From NCBI GenBank assembly GCA_944390105.1, contig CALXOV010000045.1, positions 1 to 64,000 on the forward strand: a DNA stretch of 64,000 nucleotides, given 5' to 3'. Source of the stretch: an uncultured Succinivibrionaceae bacterium (GTDB lineage Bacteria > Pseudomonadota > Gammaproteobacteria > Enterobacterales > Succinivibrionaceae). Under the pieces are notes generated by a model. The model did no database searches and was not told the origin of the DNA. It saw only the letters and a program-made list of their open reading frames with translations. Shown here one piece after another: positions 1-64,000 of the stretch (within the stretch, counting starts at the first letter, position 1; the number at the start of each line of letters is the position of its first letter). Made by a program: the position numbers and the translations under genes.

Positions 1-99
1 AAATGGACATCACCTATACGCAATTGGGCTAAAGTCCTAAATCAGATCACTATGTTTGATGATTTTGTTGAAAGATTAACACAATATCATGTAATATAG
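1..99 (+). CDS. IS256-family (mutator-type) transposase, C-terminal end only
   Basis: The window opens inside an open frame that reads 32 residues and stops with TAG at 97-99. The visible tail contains W-T-S-P-I-R-N-W and then an L-N-Q-[IF]-type helix. This resembles the C-terminal tail of IS256/mutator transposases, which commonly end in W-[TS]-x-P-[IV]-R-N-W followed by a short helix. The catalytic DDE core would lie before the window. The gene points into the group II intron remnant on the opposite strand, so the insertion sequence probably landed in that intron. The family call rests on this short tail alone. Confidence 0.65.
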   Translation, partial: KWTSPIRNWAKVLNQITMFDDFVERLTQYHVI

Positions 100-135
100 C
101 GATGTGAAATTTACACAAAAATTATATTACTCCCA
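100..135 (+). mobile_element. Probable right end of the IS256-like element
   Basis: Directly after the transposase stop is an AT-rich stretch with GAAATTTACACAAAA at 106-120. Many IS256-family terminal inverted repeats carry a T-T-T-A-C-A-C-A-A motif of this kind. On the minus strand, recognisable reverse-transcriptase coding sequence ends at about position 140, which fits a boundary near 125-140. The left end and the target duplication lie outside the window, so the exact junction is not determined. Confidence 0.45.
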
Positions 136-692
136 TAGCTCCGGAATCGTGTCCTGTTTCGCTTCCATTGTTTCAGGAGTAACTGTCTTTTCCTACGCCT
201 CAACCAGGTGTCTTCGGGTTCCATAGTGGTCTTACTAATACCGATTGCAAAGTAGTTATACCAGCCTCTTAAAACGGAATTGAGTTTGCTTTGGGTGGCT
301 TCAATGCCTCGGGGACACCTCCGGTCAAGGAGAGCTTTTGCCTTCTCCCTGAACTTTTGTCTGCTTTTCTTGTGCGGGACTACTCTCCATATTCCTGTTT
401 TAGGGTTTCTCCAGAAACCAAAATCGAGGAATTTGACATCTGGGTTGAGTTTGCTTACGTGCGTCTTATCTTTGTTCACCTGTAGGAAAAGCTTTCCTTC
501 AATGAATTTGGTGACACTCGCTAGCACTCGTTCCGCCGCACGTTGGCTTTTGCAGAAAATCATCATATCGTCGGCGTATCTTACAAATTTGTGTCCCCGC
601 TCAACGAGTTCTTGGTCGAGCTCGTTGAGCAGGCTGTTTGCAAGTACCGGACTAACGGCCGAGCTTTGCGCTCCGCTCCTGTTGCCGCAGTG
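111..692 (-). pseudogene. ltrA: Group II intron reverse transcriptase/maturase remnant, both ends lost
   Basis: Read on the minus strand, the frame gives S-P-V-L-A-N (RT block 4 region), then L-N-E-L-D-x-E-L, then R-Y-A-D-D at 567-581, the polymerase active site. It continues through the thumb region with G-W-Y-N-Y-F and a basic W-L-R-R-R-K-R-Q segment. An in-frame TAG lies at 693-695, and the sequence beyond it does not match the finger blocks RT0-RT3, so about the first half is missing. The C-terminus ends shortly after R-T-R-F-R, where the maturase X/endonuclease region should continue, apparently because the IS256-like element is inserted there. The usual G-x-P-Q-G before S-P is also degenerate. 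It cannot encode an active enzyme. Confidence 0.8.
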
Positions 693-1158
693 CTATTCGA
701 AATACGCTCGTGCTACTGTGGCTGTCAGGTTTCCTTTGTTTTCGACGGTGCTTTTTACCGCGCAATTCAATTCTGCTTACTTTTACACCTTTAACATTTC
801 AGCCCTTCGCTGATACTCACAGCTACTATGGCCTCATCTGACTTCTGCCAGTTCGTTTTGCTATAGCACTCATGCTACCCGACAGACCTCCGCGGGTAAG
901 CGACACCATCCTTTTCCCGGTACCGCCGCATTTACCTAGCTAACCTTACGTTACAGCTTAGGGCTACGTCTTGTTTTGCAGACTCACCCGGTTGCAAGCC
1001 TGATGCGATTTCTGTTCGTCGATACGCTTGAGACTTGCCATCGTACTGCTTTCAGCCAACACCTCATGGTGCTCGCCTTGTTCTAGACTTTGGCCTTGCT
1101 CTGTACAGCCGGCCTAGGGACTTTCACCCATTAGAATAAGTGTGCATGCCGCGCACAC
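130..1158 (-). mobile_element. Group IIC intron remnant (5' ribozyme domains plus broken RT)
   Basis: On the minus strand the element starts at 1158 with GTGTGCGCGGCATG, followed by GGGTGAAAGTCCC. This is the 5' signature seen in bacterial class C introns such as the Oceanobacillus iheyensis intron. Further on come ACCCGCGGAGGTCTG and GCAGAAGTCAGATGAGGCC, conserved pieces of domains I-III just ahead of the RT frame. No domain V/VI hairpin is visible; those parts would lie beyond the IS256-like insertion or are gone. The intron begins directly after the galK terminator T-tract, the preferred target of group IIC introns. Splicing competence is lost unless 3' pieces exist elsewhere. Confidence 0.75.
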
Positions 1159-1160
1159 AG

Positions 1161-1188
1161 TAAAACTGCGCAGTTTAAAGCCGCGCAG
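1161..1188 (-). terminator. Intrinsic terminator of the gal operon; group IIC intron target
   Basis: On the minus strand, downstream of the galK stop, CTGCGC (1188-1183) pairs with GCGCAG (1171-1166) across an 11-nt loop and is followed by TTTTA. The intron 5' end lies 3 nt beyond the T-tract. The stem is short (6 bp, extendable by wobble pairs). Confidence 0.6.
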
Positions 1189-1234
1189 CTGCAGTCAGCG
1201 TACACTCAGCACAAGGTGAGTGTAGCGTTGTAGT

Positions 1235-2389
1235 TTAGAGCTTGGTGAAGTGCGCACCAGCTGCGGCGAAAGTCTCAATAATGGTAGCCTTACGCCCGGA
1301 GATCTTCTCGTACTCAGCATCAATAGCTGCAGTAATAGCTGGGATCTTAGCCGGCTCTACCACCGCGACCACGCTGCCGCCGAAGCCGCCACCGGTCATG
1401 CGGACCGCTGCATTTTCGCCGATGGCCTCACGGATAATTTCCACTAAGCCGTCAATTTCCGGAATAGTGATCTCAAAATCATCGCGCATTGAGCAATGCG
1501 AAGCGTACATTAACTCGGCAAGCTTAGCTAAATCCCCAGACTCAAAGGCTTTAACAGCAGCTAGCACGCGATCATCTTCCGTAATGACGTGACGGGCACG
1601 GCGGAAGGTCACATCGTCAAGCTCCGAGCGCTTGGCCTCAAGCATTTCCATGGTAGCATCACGCAGCGCCTTGACGCCTAACACGCGGGCGGCTGCTTCA
1701 CACTGCTCACGGCGCTCATTGTACTCGCCGCCGACTAAGGCATGCTTAACATTGGAATTGACGATAAGCACTTCAAGCCCGCTTGGCACCTTAACCTGCT
1801 GCTTTTCTAAAGAGCGGCAGTCAAGTCGCATCGCACAGCCTTCCTGACCGCAGGCGGAAATGGTCTGATCCATAATGCCGCACTTACAGCCGATATAGGC
1901 TTCAGCCGCCTGGCCGATAAGCGCAATATCCTGCAGTGCGATATTCAGTCCGCAGGCCTCGGAGAGTAAATTGCCAAACGCCACCTCTAAGGAAGCCGAT
2001 GAGGATAGACCGGCCCCTAACGGTACGTCACCGCAGATAGCCACATCCAGCCCCTGGACCTTGCAGCCGCGCTCACAGATGAGCTTAGTCACGCCGCGCA
2101 GATAGTTTGACCAAGTTTTGCTCTCATGCTTTTGCATGTCAGCAGTCACCGTGAATTCATCATAATCGCCGTTGACATCAACCGCCAGCACGCGCATCTT
2201 ATCGCTGCCGTTGAAGCGGGCGGCTATGGCAGTACCGAACTTAATCGCGCACGGCATCACGAAGCCGTCATTGTAGTCGGTGTGCTCACCGATTAAGTTA
2301 ACGCGGCCTGGTGCGTAAGACATGAACTCGGGCTGAGCACCGAACTTTTCTGCAAAAGCCGCAATGGCCTTCTGTTTTACATCAGTCAT
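1235..2389 (-). CDS. galK: Galactokinase
   Basis: Phosphorylates alpha-D-galactose with ATP in the cytoplasmic Leloir pathway. The 384-residue protein has the usual galactokinase length (E. coli 382). GHMP-kinase motifs are in order: the galactose signature G-R-V-N-L-I-G-E-H-T-D-Y-N-D at 28-41, the phosphate-binding G-L-S-S-S-A-S-L-E at 127-135, the catalytic D in M-D-Q at about 174, and G-G-G-F-G-G-S near residue 340. It is the last gene of galE-galT-galK, 81 bp after galT with an intercistronic hairpin between them. A terminator and an intron remnant follow it. No galM is present. Confidence 0.97.
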   Translation of the reverse strand: MTDVKQKAIAAFAEKFGAQPEFMSYAPGRVNLIGEHTDYNDGFVMPCAIKFGTAIAARFNGSDKMRVLAVDVNGDYDEFTVTADMQKHESKTWSNYLRGVTKLICERGCKVQGLDVAICGDVPLGAGLSSSASLEVAFGNLLSEACGLNIALQDIALIGQAAEAYIGCKCGIMDQTISACGQEGCAMRLDCRSLEKQQVKVPSGLEVLIVNSNVKHALVGGEYNERREQCEAAARVLGVKALRDATMEMLEAKRSELDDVTFRRARHVITEDDRVLAAVKAFESGDLAKLAELMYASHCSMRDDFEITIPEIDGLVEIIREAIGENAAVRMTGGGFGGSVVAVVEPAKIPAITAAIDAEYEKISGRKATIIETFAAAGAHFTKL

Positions 2390-2416
2390 GTAAGTACCTT
2401 TAATTGCTGCTGCTAA

Positions 2417-2436
2417 GCGGCCGCGCCAACGGCCGC
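2417..2436 (-). other. Intercistronic hairpin between galT and galK
   Basis: GCGGCCG (2417-2423) and CGGCCGC (2430-2436) form a 7-bp GC stem with a 6-nt loop in the 81-bp galT-galK gap. No T-tract follows on either strand, so an RNA-processing or stability hairpin is more likely than a terminator. That role is inferred. Confidence 0.45.
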
Positions 2437-2470
2437 CTGAGCGATGATTAGTGGAGATAAACTTTATGCC

Positions 2471-3511
2471 TTACGCTTGAGTGTAATGCACCTCAGAGAG
2501 CGCCCGCAGCCTATCTGCGGCCTGTTCGGGTGTCAGATCGCGCTGCTTTTCCGCCAAGAGCTCAAAGCCGGCCACGAACTTCTTCACCGTAGCCGAGCGC
2601 AGCAGCGGCGGATAATAATGTGCGTGCATCTGCCATTCAGGATGCTCTTCGCCATCAGCCGGGGCATTGTGCCAACCCATCGAGTACGGGAAAGAGCACT
2701 CAAACAGATTGTCATAGCGGGTAGTCAGCTTCTTAATGATAAGAGCTAAATCATTGCGCTGGGCATCATTAAGCTCATTGATGGAGGCCACCTTGAACTT
2801 CGGCAGAATCATGGTTTCAAACGGCCAGAAAGCCCAGTACGGCACTAAAGCTACAAAGAACTCAGTCTCACAGACGATGCGCTCTTTGCTAATCAGCTCC
2901 TGTTTGACATAGTCAAGCAGCAGCGGCGCGCCGTGCTTCTTATAATATTTCTGCTGCTGCGCAAGCTCCTTAATAATTTCCTCCGGCAGGAAGGAGCAGG
3001 CCCAAATCTGCCCGTGCGGATGCGGATTGGAGCAGCCCATGATGGCGCCCTTGTTTTCAAACAGCTGCACCCACTTATAGGTTTTGGACAGCTCCGTGAG
3101 CTGCTCAGCCCACAGATCAACCACCTTGCGGATAGCCTCCGGGCTCATCACCGGCAGGGTCTTGGAATGATCTGCACTAAAGCAGATCACGCGGGCGGTG
3201 CCGCGCGCCGGCTCAAGGCGGAATAGATCATCATTTTCCGGGCCATCAGTCGGGGTATCCGGCATCAGCGCCGCAAAGTCGTTGGTAAAGACGTAATTGC
3301 TCTCATACTGCGGATTAACGTCACCTGATACGCGGGTATTGCCCGGGCACAGATAGCACTTGGGATCATACGACGGCTTCTGCTCGTCAGTCTGCTTTTC
3401 CACTTGGCCGTTCCACGGGCGCTTGGCGCGATGGGGCGACACTAAAATCCATTCACCGGTTAAAGCATTAAAGCGGCGATGCGGATGATCGCTGACATTG
3501 AAATTAGCCAT
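2471..3511 (-). CDS. galT: Galactose-1-phosphate uridylyltransferase
   Basis: Exchanges UDP between UDP-glucose and galactose-1-phosphate. With the start at 3511 the protein has 346 residues (E. coli 348). The catalytic H-P-H-G-Q lies at 164-168, with zinc-site C52 and C55 and H115 at the same positions as in E. coli. The frame could extend upstream, but the chosen ATG has a strong Shine-Dalgarno GAGGAG formed by the last codons of galE, and the extension would overlap galE. It lies 4 nt after the galE stop, so the two genes are probably translationally coupled. Confidence 0.97.
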
Positions 3512-3515
3512 CTGC

Positions 3516-4535
3516 TTACTCCTCATACCCATTGGGGTTATTCTTCTGCCAATTATATGAATCACGCGTCATATCATCTAAGGTTAGCTCAGCCTTCCAG
3601 TTAAGCTCACGCGCAGCCTTGGACGGGTCGGCAAAGCACTGCACCACATCGCCAGCGCGGCGCGGGGCAAACTGGTGCGGCAGCTCACGGCCGATGGCCT
3701 TGGAGAAGGCGTTGACCATATCGAGCACGCTATAGCCGATGCCGGTGCCTAAATTGTAGATGTGCACGCCGCCTTGATTGAGACAGTGTTTAATCGCGGC
3801 CACATGGCCCTTAGCTAAATCCACCACATGGATGTAGTCGCGGATGCAGGTTCCGTCCTTGGTCGGATAGTCATTACCAAAGATATTTAAAATCGGCAGC
3901 TTGCCGACGGCAACTTGGGTCAGGTACGGCATCAAGTTGTTCGGGATACCGCGCGGATCTTCGCCGATAAGCCCAGACGGATGGGCGCCTACCGGATTGA
4001 AGTAGCGCAGCAGCGTCACCGAGAATTCCGGAATAGCGCGCTGTAGCTCTTCGGCCATATATTCAATATCAATCTTGGTCTGACCGTACGGGCTGTTGGC
4101 ACGCTTGACCGGTGAGGCTTCAGTTAAAGGCACCTCATCGGGCTCGCCGTAGACAGTTGCGGACGAGGAGAAAATGAAATTGCGGCAGTTGAAGTCACGC
4201 ATCACCGTAAGCAGCATGCGCGAGCCATTGACATTATTGTCATAGTACTCAAGCGGCTTTTTCACCGACTCGCCAACCGCTTTAAGTCCGGCAAAGTGAA
4301 TCACTCCATCAATCTGATGGGCCTTGAACACCGCCTCAAGCTGCTCACGCACGCGGATATCGCCAAAGTAGCAGGGAACAGACTTGCCGCAGATCTGATG
4401 GATGCGGTTTAATACCGCCGGTTTGGCATTGCTGAAGTTGTCGAGAATGATGGGTTCATAGCCCGCCTTGACCAATTCAATGACGGTATGCGAACCGATA
4501 AAGCCAGCACCGCCGGTAACTAAAATCGTGGTCAT
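3516..4535 (-). CDS. galE: UDP-glucose 4-epimerase
   Basis: Interconverts UDP-galactose and UDP-glucose, using tightly bound NAD. The 339 residues match the family (E. coli 338). The Rossmann motif G-G-A-G-F-I-G lies at 8-14, and the catalytic triad is S125 with Y150-x3-K154. It is the first gene of galETK and faces a divergent galR-type gene across a 247-bp region holding two repressor operators. Its final codons, GAG GAG TAA, serve as the ribosome-binding site of galT. Confidence 0.97.
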
Positions 4536-4567
4536 ATTATCTCCTCAAAAGCGTATGCACACTGCGA

Positions 4568-4581
4568 TGTAAACGTTTACA
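4568..4581. promoter_or_regulatory. GalR/LacI-family operator 1 (gal promoter)
   Basis: TGTAAACGTTTACA is a perfect 14-bp palindrome with the central CG typical of GalR/LacI-family operators. It lies 33 bp upstream of galE. Its centre is 114 bp from that of the second site at 4682-4695, about the same as the operator spacing of the E. coli gal operon, where GalR binds both sites and loops the DNA. Confidence 0.8.
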
Positions 4582-4681
4582 ATTATATAACCCCCGCGCG
4601 TAGGTGCAAGAAAATATAATGTGCTCAAGATCTAAATTCTGCACAAAAATAGTCAGCAGATGCGCCATTTCCTGTCTACAA

Positions 4682-4695
4682 TGTAACCGTTTACT
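4682..4695. promoter_or_regulatory. GalR/LacI-family operator 2
   Basis: TGTAACCGTTTACT matches the first operator at 12 of 14 positions and lies 88 bp upstream of the repressor start. A single site here could serve autoregulation as well as loop formation with the site at 4568-4581. Confidence 0.7.
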
Positions 4696-4782
4696 TAAAA
4701 ATGTGCACTACATCGCAAAAATTTGTCAAAGCGCGGTACACTGTAGTCACAGCTTAAAATCTTACAGCAAGAGAATAAGAAT

Positions 4783-5892
4783 ATGCCCACCATTCGCGAC
4801 GTCGCTAAATTAGCCGGAGTGTCCGTGGCTACGGTATCCCGTGTGCTCAACAGCTCCTCTAAAGTAAGTGAACAGGCACGCACGGCGGTGCTCAAAGCGC
4901 AGCGCGAGCTGGACTTTCATTTAAATGCCAATGCGCGGACTTTAGCGCGCAAAGACTCGGAGATCATTGGTGTCACCGTATCGGATGTATCTGATCCGTA
5001 TTTCGGTTGCATGGTGCGCGCCTGTGAAAATGCCGCGCATGCCTTGGGCTGCTCACTTTTAGTCTGTCAGGGCTTGCATGAGGCCGAGCGCGAAATAGCA
5101 GCAATTGAGAATCTGCTGTCGCATCATTGCCGCGGCATGATCGTGCATGCCCTTACCATCAGCGATGAAAAACTCTGCGATTACATGCGCCGCGTCCCCT
5201 CAATGGTGCTTATCAATCGCCAAATTGATGCTTTTGCTGAGCGCTGCGTCAATATTGATAATGAAAAAGGCGAGTTTTTGGCCGTAAACCAACTGATAAA
5301 CTGCGGCCACCGCGCGATTGCCTACGTCGGCTCTAGTCATAGTATTGCTGATGCCAAGCAGCGACTTGCGGGCTATCGCAAAGCGCTGCAGGCCCATCAG
5401 CTACCCCTATCCCCCGCGCTGATGGTCGCCGATGAACCGTCGCTTGAAGGCGGCATCCGCGCTGCGCGCGAACTATTATCGCGCGGGATTTATTTTTCGG
5501 CGGTGGCGGTCTACAACGACACCATGGCCGCCGGCCTCATGGCGGTGCTCCTTGAAAAAGGCATTGCCGTGCCGCAGGATATTTCGGTGGTGGGTTTTGA
5601 CGATCTGATGTTAGCGCGTTGTTTAAATCCACCTTTATCCACGATCACTAATCCGGTTGAAGAAATGGGCGAGGCCGCAGTAAGGCTCGCCAGCTCCCTG
5701 TATCATCACGATCATCAGGCCGCCGCGCTGCCAAATTTTGAAGTGCGCTTTGTCCAGCGCCGCTCCATTGTTGCCCCTAGCGCTACGCGCTGGCTAGACC
5801 GACAAAATAGCCTAACGCCGCTTGACGGCGAGAGCAAGGCCACCGCCGCCTTTCGCCGCGCACAAGCGCTTGCGGATAAAAGTCGGCCGTAA
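4783..5892 (+). CDS. galR: LacI-family repressor, GalR/GalS type
   Basis: DNA-binding repressor expected to respond to galactose. The N-terminal helix-turn-helix (residues 4-23, T-I-R-D-V-A-K-L-A-G-V-S-V-A-T-V-S-R-V) is the GalR type. The periplasmic-binding-protein-like sensor domain keeps GalR landmarks such as S-D-V-S-D-P-Y-F-G, V-Y-N-D-T-M-A-A-G and V-G-F-D-D. It is divergent from galETK and shares its operator region. At 369 residues it is about 26 longer than E. coli GalR; the extra tail after about residue 340 is Ala/Arg-rich and matches nothing I recognise. GalR and GalS cannot be separated from sequence alone. Confidence 0.88.
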   Translation: MPTIRDVAKLAGVSVATVSRVLNSSSKVSEQARTAVLKAQRELDFHLNANARTLARKDSEIIGVTVSDVSDPYFGCMVRACENAAHALGCSLLVCQGLHEAEREIAAIENLLSHHCRGMIVHALTISDEKLCDYMRRVPSMVLINRQIDAFAERCVNIDNEKGEFLAVNQLINCGHRAIAYVGSSHSIADAKQRLAGYRKALQAHQLPLSPALMVADEPSLEGGIRAARELLSRGIYFSAVAVYNDTMAAGLMAVLLEKGIAVPQDISVVGFDDLMLARCLNPPLSTITNPVEEMGEAAVRLASSLYHHDHQAAALPNFEVRFVQRRSIVAPSATRWLDRQNSLTPLDGESKATAAFRRAQALADKSRP

Positions 5893-5912
5893 GCACATAA
5901 GCGCTTACGGCC
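5885..5912. terminator. Hairpin overlapping the galR stop codon, possible bidirectional terminator
   Basis: GGCCGTAAGC (5885-5894) and GCTTACGGCC (5903-5912) form a perfect 10-bp stem with an 8-nt loop that contains the galR stop codon. No T-run follows on the plus strand; on the minus strand a short TTTT occurs a few bases later. It sits between convergent galR and the FKBP gene. Confidence 0.5.
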
Positions 5913-6032
5913 AAGTCACAGCTGACTAAAAAAGAAAAGCAAAACGCTCTTAACTGAGGCTGGCAAGTGGGCACCGCCTTACCCTCCAGGGGCTGGCGAT
6001 GCCTGCAGCTGCCTACCCGCGTCGTCTGCGGT

Positions 6033-6857
6033 TTACTTGGAAGCGGCAGCTTCCTGCGCGGCATTGGGAGCCGCTTCTGCCGCCGGCTTGACTTCAACTA
6101 ATTCCACGGTGAAGACTAAGGCTGAATTGGGCTTAATTAAGGTCCCGGCACCATTCTCGCCATAGGCTAGCTTAGAGGGGATGTACAGCTCGTAGACTGC
6201 GCCCTCGGACATCAGCTGCAGACCTTCCACCCAGCCGGCAATCATGTTCTGCAGCGGGAAGGTAACGGCATCTTTCTGCTCATCAAAGACCTGTCCGTCA
6301 ATGGTGGTACCCTTATACTTCACCGAGATGGTATCGGCAGCCGTCGGCTTCTTACCGTTGCCTTCCTTAATGACCTTGTACTGCAGGCCAGAAGCTGTTG
6401 TCACTACCCCCTCTTTTTTGGCGTTATCGGCTAAGAACTTCTCGCCGGCGCTCAGATTGGCCTCAGCTTCAGCCTTCATCTTAGCGGCCATCTGCTCCTG
6501 CACTTTCTGATCTAAAGCCTGCAGCGTTTCTTCTATCTGCTTGGGCTCTAAGCTACTCTTATTGTTCAGCGCATCGACGAAGCCAGCTTCAATTAATTTA
6601 AAGTCAAGCTGACCTAAAAACTCGCCCTGCTCCTTTACCATCTGAGCAATATAGCCGCCCACCGAAGCACCGACGGCATAAGACACTTTGTCATCAAAAC
6701 TGCTGTCAGCCGTGACGGCCGGCGCGGCAGACGCCGCCGCGGCTTCTTGCGCCTGTGCGGCGGCTACCGGCTTGGCGCTGTCATCATTGCATGCCGTGAC
6801 CGCAAACAGCGCAGCGGCCAGAAGAGATACCTTGACAGGATGCTTTACAGTTAACAT
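6033..6857 (-). CDS. FKBP-type peptidyl-prolyl cis-trans isomerase, lipoprotein (FkpA/Mip-like)
   Basis: Predicted folding catalyst or chaperone in the periplasm. The 274-residue product starts with a lipoprotein signal (basic N-terminus, hydrophobic 9-20, lipobox V-T-A-C with C23). An Ala-rich linker follows, then a helical dimerisation region of the FkpA/Mip type (about 55-140) and a C-terminal FKBP domain (about 155-257) with V-F-D and A-Y-G-E-N-G-A. The start at 6857 is chosen because it has AAGGAG upstream and gives a clean signal peptide; 33 upstream in-frame residues look non-coding. E. coli FkpA is not a lipoprotein, so anchoring differs. It is monocistronic between galR and thiL. Confidence 0.88.
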   Translation of the reverse strand: MLTVKHPVKVSLLAAALFAVTACNDDSAKPVAAAQAQEAAAASAAPAVTADSSFDDKVSYAVGASVGGYIAQMVKEQGEFLGQLDFKLIEAGFVDALNNKSSLEPKQIEETLQALDQKVQEQMAAKMKAEAEANLSAGEKFLADNAKKEGVVTTASGLQYKVIKEGNGKKPTAADTISVKYKGTTIDGQVFDEQKDAVTFPLQNMIAGWVEGLQLMSEGAVYELYIPSKLAYGENGAGTLIKPNSALVFTVELVEVKPAAEAAPNAAQEAAASK

Positions 6858-7024
6858 GGGGGAAAAATTCTCCTTGTACCTAAAATGGTTGTGTCGCACT
6901 GCGCGCGAGCAGTGCGGCTTTAGTAAAAACGTTTGCGGCTGCGGGAAACGAGACATCCGCAGCCGTCTCTATAGGGCTTTAGAGCGTAGTGGCACCTGAA
7001 AGTTCCGCCGCCTGCGGCTTTGGC

Positions 7025-7990
7025 CTAAAAATGCTCAAAAGAAGGCCGCAGGATCTGCCGTCTGCCGTCAAGCATAAAATTAAATCCGTCGCTCAATGGC
7101 GTAATGGTGCCGATCTTCGTCACCGGCACCTGCAGTTTACACGCAAGTTGCTGCAGCGCAGCGCGTTGTGCCGGCGCCAGCGTAAACAGCAACTCATAAT
7201 CGCAGCCACCATAAAGCGCCGTATCAATGCGCGCTTCACGCGACAGCAACTCCGTGACCTCAGGCAGCGCAAAGCAAGGATTAAGCGGCAGGTTCTCAAG
7301 GATAAGCTGCGCTCCGACCTTACTTTCGCGACAGATATGGCGCAGATCGCCGGTCAAACCATCCGAGATATCAATGGCACAGTTGCAGATGCGTGTAAGC
7401 TTACGCGCAAAGCGCGCACGGCTTGGCAGTAAAAAGGACTGCGCATACAGCTCATTAAACAGCTCAGAACTTAGTTTAAGCTCACCCTGGCCCGCCTTAA
7501 CATAGAGCCCTGCCCCGCCCAAGCTTCCGGTGACATAAATGTCATCGCCCGGCTTGGCGGCATTGCGTAGCAGCACGCGCTGCGGCTTGATACTGCCAAT
7601 AGCAGTAATCGTAATGGACAGCGGACCTTTGGATGTATTGCCGCCAATAAGCGCCATCTTCTCCTGACGCGCTAGCGCAAACAGCCCCTTGGCAAAAGCC
7701 TTAAGCCAAGCTTTTTTGGCCTCCGGCAAGGTCAGTGACAAGAGAAAATAGCGCGGCTTGGCGCCCATCGCTGCTAAATCGGATATATTGACCGCCAAAG
7801 CGCGCCAACCTAGAAAATCCGCCCGCGTACCGGCAAAGAAATGACTCCCTTCAACTAAAGTATCGGTGGTAAGCGCCAACGGCGCTTTACTGTGTAGCAA
7901 CGCGCAGTCATCCCCCACCCCCAGACGGACCCCTTTGCCTGTATCATGACCGGCAAAGTACTTGGCAATCAGCGCAAACTCGCCTAGCAT
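7025..7990 (-). CDS. thiL: Thiamine-monophosphate kinase
   Basis: Phosphorylates thiamine monophosphate to the cofactor thiamine diphosphate. The 321 residues match the family. Motifs of the ThiL/PurM-like ATP-binding fold are present: G-V-G-D-D-C-A at 24-30, T-T-D-T-L-V-E-G-S-H-F at 41-51, and N-I-S-D-L-A-A-M-G-A at 68-77. It follows nusB by 6 bp and ends the ribD-ribE-ribH-nusB-thiL run, an order widely conserved in Gammaproteobacteria. No pgpA follows it. Confidence 0.96.
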   Translation of the reverse strand: MLGEFALIAKYFAGHDTGKGVRLGVGDDCALLHSKAPLALTTDTLVEGSHFFAGTRADFLGWRALAVNISDLAAMGAKPRYFLLSLTLPEAKKAWLKAFAKGLFALARQEKMALIGGNTSKGPLSITITAIGSIKPQRVLLRNAAKPGDDIYVTGSLGGAGLYVKAGQGELKLSSELFNELYAQSFLLPSRARFARKLTRICNCAIDISDGLTGDLRHICRESKVGAQLILENLPLNPCFALPEVTELLSREARIDTALYGGCDYELLFTLAPAQRAALQQLACKLQVPVTKIGTITPLSDGFNFMLDGRRQILRPSFEHF

Positions 7991-7996
7991 TTGACA

Positions 7997-8440
7997 CTAA
8001 TCCAAGCCGCGTTGCACGGCACGCACGACTTTATCGAGCACGCCGTTGACGAACTTATGACTGTCTTGCTCAGCAAATTCCTTGGCAAGCATGATGGCTT
8101 CGTTAATCACCACCTTGTAGGGCACATCCTGACGATACAGCAGCTCAAAGGTGCCTAAGCGTAAGATGGCCTTATCCACTTGATCTAAATCATCAATAGG
8201 ACGCGACAGATACGGGGCAAAGACCTCGTCTAAATGCGCGACATTTTCCACAATGCCCTGAATCAAATCATGCATGTAGTCCAGATCAGCCCCTTTGACC
8301 GGCTGATCTTCTAAAAACTGCTGCTCAATCTGCCCCGGGGACTGCTGGGTCATCTGCCACTGATAAACCGCCTGCAGCGCAAAGTGACGCGCCTTGTGGC
8401 GCATCGCCGGCGAGACCGCGCCTTCTTCTTTATTGCGCAT
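7997..8440 (-). CDS. nusB: Transcription antitermination factor NusB
   Basis: Binds boxA RNA with NusE (S10) in rRNA antitermination complexes. The 147 residues form one all-helical NusB domain, recognisable from R-x-x-A-x-x-A-L-Q-A-V-Y-Q-W at the N-terminus and D-x-V-D-K-A-I-L-R-L-G-T-F-E-L and V-V-I-N-E-A-I-M-L-A-K-E-F further on. The N-terminus is slightly longer than in E. coli (139). It lies 17 bp after ribH and 6 bp before thiL. Confidence 0.96.
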   Translation of the reverse strand: MRNKEEGAVSPAMRHKARHFALQAVYQWQMTQQSPGQIEQQFLEDQPVKGADLDYMHDLIQGIVENVAHLDEVFAPYLSRPIDDLDQVDKAILRLGTFELLYRQDVPYKVVINEAIMLAKEFAEQDSHKFVNGVLDKVVRAVQRGLD

Positions 8441-8457
8441 GGTGTGCCCTTCCTAAA

Positions 8458-8931
8458 TTAATCAATAGCTTTAATCACGTTGACCATTTCAAGCGCCGAG
8501 GACGCGGCCTCAGAGCCCTTATTCCCAGCCTTAGAACCGGCACGCTGCACGGCCTGCTCTAGGGTATCGGTGGTCAGCACGCCGTTTGCCACCGGAATGC
8601 CGTGACTTAAGGTCACTTGAGTAATGCCTTTCGCGCACTCATTGGCCACCACCTCAAAGTGATAGGTTGAACCGCGGATCACGCAACCTAAAGCAATTAA
8701 TGCATCATACTTACCGCTCTTGGCCAGATGCTCCAAAGCAACCGGGATCTCAATGGCCCCCGGCACGCGCACTACAGTAATGTGCTCATCCGGCACTTCA
8801 CCCTCACGGCGCAGCGTATCGAGTGCCCCCTCAAGCAAGCGTTCGCACACAAAAGAATTAAAGCGCGACACCACCACAGCAAAGCGCCCTTCCCGACAGG
8901 GCTTAATACCCTCAATAAATTTAATTGCCAT
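8458..8931 (-). CDS. ribH: 6,7-dimethyl-8-ribityllumazine synthase
   Basis: Condenses the ribitylamino-pyrimidinedione with dihydroxybutanone phosphate in the penultimate riboflavin step; the enzyme family forms pentamers or icosahedral shells. The start at 8931 gives 157 residues (E. coli 156) and has GGAGGATAA just upstream; an in-frame ATG 36 nt earlier lacks a Shine-Dalgarno site. Motifs: S-R-F-N at 22-25, V-P-G-A-I-E-I-P at 56-63, and [11 protein letters not shown] at 82-92 with the active-site histidine. It sits between ribE and nusB. Confidence 0.97.
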
Positions 8932-8994
8932 TGCCTTATCCTCCACTTGCTGCGCCGCCTTGTTCATGAGCTAACGCAGTATTTGGCACTAAAC

Positions 8995-9657
8995 TTACGT
9001 CAGCAGATCGGCTAAAGTTAAGCCGTCTGCCTTTTGCGACTGCGCTGTATCCGGTTGCTGCTGCAGGCTCAGCAGCCGCTCCAGATAGCGCGCCAGCACA
9101 TCTACTTCTAAATTAACTTCCCGTCCTGCTCTGAAAGTACACAGGTTGGTTACTGCTTGGGTATGCGGAATTAAGGTTAGACGAAAACGGGAAGCTTCAA
9201 CCCCGTTAACGGTCAGCGACATGCCGTCCACAGCAATAGAACCTTTGTAAGCAATATAGCGCATCAGCATCTGCGGCGCATCTACCCAGACATCCAGCGC
9301 CTCCGAGAGTGGGGTAACGCTGACCACGCGTCCAATGCCATCTACATGCCCCTGCACGATATGCCCGCCCAAATGGGTAGTCGGGGTACACGGCAGCTCC
9401 AAGTTGACAAGCTCCCCTGACGCGTAATGCTTAAAGCAGGTTAAAGCCATGGTCTCGGCGGACACATCGGCATAAAAACCGTCCGGCTGCACAGCGGTCG
9501 CAGTCAGACACACGCCATTGGCCGCAACGCTGTCGCCGACCTTAACGCGCGTGCTGGCAGCAAAGGAAGGCGGAGTGAGCACCAAAACCTGCGCACCTGC
9601 ACCTTTACGCGTAATATGGCCTAAGGTACCGACTGCTTCAATAATTCCGGTATACAT
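8995..9657 (-). CDS. ribE: Riboflavin synthase, alpha subunit
   Basis: Dismutates two lumazine molecules to riboflavin. Two lumazine-binding repeats are visible: M-Y-T-G-I-I-E at the start with N-G-V-C-L-T-A at 48-54, and G-G-H-I-V-Q-G-H-V-D-G at 97-107 with D-G-M-S-L-T-V at 144-150. Length is 220 (E. coli 213). Its start codon overlaps the ribD stop by one base (TGATG), which suggests coupled translation. The gene is called ribC in some naming schemes. Confidence 0.96.
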   Translation of the reverse strand: MYTGIIEAVGTLGHITRKGAGAQVLVLTPPSFAASTRVKVGDSVAANGVCLTATAVQPDGFYADVSAETMALTCFKHYASGELVNLELPCTPTTHLGGHIVQGHVDGIGRVVSVTPLSEALDVWVDAPQMLMRYIAYKGSIAVDGMSLTVNGVEASRFRLTLIPHTQAVTNLCTFRAGREVNLEVDVLARYLERLLSLQQQPDTAQSQKADGLTLADLLT

Positions 9658-10856
9658 CAGTCCTCCCGACGCTGCAGATGCACGCGCACATCCGCCCCTA
9701 AGCGCTTGACACTTTTAACTAAAAAAGCCTGCGCATGTGCATCATCTAAAGCAGCAGGTGACGTCAAATCCCATGCATCGCGGCTAACGCTTCCCATAAA
9801 AATCGGCGCGGCATACAGATAGAGCTCATCAACAAGCCCGGCCTGCACGAAAGCAGAGCTTACCGCACAGCCGGCCTCCACCAAGACCTGCCGATATTCA
9901 AGACTGCCTAAAAAGTACAGCACGCTCTTAAGATCACAATGTCCAGCGGCATCGCCATCCACCCACAACCGCTGCCAGGTCGGACTTACCTCCTCAAGCC
10001 ACACCTCCTGGCCATGGCGCAACGTAATGCTATGCATGGTATCGGCGCGTACTTGCGCCTTAAGACACACCTGCAGTACATTGCCGCTTTGCAGGAGAGC
10101 GAGCGTGTCGGCCTTATCATTCATGCGTCCACGGCTATCCAGCACTACCTTTAAAGGCTGGCGCAGCTCTGCCTTGCTGACCACCCTCCGCACCTTAGGC
10201 GGCAGCTCCTCCCAGCGCACGGAAAAGCGCGGGTTGTCCGCAAGCACGGTATTGATTCCGGTGATCACGGCATCGCTGCGCGCCCGCAGGCGTTGACCAT
10301 CGGCACGCGCTTTGTTGCCGGTAATCCACTGACTGCGCCCATCTGCTAGGGCAATCTTATTGTCAAGGCTGGCGGCACTTTTGACCACCACGTACGGCAT
10401 GCCGCTACGCATGGCTTTAAAAAAAGCGCGGTTTAGATAGCGCGCCTGCGCACTGCACAGTCCGACTTCTGCCTTAATCCCGGCATCGCGCAACATGCGC
10501 ATGCCGCGCCCGGCCACCTGCGGATTGCAGTCCACCACCGCCGCCACCACGCGGCGCACCCCGGCTTTAATTAAGGCCTTAGCGCACGGTGGAGTGCGTC
10601 CATAATGAGAACACGGCTCCAAGGTGACATAAGCCGTAGTGCCTGCGGCATTACTGCCGGCATTCTTTAAGGCCGCGGCCTCAGCATGATCCGTCCCGGC
10701 TTTGCGATGAAAGCCCTCAGCAATCACCATGCCGTCACGCACTAATACGCAGCCGACACAGGGATTGGGCGAGGCGGTATAACGTCCGCGCTTGGCCAGC
10801 TTTAGCGCCCGGCGCATAAATGACAGATCAGCGCTTGAAAACTTATTCACAGCCAC
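9657..10856 (-). CDS. ribD: Bifunctional pyrimidine deaminase/reductase
   Basis: Performs deamination and side-chain reduction early in riboflavin synthesis. The N-terminal zinc deaminase domain shows H-A-E at 57-59 and P-C-S-H-x-G-R-T-P-P-C at 81-91. The reductase domain follows from about residue 150 (V-V-V-K-S-A-A-S-L-D). At 399 residues it is about 30 longer than E. coli RibD, with the extra length in the reductase part. It is the first gene of the rib-nusB-thiL run; no nrdR precedes it. Confidence 0.95.
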   Translation of the reverse strand: MAVNKFSSADLSFMRRALKLAKRGRYTASPNPCVGCVLVRDGMVIAEGFHRKAGTDHAEAAALKNAGSNAAGTTAYVTLEPCSHYGRTPPCAKALIKAGVRRVVAAVVDCNPQVAGRGMRMLRDAGIKAEVGLCSAQARYLNRAFFKAMRSGMPYVVVKSAASLDNKIALADGRSQWITGNKARADGQRLRARSDAVITGINTVLADNPRFSVRWEELPPKVRRVVSKAELRQPLKVVLDSRGRMNDKADTLALLQSGNVLQVCLKAQVRADTMHSITLRHGQEVWLEEVSPTWQRLWVDGDAAGHCDLKSVLYFLGSLEYRQVLVEAGCAVSSAFVQAGLVDELYLYAAPIFMGSVSRDAWDLTSPAALDDAHAQAFLVKSVKRLGADVRVHLQRRED

Positions 10857-10882
10857 AAAAAATCCTTCCGCGAAACATGCGT

Positions 10883-10905
10883 AAGGCCGCAGCAGAGGCG
10901 GCCTT
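10883..10905 (-). terminator. Hairpin after glyA
   Basis: AAGGCCGC and GCGGCCTT form an 8-bp stem with a 7-nt loop in the 100-bp glyA-ribD gap. A second GC-rich inverted repeat (GACCGTGG/CCGCGGTC) lies at 10911-10934, nearer glyA. Neither has a long T-run, so termination is likely but not certain. Confidence 0.45.
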
Positions 10906-10956
10906 GTCAGACCGTGGACGGCGGCCGCGGTCTTCAGTTACAGTCAGTACAACGCC

Positions 10957-12219
10957 TTAGCTGCGGTATACCGGGAAACGGGCGCACAGCGCCACCACCT
11001 TCTCACGGGCGGCTGCAATCACCGCCTCATCCTGATAATTATCGAGCACATCGCAGATAATATCGGCAAGTTCCAATACCTCAGCTTCCTTAAAACCGCG
11101 GCGCGTGCAGGCCGGAGTACCCACGCGCAGACCGGAGGTAATGAAAGGCGAACGGGTATCACCCGGCACCGAGTTCTTATTGACGGTAATATTGGCCTTA
11201 CCAAGCGCGGTCTCGGCATCCTTGCCCGTCATCTCACGGCCGATGAAATCCATTAAGAAGAGGTGGTTATGCGTACCGCCGGATACTACCTTGTAGCCAC
11301 GCTCCATCACGCGTGCACACATGGCCTGTGCATTCTTCAACACCTGCTGCTGATACTCCACAAACCACGGCTGCATCGCCTCCTTGAACACAACCGCCTT
11401 AGCGGCAATCGCGTGCATTAACGGACCGCCCTGCGAACCCGGGAATACAGCACTGTTCAGACGCTTATACAGCGCTTCGTCATGGCAGTTGGACAGAATG
11501 AAGCCCGAACGCGGACCGCCTAAGGACTTGTGAGTAGTCGAAGTCACGACATGGGCATAATCTATCGGACTTGGATACACTCCCGCGGCAATCAAACCTG
11601 CCACATGCGCCATATCCACCATCAGATAAGCACCGACTTCATCGGCAATCTCACGCAGGCGCTTCCAATCAACAATACCGGAGAAAGCGGAGAATCCACC
11701 CACAATAACCTGCGGCTTGCACTCTAAAGCCTTGGCGCGAATGGCCGCATAATCAAGCTCGCCCGCCTCATTTACTTCATACTGCACCGCATGGTAGACC
11801 TTGCCCGAAAAATTGACCGGGCAGCCATGGGTCAGATGACCGCCGCTGGCCAGCGACAGGCCTAAAATGGTGTCACCGGGCTTGCACAGTGCCATGTAAG
11901 CGGCGCAATTGGCCTGCGAACCGGCATGCGGCTGCACATTGGCATAATCGCAGTGAAACAGCTGGCAGGCACGTTCAATGGCCAAGCGCTCAACTTTATC
12001 GACATACTCGCATCCGCCGTAGTAGCGCTTCCCCGGATAGCCTTCAGCATACTTATTGGTCAGCTGCGAGCCCTGAGCCTCCATTACGCAGCGGCTGGCA
12101 TAATTTTCCGAAGCAATCAGCTCAATGTGATCTTCCTGACGCTGATTCTCCGCCGCAATGGCTTCCCAGAGTTCCGGATCAAATTCAGCAATGGACTTGG
12201 CCTGATTAATAGCAACCAT
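10957..12219 (-). CDS. glyA: Serine hydroxymethyltransferase
   Basis: PLP enzyme that interconverts serine and glycine and loads one-carbon units onto tetrahydrofolate. With the ATG at 12219 the protein has 420 residues (E. coli 417). The PLP lysine lies in [12 protein letters not shown] (K231), and I-A-S-E-N-Y near residue 36 is conserved. A TTG 15 nt upstream is in frame, but the GAGGTG Shine-Dalgarno sequence lies directly after it and fits the ATG. It is flanked by hda upstream and ribD downstream. Confidence 0.97.
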
Positions 12220-12324
12220 GTGCACGCACCTCAAAAGAGCAGGTAAAAGTGGAAAGAAAACTGCGGCAATTTTAACATTTTTCGCCGCATAATTTGCACT
12301 TGATCACATCTTGCCGCCAGCAGC

Positions 12325-13038
12325 TCAGTCAAGATGCAGAATCTTTTTAACAAAGGGTACCGTCAGCTCGTGCTGCGCCTCAAGAGTTGCCTGATCAAGC
12401 CTATCGAGCGTAGCAGTGAGCCTGGTCATGTCGCGATTTAAATGGCGTACTAAATAGGCGGCTACTCGCGAGGGCATCTTAAAACCGCGCAGCTTAGCTT
12501 TAAGCATCAGCGCCTGCTGACAATCCTCCTCCGATAACGGCTCCAGCGGGCAGCTGACGCCGTTTTCAAAGCGGGTGATGAGATCTGGCATAGCAAAGGG
12601 CAGCCTATCAGGCGAACAGGCGGCGGATGCCACCAAAAGCCCTTGACGACTGTCCACCCAGCGATTGAACAGGCCAAATAAGGCAAGCTCCCACTGGCTG
12701 TCCCCAGACAGCGCATCAACATTATCTAAAATCATCAGCTGCGGCACCTCAATGCCCAGCAGCAACGGCGATAAAGCTTTAGCTAAAGTTAAATCAAGAA
12801 AAAACACCTGTGAAGGCGGTAGCTTCACCGAACGAAATAGCGCCGTCAGCAGATGCGTCTTGCCGCACCCGTGTGGGCCAAACACGTAATACAGTTCATG
12901 CGGGCAGGTAGCAGCGGTCTGCTGCAGCAACTTAACTAACGGTGCATTATTCCCGGGCAACAGCGAGGCAAAGCTGCCGCTTTCATCAATTTTAAAATTG
13001 AGCGCTTCCTGATGCGGATCATGCGGCTTAATGATCAT
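12325..13038 (-). CDS. hda: DnaA regulatory inactivator Hda
   Basis: DnaA-related AAA+ protein that, with the DNA-loaded sliding clamp, stimulates DnaA-ATP hydrolysis and limits re-initiation. The 237 residues (E. coli 233) carry Walker A G-P-H-G-C-G-K-T at 54-61, Walker B M-I-L-D-N-V-D, and the conserved C-terminal T-V-P-F-V-K-K-I-L. The N-terminus has Q-E-A-L-N-F at 10-15, which fits a clamp-binding Q-x-x-L-x-F motif. No DnaA domain IV is present, as expected. It lies 52 bp after the DUF2066-like gene. Confidence 0.93.
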   Translation of the reverse strand: MIIKPHDPHQEALNFKIDESGSFASLLPGNNAPLVKLLQQTAATCPHELYYVFGPHGCGKTHLLTALFRSVKLPPSQVFFLDLTLAKALSPLLLGIEVPQLMILDNVDALSGDSQWELALFGLFNRWVDSRQGLLVASAACSPDRLPFAMPDLITRFENGVSCPLEPLSEEDCQQALMLKAKLRGFKMPSRVAAYLVRHLNRDMTRLTATLDRLDQATLEAQHELTVPFVKKILHLD

Positions 13039-13090
13039 GCCTTTTCCTTATAAGCCTTCTGCAGACTAGCTTATGCCTGCAGGCTGAACC

Positions 13091-14398
13091 CTACAGGCTA
13101 CCAATGCCGGCCGGCTCAGCTGCCGACGCCGCCAAGCCACTTACCGAGACTGCGCTGCGCGAGCTGCGCGCCCCTAAGGTACCGTAATCGCCCATGGCTC
13201 GGGCCCCAGTAGTCTTGAGCCAGCGATAAGTCCACGGACCTTCTTTAGCAAAGTCCTGCGCCCGCGCCATGGTACCATCTAAAATCGCCGGATCGGCATT
13301 AGACGGAATCTCTAAAATGAGCGCTCCGTCGTTCAAAGCGCTCACCTCAACTGAATCCTCATAGCCGTAAATTATGAGCGTACGCTTGATGGCCGCTAAA
13401 TCCGCTAAGCTGCGCACCCCGGATACTTTGACGCGGACTAAGCCCTGATACGGTCCTAAGGCAAAGGCATCGCTCAGCTTAGGATCCTGCAGTCCCGGGG
13501 CGGCCGTCTCACCGCTCAAGCCCTGATGCTGCGCCAGAGTACGCGCCAGATCTCCTGCCATGGTCTGCGCCACTTCGCCGCTTAAGCCGTCAAGTGAGGC
13601 CTGCGCGATAAGCGTGCCATTTTTATCTAGGAGATTCCAGCTTGCCGACACAATGCTATCTTGCAAGCTTACGGCCGCTGCCAGAATGAAGTCAGCGCCG
13701 TAGCGCGTGCTAGCCGCCGCGAGTTGTGCATTATTGTGCGCCAGCACTACTTCCTCATTGACCTGCGTCACATCATCAAGATCCATCAAGGGGTACATGA
13801 GGCGCAGCTGATAATCCGCAGCACATTGATTTAAGCTTGCGGCAAAGGCGCTCATGTGCTCGCCTGAAACTAATGTGTTTTTATCAAGGCTGTAATCGGC
13901 CATCCACACAATGATGGGATTATTAAGCCCATCCCACAGCGCCACGCCCTGCGCTGCCAGCAACTTTTCAATTGCAGCGGGATCAAAGGTCAAGCTGAGC
14001 GCCCCGTCGCTTAGCTTCGCATCCTTAAGCGCCGCCGCGGCATCCACTGCCGTCGGAGCATAAGCCCCGGCTGACAGGCGCGCAATGACCGTACTAAAGC
14101 CCTGCAGCAGCGCCTCATCTAAACTGCTGCCGATAGCTTGGTTGCAGGTATAGTCGGCGTAAGTTTCAGGCGCAGCGTCTGCATTCTGCGCGGTCGGGGC
14201 AGGCTCCGTCATTGAGGCAGTCTGCGACGCAGCCGGCGGTGTACTGATGCTTATGCTTCCGGCGGTTGCATTGGATACCATTAAAGCGCTCTGCGCTGCC
14301 AGCGCCCCCATTGCGGCGGCTTGGGCGCAGCTGAGCGTGCTGCCAAGCAGCAGCGCTGAGGCAGACAAATAAGCAAAGATGCGATGTGAAACTGACAT
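13091..14398 (-). CDS. DUF2066-like exported protein of unknown function
   Basis: A 435-residue protein with an N-terminal signal peptide (hydrophobic 8-22, cleavage near C-A-Q-A). It starts at 14398, where TTGAGGG precedes the ATG; the frame is open 37 codons further without a plausible start. After an Ala/Thr-rich linker comes a mixed alpha/beta region with segments such as W-M-A-D-Y-S-L and F-I-L-A-A-A-V-S. Its place between purM and hda is where several Gammaproteobacteria carry a DUF2066 gene; that context and the overall pattern support the call. Periplasmic location is inferred and no activity is known. Confidence 0.6.
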   Translation of the reverse strand: MSVSHRIFAYLSASALLLGSTLSCAQAAAMGALAAQSALMVSNATAGSISISTPPAASQTASMTEPAPTAQNADAAPETYADYTCNQAIGSSLDEALLQGFSTVIARLSAGAYAPTAVDAAAALKDAKLSDGALSLTFDPAAIEKLLAAQGVALWDGLNNPIIVWMADYSLDKNTLVSGEHMSAFAASLNQCAADYQLRLMYPLMDLDDVTQVNEEVVLAHNNAQLAAASTRYGADFILAAAVSLQDSIVSASWNLLDKNGTLIAQASLDGLSGEVAQTMAGDLARTLAQHQGLSGETAAPGLQDPKLSDAFALGPYQGLVRVKVSGVRSLADLAAIKRTLIIYGYEDSVEVSALNDGALILEIPSNADPAILDGTMARAQDFAKEGPWTYRWLKTTGARAMGDYGTLGARSSRSAVSVSGLAASAAEPAGIGSL

Positions 14399-14636
14399 GA
14401 CATTACCCTCAATTAATGCTGTCATTTTAGCAAACCCCCGCTGCAAGTGCAGAATCAGCCTATACTGCAATATAGCGGCCGTCGGCGCTTCATTGTAAAA
14501 TAAGCGCACTTTAGCGTAGGTGCCCCCTTAGTATAAGGGCGGGGCTGCGATACAGGCTTAAGGCAGTGCCTGGCGCTGCAGTTTGTTTCACAAAGTGCGC
14601 AATCACGCGTAATGGCGGACGCACGAGGAGAAGAAG

Positions 14637-15668
14637 ATGGCTTTAACCTATAAAGATGCGGGCGTGGACATTGATGCCGGCGAAGAGTTAGTTGAGAGAA
14701 TTAAGGCTCCGGTTAAGCGTACCAACCGTCCCGAAGTTATCGGCGGTTTAGGCGGTTTCGGCGCTTTAACCCGCATTCCGCAGGGTTATAAGGAGCCGGT
14801 GCTGGTTACTGGCACCGACGGCGTCGGTACCAAGCTGCGCCTTGCCATTGACCTAAAACGCCACAGCACGGTTGGCCAAGACTTAGTAGCCATGTGCGTC
14901 AATGATTTAGTGGTACAGGGAGCAGAGCCCTTACTGTTCCTTGATTATTACGCTACCGGTAAGCTTGACGTTGATACAGCAGCTACCGTGGTTACCGGCA
15001 TTGCAAAAGGCTGCGAGATGGCAGGTTGTGCCCTCGTCGGTGGCGAAACGGCCGAAATGCCGGGCATGTACGAGGTGGGCGATTACGATCTAGCCGGTTT
15101 CAGCGTCGGCGTGGTTGAGGCCTCCAAGATCATTGATGGAACTAAAGTTCAGGTCGGCGATGCGATTGTCGCGTTGGCTTCTTCCGGGCCCCACTCCAAC
15201 GGTTATTCCTTAATCCGCCGTATCATTAAAGACTGCGGGCAAGATCCGCAAGCCACCCCCCTTCCCTCCGGCACACTGCTAGCTGACGCGCTGATGGCGC
15301 CGACGCGCATTTACGTCAAGCCGTTATTAGAGCTGTTAAAACAGGTAGAGGTCCACGCCATGGCCCATATCACCGGCGGCGGCTTCTGGGAAAATATTCC
15401 GCGCGTACTTCCAGAGGGCTGCCGTGCTGCGATTAATAAGCATGCCTGGCAGTGGCCTGAGGTCTTTAATTGGCTGCAGCAAGCAGGCGGCGTCAGCGCA
15501 CATGAAATGCTGCGCACCTTCAACTGCGGTGTCGGCATGATTGTGGTCTTGCCGCAGGATGCAGCAGCGCAGGCCGTCTCAATCTTACAGGCCCAAGGCG
15601 AGCAGGCATTTATCGCAGGTGAAATTGCCAAGGTCGGCAGCGACGGCGCGCAAGTCACTATCGACTAA
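14637..15668 (+). CDS. purM: Phosphoribosylformylglycinamidine cyclo-ligase (AIR synthetase)
   Basis: Closes the imidazole ring in purine synthesis using ATP. The 343 residues match the family (E. coli 345). Typical motifs are Y-K-D-A-G-V-D-I near the start, G-G-F-G-A near 39-43, G-T-D-G-V-G-T-K-L, and G-G-E-T-A-E-M-P-G. It has a strong AGGAG upstream. It is divergent from the DUF2066-like gene and not followed by purN, unlike E. coli. I see no PurR-type operator in the 238-bp intergenic region. Confidence 0.97.
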
Positions 15669-15703
15669 GCAGCTTCATATCCCCATGACGGCCTGCACGG
15701 CTG

Positions 15704-16588
15704 TCAGGCGGTCTTGAGCGCCGCGCGTACTTCCTGCAAAAACAGCGCGGCGCAGGGCGTTAAGCGCCGCTCTTTCTTCCATACTAAAACCGGATGCGAA
15801 ACGAACTTAGGTTCCAAAGGAATAAACTTAAGCCCACAAGGATACGGCATCACCGTTCCATCGCGCTCCAATGTCACCATCGCGCCTAAACCCGCAGCCA
15901 CAAAAGCGCAGCCATTATTGCTTAAATTGTGGATCGCTTTAATCTTTAGCTCCAGCAGCGAATAACCCAGCCACCCTTCAAAACTGCGATCATCCATCTC
16001 CGAGCGCGGCATGATCAGCGGCTGCCCTTTTAAATCCTCCGGACTGATAGTACTGCGCTGCGCCAGCGGATGATCGTCCTTAACCAACAGCCCCCATTCA
16101 CTGCCGGGAGTTAAAGTCAGCACATTGTAGCGCCGCGTATCCACCGCCCGTACCAGCAGCGCAAAGTCAAAACTCCCAGTCTCAAGTTTGGCCAGAGCAT
16201 CGCAGCGCGTAGCAGTGAACAGCTCTAAATCTACCTGCGGATGAGCGTCAGCTAAGCGCTTAAAGGCCTGCGCGATAAGCTGCATTGCCGGCACTTCCGC
16301 GGCTACAATACTGAGCGTACCGACAATCGCCCCTGCGCCTTTAACTTCCGCCTCCACTTTAGCAATGAGATTTAGCACCTCCATCGCTCGCTCATAAAAG
16401 AGCTCGCCCTGCGCGGTCAGCTCAATACCGTGCTTGCTGCGGGTAAATAAAGTCTGCCCCAGTTCTTCTTCTAGCTCGTGAAACTGGCGCGTCAAAGTCG
16501 GCTGCGTAATAAACAACGCTTTGGAGGCGGCACTGATGCTGCGGCTCTGTGCCGCCGCGACGAAATACTTGAGCACGCGGATGTCCAT
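15704..16588 (-). CDS. LysR-family transcriptional regulator
   Basis: The N-terminal winged helix-turn-helix (about residues 17-45, with S-I-S-A-A-S-K-A-L-F-I-T-Q-P-T-L-T-R-Q) is followed by a periplasmic-binding-protein-like co-inducer domain, 294 residues in all. It is divergent from the cupin gene with 131 bp between the starts, so it probably controls the exported cupin/decarboxylase-like pair and itself. The ligand is unknown. Confidence 0.9.
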   Translation of the reverse strand: MDIRVLKYFVAAAQSRSISAASKALFITQPTLTRQFHELEEELGQTLFTRSKHGIELTAQGELFYERAMEVLNLIAKVEAEVKGAGAIVGTLSIVAAEVPAMQLIAQAFKRLADAHPQVDLELFTATRCDALAKLETGSFDFALLVRAVDTRRYNVLTLTPGSEWGLLVKDDHPLAQRSTISPEDLKGQPLIMPRSEMDDRSFEGWLGYSLLELKIKAIHNLSNNGCAFVAAGLGAMVTLERDGTVMPYPCGLKFIPLEPKFVSHPVLVWKKERRLTPCAALFLQEVRAALKTA

Positions 16589-16719
16589 TTATTTCTCCTG
16601 TTTAGGCTCATACCCTGCAGGCATGTACAGCAATACATTAATAGTATTTTACAAAGCGTTACACCTAATTTAACTTTAAAACAAATCAGACTTTTGTCTT
16701 TTTCTCTTGGAGATACATC

Positions 16720-17199
16720 ATGCGCAGAATTATTCCGTTGTTCTTGTGTGCCGCACTTTCTGCTGGAGCTGCCAGTACTCTCGCAGCAGAAGCAACCGGC
16801 AAAACCGCCCCGATTGATACCGTATTCCCGCAAGGACCAGTTAATCCTTATAGTCAATTCTTCACCGGTACCTCATATCTGACCATGCTGTCAAACAATG
16901 ACGATACCTTTAATGCCCCTATCGGCAATGTGACCTTTGAGCCGGGCACTCGTACCTTCTGGCACAAACACAGCGGTGGACAAATTCTCTTAATCTTAGC
17001 CGGCGAGGGCCGCTACTGTGAGCGCGGCAAGGAAGTGCAGATCATCAAGAAGGGTGATGTAGTGCGCATTGCGCCAAATGTCGAGCATTGGCACGGGGCC
17101 GGTCCAGACACCTGGATGACCCACATTTCAGTGGAGACCAATGTCCCGAACAATCAAGCGACTTGGCTTGAGCCGGTGGCAGATGCTGAGTACCGGTAA
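16720..17199 (+). CDS. Exported cupin-domain protein
   Basis: A 159-residue protein with a signal peptide (M-R-R then hydrophobic 4-22, cleavage after about A-L-A-A or T-L-A-A). A single conserved cupin domain follows: F-W-H-K-H at 80-84, Q88, and E-H-W-H-G at 122-126 would bind a metal (H82, H84, Q88, H123). Small cupins of this type are often encoded beside carboxymuconolactone decarboxylases, as here. Export to the periplasm is inferred from the signal peptide; substrate unknown. Confidence 0.85.
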   Translation: MRRIIPLFLCAALSAGAASTLAAEATGKTAPIDTVFPQGPVNPYSQFFTGTSYLTMLSNNDDTFNAPIGNVTFEPGTRTFWHKHSGGQILLILAGEGRYCERGKEVQIIKKGDVVRIAPNVEHWHGAGPDTWMTHISVETNVPNNQATWLEPVADAEYR

Positions 17200-17209
17200 G
17201 GGCGCAACT

Positions 17210-17974
17210 ATGCGTAAATCTGCTTGGATGTTTGCCGTGCTCTTGAGCACGGTATCTTGTCTACAGGGAGCTGCTATGGCACAAACGACAAATGATTACA
17301 GTCTGCAGAGTATTGAGGCACGCGTCAGCGCTGAAGCAAAGGCGCAGAGCATTCTGCCTGAGCGCATGCAGCATTTAGTGCGCATCAGCGCTTTAACCGC
17401 CTTAGGGAGCGAGGCGCTACTCAAGCAGCACATCAATCAGGCCTTAGATGAAGGCGTTCATCCCAATGAAATATACGAGGCTATTGTACAGGGAATGGCC
17501 TACAGCGGCTTAGGCCGCGCCATTGATGCAGCGGCCATTTTACAGGAACAGGCCAATGCGCGCGGCCTGAAGCTAGATCCACAGCAGGGCACCATCAGCG
17601 ATGCATCGCGCTTTAAGGATGGACTTAACGCGCAGCAGACCATTTTCGGCGCTGAAAACATCAATGCGATGCAAGAGTCAGCTCCGCAGGACGAAAAATA
17701 TCTTAAAGTTGAGGCGCTGTCGGCGTTCTGCTTTGGCGACAGCTATACCCGCAAGCTGCTGACACTCAAAGAGCGCGAGTTGCTGACTTTCTGCTACATT
17801 ACCGCGCTGGGCGGTAACTGGCCACAGGTTAAAGCCCATGTTGGCGGTAATCTGAATTTAGGCACGACCCGCGAAGAACTTATCGGTGCCATTACCGTAA
17901 TGATGCCGCTCATCGGCTTCCCTAAAACCTTAAATGCCTTAGCTTTAGTCGATGAATTAGCGCCAGCTAAGTAA
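17210..17974 (+). CDS. Exported tandem carboxymuconolactone decarboxylase (AhpD-like) protein
   Basis: The 254-residue product begins 10 bp after the cupin gene. An in-frame start at 17141 inside the cupin gene is rejected because it lacks a Shine-Dalgarno site and would bury the signal peptide. The signal peptide covers residues 1-25 (hydrophobic core 5-20, A-M-A cleavage). Two CMD-like helical repeats follow, one around R-I-S-A-L-T-A-L-G and one around E-R-E-L-L-T-F-C-Y-I-T-A-L-G-G. The second has a lone Cys and no C-x-x-C, so AhpD-type peroxidase chemistry is unlikely. With the cupin and LysR gene it forms a small exported-enzyme locus of unknown substrate. Confidence 0.82.
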   Translation: MRKSAWMFAVLLSTVSCLQGAAMAQTTNDYSLQSIEARVSAEAKAQSILPERMQHLVRISALTALGSEALLKQHINQALDEGVHPNEIYEAIVQGMAYSGLGRAIDAAAILQEQANARGLKLDPQQGTISDASRFKDGLNAQQTIFGAENINAMQESAPQDEKYLKVEALSAFCFGDSYTRKLLTLKERELLTFCYITALGGNWPQVKAHVGGNLNLGTTREELIGAITVMMPLIGFPKTLNALALVDELAPAK

Positions 17975-18005
17975 GCGCCACTCTCCCTTTGCTTGAGCTT
18001 AGCTT

Positions 18006-18034
18006 ACCCCCGCCGCAGCGGGGGTTTGGTTTTT
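18006..18034 (+). terminator. Rho-independent terminator of the cupin/CMD operon
   Basis: ACCCCCGC (18006-18013) and GCGGGGGT (18018-18025) form an 8-bp stem with a CGCA tetraloop, followed by TTGGTTTTT. It lies 31 bp after the CMD stop codon. Confidence 0.88.
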
Positions 18035-18052
18035 CTATGCCTCCCGGGACGC

Positions 18053-18640
18053 TTAAACTGACGCGGCAGCCATCTCGTCTTCAATTCCACGGATCATGAT
18101 GTGAATAATCATGGTGTGTACTTCCTGAATGCGATCGGCATAACCCGCATGCGGCACAATGATCGGCAGATCGCACATGTCCTTTAGCTTACCGCCGTCT
18201 TTGCCCAACAGCAGTACTGTGGTAATACCCTTGTCCTTACTCACTTCACAGGCCCGGATGATATTGCGCGAATTACCTGAGGTGGAAATTCCTAAGAACA
18301 CATCACCGCGCTGTCCTAGGCCCGCCACAAAACGAGCAAACACTTCATCAAAACCGTAATCATTGCCCACACAGGTTAAATGACTGGGGTCACAGACCGC
18401 AATTGCCGGATAAGCCGGACGGTCATCCCGATAACGCCCGGACAGCTCTTCGGCAAAATGTTGCGCGTCACACATGCTGCCGCCGTTGCCGGCAGTTATC
18501 ACCTTGCCGCCTTGGCGCATGCTCGCTGCCATTATGGCAATGGCCTGTTCAATTTTGCGCTTGGTGTCAGGCAAAGCTATAAAGCGCTGCAGCACCTGCG
18601 CCGCTTCGTTTAAGTCATCCATTACATTAAATGACAGCAT
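18053..18640 (-). CDS. gmhA: Sedoheptulose 7-phosphate isomerase
   Basis: First step of ADP-heptose synthesis for the lipopolysaccharide core. With the start at 18640 it has 195 residues (E. coli 192). A SIS domain shows G-N-G-G-S-M-C-D-A-Q-H-F-A-E-E-L-S-G-R-Y and later G-I-S-T-S-G-N-S and P-H-A-G-Y-A-D-R-I-Q-E-V-H. AAGGAG precedes two adjacent ATGs (18643 and 18640); an upstream extension overlaps dnaQ and is rejected. It follows dnaQ by 61 bp. Its presence implies a heptose-containing inner core. Confidence 0.95.
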   Translation of the reverse strand: MLSFNVMDDLNEAAQVLQRFIALPDTKRKIEQAIAIMAASMRQGGKVITAGNGGSMCDAQHFAEELSGRYRDDRPAYPAIAVCDPSHLTCVGNDYGFDEVFARFVAGLGQRGDVFLGISTSGNSRNIIRACEVSKDKGITTVLLLGKDGGKLKDMCDLPIIVPHAGYADRIQEVHTMIIHIMIRGIEDEMAAASV

Positions 18641-18701
18641 CATGTACTCCTTGTATGGTGGTGCGGATGAGTATCCTAAGAACATCCCCCGGCACACGCA
18701 G

Positions 18702-19631
18702 CTAAACTTTGTGATTAACGCGATCTTCCCATTCCTGATGGGCTTTTTTATCGGCGGCATTCACCTCCGCCAAAACACTTAAGTCCTCAGAGCTCAGCAA
18801 AGCGCCGAGCCTTTCTTGCAGCTGTGCCTGCAGACGCTTGGCATAATCCTTTTTTCCTTCTTCCTTACCCTTAGCCAGATACGGCATATCAAAATCTGCA
18901 CTCCAATCTGAGCCGGCAATAAAAGCCCCTTCCTCATCAGCAGGCCGCAACTTGTGCCCCTGAGCCAACTTCATCAGTGTCTCGACGTGCTTCACATGCC
19001 GCGCATGCTCAACCCGCATGCATGGCAGCTTAGCTCCCTGCGGACGCTGCCACCGCCGCACCATCCCCTGTACACTCGCGCCCTCTTCAAACTGCAGCGA
19101 AGCTTGGCCGCCGGTCATGGCGAGATAAACTTCGGCCAGCAGCTGCGCATCCAACAAGGCGCCGTGCTGCGTGCGGCGTGAATTGTCAATTTCATAGACG
19201 CGGCACAAATTATCAAGATTAGCCTGATTATTAGGATTAATCTTGCGAGCAAGCGCCACGGTGTCAACGATTTGGCACAGATCTGCCGTACGCTCAGGCA
19301 GACGCAGTAGCGTCCATTCCTTATCTAGAAAGGCAGTATCGAATCTTGCGTTATGAATCAAGAGCTCACTGCCGCGAATGAAGTCAATAAGCTGCGGCGC
19401 AATATCGGCAAAATGCGGCTTGTCAGCCAGCATTTCACTGCTAATGCCATGTACGCGCTGCGCTTCAGGATCTATCGGACGGTCAGGATTAATTAAAAAT
19501 CGCAATTGACGCCCCGTAATGCGGCGATCGACTATCTCCACACAACCAACTTCAATAATCCGATGCTCGCCGGGAGTACCGTCATCATTCTTACCGGTAG
19601 TTTCGGTGTCCAGTGCAACCTGCCGCAGCAT
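18702..19631 (-). CDS. dnaQ: DNA polymerase III epsilon subunit (3'-5' proofreading exonuclease)
   Basis: Proofreading subunit of the replicase core. Exonuclease motifs are D-T-E-T-T-G at 8-13, N-A-R-F-D near 94-98, and H-G-A-L-L-D-A at 156-162. A clamp-binding sequence Q-A-S-L-Q-F lies at 176-181, where E. coli has Q-T-S-M-A-F. At 309 residues the protein is about 65 longer than E. coli DnaQ (243); the extra C-terminal part is charged and includes K-G-K-E-E-G-K-K. Divergent to rnhA, as in E. coli. Confidence 0.94.
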   Translation of the reverse strand: MLRQVALDTETTGKNDDGTPGEHRIIEVGCVEIVDRRITGRQLRFLINPDRPIDPEAQRVHGISSEMLADKPHFADIAPQLIDFIRGSELLIHNARFDTAFLDKEWTLLRLPERTADLCQIVDTVALARKINPNNQANLDNLCRVYEIDNSRRTQHGALLDAQLLAEVYLAMTGGQASLQFEEGASVQGMVRRWQRPQGAKLPCMRVEHARHVKHVETLMKLAQGHKLRPADEEGAFIAGSDWSADFDMPYLAKGKEEGKKDYAKRLQAQLQERLGALLSSEDLSVLAEVNAADKKAHQEWEDRVNHKV

Positions 19632-20045
19632 TTACTATAACCTCACCTTGCCATTTTCCCGCTGTGGGGCTCATTGTAACCTAAAATAGCGAATGCACCT
19701 GCAAAGCCGCACTAGCGCGTTAACCACCCCGGCAGACCACTGCTTCGTAAGCGTAAAGTGCGATCAGGCCTGCATAAATTAGCCATCAATAAATGAAAAA
19801 TTGCAGGTAAAAATAAAAATTGCTTGTGCTAAACCATATATTTACTTTTTTCTGTGATCTAGATCATATTTTTTATAATTCGTCATAGTGATTTTAACAG
19901 TTTTGTGAGCTGAAATGGATTTTAATCATACAGCAGCGTATAATCAGGCCATACTTATATTCCACTTGGCATGCAGAACGGCCGGTGGATACAGTCCAAG
20001 CTCTCGCTAAAGAGGCTTGGCGCAGGTACAGGAGAGCGCCCGCCG
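19632..20045. promoter_or_regulatory. Divergent dnaQ-rnhA intergenic region with CRP/FNR-like site
   Basis: A 414-bp AT-rich region without a convincing gene. It contains TGTGATCTAGATCATA at 19853-19868, with one perfect CRP half-site (TGTGA) and an imperfect second half, and a TATAAT at 19874-19879 immediately after it. These are candidate regulator and promoter elements for rnhA. An open frame from 19971 extends the RNase HI frame upstream but does not match the family. Confidence 0.4.
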
Positions 20046-20507
20046 GTGAAGGAAGTAAACATCTATGCTGACGGCTCGTGCTTAAACAATCCCGGACCGG
20101 GAGGCTACGGGGTTATTCTCAGATACAAAGAGCACGAAAAAGAGCTGGCGGCGGGGTACAAGCTGACGACCAATAACCGCATGGAATTAACCGCGGTGAT
20201 CGTCGCCTTAAATAGTTTAAAAGAGCCGTGCCGGGTTCAGATATGTACTGACAGCCAGTACGTCAAGAATGGCATCACGTCGTGGATTAAAACCTGGAAG
20301 AAAAACGGCTGGAAGACCAGCTCGAAAGCGCCGGTCAAAAATCGGGATTTGTGGCAGCAACTGGATGAAGCATGCCAGCGGCATGAACTTCAGTGGACTT
20401 GGGTCAAGGGCCATGCAGGACACGCAGAAAATGAACGCTGCGACGTGCTGGCTCGTACTGCCGCACAGGGGAGCAATTTAGCCATTGACGCTGGTTTTGT
20501 TCCCTAA
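20046..20507 (+). CDS. rnhA: Ribonuclease HI
   Basis: Degrades RNA in RNA-DNA hybrids. Using GTG at 20046 gives 153 residues (E. coli 155) and the usual N-terminus [12 protein letters not shown]. Catalytic residues D9, E47, D69 and D133 are all present, as is the basic protrusion K-x-W-K-K-N-G-W-K. The open frame reaches an ATG at 19971, but those 25 residues do not resemble the family. GGAG lies upstream at a slightly long distance. Divergent from dnaQ, upstream of mltD. Confidence 0.94.
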
Positions 20508-20546
20508 GTTGTCAACTAGTGTCGCCAAGGCGGCAAGCAGGTAGGA

Positions 20547-21608
20547 ATGATTAGAAAAACTCTTTTGATATTAGGCTCCTTAGTATTAAGCGCGATGGTA
20601 GCAGTTTCAGCCTGCTCCAGCAGCGTAAATACCGCTGCCGGTGATCAAAAAAATTTAGAAAATCAGCTTTCTGCAGCTGTACAGCGGGAAAAGATCATTA
20701 ATGCTGAGAACACCTCTCTGTGGAACAGCGAGCTGTTCAACGACAGTCTGTTTACCTTAAACATCAAGCTGACGCCCAGCGAGCGCAAGGAAGCCCATCG
20801 CTTAGCGCGTTCGTTTGAAGATCACATGGAAAATTCTTCGCTTTTCATGTATCACCTGTTAAGCGAACTTAAAGCACGCGGTATGCCGATTGAACTGGCT
20901 GCGCTACCACTTGTGGAAAGCGGCTTTAATCCGCGCGCCCGCTCACATGCCGGAGCCCATGGTCCGTGGCAGTTTATCCGCGCCACCGGCAAGGCCTACG
21001 GCTTAGAGCGCACCAAAAATTATGATGAGTTCTACGACTTTATCGCATCTACTGATGCCTCACTGCGCTACCTCGATCATCTGTATCAGGAATGCGGCAA
21101 GAACTGGGATCTAGCAATTGCCGCCTACAATCAGGGTGAGTTTGGCATCAAGCGCGCGATTCGCCGCGCGCAGCAGGCCGGAGTTAAAGAACTTAATGCC
21201 GATACGGTAAAGCTGTCGGCTGGGGCTCGCGCTTACGTACGCCGCTTCCATGCCTATGCCGATATCTTAAAGAATCCGGATAAGTACGGTGTGGATCGTC
21301 CGGAAATTAAGAATCGTCCAGCCTTCAAACGCGTGCAAATCGCCGGCCGCGTCAACTCCATGCAGCAGGCCTCCAAACTGTCGGGAGTGAAGCTCTCTAC
21401 GCTACGCCATTTAAATGCCGGTTATCTGTCTGATTCGCTGCAAAGCAATAAACCGCGCGGGCTGCTGGTGCCGATTGAAAATGCGCGCCGCTTAGAAAAG
21501 GCTATCGGCATTGATGTGCTCAATGAGCAAGGCGGCACCGACGCCATGCTCTCGGCGGCAGCTAACAGCGCCCCGAGCGAAGAGGGCACCACTACCGCCA
21601 ATAACTAA
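20547..21608 (+). CDS. mltD: Membrane-bound lytic murein transglycosylase D-like lipoprotein
   Basis: Cleaves peptidoglycan to 1,6-anhydro-muropeptides. Lipobox V-S-A-C with C23 predicts a lipoprotein. The SLT domain (about 105-240) contains catalytic E124 in L-V-E-S-G-F-N-P and then S-H-A-G-A-H-G-P-W-Q-F and A-A-Y-N-Q-G. The remaining C-terminus (about 260-330) is short and shows no clear LysM repeats, whereas E. coli MltD (452 aa) carries LysM. Genomic position beside rnhA and dnaQ is the same as in E. coli. A Ser/Thr/Asn-rich tail ends the protein. Confidence 0.88.
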   Translation: MIRKTLLILGSLVLSAMVAVSACSSSVNTAAGDQKNLENQLSAAVQREKIINAENTSLWNSELFNDSLFTLNIKLTPSERKEAHRLARSFEDHMENSSLFMYHLLSELKARGMPIELAALPLVESGFNPRARSHAGAHGPWQFIRATGKAYGLERTKNYDEFYDFIASTDASLRYLDHLYQECGKNWDLAIAAYNQGEFGIKRAIRRAQQAGVKELNADTVKLSAGARAYVRRFHAYADILKNPDKYGVDRPEIKNRPAFKRVQIAGRVNSMQQASKLSGVKLSTLRHLNAGYLSDSLQSNKPRGLLVPIENARRLEKAIGIDVLNEQGGTDAMLSAAANSAPSEEGTTTANN

Positions 21609-21627
21609 CAAACTTTTTTCCCGTAAA

Positions 21628-21648
21628 CTCAGGCCGCCTCGGCCTGAG
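21628..21648. terminator. Bidirectional hairpin between mltD and ligA
   Basis: CTCAGGCCG (21628-21636) and CGGCCTGAG (21640-21648) form a 9-bp stem with a 3-nt loop between convergent mltD and ligA. On the minus strand the stem is followed by TTTACGGGAAAAAAG, on the plus strand by no T-run. Confidence 0.55.
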
Positions 21649-21704
21649 CATGGCCCGCCGCTTGCCTCCCCCGCGCTTAGGCACGGATAAGGGCGCGGCT
21701 TGAG

Positions 21705-24534
<2,830 letters not shown>

Positions 24535-24765
24535 ATAAGCTCCGAAATAATCTTGCAAAAAAATTAAGCTGCCGGCTGGATGCTGCCGCATTTAAACTTC
24601 AATTATAGCTGACTACAGGCTAACTGCGCGGACGGGGGTAAAAATCCACGTCCTAATTAAGCTTTTCACTGCACCTGCGGGACAACGTCCCGGCACGTGT
24701 ACTTCCTGCTACAATTTAGGGGAGGAAGAATTGGCGTTATGCCGCCCATTTAGGTACAAAACATC

Positions 24766-25527
24766 ATGACGCAACTGCAGCCCAATCGCGACTTAAGACT
24801 TTCTGAAGCTCTGAGCATTCTGTTTGATGGACTTAAAATTGCTCTGTCCAAAGAGTGCCGACTCTACATCATCATTCCCATCATTATCAACTTTTTACTC
24901 TTAACCGGCCTGTCCTATCTGCTCATCACCTACGTCAATCAGTGGATTAATGAGCTCACCGGCGGTATGCCCGCTATCATCAGCGCACTCATCTCCGGGC
25001 TTTTAGTCATCAGCGCCGTGCTGGCCGGATGTTATTTTTTCAGTACCTTTGCCACGTTGATTGCCTCACCTTTCTATGGACTCTTATCCGATAAGGTTGA
25101 GCTCAAGCTTACCGGCAAGGCATCTAGCGATGACTCATTACTCTACATTATTAAAAGCACCCCGAAGATCATCATGCGCGAAGTGCACAAACAGCTTTAT
25201 TTCCTGCCGCGTGCGCTAGTGTGTCTTATCATCTTATTTATTCCGCTACTCAATATTGTGTCGCCAATTTTGTGGTTCATGCTGACTTCTTGGATGGGTT
25301 GTCTGCAATACTGCGACTATGCCTATGACAATCACAAGATCTCATTTCATGACATGCGCCGCGACATCAGCACGCATCGCCTGCATTCCTTTGTTTTCGG
25401 TATGGTGATCACCTTACTGCTTACCATCCCGATCTTCAATCTACTGGTCCCGCCGGCGGCGGTGTGCGCCGGCACCAAGTATTACTTAAGACTGCAGGAA
25501 GTCTTTAAGTTGCAGGAGGTAGCCTAA
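24766..25527 (+). CDS. cysZ: Sulfate transporter CysZ (EI24 family)
   Basis: Inner-membrane sulfate uptake protein. The 253 residues (E. coli 253) include hydrophobic segments near 32-56, 68-96, 148-172 and 205-232, with the family pattern A-S-P-F-Y-G-L-L-S-D-K-V-E after the second. The N-terminal L-R-L-S-E-A-L-S-I-L-F-D-G matches E. coli-type CysZ. Its stop overlaps the next start (TAATG), placing it in one operon with the ptsI-like and crr-like genes. No cysK follows, unlike E. coli. Confidence 0.9.
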   Translation: MTQLQPNRDLRLSEALSILFDGLKIALSKECRLYIIIPIIINFLLLTGLSYLLITYVNQWINELTGGMPAIISALISGLLVISAVLAGCYFFSTFATLIASPFYGLLSDKVELKLTGKASSDDSLLYIIKSTPKIIMREVHKQLYFLPRALVCLIILFIPLLNIVSPILWFMLTSWMGCLQYCDYAYDNHKISFHDMRRDISTHRLHSFVFGMVITLLLTIPIFNLLVPPAAVCAGTKYYLRLQEVFKLQEVA

Positions 25528-27191
25528 TGTATTCACTTACCGGCATGGCAGTTTCTGAGGGTGCAGCGGCCGGCAGCGCGTTGCAGTTGCGCTGTCCGCG
25601 CATTGCCCCCCGCATTCAATCAGGGCACATTGAGCCTGAAGCCGAGATAGCTGCCTTTGAACGAACCTGTCGCGATTTTGTCGCTAGGCTCTATCAAGTC
25701 ATGCAGGGTACTGCCCCAGATAAGGTGCGCGATCTCTTCGGCGCAGTAGCAGGTTTCATTCAATCAGAAAGCAATCAAAGCGCGATTAAAAATTTAATTC
25801 ACGGCGGCATGAGCGCACGCGCAGCCTGCACTTCGGTTTTGCTGGATAACCTCAAAGTTTTCGGTAGCAGCGATGATGTTGAAATCAAAGCTCAGGTGCG
25901 CGAACTTAATGCACTAGCGCGCGAATTTATTGCCTCGCTAGATCAAGAAAACAGCGACAGCTTTATCCTCCCCGAGCTCACTGAGCCTACCGTAATTGTG
26001 GCGCAAGATTTAAGCCCGGCGCGCTTTTTATGCCTGCGTACCGAATTTGTCAGCGCAGTGGTACTTGAAGGCGGCATGGCCTCGGGGCATCTTGGCGTAG
26101 TATTGCGTGAGTTGCGCATTCCGGCCTTATTCTCGGTAATTGGCGCTAGCTCAATTAAAGACGGTGAGCGCGTGTTAGTGGATGCAACTAATTCTGCTTT
26201 AATCGTTGAACCGCCGCAAGAGGCCTTAACTGAGCTGTTACACAATCAAGTAATGCCGCCTGATTATGAAGATGACGGCTCATTAAGCTCCAATATCACG
26301 GTAGCCTGCTCCATCGGCGCAGCGCGCGAGCTTGAGGTTAATCAGGCAATTACCCGCCACGGCTTGGGGCTTTTGCGTTCCGAGTTTTTATACTTAGGAT
26401 CCGATCATGAGCCCTCTGAAGAGGAAATGCTCAGCTGCTTTGCCCAGCTCTTTGCGCAAATTCCTGACTACGCACCGATTACCGCACGTACCTTTGACTT
26501 TGCCGGCGATAAAAAACCGATTTTTACCCTAAATCTTGATGATAAAGGTCCGCTGCACGGCTACGGTGCATGCGTGGGTAGCGTACTTATCAAAAAAGAG
26601 ATCCGTGCTATGCTGCAGGCTGCGCCCGATCGCGCTATCAGCATTGTATTTCCCTTAGTCAGCCGTTTTTCGGAGGCTAAATACCTAAACGATCTGCTGT
26701 GTGCGGCCATTGATGAGCTGCACGCTGAAGGCAAGCCCTGTGCGCACAGCAGCAGCGCCTTGATGATTGAAACGCCGGCGGCGGTGCTCTCGGCCAAGGC
26801 TTTTGCCGCACTATCCTCGCGTTTTATCATTGGTACTAGCTCGCTTGCCGAATATGCCAGCGCCCCGCGCGCGCCTGATGCGTCCTTTACCCCAGCCTTA
26901 GCCAAGATGATTGCACTGGCCTGCCAAGGTGCGCATGAGGCTAAAGTTAAGGTTGGGGTTGCCGGACGCTTTGCCGCGCGCGTCGAGTTATTGCCCTTTT
27001 TCCTGCAGTTAGGGGCCGATTACATCAGCGTCGATTCCTATTCCGTTCCCAAGGTCTGTGCCGCTCTCGAGCGCCTGGATACCGACAAACATGCCCCGCG
27101 TTTTAATCCTGATCTTTACGATAAAGTGATGGCACTGACGACCGGGCGCGATATTACCGCCCTTATCAATAATCTGAACTTTTTGGGGTAG
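25527..27191 (+). CDS. ptsI: Divergent PTS enzyme I homologue with altered catalytic sites
   Basis: Full-length (554 aa, E. coli 575) enzyme I architecture: N-terminal swivel/HPr-binding part (1-225) and C-terminal PEP-binding barrel (about 255-554). Several catalytic features are changed. The active-site loop reads G-G-M-A-S-G-H at 182-188 instead of G-G-R-T-S-H, so the histidine is shifted by one residue. G-T-N-D-L is G-T-S-S-L (436-440), removing the Asn-Asp pair for PEP and magnesium. M-C-G-E-L is V-A-G-R-F (478-482), removing the catalytic cysteine. Arginines at R-T-F-D and I-R-A-M-L and the glutamate of I-E-T-P-A-A remain. PEP-dependent autophosphorylation is therefore doubtful. Coupled to cysZ (1-bp overlap) and 2 bp before the crr-like gene; no ptsH is nearby. 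Confidence 0.88.
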   Translation: MYSLTGMAVSEGAAAGSALQLRCPRIAPRIQSGHIEPEAEIAAFERTCRDFVARLYQVMQGTAPDKVRDLFGAVAGFIQSESNQSAIKNLIHGGMSARAACTSVLLDNLKVFGSSDDVEIKAQVRELNALAREFIASLDQENSDSFILPELTEPTVIVAQDLSPARFLCLRTEFVSAVVLEGGMASGHLGVVLRELRIPALFSVIGASSIKDGERVLVDATNSALIVEPPQEALTELLHNQVMPPDYEDDGSLSSNITVACSIGAARELEVNQAITRHGLGLLRSEFLYLGSDHEPSEEEMLSCFAQLFAQIPDYAPITARTFDFAGDKKPIFTLNLDDKGPLHGYGACVGSVLIKKEIRAMLQAAPDRAISIVFPLVSRFSEAKYLNDLLCAAIDELHAEGKPCAHSSSALMIETPAAVLSAKAFAALSSRFIIGTSSLAEYASAPRAPDASFTPALAKMIALACQGAHEAKVKVGVAGRFAARVELLPFFLQLGADYISVDSYSVPKVCAALERLDTDKHAPRFNPDLYDKVMALTTGRDITALINNLNFLG

Positions 27192-27193
27192 CC

Positions 27194-27706
27194 ATGTCAT
27201 TTTTATCGCATCTATTCCATTCCACCCCCTCTGAGGATGAAGTCGACTTAGTGCTGTATGCGCCCTTAAACGGCACCCTGTTGCCATTATCTGAAGTACC
27301 GGACGTGGTGATTTCCGAAAAAATTGTCGGCGACGGCGTAGCCATCATCCCGGACAGCGAGACTATTTTCGCCCCCTGCGACGGCACCATTGCCAGACTC
27401 TTGGCCACCAATACCGCGTTTTCGATTAAAACCGCTCAGAATTTGGAGATTTACGTCAGCTTTGGCATCGGTACGCTTGATTTTCAGGGTGAGGGCTTTT
27501 TCTCTCGCGCGCAGGTAGGTCAACCGGTCAAACGCGGCGATCCTATCATTCAGGTAGACATGTCGGTATTAAATGACCGCATTAAATCCACAGTTACCTC
27601 GATGATTGTAGTGCGCTCCTCGGGGGCTATCGATCATGTAACGGCCGGCACCGGCAAAGCGGTAGCCGGAGTTACGCCCTGCGCGTGGGTGACGCTGCAG
27701 CATTAG
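27194..27706 (+). CDS. crr: EIIA-Glc (Crr) homologue lacking both active-site histidines
   Basis: A 170-residue protein that aligns over its whole length with EIIA-Glc (E. coli 169): A-P-L-N-G, V-P-D-V-V-I-S-E-K-I-V-G-D-G at 35-48, D-G-T-I, T-N-x-A-F-S-I, F-G-I-x-T and G-E-G-F. Position 74 is Thr where E. coli has His75, and position 89 is Ser (Y-V-S-F-G-I) where E. coli has the phosphorylated His90. It cannot take part in normal phosphotransfer. Retention of the fold in a tight operon with the altered enzyme I suggests a regulatory or structural role. That role is inferred. Confidence 0.9.
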   Translation: MSFLSHLFHSTPSEDEVDLVLYAPLNGTLLPLSEVPDVVISEKIVGDGVAIIPDSETIFAPCDGTIARLLATNTAFSIKTAQNLEIYVSFGIGTLDFQGEGFFSRAQVGQPVKRGDPIIQVDMSVLNDRIKSTVTSMIVVRSSGAIDHVTAGTGKAVAGVTPCAWVTLQH

Positions 27707-28611
27707 GCTCGCGGATGAGCCTTGCGGTAGAGCGCATGCAAGCGCGCGGTCGCCACATGGGTATAAATTTGCGTGGTGGTGAGATTGCTGTGCCCAAGCA
27801 GCATCTGCACCGCGCGTAAGTCCGCATCATGATTGAGCAGATGCGTGGCAAAAGCATGACGAAAAGTATGCGGTGAAGGCAGCGCATCAAGCCCCAGCTG
27901 CCGCCCATACTTGCGCACAATCCCCCAAAAGCTCTGGCGGGTTAAAGCGCCGCCTTTTTGCGAAAGGAACACGAAGCTCCCCGCTGCGCCGTCCTCCCCG
28001 CGCGCATTAAGATAGCGCTGCAGCCATTGCTGCGCACTGTGATTGAACGGCACTATGCGCTCTTTTCCGCCCTTGCCTTTAATCAGCACGTAGCATTCAT
28101 GCAAATGTAACTCTTCTAAGGTAAGGCCGGTCAATTCGCTGACGCGCAGCCCGGTTGCATACAGAAGCTCCAGCATCGCCTTATCGCGCAGCCCCACTAA
28201 GGTAGAAATATTCGGGGCCTGCAGAAAAGCGCTGACCGTATGTTCGCTTAAGACTTTAGGCAAGGTCTGCGGACGCTTGGGATTGTCAATATGCACTAAA
28301 GGATCGTCGCTGCGTTGCTTGGTCAAGATAAGATAGTGCGTCAGCGCTCGCAGTGCTACTAGCCAGCGCGCCTGCGAACTGACCGCCTGCGCGCGATTGT
28401 CCCACAGATAGGCCTGAACATCGGCAGCAGTGAAATTAAGCACATTAAGCCCGCGCGCCGCTAAAAAGATCGCAAAGCGTGCCACGTCGCGCACATAACT
28501 GCTAATAGTCTGTGCCGACAAAGCCCGCTCGAGGAGCAGATAATCCTCAAAACCCCGGACAATGGCACTATCTAGCGCCGCGCCCAATGCCGACTGCGTA
28601 TCTTTCATCAT
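27703..28611 (-). CDS. xerD: Site-specific tyrosine recombinase XerD
   Basis: With XerC it resolves chromosome dimers at dif. The start at 28611 (GGGGA upstream) gives 302 residues; a much longer open frame upstream runs through a terminator and is rejected. The N-terminal SAM-like domain is followed by the catalytic domain with the Arg in A-T-G-L-R-V-S-E-L, H-T-F-R-H-A-F-A-T-H-L-L, L-L-G-H-S and catalytic Tyr in T-Q-I-Y-T-H-V. The ending H-P-R-A and N-H-D-A-D-L-R-A-V-Q-M-L-L-G-H-S are closer to XerD than XerC. Overlaps the crr-like gene by 4 bp, convergent. Confidence 0.92.
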   Translation of the reverse strand: MMKDTQSALGAALDSAIVRGFEDYLLLERALSAQTISSYVRDVARFAIFLAARGLNVLNFTAADVQAYLWDNRAQAVSSQARWLVALRALTHYLILTKQRSDDPLVHIDNPKRPQTLPKVLSEHTVSAFLQAPNISTLVGLRDKAMLELLYATGLRVSELTGLTLEELHLHECYVLIKGKGGKERIVPFNHSAQQWLQRYLNARGEDGAAGSFVFLSQKGGALTRQSFWGIVRKYGRQLGLDALPSPHTFRHAFATHLLNHDADLRAVQMLLGHSNLTTTQIYTHVATARLHALYRKAHPRA

Positions 28612-28800
28612 TTTCCCCGTCTTGCGCAACTTCCTGCCAGCATTATCTAAAGGCGTTTTAGTAAATACAAGGGTCCACGTGTAAAGTGCAGTTAAGAGCA
28701 GCACCTTTAGGCGTGTAGCAGGTAAGAGCGAAAACTTGCCAAGTAAAAGGCGATAACAAATTAAGGAAAGCTTAGATATTAAAAGATGTAAGCGCAAAGC

Positions 28801-28837
28801 AGAAAAAAGCAGCGTGAACCTAACCCCTAGGTCACGC
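28801..28837 (-). terminator. Rho-independent terminator of pntAB
   Basis: On the minus strand GCGTGACCTA (28837-28828) pairs with TAGGTTCACGC (28822-28812, one bulged base) around a short loop and is followed by TGCTTTTTT. It lies 42 bp after the pntB stop. Confidence 0.85.
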
Positions 28838-28878
28838 CGCAAAAGCCAGGATTATCTCCTGACAAGGAGGTACATTAA

Positions 28879-30378
28879 TTACAAGTTAGCGACAATTTCT
28901 TCAACCGACTTCTTAGCATCGCCAAAGCACATCGCGGTATTCTCCTTGAAGAACAGCGGATTCTGCACGCCAGCGTAGCCGGTATTCATTGAACGCTTAA
29001 ACACCACCACATTACGGGCCTTCCACACCTCGAGCACCGGCATGCCAGCAATCGGGCTGTTAGGATTTTCTAAGGCCGCCGGGTTGACGGTGTCGTTGGC
29101 ACCGATCACCAGTACGGTATCGGTATTCTCAAAGTCGTCATTGATTTCATCCATCTCAAACACGATGTCGTACGGCACCTTAGCCTCAGCTAAAAGCACA
29201 TTCATATGACCCGGCAGACGGCCGGCTACCGGATGGATGGCAAAACGCACCTGCACGCCGCGTGCCTGCAGTTTTTCAGTCATCTGCGCTACCGCATTCT
29301 GCGCCTGCGCCACGGCCATACCGTAACCCGGAGCAATGATGACGGAAGAGGAGTTCTTTAAGAGCTCGGCCACTTCAGGGCACTTAAGCTCGCGATACTC
29401 GCCCATTTCCTCATCGCCTGATGCCGCTGCGCCTTCGTTGCCAAAGCCGCCAGCGATCACAGAGATAAAGGAGCGGTTCATCGCGCGGCACATGATGTAG
29501 GACAGAATAGCACCTGACGAACCAACCAGCGCACCGGTAACGATGAGCAGGTCATTGCTTAACATGAAGCCCGATGCCGCAGCCGCCCAGCCTGAGTAGG
29601 AGTTGAGCATCGAAATCACGACCGGCATATCCGCACCGCCGATGGCGGCAACTAAATGCACGCCGAAGGCAAAAGCGATTAAGGTCATGATGATAAGCGG
29701 AGCCACCGACGGGGTTTCAGAGGCCATGAACCAAATCATCAGGAAGAGCGACACAATCAGCGCGCCTAAGTTCAGCCAGTGACCGCCCGGGATCATCAGC
29801 GGCTGCGACTTGAATACACGCAGCTTGTAAGTGCCATTGAGCTTGCCATAGGCGACAATAGAGCCGGTGAAGGTAACCGCACCGATGAATACGCCAAGGA
29901 AGATCTCAACTAAGTGAGTATTGAGCTCACCTACCGTCATGCCGGTAGCGGCTCCGGCAGCTGCAGCTCCCGCAGATTCAAGTAGCGCGGCAATTTCATC
30001 TGCCGTCGCATTGATCGGAATGGTAATGGTCTCCGGAGCGACGCCGCCTAACTCTAAGAAGCTGTTGTAGCCGACGAGTACCGCCGCCAAGCCCACGAAG
30101 CTATGCAAGCAGGCGATCATTTCCGGCATCTGCGTCATGGCAACTTTACGGGCCACGTAAATACCGATACCCGCACCAACCGCCATCGCAATGATGATTA
30201 AGATGAAGCCAACTGCACTTTCGACCTGGGCAAAGGTTGCCAGCAACGCAATGGTCATACCGACCATACCCGAGAGGCAGCCTAATTTAGCAGTTTCCTG
30301 CTTAGACAGGCCGGCAAGCGCCAAAATGAACAGCAGTGCGGCCAAAATATAGGCCATATGGATAGGACCTAAAATCAT
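28879..30378 (-). CDS. pntB: NAD(P) transhydrogenase subunit beta
   Basis: Membrane subunit of the proton-translocating transhydrogenase that makes NADPH from NADH. The 499 residues hold about nine membrane segments in the first 300, with [12 protein letters not shown]. The soluble NADP-binding domain III (from about 330) has [29 protein letters not shown] and G-A-N-D-T-V-N-P. Start at 30378 has GGGGGA upstream. An insertion of Ala/Gly-rich sequence occurs near 130-150. Follows pntA by 20 bp. Confidence 0.96.
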
Positions 30379-30398
30379 TTTTTAATTCCCCCTAACCT

Positions 30399-31940
30399 TT
30401 ACTGCTTTCTGAACATTGCCAGCATACGGCGTGTTACCGCAAAGCCGCCGAAAATATTAATCGAGGCAATGAGCACGCCAATAAAGGCGAAGATGCTGAT
30501 AATAATGCTGCTGCCGGAGCTGATCTGTAGCACTGCGCCCACCACGATAATGCCGGAAATGGCATTAGTTACCGACATCAGCGGAGTATGCAGCGAATGG
30601 GTAACATTCCACACCACGTAATAACCGCACACGCAGGCTAAAACGAAGACGGTGAAATGCGGCAGGAACTTCTCTGGGGCAAACAGACCGATCAGCGCAA
30701 AGGCAATCACTAAGGCAGCCACGCAGGATACCTTAAGTTTCTTTGACACCTGACGCTGCTCGACTTTCTGCTGCGGTGCGGCTGCCGGCTTGGCTGCCGG
30801 AGCGGCGGATACGCTGATCTTAGGCGGCGGGAAGGTCACCTCACCATCCTTAGTCACCGTCATGTTGCGCAGCACCACATCCTCAAAGTCGATGTTGATC
30901 TGACCGTCCTTGTTCTTGCACAGCAACTTAGCTAAGTTGACTAAGTTGGTGCCATAGAGCTGTGAAGACTGTGCCGGCAGACGTGCCGCTAAATCAGAGT
31001 AGCCGATGATCTTGACGCCGTTGGCGGTAGTGGTGATCTTGCCTTCAACCGTAAGCTCGCAGTTGCCGCCGGTGGCAGAGGCTAAGTCCACAATCACCGA
31101 GCCTGACTTCATGCTCTCAACCATTTCCTTGGTGATGAGGCGCGGTGCCGGCTTACCCGGAATAGCAGCGGTGGTAATGATGATGTCCACTTCCTTGGCC
31201 TGCTTGGCAAACAGTTCCATTTCGGCCTTAATGAACTCATCGGACATGACCTTGGCATAACCGTCCGAGCTGCTGCCGTCTTCCTGCTTGAAGTCAAGCT
31301 TTAAGAACTCGCCGCCCATCGACTTAATCTGATCGGCAACTTCCAAACGAGTATCGAAGGCACGCACCACAGCACCTAAGGAGTGCGCCGCACCAATGGC
31401 GGCTAAACCGGCGACGCCGGCACCGATCACCAGCACTTTAGCCGGCGGCACTTTGCCGGCGGCCGTCACTTGACCGGTAAAGAAGCGCCCGAAGCAGTGA
31501 GCGGCTTCCACAACGGCACGGTAGCCGGAAATATTGGCGGTAGAGGACAGCGCGTCTAAAGCCTGGGCACGCGAAATACGCGGCACCATATCCATGGCCA
31601 GCACGTTGACTTTCTTCTCATTGAGCTTGGCCACTAAATCCGGATGTTGCGCCGGACGAATAAAGCTGACTAAAGTCTGTCCTTCCTTTAAATACCCCAC
31701 TTCATCATCATTCGGGGCATTGACCTTAAAGATAATCTCAGAGCTGTTCCAGACCTCACGGCCCTTCACAACCTTTGCACCGGCTGCGGCGTAGGCAGCA
31801 TCATCAAAGCTGGCCTCGGCACCTGCGTTGCTCTGAATTTGGACTTCAAAGCCCAACTTAATAAGCTTACCTACGGTGTCTGGAGTCGCTGCGACTCGAG
31901 TTTCACCGCGTAGGCTTTCCTTGGGAATACCTATGAGCAT
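30399..31940 (-). CDS. pntA: NAD(P) transhydrogenase subunit alpha
   Basis: NAD(H)-binding domain I plus a C-terminal membrane part (513 aa, E. coli 510). Begins M-L-I-G-I-P-K-E and shows the NAD site [11 protein letters not shown] near 172-182 and R-A-F-D-T-R; four hydrophobic segments occupy about 405-500. A Pro/Ala-rich linker ([11 protein letters not shown]) joins the parts at about 380-390. It is first in a pntA-pntB operon. Confidence 0.97.
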
Positions 31941-32120
31941 GGCTGTTTCCTATTAGTTTTAATCACACCAAAAGTGTTTATACAAACGACAATTATAGCC
32001 ACACTCAATATTGAAAACAGGCAAACACGTCAAAATTGCTGAGCGCTTCAAAGAATTGCCGCACAATGACGGCACTTTTGCGCAAAAAAGACTCAAAAAG
32101 GCTTCATACCGCCATTTTGC

Positions 32121-32597
32121 TTACAGCAAGCAGCGCATCACTAGCGCATTTTCCGCTTCGCATCCCGGCAGCGCACGGTAGTACTTAATGCGCAGGCCAA
32201 CTTGCTCAAAGCCGTATTTGTGATACAGCGCTAAAGCCGGGGTATTGTGCTCACGCACCTCTAAATAACACGTCTGCGCCTGCCGCTGTCGACAGGCTTC
32301 AAGCAGCGCACCTAGCAACGCGCTGCCCAATCCCTGGCCCTGCAGTCTTCTGACGATGCCGATAGTATAAATTTCTGCCTCACCGGCAATCACCCGCGCA
32401 ATCGCAAATCCGGACAGTTCAGTTTTAACATACAGTCCTAAAATCACGCAGGTGTCGCAAAAACAGGTTTTAATTTGATCACAGCTCCACGGATCGGGCT
32501 GTGCTGACTGCTCAACGGCCACCATCGCCGCAAGCAACTCAGCATGTGGCTCAGTAAGCTTTACAATGCGCACCCCTCCGCGCCCCACTTGCATCAT
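32121..32597 (-). CDS. rimI: Ribosomal protein S18 alanine N-acetyltransferase
   Basis: GNAT-family acetyltransferase, 158 residues (E. coli 148). The acetyl-CoA loop reads R-R-L-Q-G-Q-G-L-G-S-A-L-L, followed by L-E-V-R-E-H-N-T-P-A-L-A-L-Y-x-K-Y-G-F, characteristic of RimI. Overlaps the end of the holD-like gene by 4 bp (start at 32597, holD stop at 32594), the same pairing as holD-rimI in E. coli. The first ten residues may be extra; a later start is possible. Confidence 0.92.
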   Translation of the reverse strand: MMQVGRGGVRIVKLTEPHAELLAAMVAVEQSAQPDPWSCDQIKTCFCDTCVILGLYVKTELSGFAIARVIAGEAEIYTIGIVRRLQGQGLGSALLGALLEACRQRQAQTCYLEVREHNTPALALYHKYGFEQVGLRIKYYRALPGCEAENALVMRCLL

Positions 32598-33250
32598 CGA
32601 GACTTAAGCTCCGTAAATTCACGCTGCAGGAAGGACCACAGGGCAGCTTTATTTTCATCGGGCAGAAAACACAGGCAACCCGGCGGCGGCATATCGCCTG
32701 CCGCTAAGAGCACGACCGCCGGAGGCTTGAGCGCCACATCAGGATTAAACTCCGCGGTCGCCACCCCTTTGCGCTGCAGGAACTGCTTTAAGCTTGCAAG
32801 ATAGGACAACTGCAACTTAGGGCTGATGTATAAAGTCATCGCCGCCGCGGACGATTCAACATCCCGCTGCGCCGCAGCGGGAGCCGGCGCATGCTGCGCT
32901 GCACCGCTAAGATCCGCAAGGGGCGGCGGTGTAGACGGCGTATTAACCTCCCCCGCACCGTGAGTTGCAGCTAAACTGCGTTGCTCGCGCTGCGCTTGGG
33001 CTGCCAGCGCCCCGGAGACGATGCTCGCCGCTGCCGCTTTAAGCTCAGCACTGGCCGCAAGCTGCGGGTGCGCCGCGGCATCAGTCGCCGGCGGCACCGC
33101 GGACCCTGGCTCCGTCAGCGGCAGTTGCTCCTTTGGCTGCGTCGTCTGCGCAGATGCAAAATAAACCTGACAGATATCCTGCGGCGCGGCATGCTCCGGT
33201 ACTATCCCCGGACGCAGCCGCCACAGCGTACGCTCAGCGCCAACAGACAT
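32594..33250 (-). CDS. holD: DNA polymerase III psi subunit (HolD) with a long low-complexity insert
   Basis: Psi links the clamp loader to chi/SSB. The N-terminus L-W-R-L-R-P-G matches the W-x-L-R-R-P-G motif of HolD, and the C-terminus (about 138-218) has the compact alpha/beta pattern with a final K-A-A-L-W-S-F-L-Q-R-E-F like E. coli A-A-L-W-Q-Q-I. Between them about 80 residues (roughly 45-130) are Ala/Pro/Gln-rich and probably disordered. The first ~13 residues of E. coli psi (the chi-binding part) are missing or short. Position upstream of rimI supports the call. Total 218 aa against 137 in E. coli. Confidence 0.72.
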   Translation of the reverse strand: MSVGAERTLWRLRPGIVPEHAAPQDICQVYFASAQTTQPKEQLPLTEPGSAVPPATDAAAHPQLAASAELKAAAASIVSGALAAQAQREQRSLAATHGAGEVNTPSTPPPLADLSGAAQHAPAPAAAQRDVESSAAAMTLYISPKLQLSYLASLKQFLQRKGVATAEFNPDVALKPPAVVLLAAGDMPPPGCLCFLPDENKAALWSFLQREFTELKSR

Positions 33251-33271
33251 CAGTACCCCCTGACTACAGCA

Positions 33272-33652
33272 TTATTTTTTCAGCGGCAAAATCTCAATCC
33301 AGTAATCGTCCGGATCATGGATGAAATACAGCCCCATCTTAGTGTTTTCATAACAGATGCAGCCCATCTGCTGATGGAAGTCATGCACCTGCTGATAATC
33401 CTCGGCCACGCGCACGCACAGATGACTCTCATTATCGCCAAGCTCATACGCGCCCGCTTTATCACGCAGATAAGTCAGCTCAAGACAGAAGTCTGTCTGC
33501 CCATCGCCTAAATACACTAAGGTAAAAGAGCCGTCTTCGGCCTGTTTGCGTCTAATTTCACGCAAGCCTAAAGCCTGCTGATAAAAAGCAATGCTCTTAT
33601 CTAAATCTGTAACATTAATATTGAAGTGATCAAAACGTGCACTTACCTGCAT
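33272..33652 (-). CDS. gloA: Lactoylglutathione lyase (glyoxalase I)
   Basis: VOC-superfamily enzyme that converts the methylglyoxal-glutathione adduct to S-lactoylglutathione. The 126 residues hold two beta-alpha-beta-beta-beta modules with metal ligands H9, E58, H77 and E120 (D-H-F-N-I, C-L-E-L, S-H-L-C, W-I-E-I-L). Short relative to E. coli GloA (135) but complete. Lies 21 bp before the holD gene. Confidence 0.88.
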   Translation of the reverse strand: MQVSARFDHFNINVTDLDKSIAFYQQALGLREIRRKQAEDGSFTLVYLGDGQTDFCLELTYLRDKAGAYELGDNESHLCVRVAEDYQQVHDFHQQMGCICYENTKMGLYFIHDPDDYWIEILPLKK

Positions 33653-33702
33653 ACTTGCTTTCCTTCTATGTTAAGCCGCCGCCTTGCGGCAATAAATTAA
33701 CC

Positions 33703-34434
33703 TTAAGCGAGCGTAAAGCGCTGGCCACGCTGCGTAATTTCCAAAAGTGATGCACCATGAGCTGCGGCAGCGGCTTTAAACGCCAGCGCCTGCGCGTAAT
33801 TTTCATCAAAATGCATCGGCGCAAAATAGCGGCAGGCAATCGCCGCCACAAATTGCTGCGCTCCGCGCAGATAGTCGCTCCCCAACCGCGGATCAGTCGG
33901 GAACATGGCTACATCCAGCGACGGCACTTCCGCTTGAATTTTCTTGAGCACAGTAAGATAAGCCTTTTGCGCCGCTGCCGCTTCCGCCGGAGTGCTTTCA
34001 TCCTGCCAATGCCAATTATTGAGATCACCGGCATGAAACAGCTTTAAACCAGCAACTTCCAGATAGAACGATATTCCGCAGTCCGTGGAATCATAGGCGC
34101 GGATTTTAAGCTCATCGTCAGCATATTCATCCCCCGGACTTAAAAAGGCTATATCATCGATAGGCAGCCATTTGCGGCGACGTTTGTAAATATCTTTTGA
34201 GAAGACGAAGCGCACATCGGCCTTGCTCTCGGCGAAGCTGAAGACCTCGGGATTGAAATGATCGGCATGGAAGTGACTGGCCAAAATATACAAAGGTCCC
34301 GGGCGCTGTAGGAGCTCAGCATGGACAAAGCCCCGATCTTCCCCCGCGCTGTCGGCATAATAATCAATCAGCACGCTGCACGCGTCAAAACACAGCGCAA
34401 AGCCGCTGTGATACAGGTACACCAGATTAAACAC
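33703..34434 (-). CDS. Metallo-beta-lactamase-fold hydrolase
   Basis: The 243-residue protein carries the zinc motif H-F-H-A-D-H at 54-59 and a downstream H-A-G-D-L-N, consistent with an UlaG/RomA-like MBL-fold hydrolase. No signal peptide. It lies 50 bp upstream of gloA on the same strand, possibly one transcription unit. Substrate unknown. Confidence 0.85.
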   Translation of the reverse strand: MFNLVYLYHSGFALCFDACSVLIDYYADSAGEDRGFVHAELLQRPGPLYILASHFHADHFNPEVFSFAESKADVRFVFSKDIYKRRRKWLPIDDIAFLSPGDEYADDELKIRAYDSTDCGISFYLEVAGLKLFHAGDLNNWHWQDESTPAEAAAAQKAYLTVLKKIQAEVPSLDVAMFPTDPRLGSDYLRGAQQFVAAIACRYFAPMHFDENYAQALAFKAAAAAHGASLLEITQRGQRFTLA

Positions 34435-34615
34435 CCTTGCTGCGTCCCCAGATAAGATTAATGATAGCTAACATTGTAGGGCAGAACTTATAGCAAGGCA
34501 AAACGTGTGGCTTCATGCTGCTGCTTGAACCAGCAAAAACCCAAACAGCGGACACTATACAAGCGAGTGACTACGGCTTCATTGCTCAATGGGAATTAGA
34601 GGAAGTGTTCGCAGA

Positions 34616-34691
34616 TGGCAGGAGCAGAAGGACTCGAACCCTCAACCGTCGGTTTTGGAGACCGCTGTTCTACCATTAGAACTATGCTCCT
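34616..34691 (-). tRNA. trpT: tRNA-Trp (CCA)
   Basis: Minus-strand sequence folds as a 76-nt cloverleaf: acceptor AGGAGCA/TGCTCCT, discriminator G and an encoded CCA end. The anticodon loop CTCCAAA gives anticodon CCA. The T-arm has GGTTCGAGTCC-type loop bases. Solitary, between the MBL gene and pyrB. Confidence 0.95.
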
Positions 34692-34837
34692 GCAGAACAA
34701 CGGCGCATATTATCCACATTTTTACCCCGACTGTAAAGCTTTTTTTACAATTTAGCAGTTAACAAAATTAATTCATTGTTATAAATAATTTAAATATTAT
34801 AAATTTATAATATTTAACACAAAAACCCAGTGCCGGC

Positions 34838-34866
34838 TGGCGATGGAGGGAGCATTTCTGTATAAT
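34838..34866 (+). promoter_or_regulatory. Candidate pyrB promoter
   Basis: A perfect -10 TATAAT at 34861-34866 lies 17 bp after TGGCGA (34838-34843), a weak -35. It is 97 bp upstream of the pyrB start and precedes a leader with a stable hairpin. Confidence 0.5.
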
Positions 34867-34871
34867 AAAGT

Positions 34872-34906
34872 CTTCAGGAACTGCCTAAAAGCTCAGCTTC
34901 CTGAAG
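34872..34906 (+). promoter_or_regulatory. Hairpin in the pyrBI leader
   Basis: CTTCAGGAA (34872-34880) and TTCCTGAAG (34898-34906) form a 9-bp stem with a 17-nt loop within about 10 nt of the predicted transcription start. No T-run follows it and no pyrL-like leader peptide was recognised, so classic pyrBI attenuation is not evident. It could affect RNA stability or UTP-sensitive initiation. Confidence 0.4.
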
Positions 34907-34963
34907 CCAGCCTCTGCGTCAGTTCCCTGTAGTAGTCATCTCACCTAGCACAAGGGAAAAAGC

Positions 34964-35887
34964 ATGACCAATCCTCTCTTTCAAAAGGACATTATCTCCA
35001 TCTCCGAGTTTACCCGCGAGCATATTGAGCTCGTGCTGCAGACCGCCCGTGAATTAAAAGAGCATCCGCGCGACGATCTGCTCAAAGGCAAACTTATCGG
35101 CGTGACTTTCTTTGAGGGCTCAACCCGCACCCGCCTATCATTCGAGACTGCAATTAACCGTTTGGGCGGACGCGTAATCGGCTTTGCCGATGCCAGCAAT
35201 ACCTCGCTGGGCAAAAAAGGTGAAACTTTAGCCGACAGCATCCGCATTATTACTTCCTATACCGATGCTTTAGTGATGCGTCATCACATGGAAGGCGCAG
35301 CCCGTCTGGCCGCCGACATCTCTCCGGTACCGGTGATCAATGCCGGTGACGGCGCTAATCAGCATCCCTCGCAGACCCTGCTTGACCTGTTTACCATCTA
35401 CGAAACGCAGCATCATTTAGATGAGATTAAAATCGCTTTCGTCGGCGACTTAAAGTACGGCCGTACGGTACATTCACTGGCCGAAGCGCTGTCGCTGTAC
35501 AATGCGCGCATCTACTTAGTCTCGCCTGAGTCGCTAGCTATGCCGCAGTACATTCTCGATCATTTAAGCGCGCACAATATTAAGTTTTCCGTGCATCCGA
35601 CCATTGAGGAAGTGATCCCGGAAGTCGATATCCTCTACATGACGCGGGTACAGAAAGAACGCTTCGATGAAACGGAATATCAGCATCTGCGCTCTAAGTA
35701 CATCTTAAACGCCGCCATGCTGACTGAAGCTAAATCCAATATGAAGATCCTGCATCCGCTGCCGCGCATTGATGAGATCACCTTAGACGTGGATGCTTCA
35801 CCACACGCCTATTACTTCAAGCAGGCCGCCAACGGCGTTTATGCTCGTCAGGCGCTCTTGTCCTTAGTCTTAAACAAGGAGATTTAA
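34964..35887 (+). CDS. pyrB: Aspartate carbamoyltransferase catalytic subunit
   Basis: First committed step of pyrimidine synthesis. The 307 residues (E. coli 311) include the carbamoyl-phosphate site S-T-R-T-R at 53-57, the flexible-loop lysine in [15 protein letters not shown], and M-T-R-V-Q-K-E-R-F. Start has AAGGGAAA upstream. It is followed one base later by pyrI, giving the ATCase holoenzyme operon. Confidence 0.98.
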
Positions 35888-35888
35888 C

Positions 35889-36389
35889 ATGACCGACACG
35901 CAGATTTCTCAGGACAAGCGTTTAGTTGAAGCCATTGCCAACGGCACCGTGATCGATCACATTGCCCCGGGTCAGGCCATGAATATCCTGCGGCTGTTCA
36001 AATTCTTAGGCAAGGGCAAGAAAAACCGCATGACGGTGGGCTTTAACCTAAGATCCGGCGACATGCAGTGCAAGGACATCATTAAGATTGAAAATGTCAC
36101 CTTCTCGCCGACGGAAACAGAGCAGCTGGCGATTTTAGCGCCCAATGCCACCATCAATCAGATTGCCAATTATAAAGTGGTGGATAAATACAAGCTGCGC
36201 CTGCCGCCGGAAATCATCGGCGCCTTCACCTGCCCCAACAGCAACTGCATTACCCATGTTGAGCAGGATGCTACCCCGCGTTTTAAAGTCAGTAAGCTGC
36301 CCAATGGGCAAGTCATGCTGCGCTGCCATTACTGCGAGCGCGTCTTTGAGCGTGAGGTCATTTTAAAGACCAACGGCTTAGAGTCCTAA
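35889..36389 (+). CDS. pyrI: Aspartate carbamoyltransferase regulatory subunit
   Basis: Binds nucleotide effectors (ATP, CTP, UTP in E. coli) and holds catalytic trimers together through a zinc site. Zinc cysteines are C115, C120, C146 and C149 (C-P-N-S-N-C and C-H-Y-C). Length is 166 (E. coli 153) with an extended C-terminus. The allosteric domain starts near residue 10 (R-L-V-E-A-I-A-N-G-T-V-I-D-H-I). Follows pyrB directly. Confidence 0.97.
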   Translation: MTDTQISQDKRLVEAIANGTVIDHIAPGQAMNILRLFKFLGKGKKNRMTVGFNLRSGDMQCKDIIKIENVTFSPTETEQLAILAPNATINQIANYKVVDKYKLRLPPEIIGAFTCPNSNCITHVEQDATPRFKVSKLPNGQVMLRCHYCERVFEREVILKTNGLES

Positions 36390-36417
36390 GCGTCGCTATC
36401 TTTTGCAGCAAAGCTGC

Positions 36418-36443
36418 GCCTGCCCGCGGCCTTACGGGCAGGC
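36418..36443 (+). terminator. Terminator-like hairpin after pyrI
   Basis: GCCTGCCCG (36418-36426) and CGGGCAGGC (36435-36443) form a 9-bp stem with an 8-nt loop, followed by CTAAACCTATTTT. The T-run is displaced, so termination is probable rather than certain. Confidence 0.6.
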
Positions 36444-36500
36444 CTAAACCTATTTTGCTATCGATTGTAAGCAAGGGCGCGCAAGCAGGCACGCAGCCCG

Positions 36501-37013
36501 TTAGGCTTGGTAGCAAGTCAGCTCAGTAAGCGCCTTACGCTTATCGTGCAGCTGCACTTTATCCTCGGCACTCGGGTCGGCATGCCCCAGCGCTAAGATA
36601 AGCTGCGGATGTTCGTTGTCCGGCAGCTTGAGCGCGCATCTTAACGGATCAAGCTTAATCGCGCCAATAATGCAGCTGGACAAATCCAGCGCCGCAGCCA
36701 TCAGTGCCATGTGATCAATCGCAATCGCTGCATCAGCCAGTGCAAAATTCTCCCCATCATGGCGGCGCACCCAAGCTTTATCATCTTCGGTGCACAGCAA
36801 AATAGCCAGCGGCGCATTGTACAGCCACGCGCAGGCGCGGGCCTGTTCTAAAGCCGCGCCCTGCAGCACGTGCAGCTTCAAAGGCTGCAGATTACATGCC
36901 GAAGGCGCTAACTGCGCCGCCTGCAAAATAAGCTGCAGCTGCTCGGTATTGACCGCATCGGGCAGAAAAGCACGGCAAGAACGGCGTTTTTTAACCAAAG
37001 CTAAGAAATCCAT
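36501..37013 (-). CDS. Nitroreductase-family protein
   Basis: FMN-dependent NAD(P)H oxidoreductase fold, 170 residues. The N-terminal R-R-S-C-R-A-F pattern and the central A-P-S-A-C-N-L-Q-P segment correspond to FMN-binding regions, and the G-A-I-K-L-D pattern lies in the second half. GAGGAG precedes the ATG at 37013; an upstream in-frame ATG at 37076 would translate part of a non-coding repeat element and is rejected. Substrate unknown. The promoter region holds one copy of a dispersed hairpin element. Confidence 0.85.
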   Translation of the reverse strand: MDFLALVKKRRSCRAFLPDAVNTEQLQLILQAAQLAPSACNLQPLKLHVLQGAALEQARACAWLYNAPLAILLCTEDDKAWVRRHDGENFALADAAIAIDHMALMAAALDLSSCIIGAIKLDPLRCALKLPDNEHPQLILALGHADPSAEDKVQLHDKRKALTELTCYQA

Positions 37014-37043
37014 AAACACTCCTCGTAAGCAATAAGCTGAGAA

Positions 37044-37089
37044 TGAACTACCCCACGCACACATGTGGAAATTCACGGATTTTAGTTAA
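37044..37089 (-). repeat. Dispersed hairpin element, copy A (IS605 right-end-like)
   Basis: On the minus strand it reads TAACTAAAATCC, then GTGAATTTCC, then GTGGGGTAGTTCA. It matches copies at 40501-40547 (plus) and 54052-54096 (minus) over about 45 bp. The inverted repeat near the end resembles right ends of IS200/IS605 elements. It lies 31 bp upstream of the nitroreductase start, so it may form part of that promoter or 5' UTR. No transposase is next to it. Confidence 0.5.
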
Positions 37090-37193
37090 AGCTTAGCATA
37101 CTGCAACCAAAGTAAACGGCACCTTAACGTAAAGTTCCGCTGCCGCTTCATAGGAGAATACTAAACCGTTTACTGCAGTTGCCGTGGCTGGGA

Positions 37194-38192
37194 TTAGCCT
37201 ACAAACGGCACCACATCCTTAACCGCATCTGCCAAGGAAATCACCGTATCGTCGTGATCAATATCCAAAAGATCGTAGCAGTCATGCCCCATGTCAAGCT
37301 CCTTCATGTAGGTTAGCTGGCGCAGACCGTGTCGGCTTTCAATGCGCTCAACTAAATCATGATGCTCCGCCGGCTTTAACGCATACACTAAATCCACGGA
37401 GGCCTGATCTACCGCTAAAATATCAGTGGAAGCCACGATGCCGATATTCGGTGTCACCACCGGGGCCGCCGCCGTGCCTTCGCAATCGCAGGATACCGAC
37501 ATGTTGCGCAGCACATTGATGTAAGTAATATGCCCGGCAAAATGATCGGCTACCGCTTTAGCCGATTCAGTCATGCGCTCCATAAACTCTTCTTTATCAA
37601 TATCCCATTGTCCCGGATGCTCGCCCTGATGAATCTGTTTTTTACCGATGCGCCCGTCAGCGCAACCGATACCAATATTTTTTACCGATCCGCCAAAGCC
37701 TCCGCAAACATGCCCTTTAAAATGCGTCAGCACCAGTAAAGAATCATAATTGAGCAAATGGCTGCCCATGGATACGCACGTAAACCATTTGCCATGCTGT
37801 ACTGGAAAATCCGCCGTACCGTCTTCGTCTAAAATATCAACGGTACAGAAATTCCAACCATTTACCGCCAAAGTCTGACGATGCTGCGCGGTAGTATAGC
37901 GATCGCCCTCATAAAAGGTATTGGTCTCCACGATGCTCGCCTGCGGCAGCTCTTGCGCAAGCAGCTGCTGTACCCACGGCCGCGGGATAATATTAGGGCC
38001 GTGCGGCTCACCGGTGTGCAGCTTAACCGCAATTCGTCCGCTCAGCGGGGCTTTGACTTTATTGAAGATGCGCTGCAGGCCGTCAGCTGACAGATCTTTT
38101 GTGAAATAAACCTGGGCTTTAGCGCCACTGCGCTCAGACGGGGCAATATAATGATCACCACCCTTGCCAGCAACTGGTCTTAATGTACGCAT
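37194..38192 (-). CDS. DUF362-domain protein
   Basis: A 332-residue cytoplasmic protein with the DUF362 pattern: V-A-V-K-L-H-T-G-E near residue 54, then N-T-F-Y-E-G-D-R-Y-T-T, then T-H-F-K-G-H-x-C-G-G-F-G-G-S-V-K-N-I-G-I-G. The ferredoxin-like 4Fe-4S domain that often follows DUF362 is absent, although isolated cysteines (C-D-C) occur. Function unknown. Monocistronic, flanked by a 284-bp gap. Confidence 0.8.
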   Translation of the reverse strand: MRTLRPVAGKGGDHYIAPSERSGAKAQVYFTKDLSADGLQRIFNKVKAPLSGRIAVKLHTGEPHGPNIIPRPWVQQLLAQELPQASIVETNTFYEGDRYTTAQHRQTLAVNGWNFCTVDILDEDGTADFPVQHGKWFTCVSMGSHLLNYDSLLVLTHFKGHVCGGFGGSVKNIGIGCADGRIGKKQIHQGEHPGQWDIDKEEFMERMTESAKAVADHFAGHITYINVLRNMSVSCDCEGTAAAPVVTPNIGIVASTDILAVDQASVDLVYALKPAEHHDLVERIESRHGLRQLTYMKELDMGHDCYDLLDIDHDDTVISLADAVKDVVPFVG

Positions 38193-38476
38193 TTCTTGTT
38201 CCTTTTAGATGTTTTACCGCCGCGGCCACGGCTTAAAATTACTATACTCTCAAATCCGGCAACGCCAACTGCCGCGCTGCGCATTTTGTGCCGCAAGTAG
38301 CATTCAGCCAAGCTACTCAGTTATCATCAGGCAGCGCTTGGCACCTGTAGCCTAACCCTGTATTCTAGCTGCCATCAGACAGCGGCAGTTGGCCCAAAAA
38401 CAGCAATCTTAAGCCCAATGCTCGCTCCCTAAGTCATAAGATAAGGTGGCAACTTCGCCTAAAGGTGCCTTGGGCT
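38193..38476. other. 284-bp gap with a long inverted repeat
   Basis: No gene is supported. CCAACTGCCGC (38265-38275) and GCGGCAGTTGG (38382-38392) are perfect complements 106 nt apart, and CATCAGGCAGC/CATCAGACAGC repeat once inside. On the minus strand this lies downstream of the RlmD-type gene and upstream of the DUF362 gene. Confidence 0.35.
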
Positions 38477-39850
38477 TCAGGCCTTCTTGCGCAACAGCAC
38501 TAAAGTTTCCACATGCAGGCTGTACGGAAACATGTCAAATCCCCGCACTGCCTCAAGCTCCCAGCCGCCCTGTAGCAGCAGCGGCAAGTCGCGCTGTAAA
38601 GCCGTCAGCGCACAAAAGATAAAAGCCGCTTTAATAGGACCGCGTAGCAAATTCAGCGCCTGACAGTTAGCCGCACCTAAACCTGCCCGTGCCGGATCAG
38701 CAATCAGCGCGTCCACCCGCTGTCTAGCTGCGATCTCCTGCTGCAAAAAGGTCCGTACGTCCGCGCAGACAAAATCTGCATTAGTCAGCTGATTGGCCGC
38801 CGCATTGGCCTGTGCTGCCGCCACCGCACTTGGTACAATTTCCACCCCTCGCACCTGTTTAAACTGCAAAGCCAGCAATAGACTCATAGTGCCGCTGCCG
38901 CAGCATAAATCCAACGCCCGCTCACCGCTGCCGCAGTACGCAACCGCCGTCTGATAAAGCTGCTCGCAAATAGGATGGTTAACCTGCATAAAAGCTAGCG
39001 GAGCAAAGGCAAAGCGCAATCTTCCGTAAGTTTTATAAATTACCTCCCGTCCGGCGATGATCTCTGCGCTTTGGCCTAATACGGCATTGCCGCGGCTACG
39101 ATTGCACGAGCACGCCACACAACCAATCTTATGCGCTGCCGCCAATCCCTGCACTGCCGCTATAAAAGCAGACGGCAATGCATCAGCATGTACGATGAGA
39201 ACTAAGCGCTCGCCCGGATCGCCCTCGCGCATGAGCAATGCGCGCAAACAGCCCCGCCCGGATGACTCCTGATAAGCCGTAAGCTGCTGCACCTGAGCAA
39301 CTTGTGTCAGCGCCGCGCTGAAATCCCCCATCCACGCAGGTTCAAGCGGGCAGTGGGTCAACGCGGTCAGCTCATGCGAGCGGACTTGATAAAAACCGCT
39401 GTAAAGCTGCCCTTTAGCATCTGTTGCAAAGCGCCGGATACTTTTAAAGCGACAGGGACGTGCAGCATCGGCGTACAGCGATAGCAACTTATCCTCCCCC
39501 ACCCCGCACTCTCGCAGGGCCTTAGCGATAAGCTCTTGTTTTAACCCATGCTGCAGCGGCAGACTGGCCGTCTGCAAAGTACAGCCGCCACAGCGTCCGT
39601 AATAAGGACAAAACGGCGGCACGCGCTGCGGATGCGTGGTCAGGCGTTGTTCAATAAATGCCGGGCGCCGCCGCGAGTTAGGGACAAACGGCGCGCCTAA
39701 GCGCACCTGCAAGCGCTCCCCGGGTAGCGCATCTTGCATAAAACAGGTATAACCCTGATGCTGCGCTAAACCTTCACCTTTATCACTTAAGGAAGAGACG
39801 GTAAGTTCAACTGCTTCTGACGGGGATAAGCTCACTGCGGTTAACCTCAT
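38477..39850 (-). CDS. rlmD: 23S rRNA (uracil-5-)-methyltransferase, RlmD type
   Basis: SAM-dependent m5U methyltransferase. N-terminal TRAM domain (about 10-70), an iron-sulfur site with C81, C87, C90 and C167 (C-P-Y-Y-G-R-C-G-G-C), SAM motif D-L-C-C-G-S-G-T-M-S near 310, D-P-A-R-A-G-L, and C413 in F-C-A-L-T-A-L-Q-R-D. The usual S-C-N-P-x-T around the nucleophilic cysteine is replaced by F-C-A-L-T, an unusual substitution. The iron-sulfur site excludes TrmA; RlmC is the alternative. Length 457 (E. coli RlmD 433). Confidence 0.8.
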   Translation of the reverse strand: MRLTAVSLSPSEAVELTVSSLSDKGEGLAQHQGYTCFMQDALPGERLQVRLGAPFVPNSRRRPAFIEQRLTTHPQRVPPFCPYYGRCGGCTLQTASLPLQHGLKQELIAKALRECGVGEDKLLSLYADAARPCRFKSIRRFATDAKGQLYSGFYQVRSHELTALTHCPLEPAWMGDFSAALTQVAQVQQLTAYQESSGRGCLRALLMREGDPGERLVLIVHADALPSAFIAAVQGLAAAHKIGCVACSCNRSRGNAVLGQSAEIIAGREVIYKTYGRLRFAFAPLAFMQVNHPICEQLYQTAVAYCGSGERALDLCCGSGTMSLLLALQFKQVRGVEIVPSAVAAAQANAAANQLTNADFVCADVRTFLQQEIAARQRVDALIADPARAGLGAANCQALNLLRGPIKAAFIFCALTALQRDLPLLLQGGWELEAVRGFDMFPYSLHVETLVLLRKKA

Positions 39851-39919
39851 GCTGGCGGAATTTGCCGCGAAATGAATTTAACGCTAAATTACATTAGTTT
39901 CATTAGACAAACTCAGTCT

Positions 39920-39935
39920 AAGCTAAGTTTAGCTT
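39920..39935. promoter_or_regulatory. Palindrome in the rlmD/glycine-zipper divergent promoter
   Basis: AAGCTAAGTTTAGCTT has 7-bp arms around a GT spacer and lies midway in the 154-bp divergent region. It could be an operator; the cognate regulator is unknown. Confidence 0.35.
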
Positions 39936-40004
39936 GCTATTATCGCAGAAAAAGCTTTCCCGCAGGCTCAGTGCTTTGCGGACAGCCTTATCACAGGAGC
40001 TTGT

Positions 40005-40502
40005 ATGCAAAAAATTTCTACTTTGTGCGCTCTGGCCAGCGCCGGCGTGATCTTCGGCACCGCACTGTCAGGCTGCACCAATCCGACGGGTGAAGCGGGA
40101 CAGATGATGTACTTTACCGAAGGCACCATTACACATGTTGAAGTAATTGATGTCACTAAAAACCGCTACGATGCCACCTCAACTGCAGCTGCCGGGGCAA
40201 TCGGCGGTGCGGCCGCAGGACAAATCATCGGCGGTGACACTAAGGGAACCTTAATTGGCGCAGGTATCGGTGCGCTTCTTGGCGGCGTGTCGGCGAAACT
40301 GGCCGATAAAGGCGAGGGTATGCGCATTACGGTGCAGACGGATAAAGGCTTAGTCCTCATCGATCAGCCCTATTCCTGCGTACTGCAGCCGGGGCGCAAA
40401 GTCCGCATGATTAATCAAAACGGCAGCTATCAGGTACAGGTCTATGACAACGGCACCTACAAGACGGCGATAGCACAAAGCCCTTCTGAGTGTAATTTTT
40501 AA
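40005..40502 (+). CDS. Glycine-zipper lipoprotein, SlyB/Pcp-like
   Basis: A 165-residue putative outer-membrane lipoprotein with lipobox L-S-G-C (C24) and a glycine-zipper hairpin (about 58-95; A-A-A-G-A-I-G-G-A-A-A-G and G-A-G-I-G-A-L-L-G-G). The C-terminal beta-rich part holds about 50 residues. SlyB-like proteins are 155 aa with the same order. The stop codon TAA at 40500-40502 overlaps the first bases of a dispersed hairpin element, so the natural C-terminus may have been altered by that insertion. Confidence 0.82.
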   Translation: MQKISTLCALASAGVIFGTALSGCTNPTGEAGQMMYFTEGTITHVEVIDVTKNRYDATSTAAAGAIGGAAAGQIIGGDTKGTLIGAGIGALLGGVSAKLADKGEGMRITVQTDKGLVLIDQPYSCVLQPGRKVRMINQNGSYQVQVYDNGTYKTAIAQSPSECNF

Positions 40503-40547
40503 CTGAAAGCCGCGAAATTCCCCATGCGTAAGTATGGGGTAGTTCAT
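40501..40547 (+). repeat. Dispersed hairpin element, copy B1 (IS605 right-end-like)
   Basis: AACTGAAAGCC starts the copy, and a stem of CCCCAT/ATGGGG encloses GCGTAAGT, followed by TAGTTCAT. This is the layout of IS200/IS605 right ends (hairpin then TAGTTCA). Copies A and C match on the opposite strand. Its first two bases are part of the stop codon of the preceding gene. Confidence 0.55.
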
Positions 40548-40555
40548 CTAATACT

Positions 40556-40734
40556 GTAATTCCCCTTACGCAAGAAGCGAGGAGCTTAATCATGTTTCCT
40601 TACGCGCTGAGAGCTTTGGTAGTAGCCTTATGCTACTACCTGATAGGATGCAGGTGAGCATCGCATAAGCGCAAAACAAGAAAAGCTTACTGACGGTAAT
40701 GCTAGGAGCTGGCACTCGCAAAGTGCGTAGAGTA
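40556..40734 (+). ncRNA. Candidate orphan omega-RNA-like element, copy B2
   Basis: A non-coding stretch between the glycine-zipper gene and tRNA-Ile that matches element D (58563-58785) in order and spacing. It has TAATTCCCCTT at the start, CTACCTGAT at 40636, then a small hairpin (GATGC/GCATC, 40647-40662), AGCTTACT 21 nt later, and a terminal hairpin GCACT/AGTGC (40712-40726). An extra perfect hairpin GGTAGTAG/CTACTACC sits at 40618-40640. Function and transcription are inferred only. No tnpB gene lies beside it. Confidence 0.4.
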
Positions 40735-40770
40735 CAGTCTTAAGGGGAAAGGAGGCAGCAAGCGCCTATC

Positions 40771-40847
40771 TGGTGGCCCATTCCCGACTCGAACGGGAGA
40801 CCAAACGATTATGAGTCGTCTGCTCTAACCGACTGAGCTAATGGGCC
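40771..40847 (-). tRNA. ileX: tRNA-Ile (CAT), minor isoleucine tRNA
   Basis: A 77-nt cloverleaf on the minus strand with acceptor GGCCCAT/ATGGGCC, discriminator A, encoded CCA and anticodon loop CTCATAA. Anticodon CAT can mean Met or lysidine-modified Ile. The C4-G69 and C5-G68 pairs and the arm sequence GCGACTCATAATCGC-like stem resemble E. coli tRNA-Ile2 rather than elongator tRNA-Met, which has T4-A69. Confidence 0.8.
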
Positions 40848-40990
40848 ATAAAAGCGCTTTATAGTAACACGTCAGCCTACTTTGCGCAAGGTAAAGCTCA
40901 CGCCGCAGCGTGGCTGCCTCATATTACCCCCCCCCCTCATGCGCATTTAAACTCACTCCTGCCTTTGTCCTAGAGATCCGTGGCTTTTGC

Positions 40991-43168
40991 CTAATGTAGC
41001 GCAAAACTCTCGCCGTAAATACGCTCACTTAACGCCGATTCGCGTTGCACTAAGCGCATACATGCCGACAGTAGCACATCCGCACAAAGCTCATCCCCAG
41101 CTCCGACTCCGGCAATCGTTAGATGCGCTTTAGCGCGCGTCACTGCAGTATAGACCAGCTCTTTAGTCAGCACCGGATTGTCATGCAGACTTAAACAAAA
41201 CAGCACATGCCGATACTCCGAGCCCTGTGCCTTGTGCACCGTCATGGCAAAGCCGCTTTCCAGATCCGGGATATAGAGCGGGCTGATGGTATGTACCGTT
41301 CCTGCACTGCCGCCGGGCAGAAAAACACGCAGCGTACTGCCGCGGCTGCCGTCGGGCAGTCGTTCATACGCTTCAAATCCCACATCGCCGTTAGTAAGCC
41401 CGAGCAGCGCATCATTGCGCACCACCAGCACCACGCGTCCGGCAAAATCACTGCTATCCTCATGAGGCGGCTGCAACTGCCGCTGTATTTCAGCGGCAAT
41501 CAGCTTATTTAAATTGCGATCCCCTGTCAGTCCGGCCCGATTGGAACACAATACGCGAAAATTATCCAGCAGCCGGAAAGCCTCTGCCGCCTGCTCAGCG
41601 CTCAGGGCAAAATCATGGGCTTTAAGATACTGTAAAAACGGCGCAAAACCGTCCGCGCGCCTAATCAAGTCGACAATTAAGTCCGCATAAAAGCGCTTTA
41701 AGCTCGCGTCATCACTGGGTGTCCGCAGATAGGTTAAATCCGCGCACTGCGCGCACAATGCTGCAATAGCGGCAGCTTTATGCTGGCGCAGTCGCTGCCG
41801 CTCCTGTAACAGCGCGGCCCCCACCTGACTTTCCGTGCTTTCAGCTAAGGCGGGCGGCAGTTCATTTACTAATGCCGCCAAGCGCCCAATGCCTGAATCG
41901 GCAGCAAAACGATGGCTTATTTGCAGCAGTAGCGCATGATCGGACAGCTGTCCCTGCCTAAGCTTGTCGACGCTAGTGTGACAGAGAAAAGCCAAGGCCT
42001 GCGCGGTGCTATTACTTAAAAAAGCACTGCCAAACTGCAGACAACTAGCTAGATCGCCTAGCACCGAGCCTGCCTCCACCGAGCACAGCTGATCTTTATC
42101 GCCCAGCAGCACTAAGATAGTTGTAGGCGCAATGGCACTTAATAATTTATTAAATAGCGCCAGATCTACCATGGAGACCTCATCCACCACCACAATATCG
42201 TAAGGCAGCGGGGCATCTGCATTAAAATCGATGCTAACGCGATGGGGTCTCACTTTCAGCAGGCGATGTAGGGTCTGTGCCTGCTGCGGAATCAAGCCCA
42301 GCACATCCTCTTCGCGCCCGCACAGCGCAGTTAGCTGCGCTACGGCGGAGGTCAGGGTGCCATCCGGTGCAGTGAGTTGATGCACAATCGATTCTGCCAT
42401 ACGCGCCGCCGCTTTACCGGTAGGCGCACACAGGGCAATACGCCGCAGCTTAGGATCAAGCGCCAACAGCAACAACAGCAGGCGAATTACCGTAGTAGTT
42501 TTACCCGTACCAGGTCCCCCTGAAATAATGGTAAAGCGCTGCAATGCCGCTAAGGCAGCAGCTGCCTGCTGCCAATTGAGCTCTCCTGTAGCAGGTGGCG
42601 CAAACAGGATATCCAGTGCCTGGCGCATCAGCTCTGGCTGCGCGGCATAATACGGCAGGGCACCGCGTCCCTGTACGCGCGCCGCCGCCGCGCACTCATA
42701 GAGAAAATAGCGACGAAAATACAAGCGGCTACGATTTAATATCAGCGGCGTCGTGCTGTGCTCCGGCACCGTCTCTGCGTCCTTGGTCACGAGGCTTACT
42801 GCCCCCGATTTAAGTAGCTTAGCGCTAAGCTGGCTAGGCTTAAGCGCCGCGAGGAACTTGTCAACCCGCTGACAAAAGGCCAACTGCGCTTCAAAGCGCG
42901 GCTTGGCAAGCTGCAGTTGCTGCAGCTTGCAGGCGCTCTGCCAAGCGCTTAGCACGCCCTGCAGCCCGCCTACGCTATGCTCCGTTGGCAGGCGCAAGCA
43001 CACATCTCCCTGCTCAAGTTTATACTGCAACATCAACAGCAAGATAAGCAGCGTTTCATCGGCCTGCGGATAATGGCGCTTAATAAAATCAGCCTGCGCT
43101 AAAGCCAAAGGCGAGATAAAGCTACACTGCGCTCCATGAGTGAGCAGCTCTGCGGTGGTATCAGTCAT
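40991..43168 (-). CDS. recD: Exodeoxyribonuclease V subunit alpha (RecD helicase)
   Basis: 5'-3' helicase motor of RecBCD. The 725 residues (E. coli 608) contain Walker A G-G-P-G-T-G-K-T at 217-224, Walker B V-V-D-E-V-S-M-V-D near 329-337, and the C-terminal helicase motifs M-T-V-H-K-A-Q-G-S-E and Y-T-A-V-T-R-A. Longer than E. coli RecD because of inserts in the middle region. Its start overlaps the recB stop by 8 bp. recC-recB-recD read in one direction; no ptrA is present. Confidence 0.96.
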   Translation of the reverse strand: MTDTTAELLTHGAQCSFISPLALAQADFIKRHYPQADETLLILLLMLQYKLEQGDVCLRLPTEHSVGGLQGVLSAWQSACKLQQLQLAKPRFEAQLAFCQRVDKFLAALKPSQLSAKLLKSGAVSLVTKDAETVPEHSTTPLILNRSRLYFRRYFLYECAAAARVQGRGALPYYAAQPELMRQALDILFAPPATGELNWQQAAAALAALQRFTIISGGPGTGKTTTVIRLLLLLLALDPKLRRIALCAPTGKAAARMAESIVHQLTAPDGTLTSAVAQLTALCGREEDVLGLIPQQAQTLHRLLKVRPHRVSIDFNADAPLPYDIVVVDEVSMVDLALFNKLLSAIAPTTILVLLGDKDQLCSVEAGSVLGDLASCLQFGSAFLSNSTAQALAFLCHTSVDKLRQGQLSDHALLLQISHRFAADSGIGRLAALVNELPPALAESTESQVGAALLQERQRLRQHKAAAIAALCAQCADLTYLRTPSDDASLKRFYADLIVDLIRRADGFAPFLQYLKAHDFALSAEQAAEAFRLLDNFRVLCSNRAGLTGDRNLNKLIAAEIQRQLQPPHEDSSDFAGRVVLVVRNDALLGLTNGDVGFEAYERLPDGSRGSTLRVFLPGGSAGTVHTISPLYIPDLESGFAMTVHKAQGSEYRHVLFCLSLHDNPVLTKELVYTAVTRAKAHLTIAGVGAGDELCADVLLSACMRLVQRESALSERIYGESFALH

Positions 43169-46100
43169 TGGCCTCTCCTAACAGCGCATCTAAGCGCTCC
43201 ACAATGCCCTGCTGCGGCTTGGTAAAAAAGACGCCAGGCGAAAGTGACACATCGGCGCGCAGTCCGCGCAGATACAGATAGAGGACACCGCCTATATCCT
43301 TAGCGTAATCGTAATTCGGCAGTCTGACCTTCAGCAGACGATGTAGGGCTGCGGTATAAATTAAATACTGTACATCGTAGCGATTGCGCGGGTCAAAAAC
43401 TGAAGCGGCCACCTGCTTATCACTGTAGGCTGCATACGTGCTGCCTAAAAAGGTGGATTTATAATCAATCACGTAATAGCGCTCATGCCCAGGCTGCCCG
43501 CTGCGGCATACTAAATCCAAAGACCCGGTCAAAAAGCCGTTAACTTGCCGCGACTCAAGATAGAGCGCCGGCGTAATTCCGTTAAGCTGCGGCACATCAG
43601 CAGCGCTATCCAGGCACAGCGCATTTAATTTGGTGCTGTCCAAGTGCGTCACCGGCATCAGATAGCGCATTTCCGGCACAAAGGCGTTGGCCGGCAGTTC
43701 ACTTAAGCAAAAGGTGCCGCCGTCAGCCGTCGGCAACCTAGCATTAACCATATTAAACAGCCACTGTGCTAAGGCCTCAATGCCATCGCCCAAATGCGCT
43801 GTCCACGCGGCGAAAACCTGAGCGTACGGACTGCTACTAATATCCGTGCACAGCGCCCGCAGCTGGCTTAATTGTTCCGCGGGCGGACAATGGTTTAAGG
43901 CAGCAAAATCACAACGCTCCAGCAGCAGATGCAGTAAGGAGCCAGCCTGCGTGCCGCGCGGGAAATCAAAGGGTGACAGACGCGGCGGCAGCTCAAGGCT
44001 TCCTTCTGCCCTCTCATCCCGCTCGCTCTGTTCGCTGCTAACCGCCGTATCATGCAGCCCGCTGACTAAGCCCGAGTACGAGGAGATAGTAAAATTATCA
44101 TCGCAAGCCTGCGGCGGCAGCGTATCGGCATGCAGCGCTGCGCTAGGTTCGGGCGGCGGGTTCCACAGCGTCGGAGCCTGTTCCATGAAATCCGCCGGCA
44201 GCTCGCTTAGCGTAAAGAGATCGGGACGTTGATGCAAATTTTGCAGCGCCGCGGGCAGCGCATCGCCTAAGGGAGCGGGCTGACCTGCAGCTTCATTACA
44301 GCCGCTTAACAGGTACATAAAGCTGCGCGGCTTAAGATCGGCGGAACTGCGGGTCTGCGCTAAAAAGATAAAATTGCAGGCACAAGCGCGCGTCAGGGCA
44401 ACGTAGGTCAAGCGCATGTCCTCTTGCAGTTCAAGCGCCGCCGCCGCAGCTGCGCTGTCAGCCTGCGCATACAAATCAAGCTGCCGACGCTTAAGGGCAG
44501 CATCGTAATATAGAATCGGTTTACCTTTGCCGCGTTCCGGTCTATCGCACAACCACAGATACGGCAGCATAACCAGCGGAAACTCCAGCCCCTTAGATTT
44601 ATGAATGGTATAGATACGCACCTGTGCACGCTCGGACTCAAGGCGCTTTAAAAATTCATCAGGATTGTCGGTCACATCATTGCCCTGCAGCAACTGCGTA
44701 TACCAGCGTAACTGCGCTTTAATGCCCTTAATGATCCCGTGCTGCTGCTGCATGATTTCTGCAATATGCTGATAATTAGTCAGCCGTCGCTCACCGCCGA
44801 CAAACTGCATGCTGCGTTGCAGCCCCTGATGAGACGGCGCCTGCAGCCACTGCATAAACGCACTTAAAAAGCCATTGTGTTGCCATACCGTCTGCAGCTG
44901 CGTCAGCAAGCGCACTTCCTGCTCAAACTGCGCATCTGCAAGCAGTTCCCTAAACTGCGCCCCTTCAAGGGACAAAAGCGTTGAGCCTAACAGGCGCACT
45001 ACCGCGGCGCGATCGGCAGGATCGCACAGCGCCTCCATGAGATAGCGCATATCCTGCGCCTCAGCGGAAGGTTCTTGGGCGCTACCTAAGACGGAGCTGC
45101 GATCCGAGTAAAAGACCGCCCCTACCTGATGGCGTGCTAAAGCCTGCACAATGGCGCTGCTTTCTTTAGCACTGCGCACTAAGATGGCAATATCATTGGG
45201 CCGTACCGTCCGTTCTTCCCCGCTTTTAAGGGTCAAGCGCCCATGCGTCAGCACACGCACAACCTGTTGCGCGCAGGCTTCGGCCTGACGAGTCAGCAGC
45301 GCATCCTTAGTGCACGCCTCACGTCCGCTGACAAAAATAAGGCAGCCGACATCCGCTTGATCTGCAAAATGAAATTGCATTTTGCCTTGCGTGCTTTGCA
45401 CCGGAGTAAATGCCACCTCAGGCAGATAAAAAGGACAATGATTGGCGGAATTAAGCGTGGAACCGAACAGGGCATTGACCGCCTCCACCGCCGCCTTAGC
45501 CGAACGGTAATTCGTCGCTAAGGTATAGATGCTCTCAGGTCCTGAACACTCAATAATGCGCGCACGTGCCTTTAAATAAGAATTAATATCAGAGCCGCGA
45601 AAAGAGTAAATCGACTGTTTGGGATCGCCAATTAGATAGCAGCGGGCGCTGGCTGCGGTATCCTTTTGCAGATAAATCTGCTCAAAGATAGCATACTGCA
45701 CCGGATCGGTATCTTGGAACTCATCGACCATCGCTATTGGATAGCGCGCGCGGATCATGGCCGCAAGCTGCTCCCCGCGCCCCTTAGGCTGCTGCAACGC
45801 TTTATCAAGGCGCAACAACACGTCATCAAGCGACATCTGCTGACGCTGGGCTTTAAGTTCATTAAACTTGGCATCAGCCAATAGGCACAGCGCCGTTTTA
45901 AACTCCAAGCTCCACGCTGTGCGCTGCGCATTTAACGTAGCTAGCTGATTCAGCCCCTGACAAATGCGGCGACGCAGTTGCGAATAAGTATCCGGATCCT
46001 TGAGCTTTTTTAAATTGCTTGCGGCGTTATTGAGCCACAGATCCGTATCTTCTGCACAAAGTTTAAAATCACTGGCGCTAAAGGCTGCCGCCGCCGCAGG

Positions 46101-47114
46101 ATCCGCGACAAAGGCTTGAACTTTCTGCAGCAGGATGATCGCCGGATTTTTTAATTTAGCAAATTTATCGGGGCCCTGCTGGAGCAGTGAACAAAACTCC
46201 TTGTGTAGCAGAGCCGGCAGCTGTGCGGTATACGGGGCGAGCAGCTGCTGCAGCTCCCGTTGCAGGGCAGCTAGCTGTAGTTTTTGCGCGGCTGCGGCAC
46301 TGCGCAGCTGCAGCCGCAGCTCTTTAAATAAGGTACGCGCCTCGCGCTTGCGCGTGTCGAGGTACTGCGTATTATCTTTAAGCGCAAAATTAAGCACCAT
46401 GCCGGGGCGATGCTGACTGGCTCGAACCTGCTCGAGCGTAGCATAAAGCGGCAGCAGCGCACGCGGATCGTTGCTGCCTAGGACTTCAAGCTCAGGTAAC
46501 AATGCCGCTTCATCTTGGGCATAAAAGCAGCTGCGCCATGTAGAAATGAACGCTTCCTCCTGCAGGGCGCTGACATCCTGACACAGCTGCGTTTCAAAGG
46601 CTTCACCGGCTTCAAAGGCATAAATCTGATTGAGCGCGCTATAGCAAAAAGAATGAATGGTGCAGATAGCGGCCTTATCAATATCACGCTCGGCACGCTG
46701 CAGCAGCCTGACATAATCCTGCAAGCTCAATGCCAGCCCGCCTTGAGTACTACGCGCACAATTATCCTGCAACAGCGCACACAGCTCCTGCATTAAAGGC
46801 TCAAAACTGCTGATAGACTCCCCCGCAGCAGCCGTCAGCAGGCACTGCCGCGCCTCGCGGATTTTTTCGCGAATGCGCGTTTTTAAATCGGCGGCGGCTG
46901 CATTAGTAAAGGTCACCACTAAAATCTGATCTAAAAGCAGCGCCTGCTCTAAATTGCCGCTGCGTCCGGCATTTAATAGCAGACGTACAATGAGATAAGT
47001 AATGGTATAAGTCTTACCGGTACCGGCGGACGCTTCAATGAGCGCGGATTGGCCTAGATTAAAGGACAGCAAATCTAAAGGCCGGCCGCTGGGCGGCACC
47101 TGCAGTGTGCTCAT
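43161..47114 (-). CDS. recB: Exodeoxyribonuclease V subunit beta (RecB helicase-nuclease)
   Basis: UvrD-like helicase and nuclease subunit. With the ATG at 47114 (GGAGGTGAAGGC upstream, ATGA overlap with recC) the product has 1317 residues. Walker A A-S-A-G-T-G-K-T lies at 28-35, D-E-F-Q-D-T-D-P-V-Q-Y marks the Walker B motif, and the C-terminal nuclease domain has V-I-D-Y-K-S-T. The frame is open 40 codons further upstream inside recC, with no sign of translation there. Longer than E. coli RecB (1180). Confidence 0.97.
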   Translation of the reverse strand: MSTLQVPPSGRPLDLLSFNLGQSALIEASAGTGKTYTITYLIVRLLLNAGRSGNLEQALLLDQILVVTFTNAAAADLKTRIREKIREARQCLLTAAAGESISSFEPLMQELCALLQDNCARSTQGGLALSLQDYVRLLQRAERDIDKAAICTIHSFCYSALNQIYAFEAGEAFETQLCQDVSALQEEAFISTWRSCFYAQDEAALLPELEVLGSNDPRALLPLYATLEQVRASQHRPGMVLNFALKDNTQYLDTRKREARTLFKELRLQLRSAAAAQKLQLAALQRELQQLLAPYTAQLPALLHKEFCSLLQQGPDKFAKLKNPAIILLQKVQAFVADPAAAAAFSASDFKLCAEDTDLWLNNAASNLKKLKDPDTYSQLRRRICQGLNQLATLNAQRTAWSLEFKTALCLLADAKFNELKAQRQQMSLDDVLLRLDKALQQPKGRGEQLAAMIRARYPIAMVDEFQDTDPVQYAIFEQIYLQKDTAASARCYLIGDPKQSIYSFRGSDINSYLKARARIIECSGPESIYTLATNYRSAKAAVEAVNALFGSTLNSANHCPFYLPEVAFTPVQSTQGKMQFHFADQADVGCLIFVSGREACTKDALLTRQAEACAQQVVRVLTHGRLTLKSGEERTVRPNDIAILVRSAKESSAIVQALARHQVGAVFYSDRSSVLGSAQEPSAEAQDMRYLMEALCDPADRAAVVRLLGSTLLSLEGAQFRELLADAQFEQEVRLLTQLQTVWQHNGFLSAFMQWLQAPSHQGLQRSMQFVGGERRLTNYQHIAEIMQQQHGIIKGIKAQLRWYTQLLQGNDVTDNPDEFLKRLESERAQVRIYTIHKSKGLEFPLVMLPYLWLCDRPERGKGKPILYYDAALKRRQLDLYAQADSAAAAAALELQEDMRLTYVALTRACACNFIFLAQTRSSADLKPRSFMYLLSGCNEAAGQPAPLGDALPAALQNLHQRPDLFTLSELPADFMEQAPTLWNPPPEPSAALHADTLPPQACDDNFTISSYSGLVSGLHDTAVSSEQSERDERAEGSLELPPRLSPFDFPRGTQAGSLLHLLLERCDFAALNHCPPAEQLSQLRALCTDISSSPYAQVFAAWTAHLGDGIEALAQWLFNMVNARLPTADGGTFCLSELPANAFVPEMRYLMPVTHLDSTKLNALCLDSAADVPQLNGITPALYLESRQVNGFLTGSLDLVCRSGQPGHERYYVIDYKSTFLGSTYAAYSDKQVAASVFDPRNRYDVQYLIYTAALHRLLKVRLPNYDYAKDIGGVLYLYLRGLRADVSLSPGVFFTKPQQGIVERLDALLGEAND

Positions 47115-50100
47115 GCCTTCACCTCCTGCATATGCTCGGCAATAAATTTTTGATAAAACTCTGCAAGCTGCATGAACATGGCCGCTAAGTGCGGGTTGGT
47201 TTCCAAACAGCTGCCGTCGGCAAATAAGTAGCAAAACTCAGGACTTAAGCGCAGTTTATCCGGGTCACAATGCAATAATTCGCTTAGCCCCTCTGCAGGT
47301 TTGAGATAAGGCACGCGGCGCAGCAAGCCATTGCACGAGGGCCACGGACGGCACGTACCTTGGGCATAAAAAGTCAGCGCCTGCGTGAGGGACGCTTCAT
47401 AGTCAGCGCCTGACAGCGCATTTAATGTCAGACTGCGTCCCTGCGCATCAATCAGCAGACAGGGCACGCAGCGCCCGGTTTTTAAATAATAGCCAAGAGC
47501 TGCCGCAAAAGCCTGCAGTAGCGGCTTGGTATTAAGCTTGTCACCAAAGGCAGCATAGGGATAAAGCACAATTAAGCTGTGCTTTTCTCCCTGCACGTAC
47601 TCTAAAGCGCTCACCGCAAGCCACACACTGCGCGTAACCGCCTGCCCATTTTCCTGAAGCGTAAATGCCCGCTGCAGCCGGTCTGCTTGAAAATGACGCA
47701 GCGCATGTGGGTCAACGATGCCGTTTTGCATCATCGCCTGCTGCATGGTCTGTACCGTACGCACAATGGCGGCACGATTGAGTGTACCAAAGACCCCGTA
47801 AGGTTCAGTGCCCTGACGCGCGGCAGCATCTAGCAGCGCACTCGCCGCGGCTTCATCGGGGGACAGCAGCAGCGCCTGCACTAAAGGAGCGTTAGCAAAA
47901 ACATTGCGGGAAAAGTCCTCAGCGGACTGCAGCTGTCCCTCATCGCCGGAGGGCAGATAAATTTTCAGATTGCGCCGTAAAAAGCTGCGGCAGGGCTCGG
48001 CTAAAAAGGCCGCCAGCGCGCCTAGATCCAGCTCTAGCTGCGTGTCAAGGCTAAAGCCCCACTCTGCGGCATTGCCCAAAAGCGGGCGCGGCTTACGCTC
48101 CTGCGCTACAGGTAGCAGCGCCTTACTATCAAAGGACGGATAATGCACCGCACAGCCTTCTTCCTGTCGATAGGTAAAATTATCCGGGTGATAGGACGTC
48201 AAATGCTCCTTGATGACAAGTCGGCGCTGGATGGCCGGCAGTCCCTCCGCGGAGCTAACGGAAAAATGAGCAGCAATGTAATCTAAGAGCTCGGTGAGCA
48301 CCACCGCCGGCGGCAGTTCCTGCTGCGATATCGGGCTTTCGCCAATGTAGGAAAAATAAATACTCTCACGCGCGGAGAGCAGCGCATCTAAAAATAAGAA
48401 GCGATCGTCCAACGCGCGCGAGCGATCGCCGCGCTGATAGAGACCGCTTAGCGCCAGCAGATTAAACCCAGGCATCCGCTCACGGCGAGGGAAGTCGCCA
48501 TCATTCAGTCCCAGAATAAAAATATGCTTAAACGGCACCGCTCGCATCGGGACTAAGGAGCAAAAATTAATTTTGCCGCGCAAAAACGGCTGAAAATTGC
48601 GCTCAGCGGACAATTGGGCCTGCAACAGCGCATGAAAAATCGGCAGCGTGATAAGCGGCGGTTTTTTAAGATCGCGGCAGATATCCTGCAGCTGCGCCAC
48701 CGCCTGCAAAATGGCGGTACGCTCAAGCGCGCTGTTCTCATCGAACACAAAGAAGCTGTCTAAAATGCGTGCCTGTAAATTCTCGCGCCACGCCTGCGGC
48801 GGCAGCTGCAGATGGGGCGTAAAGTAAGTGCGCAGCTGCTTTAAAGCAAATACAAAGGCGCACAAGCGGCCTAAGAGCTGCGCATCATCCCCTTCGATTT
48901 GTGCAAAGGCTCCCTGCTGCGGCAGATCGCCAGCCATGGTGCCAAGCAGCATGCGATCCAGACCATGCTCAAAGGTTCCCGGCAGCGGGATGGCAGACTC
49001 AGCCTGCGTATCGCTGTCATCTAGACCCCAGTACACCGCCCCTTCACGGAACCACTCCTCAATAACTTTAATGTCATCCGGCACAATGCCAAAGCGCGCG
49101 GCCAAGGGCTCAATGGATAACAGATCGGTAATGAGCACATTGGTCACGCGCTGCGCGCTGATATTCAGCAAGGTCAGTACCGCATCCGTGATCGGGCTTT
49201 CCTCTGCCTGCGTGCGATCGCAGATGGCATAGGGCAGGAAATTTGGATCACTCTCCCCTTCTAAAGCAGCTTGACCAAATACCGCGGTAATATAGGGCGC
49301 ATAGGTATTAATCGTCGGCACCATCACCACAATCTCACGCGGCTGCAGTTTCTCGCCGCGCTCCGCCGCTTGCTTAAAGCGCTGTAAAATCGCATCGCGC
49401 AGCACCTGCACTTCGCGCAGCCGCGTATGGCAGACATGGATTTCAAGTGAATTGTCCTGCGGAGCAAGCGCATTTTTCTTACCTGCAGGCGGCTCAAGCT
49501 TTAACATCTGATGCTGCAGACAATGCAGCAAGCTGTCTTCACCGGGATCATTAAAGGAATCAATAAACTGCGGCAGCGGCTCCAGCGCACACAGCAACGA
49601 TAAATTATCCATCCCCTGCCGTCCAAGACCGAGCAAGAGCGCATTCCCGGCAACTAGCTCAGCGCCCGCGCCTGCATCCTGCGTCGACGCCTGATAGAGA
49701 CTAGGCTTTAGATAAGAGAGATCTTGCGATGGCGGACGGCTGCGAGGCAGGCACAGCGTCGGCTGCAGTGCGCGCGCGCGCTTAAAGCGGGCAAAAAAAT
49801 CTTTGAATGAGGAGGTGAGATCGCCCCAGTACTGCTCGCAGGGATTGAGCAGCAGTAAAAACACCGCGCAGTGGCGCGCTAGTACCTGCAGAAAAGAAAT
49901 CACCTGCGGGGGCAGCGCGGAAACACCGAAAATGAAGATTTTATCTGGCAACTGCGGCAATGATCCCGGTGCGGCGCTGCCTAAGGACTTTTGCAGATGC
50001 TGCATAATGCCGGAACGATCGAGGTATAACAGTGGATCGTCATTTTCGCTGATCACGCCATCATCGCTCTGCGGCAGCACGCCGGGACCGGGTAGCACCT

Positions 50101-50755
50101 TAGGGGCTAAATTGCCCTTAAGCAAAGTCCATAAATGCATCTGCCACACATTACTGTGTAGCGCCTGTAAAATGCGCCGGTCTTGATGCGAGACGGCCTG
50201 CACAAAAGCGTGAATTGGGCCTTCCTGCTGCGACGCAGCGGCATATTGCGCAAAATCAGCGGCCGTCCAACTATTCCACGTCTGTATCCATTGCGGACGA
50301 TACATCTGATATTGATCAAAGGTATCAGCAAGTTTGGCTGCCAACAGATAGGCCTTAGTGCCTTGCGCATCATCATTTAAATAATCGCGCATTTTCTTAA
50401 AGAAGTCAGGCTGTCCGGCAGCCGGCGGCTGCGCCCAGACGGGCTTTAGACCTAAGATATTTAAAGTAAGGTAAAGACGCGAGTACAGATTGCGCGGATC
50501 GGCTTGCGGGTGGAGCCAGTGGTGAATGCGGAAAATAAGCTGCCACAGCTGCTGATACTGACATTGCGCGGCAATGCCGTTCAGACGGGCACTAACTTGG
50601 CTCAGATAGGTCTGCATGCCGCGGTTCATCACCACGACCTGCTCACAGGCTAAAGGATCACGCGGCGGATGGGTGCGCATCAGATACGCCGCACTGAGCG
50701 CTAAATTGTCCACATCATTGGAATTGCACACATAAAAGCCAGGCTGAATCGGCAT
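47111..50755 (-). CDS. recC: Exodeoxyribonuclease V subunit gamma (RecC, Chi recognition)
   Basis: Inactive helicase-like subunit that recognises Chi and splits the duplex. The start at 50755 has AAGGAG just before it and gives 1214 residues (E. coli 1122); an ATG 24 nt earlier lacks a site. Hallmarks include the N-terminal F-Y-V-C-N-S-N-x-V-D-x-L and P-L-x-x-E-x-V-V-V-x-x-x-G-M-x-x-Y-L, the pattern R-E-V-Q-V-L-R-D-A-I-L near 455, and E-I-V-V-M-V-P. First gene of the recCBD operon. Confidence 0.95.
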   Translation of the reverse strand: MPIQPGFYVCNSNDVDNLALSAAYLMRTHPPRDPLACEQVVVMNRGMQTYLSQVSARLNGIAAQCQYQQLWQLIFRIHHWLHPQADPRNLYSRLYLTLNILGLKPVWAQPPAAGQPDFFKKMRDYLNDDAQGTKAYLLAAKLADTFDQYQMYRPQWIQTWNSWTAADFAQYAAASQQEGPIHAFVQAVSHQDRRILQALHSNVWQMHLWTLLKGNLAPKVLPGPGVLPQSDDGVISENDDPLLYLDRSGIMQHLQKSLGSAAPGSLPQLPDKIFIFGVSALPPQVISFLQVLARHCAVFLLLLNPCEQYWGDLTSSFKDFFARFKRARALQPTLCLPRSRPPSQDLSYLKPSLYQASTQDAGAGAELVAGNALLLGLGRQGMDNLSLLCALEPLPQFIDSFNDPGEDSLLHCLQHQMLKLEPPAGKKNALAPQDNSLEIHVCHTRLREVQVLRDAILQRFKQAAERGEKLQPREIVVMVPTINTYAPYITAVFGQAALEGESDPNFLPYAICDRTQAEESPITDAVLTLLNISAQRVTNVLITDLLSIEPLAARFGIVPDDIKVIEEWFREGAVYWGLDDSDTQAESAIPLPGTFEHGLDRMLLGTMAGDLPQQGAFAQIEGDDAQLLGRLCAFVFALKQLRTYFTPHLQLPPQAWRENLQARILDSFFVFDENSALERTAILQAVAQLQDICRDLKKPPLITLPIFHALLQAQLSAERNFQPFLRGKINFCSLVPMRAVPFKHIFILGLNDGDFPRRERMPGFNLLALSGLYQRGDRSRALDDRFLFLDALLSARESIYFSYIGESPISQQELPPAVVLTELLDYIAAHFSVSSAEGLPAIQRRLVIKEHLTSYHPDNFTYRQEEGCAVHYPSFDSKALLPVAQERKPRPLLGNAAEWGFSLDTQLELDLGALAAFLAEPCRSFLRRNLKIYLPSGDEGQLQSAEDFSRNVFANAPLVQALLLSPDEAAASALLDAAARQGTEPYGVFGTLNRAAIVRTVQTMQQAMMQNGIVDPHALRHFQADRLQRAFTLQENGQAVTRSVWLAVSALEYVQGEKHSLIVLYPYAAFGDKLNTKPLLQAFAAALGYYLKTGRCVPCLLIDAQGRSLTLNALSGADYEASLTQALTFYAQGTCRPWPSCNGLLRRVPYLKPAEGLSELLHCDPDKLRLSPEFCYLFADGSCLETNPHLAAMFMQLAEFYQKFIAEHMQEVKA

Positions 50756-50871
50756 AGAGCTCCTTGGGGGTTCTGCCACGGCAAGAATGGCAGCAAAATT
50801 AAGGCAGCAATTGATAATTTAGGCGGCGGCAGCGGCAACTTAAGCGCGAGGATCAAGACTGCGCTCCTGCC

Positions 50872-50913
50872 CTAAAAACGCAACAGGCTCGCCCATAACT
50901 GGAGCGAGCCTGT
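50872..50913 (-). terminator. Rho-independent terminator of lpp
   Basis: On the minus strand ACAGGCTCGC (50913-50904) pairs with GCGAGCCTGT (50892-50883), 10 bp with an 11-nt loop, followed by TGCGTTTTTAG. It lies 23 bp after the lpp stop. Strong terminators are usual for this highly expressed gene. Confidence 0.92.
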
Positions 50914-50935
50914 GGTTTAGTACAAAAAGTCGAAA

Positions 50936-51169
50936 TTACTTCTTGTAGCGACGAGCTAAGTTGTCTAAGCGCTCGTTAGCACGGGCAGCGTCAGACTTCA
51001 CGAAAGCAACGTCATTGGCTAACTTGGACTGCTGAGCCTTTAAAGCATCAACATCGGCAGCAATAGCGTCAACCTTGGTGTTGAGCTCGTCTAAAGAAGC
51101 AGAGGAGCAGCCAGCTAACACGGTAGCGCTTAAAGCAGCAGCACCTAAAATCGCCTGATACTTGTTCAT
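50936..51169 (-). CDS. lpp: Murein lipoprotein Lpp (Braun lipoprotein)
   Basis: A 77-residue outer-membrane lipoprotein that crosslinks to peptidoglycan. Lipobox L-A-G-C with C21, a continuous heptad-repeat coiled coil (about 26-70) and the C-terminal R-Y-K-K whose last Lys is the attachment residue (E. coli ends R-K). N-A-R-A-N-E-R-L-D-N-like ending matches E. coli A-N-Q-R-L-D-N. Start at 51169 has TTGGAGAA upstream; a TTG-led extension is rejected. Typical of Enterobacterales and related families, so a useful taxonomic hint. Confidence 0.95.
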   Translation of the reverse strand: MNKYQAILGAAALSATVLAGCSSASLDELNTKVDAIAADVDALKAQQSKLANDVAFVKSDAARANERLDNLARRYKK

Positions 51170-51373
51170 TGTATTCTCCAAATACTGTTTAAACAGAAAA
51201 ACAACGACATGCATTAACCGTCGTCGCTTAGCTTATTTTAATACAGTTTTATAAACAAGGCCGAAAAATTTACGCGTCAGCGAGCCTGTTTGGTGCAGCC
51301 GATCACGGACACTGACGCCTGTCCCAACTTAATGACAAAATTTATCACCCGACTGACGACCAGAAGGTGACGT

Positions 51374-52273
51374 TCAGTTTTCCCCGCGCTGTTTTTTGAT
51401 AAGGTCAAAAGCGGCCTGAATATCCTGCGCCTTTTGCGTGTACAAACGCACCATTTCAGGCGGCAGCCCCTGAGAAGCTAAGCGATCAGGATGATATTTG
51501 AGCATTAAGCGCCGATGGGCTTTTTTAATCTCCTCAAAGGAAGCATTTTCGTCAACACCTAAAATTTCATAGGCATGACTTAACTCGCTTTGACTGGCCT
51601 GATAGGCGCCGCTGCTACCTGACTGCGAACGCTGCGAACCGTTCTGCCCAAAACCGGCAAAGCCGCGTCCTTCCCGAAAGGCGCGCGCCGCCTGCTCAAA
51701 CTGCATTTCAGCAGTGCGAATGCGAATTAACCGGTCCATCTGCGCGGCAGCTACACCCAACAGCGCAGCAATCTGAATTAAGCGCTGATACTCCCCTGAC
51801 TGCATGCTGCCGTCGGCTAAGGCCAGCTGCACTTCAATTTCCAGGACGTAGGAGATGATGGCAAAGTTCGAGCCGGCTAATGCCCGCAGATGAGCAATCT
51901 CGGCTTGCAGCGTAAAGTCCTCATCTTTACCTTGATTAAAGGCGGCAATGGCATCGCGCCTTGCGCTATCATCAAGCTGCATTAAGGCCATGAATTGCTC
52001 GGCCTTATCAATATGCGCCTCATTGACGCGTCCGGCACCGCGCGCCACGTATCCCATTAAGAGAAAGGTTAAACGGATTAAATCAAAATTTGGCGCCTGC
52101 TGCGAGCTGTAGGTAAATGCCTGATTAGCCTGCTGGCGATTGCGCATCGCATCATTACGCTTCTTATCAATAAAATACCACCCGAGCGCAAAGCCAATCA
52201 GCGCCGTCAGCGGATTGAAAAAAATGAGGCCGATAAGGGTGCCGATAATACGGCCGGTCCATGACTGCTTCAT
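51374..52273 (-). CDS. djlA: DnaJ-like co-chaperone DjlA
   Basis: Membrane-anchored J-domain protein (299 aa, E. coli 271). N-terminal transmembrane segment (about 8-33, with the I-G-T-L-I-G-L-I-F-F pattern), a TerB-like central domain (about 65-200) and a C-terminal J domain (about 232-297) with the H-P-D motif at 261-263. A Gly/Ser/Gln-rich linker precedes the J domain. Overlaps the murU stop by 4 bp. Confidence 0.93.
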   Translation of the reverse strand: MKQSWTGRIIGTLIGLIFFNPLTALIGFALGWYFIDKKRNDAMRNRQQANQAFTYSSQQAPNFDLIRLTFLLMGYVARGAGRVNEAHIDKAEQFMALMQLDDSARRDAIAAFNQGKDEDFTLQAEIAHLRALAGSNFAIISYVLEIEVQLALADGSMQSGEYQRLIQIAALLGVAAAQMDRLIRIRTAEMQFEQAARAFREGRGFAGFGQNGSQRSQSGSSGAYQASQSELSHAYEILGVDENASFEEIKKAHRRLMLKYHPDRLASQGLPPEMVRLYTQKAQDIQAAFDLIKKQRGEN

Positions 52274-52977
52274 AAATCAAAACTTCCTGTATTGCTACCA
52301 TCCTGTGACGCGCGCTGCAGATAAGCCTCTGCCTGCTGCAGGCGCTCTGCCGTGCCGACATCAAACCATGCTCCGGGGAGCACACTGCCCTGAAGCTGTC
52401 CCTGCGCCAGCCATGAGTCCAGCAGCGGGCGCAGCGGCATGCGCTGCGGCTTTAGGCCGGCAAAGGCGGCGGGACGGTATAACGCGGCTCCGCTGAAAGT
52501 ATAAGCGCCCCCTGCCATGATAGCAGAGCGCTCATTTAAGGAAAAATCACCCTGCGGATGATGCTCCGGATTGCGCACTAAAAAAAGATGCGCTAATGCA
52601 TTATCCGGCAGTTTAATTTGCGTAAGCTTAGCGTAATCGCAGTCTATTAGCGTATCGCCGTTGACCACTAAAAAGACCTCATCCCCCAGATACGGCAAGG
52701 CCTGTACAATCCCTCCTGCCGTCTCCAAACCGCCGGGGACTTCCACCGAATGGATAATGTGCACGCCAAAAGTCGAGCCGTCGCCTAATGCCGCAACAAT
52801 CTTGTCGCTAAGCCACGCGCTGTTAACCACAATCTCCTGTATGCCGGCGGCCTTAAGCTTATGAATATGGCGCACTGCAAGCGCAATCCCGCCGACCTTT
52901 ATTAAAGGCTTGGGGCAGGTATCGGTTAAAGGGCGCAGGCGCTCACCGCGCCCGGCCGCCAGAATCATTGCACGCAT
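52270..52977 (-). CDS. murU: N-acetylmuramate alpha-1-phosphate uridylyltransferase
   Basis: Nucleotidyltransferase that would make UDP-MurNAc in the MurNAc salvage route. The 235 residues begin M-I-L-A-A-G-R-G-E-R-L-R-P-L-T, the G-x-G-x-R loop, with K-P-L-I at 24-27 and metal-binding V-N-G-D-T near residue 96. It follows amgK with no gap (start at 52977, stop of amgK at 52978). The pair is known from Pseudomonas and other Gammaproteobacteria and is absent from E. coli K-12. Similar mannose/glucose pyrophosphorylases cannot be excluded without context. Confidence 0.82.
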   Translation of the reverse strand: MRAMILAAGRGERLRPLTDTCPKPLIKVGGIALAVRHIHKLKAAGIQEIVVNSAWLSDKIVAALGDGSTFGVHIIHSVEVPGGLETAGGIVQALPYLGDEVFLVVNGDTLIDCDYAKLTQIKLPDNALAHLFLVRNPEHHPQGDFSLNERSAIMAGGAYTFSGAALYRPAAFAGLKPQRMPLRPLLDSWLAQGQLQGSVLPGAWFDVGTAERLQQAEAYLQRASQDGSNTGSFDL

Positions 52978-54003
52978 TTAACTTACCTGTATGCCTTGTC
53001 CCTGCAGATAATGTGTTAGAGCCGGAACGACAATGCTCTGCAGTAATTCACCTAAAACGGCAAATTCGGAAAGTTGAACACACTCATCAAGCGTATAGTT
53101 CATGACGCGCGGCAAATCCTTTAAATAGCCGCGCTTGCCGTCGCGCAGCAGCAAGCGATTGAAGATGCCTAAAACCTTAAGATGACGCTGTAACGCACAG
53201 CAAAGCACCATGATCTTAAATTCATACAGGCTCACCGCCCCTGACAGCACGCCTAACGCCTGATAACGCCGCCACGTGAGCACAATTAATTTATCAATAA
53301 GGGCCTGCGGCAGCTTGACGTAGCAGTCATAGACCAAGGAGGCTACGTCATAGGCGCAGGGACCTACAACCATGTCCTGAAAATCAAGTACGCACAAACT
53401 GTCATCTGGCAGTACCTGCAGATTGCGGCAGTGAAAATCACGGTGCATCGCACAATATGGCATGGCACTGATACGCGCGCACAGCGCTGTACAGGCTGTA
53501 TCTAACACGTGCTGCTGCGTGGCGGAGAGCTGTAACTGCAGTGCAGAAGACAGCAGCCACTTACGCATAATGTCAAGTTCCTGCTGCATGAAGGCTTCAT
53601 CAAAGCGCGGCAGCTGTGCTATGCGGACTTTGGCCAGCTGCGGCAGCAAGGCGGCAGCTTTTAAATAGTAGCGCTCCTGCTCCGTGCCTTGCGCCGCACC
53701 AGCAAATACGCGATCCCCCACATCCTCAAGCAGCATGAAACCCTGCCCAAGATCCGCCGCAAAGATATGCGGTCCCCGTAGGCCGACTTGACGCAGTCTA
53801 CTGGCAATATCGATAAATTCAGCATTTTTCTGCGTTTGCGGCGGCGCGTCCACCGCCACACGTCCGCCAATTCTGAAGTAGCGGCGCAAGCTAGCATCCC
53901 CGGATAAAGGTTTAAGCTCTGCACTGCCGCATTGCGGCCATATGCGTTTAACAAAGGCTTGCAGCGCCGTACTGCGCGCATATGACGTATCTAAAACGGC
54001 CAT
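52978..54003 (-). CDS. amgK: Anomeric N-acetylmuramate/N-acetylglucosamine kinase (AmgK)
   Basis: Aminoglycoside-phosphotransferase-fold kinase, 341 residues. Motifs: G-D-A-S-L-R-R-Y-F-R at 36-45, catalytic H-R-D-F-H-C-R-N-L, and D-F-Q-D-M-V-V-G-P. It directly precedes murU, giving the anomeric kinase-uridylyltransferase pair for cell-wall recycling that bypasses MurA. Upstream lies one copy of the dispersed hairpin element. The start at 54003 has GGAG upstream. Confidence 0.85.
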   Translation of the reverse strand: MAVLDTSYARSTALQAFVKRIWPQCGSAELKPLSGDASLRRYFRIGGRVAVDAPPQTQKNAEFIDIASRLRQVGLRGPHIFAADLGQGFMLLEDVGDRVFAGAAQGTEQERYYLKAAALLPQLAKVRIAQLPRFDEAFMQQELDIMRKWLLSSALQLQLSATQQHVLDTACTALCARISAMPYCAMHRDFHCRNLQVLPDDSLCVLDFQDMVVGPCAYDVASLVYDCYVKLPQALIDKLIVLTWRRYQALGVLSGAVSLYEFKIMVLCCALQRHLKVLGIFNRLLLRDGKRGYLKDLPRVMNYTLDECVQLSEFAVLGELLQSIVVPALTHYLQGQGIQVS

Positions 54004-54051
54004 GCATCTTCTCCTGTTTGCGCCATTTGCATGTTAATCACGCTGTCGTAC

Positions 54052-54096
54052 GAACTACCCCACGCTCACGCTTGAGGAATTGCGTGGCTTTCAGTT
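54052..54096 (-). repeat. Dispersed hairpin element, copy C (IS605 right-end-like)
   Basis: On the minus strand AACTGAAAGCCACG, then CCTCA...TGGGG as stem arms, then TAGTTC. Same layout as copies A and B1. It sits 49 bp upstream of amgK on the same strand, in the trmB-amgK gap. No transposase adjoins. Confidence 0.5.
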
Positions 54097-54179
54097 AGAA
54101 GGAAAAATTAAGCGGCAGCCCTGAAGCGTAAAGCCTGCAGCGCTGCCGTAGGGGTGCTAATTTATTTACTCAAGGCCGT

Positions 54180-54902
54180 TTAATCGGCAGTGCGGGTGAA
54201 CACCAGATCCCACACCCCATGCCCTAAGCGCTCACCACGCTGCTCAAACTTGGTCAAAGGCCGCCATGACGGGCGCGGCAGATAGCCTCCGTCGGGGGCT
54301 GCATTGACAAAGCCCGCAGCTTGCGTAAACAAGGCCAGCATTTCCTCTGCATATTCCTGCCAATCAGTAGCCATGCGAACTTCACCGCCGACTTTAAGCA
54401 GCGGGCGAACTAAGTCAATAAACTCAGCGTTAATTAAGCGACGCTTATGATGGCGCGCTTTAGGCCACGGATCGGGAAAGAAGATCTGCAAAATATCAAT
54501 GGACTGCGCAGCCATAAACTTACGGAAAACCTCATAAGCATCATGGCGCAGCACGCGCACATTGCTAAGGCCCAGCGCTTCAATCTGCATTAAGCAGGCT
54601 CCTACCCCCGGCGGGTGTACTTCAATGCCCAAGTAATTGCGCGCCGGATCGGCCGCGGCCATCTCGATAAAGGATTTACCCATGCCAAAACCTACCTCAA
54701 CGACCAGCGGCGCAGCGCGTCCAAAGGCGGCGGCAGCATCAAGGGTCTCTCCGTCTACGGGCAAGGTCAGCGCATATTTAGGCGCAAGCTCAGTCAAAGC
54801 CTGCTCCTGCGCTTTAGTCATGCGTCCGGCGCGAATGACAAAGGAGCGAACATGCGGGTGCACGGCGTCAGCTGACGGCTTTACGTCTGCATCACTCATC
54901 AA
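54180..54902 (-). CDS. trmB: tRNA (guanine-N7-)-methyltransferase
   Basis: Makes m7G46 in tRNA. The 240 residues match the family. SAM motif V-E-V-G-F-G-M-G-K-S-F-I-E-M-A and the characteristic F-P-D-P-W-P-K-A-R-H-H-K-R-R-L are present, and T-D-W-x-x-Y follows. Nine bases after dapA, in the same orientation. Confidence 0.96.
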   Translation of the reverse strand: MMSDADVKPSADAVHPHVRSFVIRAGRMTKAQEQALTELAPKYALTLPVDGETLDAAAAFGRAAPLVVEVGFGMGKSFIEMAAADPARNYLGIEVHPPGVGACLMQIEALGLSNVRVLRHDAYEVFRKFMAAQSIDILQIFFPDPWPKARHHKRRLINAEFIDLVRPLLKVGGEVRMATDWQEYAEEMLALFTQAAGFVNAAPDGGYLPRPSWRPLTKFEQRGERLGHGVWDLVFTRTAD

Positions 54903-54911
54903 TGCACACCT

Positions 54912-55796
54912 TTAACCTAAAAGGCCCAAACGCTGCATCTCAGCTTTTATCGCCGTGCGATAAGGCTCGCTCAGCGGCACAATCGGCAAACGGGCCTCTT
55001 CACTGCACAGACCTAAGAGCGATGCCGCATATTTCACCGGGGCTGGCGACGGCTCCTTGAACATCAGCTGATGCAGCGTGATGAGCTCATCCTGCAGCGC
55101 GCGTGCTTCCTGCCATTTCTCAGCGGCGCACAAAGCCTGCACTTTAGCCACCAAAGCCGGTGCAATATTGGCGGTCACGGAAATACAGCCACAGCCGCCG
55201 GACACGTTATAGCTGACCTGCGTGGCATCTTCACCTGACAGCCAGGTAAAGTCATCACGCTTAATTAAGCTGCGCTCAATCCACGGCCTTGCTAAATCGC
55301 CGGTGGCATCTTTAACGCCGGCAATGCGCGGCAGCTGCGCTAACTGCGCTAAAGTCTCAGGCTGGATATTGACCACTGCGCGGCCGGGAATGTTATAGAC
55401 AAAAATCGGCAGATCGCTGTTGTCATGCACTGCCTTAAAGTGCTGATACAGCCCGCGCTGGCTGGGCTTATTGTAATAACCGGCCACATGCAACAGACCA
55501 TCGGCACCTGCCTTCTGGGCTTCTTGCGAATAGTGAATAGCTTCAATCGTATTGTTGGAGCCGGCGCCGGCCATCACCGGAATGCGGTGATTGACTATCT
55601 GCACGGTAAGCTCCACCACGCGAGCATGCTCCTCCTCACTTAAAGTCGGACTTTCACCGGTAGTGCCGGTGGGAACAATGGCATTAGTGCCCTGCTGGAT
55701 ATGCCATTCGATAATTTTCTCTAAGGCTTTTTCATCGACCTTGCCGTCCTTAAACGGAGTGATGAGTGCCACTAAGGAACCGTGGAATAAATGCAT
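54912..55796 (-). CDS. dapA: 4-hydroxy-tetrahydrodipicolinate synthase
   Basis: Condenses pyruvate with aspartate semialdehyde in lysine/diaminopimelate synthesis. The ATG at 55796 has AGGAG upstream and gives 294 residues (E. coli 292); the open frame continues 15 codons without support. Schiff-base lysine K162 (G-V-K-D-A-T-G-D), Y134 (F-V-Y-N-I-P-G-R) and T45-T46 match E. coli K161, Y133, T44-T45. Lies between trmB and lysS. Confidence 0.97.
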   Translation of the reverse strand: MHLFHGSLVALITPFKDGKVDEKALEKIIEWHIQQGTNAIVPTGTTGESPTLSEEEHARVVELTVQIVNHRIPVMAGAGSNNTIEAIHYSQEAQKAGADGLLHVAGYYNKPSQRGLYQHFKAVHDNSDLPIFVYNIPGRAVVNIQPETLAQLAQLPRIAGVKDATGDLARPWIERSLIKRDDFTWLSGEDATQVSYNVSGGCGCISVTANIAPALVAKVQALCAAEKWQEARALQDELITLHQLMFKEPSPAPVKYAASLLGLCSEEARLPIVPLSEPYRTAIKAEMQRLGLLG

Positions 55797-55893
55797 TTTT
55801 ATCTCCTGTCGCTGCAGCAGGACGCTGCGGATCATCTGCACTTTATTGTATCCCGCAGCCGCAGGCTGCGGGCTTAATCTTGGCAGAAAAATA

Positions 55894-57429
55894 TTATTTC
55901 TGCGGACGTAAAGTCGGGAACAAGATCACATCACGAATCGTGTGGCTGTTGGAGAACAGCATTACCACGCGATCAATGCCAATGCCCTCGCCGGCAGTCG
56001 GCGGCAGACCGTGCTGCAGCGCAGTAATGTAATCCTCATCATAATACATGGCCTCATCATCGCCGTGCTTCTTCTGCTCTGCCTGCTGACGGAAGCGGCC
56101 GGCCTGATCGTCAGGATCATTTAATTCCGAGAAGCCGTTGCCCATCTCGCGTCCGCCAATGAAGAATTCAAAGCGATCGGTAAATTCGGGATCGCTGTCA
56201 CTGCGTCGCGCCAAGGGCGACACCACCGCCGGATATGAGGTAATGAAGGTCGGCTGCTGCAGGTTCTCCTCCACGAGCTCCTCAAAGAGCGCATTGATGT
56301 AGTGACCAAGCTCCCAGCCCTTACCGGTCTCCACCTTAAGCTGCGCGCACCAAGCCTGCGCCTTTTCGAGGGACGCTAAATCCTTCATGGTAATACCCGG
56401 ACCGTATTTGACGATGGCTTCTTTCATGGTGAGGCGATCAAAAGGCTTGGCAAAATCAAGATCAAGCCCCGACTCCCCGGCCTTGCCGTAATGAATTTGC
56501 GTGGTGCCGAGCACCTCAAGCGCCATCTTACGGAACAAGTCCTCAGTGAAGTCAATCAAATCGTTGTAATCATGATAGGCCATGTAGAATTCAATCATAG
56601 TGAATTCAGGATTATGGCGCACATCAATGCCTTCATTGCGGAAATTACGGTTAATCTCGTACACGCGCTCAAAGCCGCCTACGACCAGACGCTTTAAGAA
56701 CAACTCCGGGGCAATGCGCAGATACATGTCAATATCCAGCGCATTATGATGCGTAATGAAGGGTTTGGCATTAGCGCCGCCTGGGATGACATGCATCATC
56801 GGAGTCTCAACTTCCATAAAGGCATGGCTGTCCATGTAGCGGCGAATGAAGGACACAATCTTAGTACGGATTGCAAAAGTGCGGCGCGACTCTTCATTGG
56901 CAATTAAATCCAAGTAGCGCTGACGGCAGCGCGCTTCCTGATCGGTAAGCCCCTTGTACTTCTCCGGCAAAGGACGCAGCGCCTTGACTAACAGCCGCAG
57001 CGCCGTCACATGCAACGTCAGCTCTCCGGTCTTAGTGCGAAAGGCATAGCCGGTGACGCCGATGATGTCGCCTAAATCCAGCTTTTTAAAGACCTCCTGA
57101 TACTGTCCTTCAGGCAATGCATCGCGGGTCACGTAAATCTGAATCTTGCCGCCCATATCCTGCAGCGTGGCAAACGAGGCCTTGCCCATCACGCGGCGCG
57201 TCATCATGCGTCCGGCAATGGTATAGCAAGGCTTATCCTGCTCCAGCTGTTCTGCGCTCAAGCTGCCACAGGCGGCGTTAATATCCGAGGAAATGGCGTC
57301 ACGGCGGAAATCATTGGGATAAGCCTGACCCTGAGCGCGCAGCGCCTCTAGCTTGCTGCGGCGCTCGGCCATTTCATTATTCAGTCCCGGCTGCGCCGCA
57401 GCGGCGGCCTGTACGTTCTCATCATTCAT
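55894..57429 (-). CDS. lysS: Lysyl-tRNA synthetase, class II
   Basis: 511 residues with an N-terminal OB anticodon-binding domain (about 65-150) and class II catalytic core. Motif 2 ([15 protein letters not shown]) and motif 3 ([12 protein letters not shown]) are clear. Starts 18 bp after prfB, as in the E. coli prfB-lysS operon. Length 511 against E. coli 505. Confidence 0.97.
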
Positions 57430-57446
57430 TTTTTCTTTCCTCGAAA

Positions 57447-58545
57447 TTAAAGTCCGGACTTCAGACTTGCTTCAATAAATTGATCTAAATCGCCGTTGAG
57501 CACCTTAGAGGTGTCGCGCGTTTCCACGCCGGTGCGCAAATCTTTGACGCGCGAATCATCTAGCACGTAGGAGCGGATCTGGCTGCCCCAGCCGATATCG
57601 GCCTTGCTGTCCTCCAGCGCCTGTTTTTCACTCTGCTGCTTACGCAGTTCTAATTCATATAATTTAGCGCGCAGCTGCTTTAAGGCCTGCTCACGATTTT
57701 GAAACTGCGAGCGCTCATTTTGGCAGGTCACTACAATGCCGGTTGGCATATGGGTAATGCGCACTGCCGATTCAGTTTTATTCACATGCTGTCCGCCAGC
57801 GCCTGACGAGCGATACACATCCACTTTTAAATCCGCCGGATTAATCTCCACGCTGATGGTATTGTCGATCTCCGGGTAGGCAAAAGCCGAACAGAAGGAG
57901 GTATGGCGGCGATTATTGGAATCAAAGGGCGATTTGCGCACTAAGCGGTGCACACCGGTTTCAGTGCGCAGCCAGCCGTAGGCATGCGCTCCGCTGAACT
58001 TCAAAGTGGCGGACTTAATGCCGGCTACTTCACCGTAGGAGGTTTCCATGACCTCGACTTTAAAGCCGTGCTTTTCGCCGAACTTGATGTACATGCGCAT
58101 CACCATTTCGGCCCAATCCTGCGCCTCGGTGCCGCCGGAGCCTGACTGAATGTCAAGATAGCAGTCCGCATCGTCATGCTCGCGGCCAAACATGCGCTCA
58201 AGCTCAAGCTCAGTTAATACGTTATCAAGCTTGTCGGTTTCGGCTGCCGCTTCAGCCTGCGACGCCGCATCCCCTTCCGCGCGTGCTAACTCATCGAGCA
58301 TCAGCACATCTTCAAAGCCCTGATAGAGCGTATGAAAGCGCGTGACAACGGAACTTAAAAGCTGCCGTTCCTTACCCAAGGCTGAGGCCTTATCCGGGCT
58401 ATTCCATAGGTCCGGATCTTCAAGCAGCCCTTCTACTTCTTCAAGACGCTCTTGTTTGGCGTCTAAATCAAAGATACCCCCTGAGGGCATCCGCCCGCTC
58501 GCGCAGCTGCGCCACGCGATCGGCAAGCGCAATAGTCTCTAACAT
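57447..58545 (-). CDS. prfB: Peptide chain release factor 2 (programmed +1 frameshift)
   Basis: Recognises UGA and UAA stop codons. Frame 1 starts at ATG 58545 and gives 25 residues to L-R-G-Y-L; a TGA follows at 58470-58468. Skipping T58470 opens the main frame (D-L-D-A-K-Q-E...) to the stop at 57447. Total about 365 residues, the same as E. coli. The slippery CTT-TGA is preceded by the AGGGGG Shine-Dalgarno-like signal. Release-factor motifs: G-G-Q and S-P-F in the peptidyl-tRNA domains. An extra tail-less start in the main frame (58532) is an artefact of ignoring the shift. Confidence 0.95.
58466..58490 (-). other. prfB programmed +1 frameshift site
   Basis: Minus-strand CTCAGGGGGTATCTTTGA holds the internal Shine-Dalgarno AGGGGG, CTT codon and in-frame TGA (58470-58468). 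This autoregulatory arrangement is conserved in most bacteria. The base after TGA is T rather than the C of E. coli. Confidence 0.93.
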
Positions 58546-58562
58546 GAAATCTACAATCCTTT

Positions 58563-58785
58563 AACTGATACCGCGTAATTCCCCTTGCGTGAGCCGGAGA
58601 ATGTAAGCGGCGGGTACAGCACTTTTTTAGCATGTACCATATACCCAAGAATTCAGGAACGAGCTTTTTACTCCTACCTGATGGGGGCATTGTGGACATG
58701 CCAGTAAACGCCCAGAAATGAGAGCTTACTAAAAGTGTGGCACCGACCTCACGAAACCTCACACGTAAGTGCGTAGGTAGTTCAT
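58563..58785 (+). ncRNA. Candidate orphan omega-RNA-like element, copy D
   Basis: About 223 bp between prfB and yjbQ without a credible gene. It starts AACTGATACCGCGTAATTCC, has CTACCTGAT at 58674, a hairpin GGCAT/ATGCC (58686-58702), AGCTTACT at 58723-58730, and ends with a CCTCACAC...GTGCGTAGG stem followed by TAGTTCAT (58778-58785). Order and spacing match B2, and the central hairpin differs in sequence while keeping pairing. It lies 17 bp upstream of the prfB start codon, so it must contain or sit near the prfB promoter. Origin from a TnpB-bearing element is inferred. Confidence 0.45.
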
Positions 58786-58894
58786 ATGCTCTAGTACTTG
58801 TCAGGCGCCATACCGACGCCGGCCGTTTACGGCAATTTAATGCGGCGTGCATTATAACAAAACTGCCGCGCCGCCCCCGGATTTTGCTACTTTT

Positions 58895-59326
58895 TCAGCC
58901 GCGCACACCCTCAAGCAAGAGCATCAGGGTGCGTCCGGATGCGCCTTGGCGATGCTCTCCCAAATAAATCGCCTGCCAAGTGCCCAGCAGCAGATTACCA
59001 TGTTGCACCTGCAAGGTAAGAGTCTGTCCTAAAAGTGATGACAAAATATGCGCGCTCATGTCATCGTCCCCTTCAAGCACGTGATTAAAGTACGGCGCGC
59101 CATCGGGAACGGAGCGGCGAAAATAGGCCTGCATATCCCCGCGCACATCGGGATCGGCCGATTCATTAAGCGTGATGGAGGCGGAGGTATGCAGCAGCTG
59201 CAGATGCAAAAGCCCAACACGGCACTGTGTCAGCTCCGGCAGCGCGCGCACCACCTCTTGCGTGATAATGTGAAAGCCGCGGCGGCGCGGCGTTAAATTC
59301 AGCTCACGCTGACAGATAAAATCCAT
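58895..59326 (-). CDS. yjbQ: YjbQ-family (UPF0047) protein
   Basis: A 143-residue single-domain protein. Conserved landmarks are H-L-Q-L-L-H-T-S-A-S-I-T-L-N-E-S-A-D-P-D-V and L-G-T-W-Q-A-I-Y-L-G-E-H-R. The E. coli homologue has been reported to show weak thiamin phosphate synthase activity; the physiological role is not settled. It overlaps the alr stop by one base, so they are likely cotranscribed. Confidence 0.92.
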   Translation of the reverse strand: MDFICQRELNLTPRRRGFHIITQEVVRALPELTQCRVGLLHLQLLHTSASITLNESADPDVRGDMQAYFRRSVPDGAPYFNHVLEGDDDMSAHILSSLLGQTLTLQVQHGNLLLGTWQAIYLGEHRQGASGRTLMLLLEGVRG

Positions 59327-60405
59327 CAGACAGTCTCCACGTTAACTCGCGGCATAATGCGGCAGACCAGTTCATACGGAATGGTGCCGCAGCGCTCAGC
59401 GACTAGCTCAACTGGCACTTCCTTCCCCCACAGTACCGCTTTGTCACCAACCTTATCCTGTGCTCCAGGGCCCAAATCGACAAACAGCATATCCATACAC
59501 ACATGTCCGGCCGTCGGCACGATGCGCCCATTCACCCACACCGGCGTGCCGTTGGGGGCGGAGCGCGGATAACCGTCGCCGTAGCCAGTAGCGACAATAC
59601 CAATTACGGTATCACGCGGAGCAGTCCACGCCGCACCATAGCCGACTTTAGCGCCACGTTTGACCTTGCGCACCGCAATAAGGTAGCTCTTTAAGGTCAT
59701 CACCGGCTGCAGGCCAAAATCACTCCCTACTTTACCGTCAAAGGGTGAAATACCGTACAGAATGATCCCCGGACGCACCCAAGCGGTATGCGATTTAGGC
59801 CAGCGCAAGATGCCTGCGGAGTTGGCAAGGCACAAATCCCCGGAAAAATTACGGGCAATCTTAAAGAAATAATCAATCTGTGCTTCATTGTAAGGATATT
59901 CGCTGGGCGTATCGGCTACGGATAGATGTGAAATGAGGCCTAAAGGCTTGCGCACATTGGCACACTGTTCAAGGCGTAGCTTCATCTCATTCACTTCATC
60001 CGGGGCTGCTCCTAAACGATGCATGCCGATGTCAATCTTCATCCAGCAGCGGATCGGATCTGCAAGCTCGGCCTGTTCTATCGCCTCAACCTGTTCAAAA
60101 TCATGAACCGCGGTCTCTAAATTGTATTTGGCCAAAAGCGGCACGTCACTGGGCTCATAAAAGCCTTCTAGCAGAATAATTGGCTTTTTAATCCCGCGTT
60201 CGCGCAGCGAAATAGCCTCGCTGAGGCGGGCTGCAGCAAAGGCATCGGCATAAGGGTCTAAGGTGCTTGCCGTCAGATACAGCCCATGACCGTAGCCGTT
60301 GGCCTTCACTACCGCAACGATCTTGGAGTGCGGCACCAGCTGCTTAATGGTTTTAATATTGTGAATTAAGGCCTGCTTATCAATCTGTGCAGTTACAACA
60401 TTCAT
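59326..60405 (-). CDS. alr: Alanine racemase
   Basis: PLP enzyme that makes D-alanine for peptidoglycan. PLP lysine K34 (A-V-V-K-A-N-G-Y-G-H), the catalytic Tyr in V-G-Y-G-A-A-W near 255, and the C-terminal beta domain are present. Length 359 (E. coli Alr 359). It follows dnaB by 17 bp, the same order as dnaB-alr in E. coli. Confidence 0.97.
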   Translation of the reverse strand: MNVVTAQIDKQALIHNIKTIKQLVPHSKIVAVVKANGYGHGLYLTASTLDPYADAFAAARLSEAISLRERGIKKPIILLEGFYEPSDVPLLAKYNLETAVHDFEQVEAIEQAELADPIRCWMKIDIGMHRLGAAPDEVNEMKLRLEQCANVRKPLGLISHLSVADTPSEYPYNEAQIDYFFKIARNFSGDLCLANSAGILRWPKSHTAWVRPGIILYGISPFDGKVGSDFGLQPVMTLKSYLIAVRKVKRGAKVGYGAAWTAPRDTVIGIVATGYGDGYPRSAPNGTPVWVNGRIVPTAGHVCMDMLFVDLGPGAQDKVGDKAVLWGKEVPVELVAERCGTIPYELVCRIMPRVNVETV

Positions 60406-60422
60406 TTTTTTTCCTTGAAAAT

Positions 60423-61877
60423 TTACTGCATCATGGCCTCAGGCGGCAGCGGCACCTCATCGACCGCCAGCGGATTGGCCTTATCATAAAAGGCGGTATA
60501 AGCGCCCTGGAATTGCAGTTCAATATCCTTGGTGGCACCGTTGCGGTTCTTACCCACAATGAGCAGTGCTTTACCGTCATCAATCGCGCCATCTTCAACG
60601 CTACGGTACACCGCAGCGCGGTGCAGGAACATGATCATATCAGCATCCTGCTCAAGGGAGCCGGATTCACGCAGATCAGAGTTCATCGGACGATGATCGC
60701 GCCGCCCTTCGACCTCGCGGTTAAGCTGCGACAGCGCAATAATCGGGATATTCAGCTCCTTGGCCAACATCTTTAAGGAGCGTGAAATTTCACCGACCTC
60801 AAGGCTGCGGTTTTCCATGCGGGTCTGGCCTTTCATCAACTGAATATAGTCCACCATGATAACGGACAGCCCGCCGTATTCAGCCGCCAAGCGCCTAGCC
60901 CGGGAGCGCAGCTCTAAAGGCGTAATATCACCTGAATCATCAATATACAGCTTGTGGCGCTTGCGCCCATCCTCGGCCTGCTCAATTAAAAGCGCAAGCT
61001 TACGGATCATGTCATGCCACTGCTCGGTCAGCACACGCCCTTCGGATAAATCCTTCAGACTCACCCGCCCAAAGGTACACAGCATACGCATTAAAATCTG
61101 CTGCGCCGGCATTTCCAGCGAAAACACCAAGGCCGGATAATGCACCTCCGGATTCATCGCAATGTTCTCCACGATATTCATCGCAAAAGAGGTCTTTCCG
61201 ATGCCCGGACGCGCCGCCACAATATTGAGACTGCCCGGCTGCAGACCGGAGGTAAGTTCATCGAGCTCACTAAAACCGGTCGCAGTACCGGTCATCTTAT
61301 TAAGCCCCATTTCGCTGCGGATTTTATCTAACAGCTCCACAGCTATCGGAACAGCTTCCCTAGGACCGCTATCGGTATGCGCATTTTCCTCCGAAAGCTT
61401 GAAGATGAGCTGCTGCGCCACGTCATAAATTTCATCGACGGTGCGTCCTTCTGGCTTATACGAGATTTCCTGAATGCTTTCGGCCGCTTCAATTAAGCGG
61501 CGGCGGCGTGCTTTATTGCGCACAATCACCGCATACTCAGGAGCCGCCGACAGCGGATCAGTAAGCGAAATCAGATCGGAGATATACGCCCGCCCGCCCG
61601 CCTTTTCGAGCAAGCCTTCATTTTCCAGCTGATCGCACAGCACCGTGGGATTAAAGTCATCTGACAGCGCCGAGCGGCGAAGAATGGCTTCATAAAGGCA
61701 GCGATGGCGCTCGGAAGCAAAATCCTCGGGTTTGAGCAATCCGATGGCTTCGCTGACACGATTTAAAGTCGCGCCATCGAGCAAAATAGCGCCCAACAAG
61801 CTGCGCTCAGCATTTAAGTCCTTAGGCAGCTCGTGCTGCAGACTTTCACTGGCACGATTTAATTCGGTCATCGGCAT
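60423..61877 (-). CDS. dnaB: Replicative DNA helicase DnaB
   Basis: 484 residues with the N-terminal helical domain (about 18-125), a linker, and the RecA-like C-terminal domain with Walker A A-R-P-G-I-G-K-T-S and V-D-Y-I-Q-L-M (Walker B). Other helicase motifs such as S-Q-L-N-R and D-L-R-E-S-G-x-L-E-Q-D-A-D are intact; there is no intein. Starts at 61877. Confidence 0.97.
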   Translation of the reverse strand: MPMTELNRASESLQHELPKDLNAERSLLGAILLDGATLNRVSEAIGLLKPEDFASERHRCLYEAILRRSALSDDFNPTVLCDQLENEGLLEKAGGRAYISDLISLTDPLSAAPEYAVIVRNKARRRRLIEAAESIQEISYKPEGRTVDEIYDVAQQLIFKLSEENAHTDSGPREAVPIAVELLDKIRSEMGLNKMTGTATGFSELDELTSGLQPGSLNIVAARPGIGKTSFAMNIVENIAMNPEVHYPALVFSLEMPAQQILMRMLCTFGRVSLKDLSEGRVLTEQWHDMIRKLALLIEQAEDGRKRHKLYIDDSGDITPLELRSRARRLAAEYGGLSVIMVDYIQLMKGQTRMENRSLEVGEISRSLKMLAKELNIPIIALSQLNREVEGRRDHRPMNSDLRESGSLEQDADMIMFLHRAAVYRSVEDGAIDDGKALLIVGKNRNGATKDIELQFQGAYTAFYDKANPLAVDEVPLPPEAMMQ

Positions 61878-62067
61878 GCGCGGCTCTTCCTTGTGTATAA
61901 GTTTCTCAGCAAGCCCCGTGCTTGCTGCAGACTGAAGGCAGATTATAGATTACCTAAAGCGCAAAAAGACTAAAAATTTACGCAATACTCTAGCTGGAGC
62001 CTAGTTACGCGAACGGTTCTTGGCTTGGCAATAAAAAGCTTGGTGCAATAATGCGGGGGATAAAAAA

Positions 62068-62144
62068 TGGCGCACCTGGAGAGATTCGAACTCCCGACCG
62101 ATCGGTTCGTAGCCGATTACTCTATCCAGCTGAGCTACAGGTGC
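62068..62144 (-). tRNA. argV: tRNA-Arg (ACG), copy 1
   Basis: A 77-nt cloverleaf with acceptor GCACCTG/CAGGTGC, discriminator G and encoded CCA. The anticodon loop CTACGAA gives ACG (read as ICG after A34 deamination). The body closely matches E. coli tRNA-Arg(ACG). A second copy with the same sequence starts 43 bp away. Confidence 0.95.
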
Positions 62145-62186
62145 GCAGAAAAATATTATTTATGGAGGTAAACCTTGAACAGTGAA

Positions 62187-62263
62187 TGGCGCACCTGGAG
62201 AGATTCGAACTCCCGACCGATCGGTTCGTAGCCGATTACTCTATCCAGCTGAGCTACAGGTGC
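62187..62263 (-). tRNA. argV: tRNA-Arg (ACG), copy 2
   Basis: Sequence is identical to the copy at 62068-62144 over the full tRNA and two further bases. The 42-bp spacer between the copies is AT-rich. Tandem duplication of this tRNA is common in Gammaproteobacteria. Confidence 0.95.
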
Positions 62264-62496
62264 GCTGTGCTGTTCATCAGATTACGGGCGTGTATTATAT
62301 CAGCAAAATTTGCTTTGACAAGTAATTTCTGCAAAACGCCCCAGCTTTTTAAAATTTTCTTTTTCAAACAGTAAATTACACATGCACGCTGTGTCGTCAT
62401 CAGGTCGCCGCTTGCTCCTGCAGTGGCGCAAAATCCACCTAAAGCTGCCGCTTATGCCGATCGCAGCGCACTGCGTTACAAAAGCCGCAAGTGCCG

Positions 62497-63240
62497 TTAG
62501 ATAAGACCTGCCGCATCAATGCGCGATAGCGCGGCATTATCGGCCACGACCACCACATCCTGATGCAGCTGCAGTACTGAAGCCGGCACATTTGGCGTCA
62601 CCGGTCCGCAGAAGGACTTATACAAAGCTTCGGCTTTATCTTCACCTGAGGCGATGAGCAAGACCTTGCGGGCATGCATGATGGAACAAATGCCCATGGT
62701 ATAAGCCTGCCGCGGCACTTCATCTATCGATTTAAAGAAGCGCTGATTGGCCTCGATGGTGCTTGCGCTCAAATCAATGCAATGAGTGAATTTTTCAAAG
62801 GCCGACCCCGGCTCATTAAAGCCGATATGCCCATTGCGCCCGATGCCCAGCAGCTGCAGATCAATCCCGCCTAAGGCTTCAATCACGCGATCATAGCGCG
62901 CGCATTCGGCCGCGGCATCTGGATTCAAGCCATTGGGGATATTGATATGCTCGGGCTTCATATTGACGCGGTCAAATAAGTGCTGATGCATAAAATAGAC
63001 ATAGCTTTGCTCGCTAGCAATTCCTAGACCGCGATATTCGTCTAAATTGACGGATCGCACTTCGGCAAAATCCAGATCACCTTTTTTGTGCCATTCCACT
63101 AACTGATCATAAGTGCCAATCGGGCTTGAGCCCGTGGCCAAGCCTAATACGCAGTCAGGCTTAATAATGACCTGAGCCGAAATAATATTGGCCGCTTTAC
63201 GGCTTAATTCCCGATAGTCGGCAGCACGATAGATACGCAT
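62497..63240 (-). CDS. nagB: Glucosamine-6-phosphate deaminase
   Basis: Converts glucosamine-6-phosphate to fructose-6-phosphate and ammonia. The 247 residues lack about 19 relative to E. coli NagB (266), mainly at the C-terminus. Motifs: L-G-L-A-T-G-S-S-P at 32-40, the catalytic N-L-D-E-Y at 66-70 (D67), and G-I-G-R-N-G-H-I-G-F-N-E-P at 132-144 (H138). AAGGAG precedes the start. Neighbouring nagA or nagE are not in the window. Confidence 0.95.
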   Translation of the reverse strand: MRIYRAADYRELSRKAANIISAQVIIKPDCVLGLATGSSPIGTYDQLVEWHKKGDLDFAEVRSVNLDEYRGLGIASEQSYVYFMHQHLFDRVNMKPEHINIPNGLNPDAAAECARYDRVIEALGGIDLQLLGIGRNGHIGFNEPGSAFEKFTHCIDLSASTIEANQRFFKSIDEVPRQAYTMGICSIMHARKVLLIASGEDKAEALYKSFCGPVTPNVPASVLQLHQDVVVVADNAALSRIDAAGLI

Positions 63241-63966
63241 AGTTGCTCCTTGATGTATGACAGAACGGTAAGACCTCGCGATCTCACAAATTTTACGTCC
63301 CGTTTAAAAAATTACTCAACGCTCGGGACTCCCTGAGCACGCTCGGCAAAAAACTGCGTTAAATGATCCTAAACCTTGGTGGCCAAGCCGCTGATTGAGG
63401 ATATTTTAGAGCTGAAAGTTAATTCTTAGATAATATAAGTCCTTAGCTTCTTATTCCCTTAGGATCCTTGTACAAAATCTGGTCGACGTTTTTACCGCTA
63501 AACGTAAGCCAGCTGACGCAGCATCGAGCGTTTGGGCGGGTTTTAACCCCCTTGACGTTAATGATGTGTCGGGGCTTGCCTTAATGAGCCCACCTTGCAT
63601 CTTCCCCCTTTGCGTTCAGCCATTGCGGCTCCAAAAACCAAACTGTTCAGTATTTGATCAAAATTATGGCAGATTGTCGATCTCATCGGTAAAAATTTGA
63701 TTTTTATTTCACAAAACTGAAAAAATGTTGTAATCAACTTAAAAGCGGCATAATTAATGCTCAAAGGCGATTTAACGCAGATTTTTAAGGAGCGGGGCTG
63801 CGCCTCAATACCTAAATCTTAAACCAGCGGCAGAAACCTACTGACTTCACGGCATTTTGTGTTCTTGGCTAGTAATATGGGACTGCCATATCCCTATATG
63901 CTACAGCGCTACATGGCGCTTTTGCTGTAAGATTATTAATCAAACTTACGGCAAGGAGCCTGTATT
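63241..63966. other. 726-bp intergenic region between divergent nagB and a plus-strand gene
   Basis: No gene is convincingly supported; a 68-codon minus-strand frame at 63558-63764 has no Shine-Dalgarno site and no recognisable domain. A plausible plus-strand promoter is TTGTAA (63728-63733) and TAATTA (63751-63756) with 17-bp spacing. The downstream part is rich in short inverted repeats such as ATATGGGA and TCCCTATAT near 63873-63897. This gap is unusually long for this window. Confidence 0.4.
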
Positions 63967-64000
63967 ATGCAGATTGAAAATGTAGCCGTCTTCACTCCGG
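63967..64000 (+). CDS. Start of an unidentified gene, truncated by the window end
   Basis: ATG at 63967 is preceded by AAGGAG at good distance and opens a frame M-Q-I-E-N-V-A-V-F-T-P that runs off the window. Eleven residues are too few to assign a family. Confidence 0.6.
   Translation, partial: MQIENVAVFTP

Follow-up and report, generated by a model that had tools for sequence, protein, structure and literature searches.

The closest described systems to the locus reported here are the ptsH-ptsI-crr operon of E. coli and, in the way it may work, the regulatory protein Crh. In EIIA-Glc (Crr), His90 is the phosphorylated residue and His75 has a supporting role, and the roles of residues 454, 455, 465 and 502 of Enzyme I (EI) are established as well. 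EIIA-Glc of V. cholerae and E. coli acts by direct protein binding, with N-terminal membrane anchoring for integral membrane partners, for which an amphipathic N-terminal helix is needed (PMC6123446). Crh, found in Bacillus and relatives, is an HPr paralogue that has lost the relay residue His15 and serves regulation (PMC9631020). Here we describe two adjacent genes in a 64,000 nucleotide stretch of DNA from an uncultured Succinivibrionaceae bacterium (the window), designated EI-psi and EIIA-psi, and on balance we favour the reading that an ancestral ptsH-ptsI-crr operon has been turned in place into a phosphorelay-dead, functional regulatory pair.

Profile matches and alignment identify the second gene of the pair (27194..27706, + strand) as a 170 aa EIIA-Glc orthologue without the phosphorylation site, and its start lies 2 bases past the stop of the EI-like gene. 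EIIA-psi matches PF00358 (PTS_EIIA_1 domain) at 1.1e-34 with 119.3 bits (cut-off 27.2) and scores 110.5 bits against TIGR00830, above the cut-off of 97.5, but at 158.6 bits it falls below the cut-off of 212 for the PRK09439 Crr equivalog; its identity to E. coli Crr is 40%. The first-pass annotation had described a protein that aligns with Crr from end to end, has Thr and Ser codons (ACC and AGC) at both active-site histidines and shows no frameshift, and each of these points held. The Crr model aligns across the full length of the protein, all 170 codons are translated with zero frameshifts, and alignment with E. coli Crr places Thr74 (ACC, 27413..27415, + strand) at His75 and Ser89 (AGC, 27458..27460, + strand) at the phosphorylation site, His90. 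EIIA-psi thus lacks the two histidines that mark a Crr member, and by position, downstream of an EI gene and near ligA-zipA-cysZ, it is a Crr orthologue.

While that annotation was right about the EIIA, its account of a lone protein was incomplete, as it missed the degenerate EI gene directly upstream. This gene (25527..27191, + strand) encodes a 554 aa EI-like pseudoenzyme, a degenerate PtsI recognized from its domain matches, its catalytic losses and a fold search. Its start overlaps the cysZ stop (TAATG), and the sequence has a GGAGG ribosome-binding site for it within cysZ (25516..25520, + strand). EI-psi has the three-domain PEP-utiliser architecture (PF05524, PF00391 and PF02896) and scores below the PtsI equivalog cut-offs (TIGR01417, 166.7 vs. 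341.7; PRK11177, 128.8 vs. 824). The structural models were folded from three sequences only; the EI-psi model (pLDDT 68) is adequate for fold recognition only, and Enzyme I structures such as 2kx9, 2wqd and 2hwg lead its full-length matches, while the EIIA-psi model (pLDDT 40) is too poor for surface mapping.

The active site of EI-psi is partly kept and partly lost. His188 (26088..26090, + strand), the equivalent of E. coli EI His189, is retained and is His in 37/37 full-length orthologues, and Arg296, Arg332, Lys340 and Glu431 of EI are also kept. None of the four Mg-PEP site residues (N454, D455, R465 and C502) is present. By alignment, Ser438-Ser439 (26838..26843, + strand) replace Asn454-Asp455, with Ser-Ser at these positions in 39/39 orthologues (37 full-length and 2 partial), and Ala479 (26961..26963, + strand) replaces the catalytic acid Cys502 (Ala in 36 of 37 orthologues, Val in the other one). 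Arg465 is lost as well, being mostly Pro among the orthologues and Ala in the window, and arginines have been gained at EI positions 504 (34/37) and 508 (37/37). Changes extend to the residues listed for HPr docking at the EI interface (PMC3724859): E67R and L85N in 37/37, Y122E/D in 35/37, M78 to Gly, Ser or Ala, and R126 to various residues. The canonical EIs of the window's own genome retain Y122, R126 and M78. Judged from these active sites, the pair are ptsI and crr orthologues by position and fold and are not functional members of either family, and we are highly confident that they are non-catalytic for the PEP relay.

The pair follows cysZ (24766..25527, + strand; PF07264, 9e-48), the first gene of the coupled trio and a member of the sulfate permease family, which scores 239 bits against the NF003433 equivalog (cut-off 140) and in alignment retains the Arg of the sulfate-site motif (PMC5967866) and the DNHK core. 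Next to it lie zipA (23797..24591, − strand; gene order as in E. coli K-12) and ligA (21705..23810, − strand; 54% identical to E. coli LigA), synteny anchors of the ancestral pts locus. The order in the window is ligA-zipA-cysZ-EI-EIIA, compared to ligA-zipA-cysZ-cysK-ptsH-ptsI-crr in E. coli K-12, with ptsH and cysK missing. At the same site, genus g6 of the same family has ptsH, ptsI and crr all in place, and none of their catalytic residues is missing. The synteny with E. coli and the intact operon in g6 are most simply explained if EI-psi and EIIA-psi are the native pts operon minus cysK and ptsH, converted in place, rather than an acquired paralogue. The pair therefore resembles the E. 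coli operon in its order beside ligA-zipA-cysZ, its folds and EI His189, Arg296, Arg332 and Glu431, and differs from it in the absence of ptsH, of EI N454, D455, C502 and HPr docking, and of EIIA His75 and His90, with cysZ coupled directly to EI-psi. This spacing is 0–20 bases in most genera outside g2. Scans of the locus for promoters and terminators gave nothing above chance, and the three CRP sites found upstream of cysZ, against 3.6 expected, did not go beyond chance either.

Unlike the pair, the canonical EI and EIIA proteins of sister genera g6, g8, g10 and g14 retain N454-D455, C502, His75 and His90; g6 shares the locus, but ptsH is still there. The catalytically intact EIs of g6, g8 and g10 already share three features with EI-psi: residue 67 is Arg or Lys, residue 168 is Phe or Leu, and a short stretch is deleted after residue 358. 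Since they combine derived features of EI-psi with catalytic residues, they look like an intermediate state, as if HPr docking had perhaps been altered earlier than catalysis was lost. Asn in place of Arg126 is also found in EIs of g6 (L093), g8 (L100-L102 and L104) and g10 (L094 and L097).

We compared 57 Succinivibrionaceae genomes from 14 genera, all but a few of them drafts. The pair is confined to 8 of the 14 genera, with EIIA-psi in 40/41 genomes and EI-psi in 39/41, and a search of 395 sampled genomes of the order gave no match at 1e-60 beyond these 8 genera. EI-psi and EIIA-psi each form a single clade (SH-aLRT 100 and 99, respectively). Residue 90 is never His among the 40 EIIA-psi orthologues (22 Thr, 12 Ser, 3 Arg and one each of Asn, Gly and Val), and residue 75 is His once (27 Asn, 7 Thr, 5 Ser). 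The first-pass annotation had proposed close relatives keeping both histidines as a refutation; in genus g1, all five genomes have Thr or Asn at 75 and Ser or Thr at 90, with neither His kept. It had also argued against simple decay, which is borne out by substitution of the same sites across species and by pairwise dN/dS of 0.02–0.14 for EIIA-psi. For EI-psi the range is 0.01–0.10, and pair by pair the values of both genes are comparable to or below those of ligA and zipA. The unsaturated pairs are G001/G008 (EIIA-psi 0.033, EI-psi 0.014) and G030/G040 (0.053 and 0.016, respectively); ratios in many other pairs are rough because dS is saturated there. With His90 absent from 40/40 orthologues, EIIA-psi and EI-psi are neither errors nor decaying genes, and selection of the pair for another function is close to certain.

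Nearly all psi-clade genomes have a separate intact EI, nearly all have a separate HPr and most have further EIIA genes; the window's genome carries a complete EIIA-EI-HPr-EIIBC set on contig C10, and its two EIIA genes other than EIIA-psi (L012 and L014) retain both histidines. Because separate intact EI and HPr genes are present in the same cells, the dead pair, as read from gene content, is an addition and not a failed sole copy. There are four HPr genes in total in the window's genome, one of which (L015, G000:C2, ~3780-4036) is the last gene of an operon that also encodes a permease of the GntP type, an aldolase and a four-carbon-acid kinase. L014 (G000:C20, 4721-5212) encodes an EIIA_1 protein with both histidines within an ABC sugar-transporter operon, beside split transketolase genes and a gene resembling fucose isomerase, and it is possible that the PTS controls the ABC transporter at this locus. 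Second EIIA genes resembling L014 are present in many psi genomes. Genera g12 and g13 (G049-G055) retain a Crr that has His90, and the sole EI found in them is of the long EI-Ntr type (ORFs of 750–812 aa); HPr was undetected in G050, G051, G054 and G055 and lies within an ORF of 400–443 aa in G049, G052 and G053. We considered PEP synthase as an identity for the 750–810 aa EI-like frames and rejected it, as the EI N-terminal domain is present; most of them are more likely EI-Ntr (PtsP), and g12 and g13 would therefore not be devoid of EI. One Crr in G055 (L089, C57, 3793-4257) has Asn at His75 with His90 retained, and both histidines are found in its congener G054.

The first-pass annotation had described the rest of the EIIA fold as well kept. 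This holds for the fold, but not for the old partner-binding face, which has been selectively rewritten. We defined the face as the E. coli EIIA-Glc positions that touch glycerol kinase (GlpK), taken from Table 2 of PMC5770620, and counted as conserved those positions conserved in canonical relatives. At 8 of 12 otherwise conserved face positions EIIA-psi differs, compared to 4 of 32 elsewhere (Fisher p = 0.0009). The changes include F41I, F71L/I/V, D94G/E and loss of V96, while E43, V40 and D38 are retained. Several replacements are near-invariant (Ile41 and Tyr88 in 40/40, Trp165 in 39/40 and Arg69 in 38/40), a signature suggesting that the face has been rebuilt and not abandoned. The N-terminus of EIIA-psi has a hydrophobic pattern, M-[GS]-[FLI]-[FL]-S-x-[LF], that is reminiscent of the Crr membrane anchor, although in permutation tests its helical moment mostly falls short of significance and the amphipathic pattern is statistically unclear.

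With this face selectively rewritten, EIIA-psi is less likely simply to go on binding the customary partners of EIIA-Glc, and the rewriting bears directly on the alternative that survives best, in which EIIA-psi is locked in the unphosphorylated state and carries on its usual jobs (inducer exclusion and adenylate cyclase control) with EI-psi as a passive remnant. The kept fold, the three retained face residues and the presence of class I adenylate cyclase in 55/57 family genomes, with its C-terminal part intact in the psi clade, are all consistent with this. With that said, it would leave the GlpK-facing changes unexplained, it has to contend with the other EIIA genes in most of these genomes, and a true GlpK scores above the cut-off in just 15/57 genomes, that of the window not among them, a patchy distribution for which we also rejected GlpK as a general target. 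Furthermore, EI-psi is under strong purifying selection and so is no passive remnant, and we regard this alternative as improbable.

The invariance of His189 is unexpected if phosphate has no part, and it fits a different alternative, in which this residue of EI-psi still receives phosphate, in reverse from HPr~P or from some other donor, and EIIA-psi learns the state of the canonical PTS through EI-psi binding that depends on this phosphate. The separate intact EI and HPr genes of the same cells also speak for it. However, the HPr-docking residues are lost, with charge reversal at residue 67 and Arg126 and Tyr122 gone, and G037 (96% complete) has EI-psi with HPr undetected, leaving this explanation also rather unlikely.

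Relaxed decay of an operon made redundant once a second PTS was acquired could account for G044 (L088, G044:C90), which has lost EI-psi with cysZ and EIIA-psi remaining 97 bases apart, and for G047, where none of cysZ, EI-psi and EIIA-psi was seen. For most of the clade decay is refuted by dN/dS near that of ligA and zipA and by conservation, with full-length ORFs in 8 genera and invariant replacement residues, and it is very unlikely overall. The EIIA-psi of G044 occurs without EI-psi, and therefore the two genes are not strictly interdependent. Ser or Thr at residue 90 in 34/40 orthologues might be taken as a new phospho-acceptor that continues the relay by other chemistry, but the other six have Arg, Asn, Gly or Val at this position and the upstream donor, EI-psi, is without PEP chemistry, so we rejected a new phosphosite here as highly improbable. 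The genome of the window is a 66-contig draft, but the idea that this stretch was wrongly sequenced or assembled is refuted by substitution of the same positions in 40 separate genomes and has a negligible chance of being correct.

Returning to a converted regulatory pair, the relay is broken three times, from PEP to EI, from EI to HPr and from HPr to EIIA, and it is likely that the pair is a binding-based regulator, acting without phosphate transfer. EI-psi would be the sensor. The replacements in its pocket (Ser454, Ser455 and Arg508 in 37/37, Arg504 in 34/37), which vary as little as catalytic residues do, suggest that the ligand has probably changed, and the kept Arg296, Arg332, Lys340, Glu431 and His189 together with the new arginines point to a different, probably metal-independent, anionic one. 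EIIA-psi would be the effector, docking on a partner protein that most plausibly lies in the membrane or is associated with it. Phosphorylation state, the switch of EIIA-Glc, is a switch EIIA-psi cannot use. In working, the pair would be closer to Crh than to the PTS, as Crh is a PTS paralogue that has lost its relay histidine, the regulatory role of the pair being our proposal; it differs in that Crh is one HPr-like protein under Ser46 phosphorylation, while the pair are two dead relay proteins at the ancestral locus with no conserved replacement phosphosite.

The first candidate partner is CysZ, encoded in the same operon, which we put forward tentatively, and the second is class I adenylate cyclase, a target we hold to be doubtful. 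CysZ is present in 52/57 family genomes and PF01507 (CysD/CysH) in just 17/57; these PAPS-reductase-family genes were undetected in most psi genomes and occur mainly in canonical genera. Canonical genera without CysD/CysH also retain CysZ, and retention of CysZ alone is therefore no pointer to the pair. In mirror-tree comparisons, EI-psi and EIIA-psi had a partial r of 0.84 given LigA, but the unlinked control CyaA gave similar values, and after controls the partial r was 0.43 for EI and EIIA, 0.29 for EIIA and the CyaA C-terminus and 0.24 for EIIA and CysZ. Co-evolution of EI-psi and EIIA-psi beyond common ancestry is thus weak, and these comparisons favour neither CysZ nor adenylate cyclase. 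The most specific form of the proposal is a phosphate-free switch in cells mostly without detectable sulfate-activation or reduction genes. In it, a metabolite that is not Mg-PEP would be sensed by the rebuilt anion pocket of EI-psi (Ser-Ser-Ala and the new arginines at 504 and 508), which would gate CysZ through EIIA-psi and its new docking face. We offer this as speculation with a small chance of being right.

The pair is undescribed in the open-licence literature searched, and a description elsewhere is possible. Loss of the relay site from a single protein is already known from Crh; in the present case EI and EIIA-Glc have both died within the operon native to them, and the dead forms are fixed across 8 genera under strong selection. 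For annotation, matches to ptsI or crr in these gut and rumen bacteria do not equate to a working PTS. The pair sets what EI and EIIA-Glc do by binding apart from the phosphorelay and is a natural test of their phosphate-free roles, with G044 as a natural test of EIIA-psi working alone. In a gut and rumen branch of the Succinivibrionaceae comprising about 40 species, a classic phosphate relay has seemingly been turned into a phosphate-independent system.
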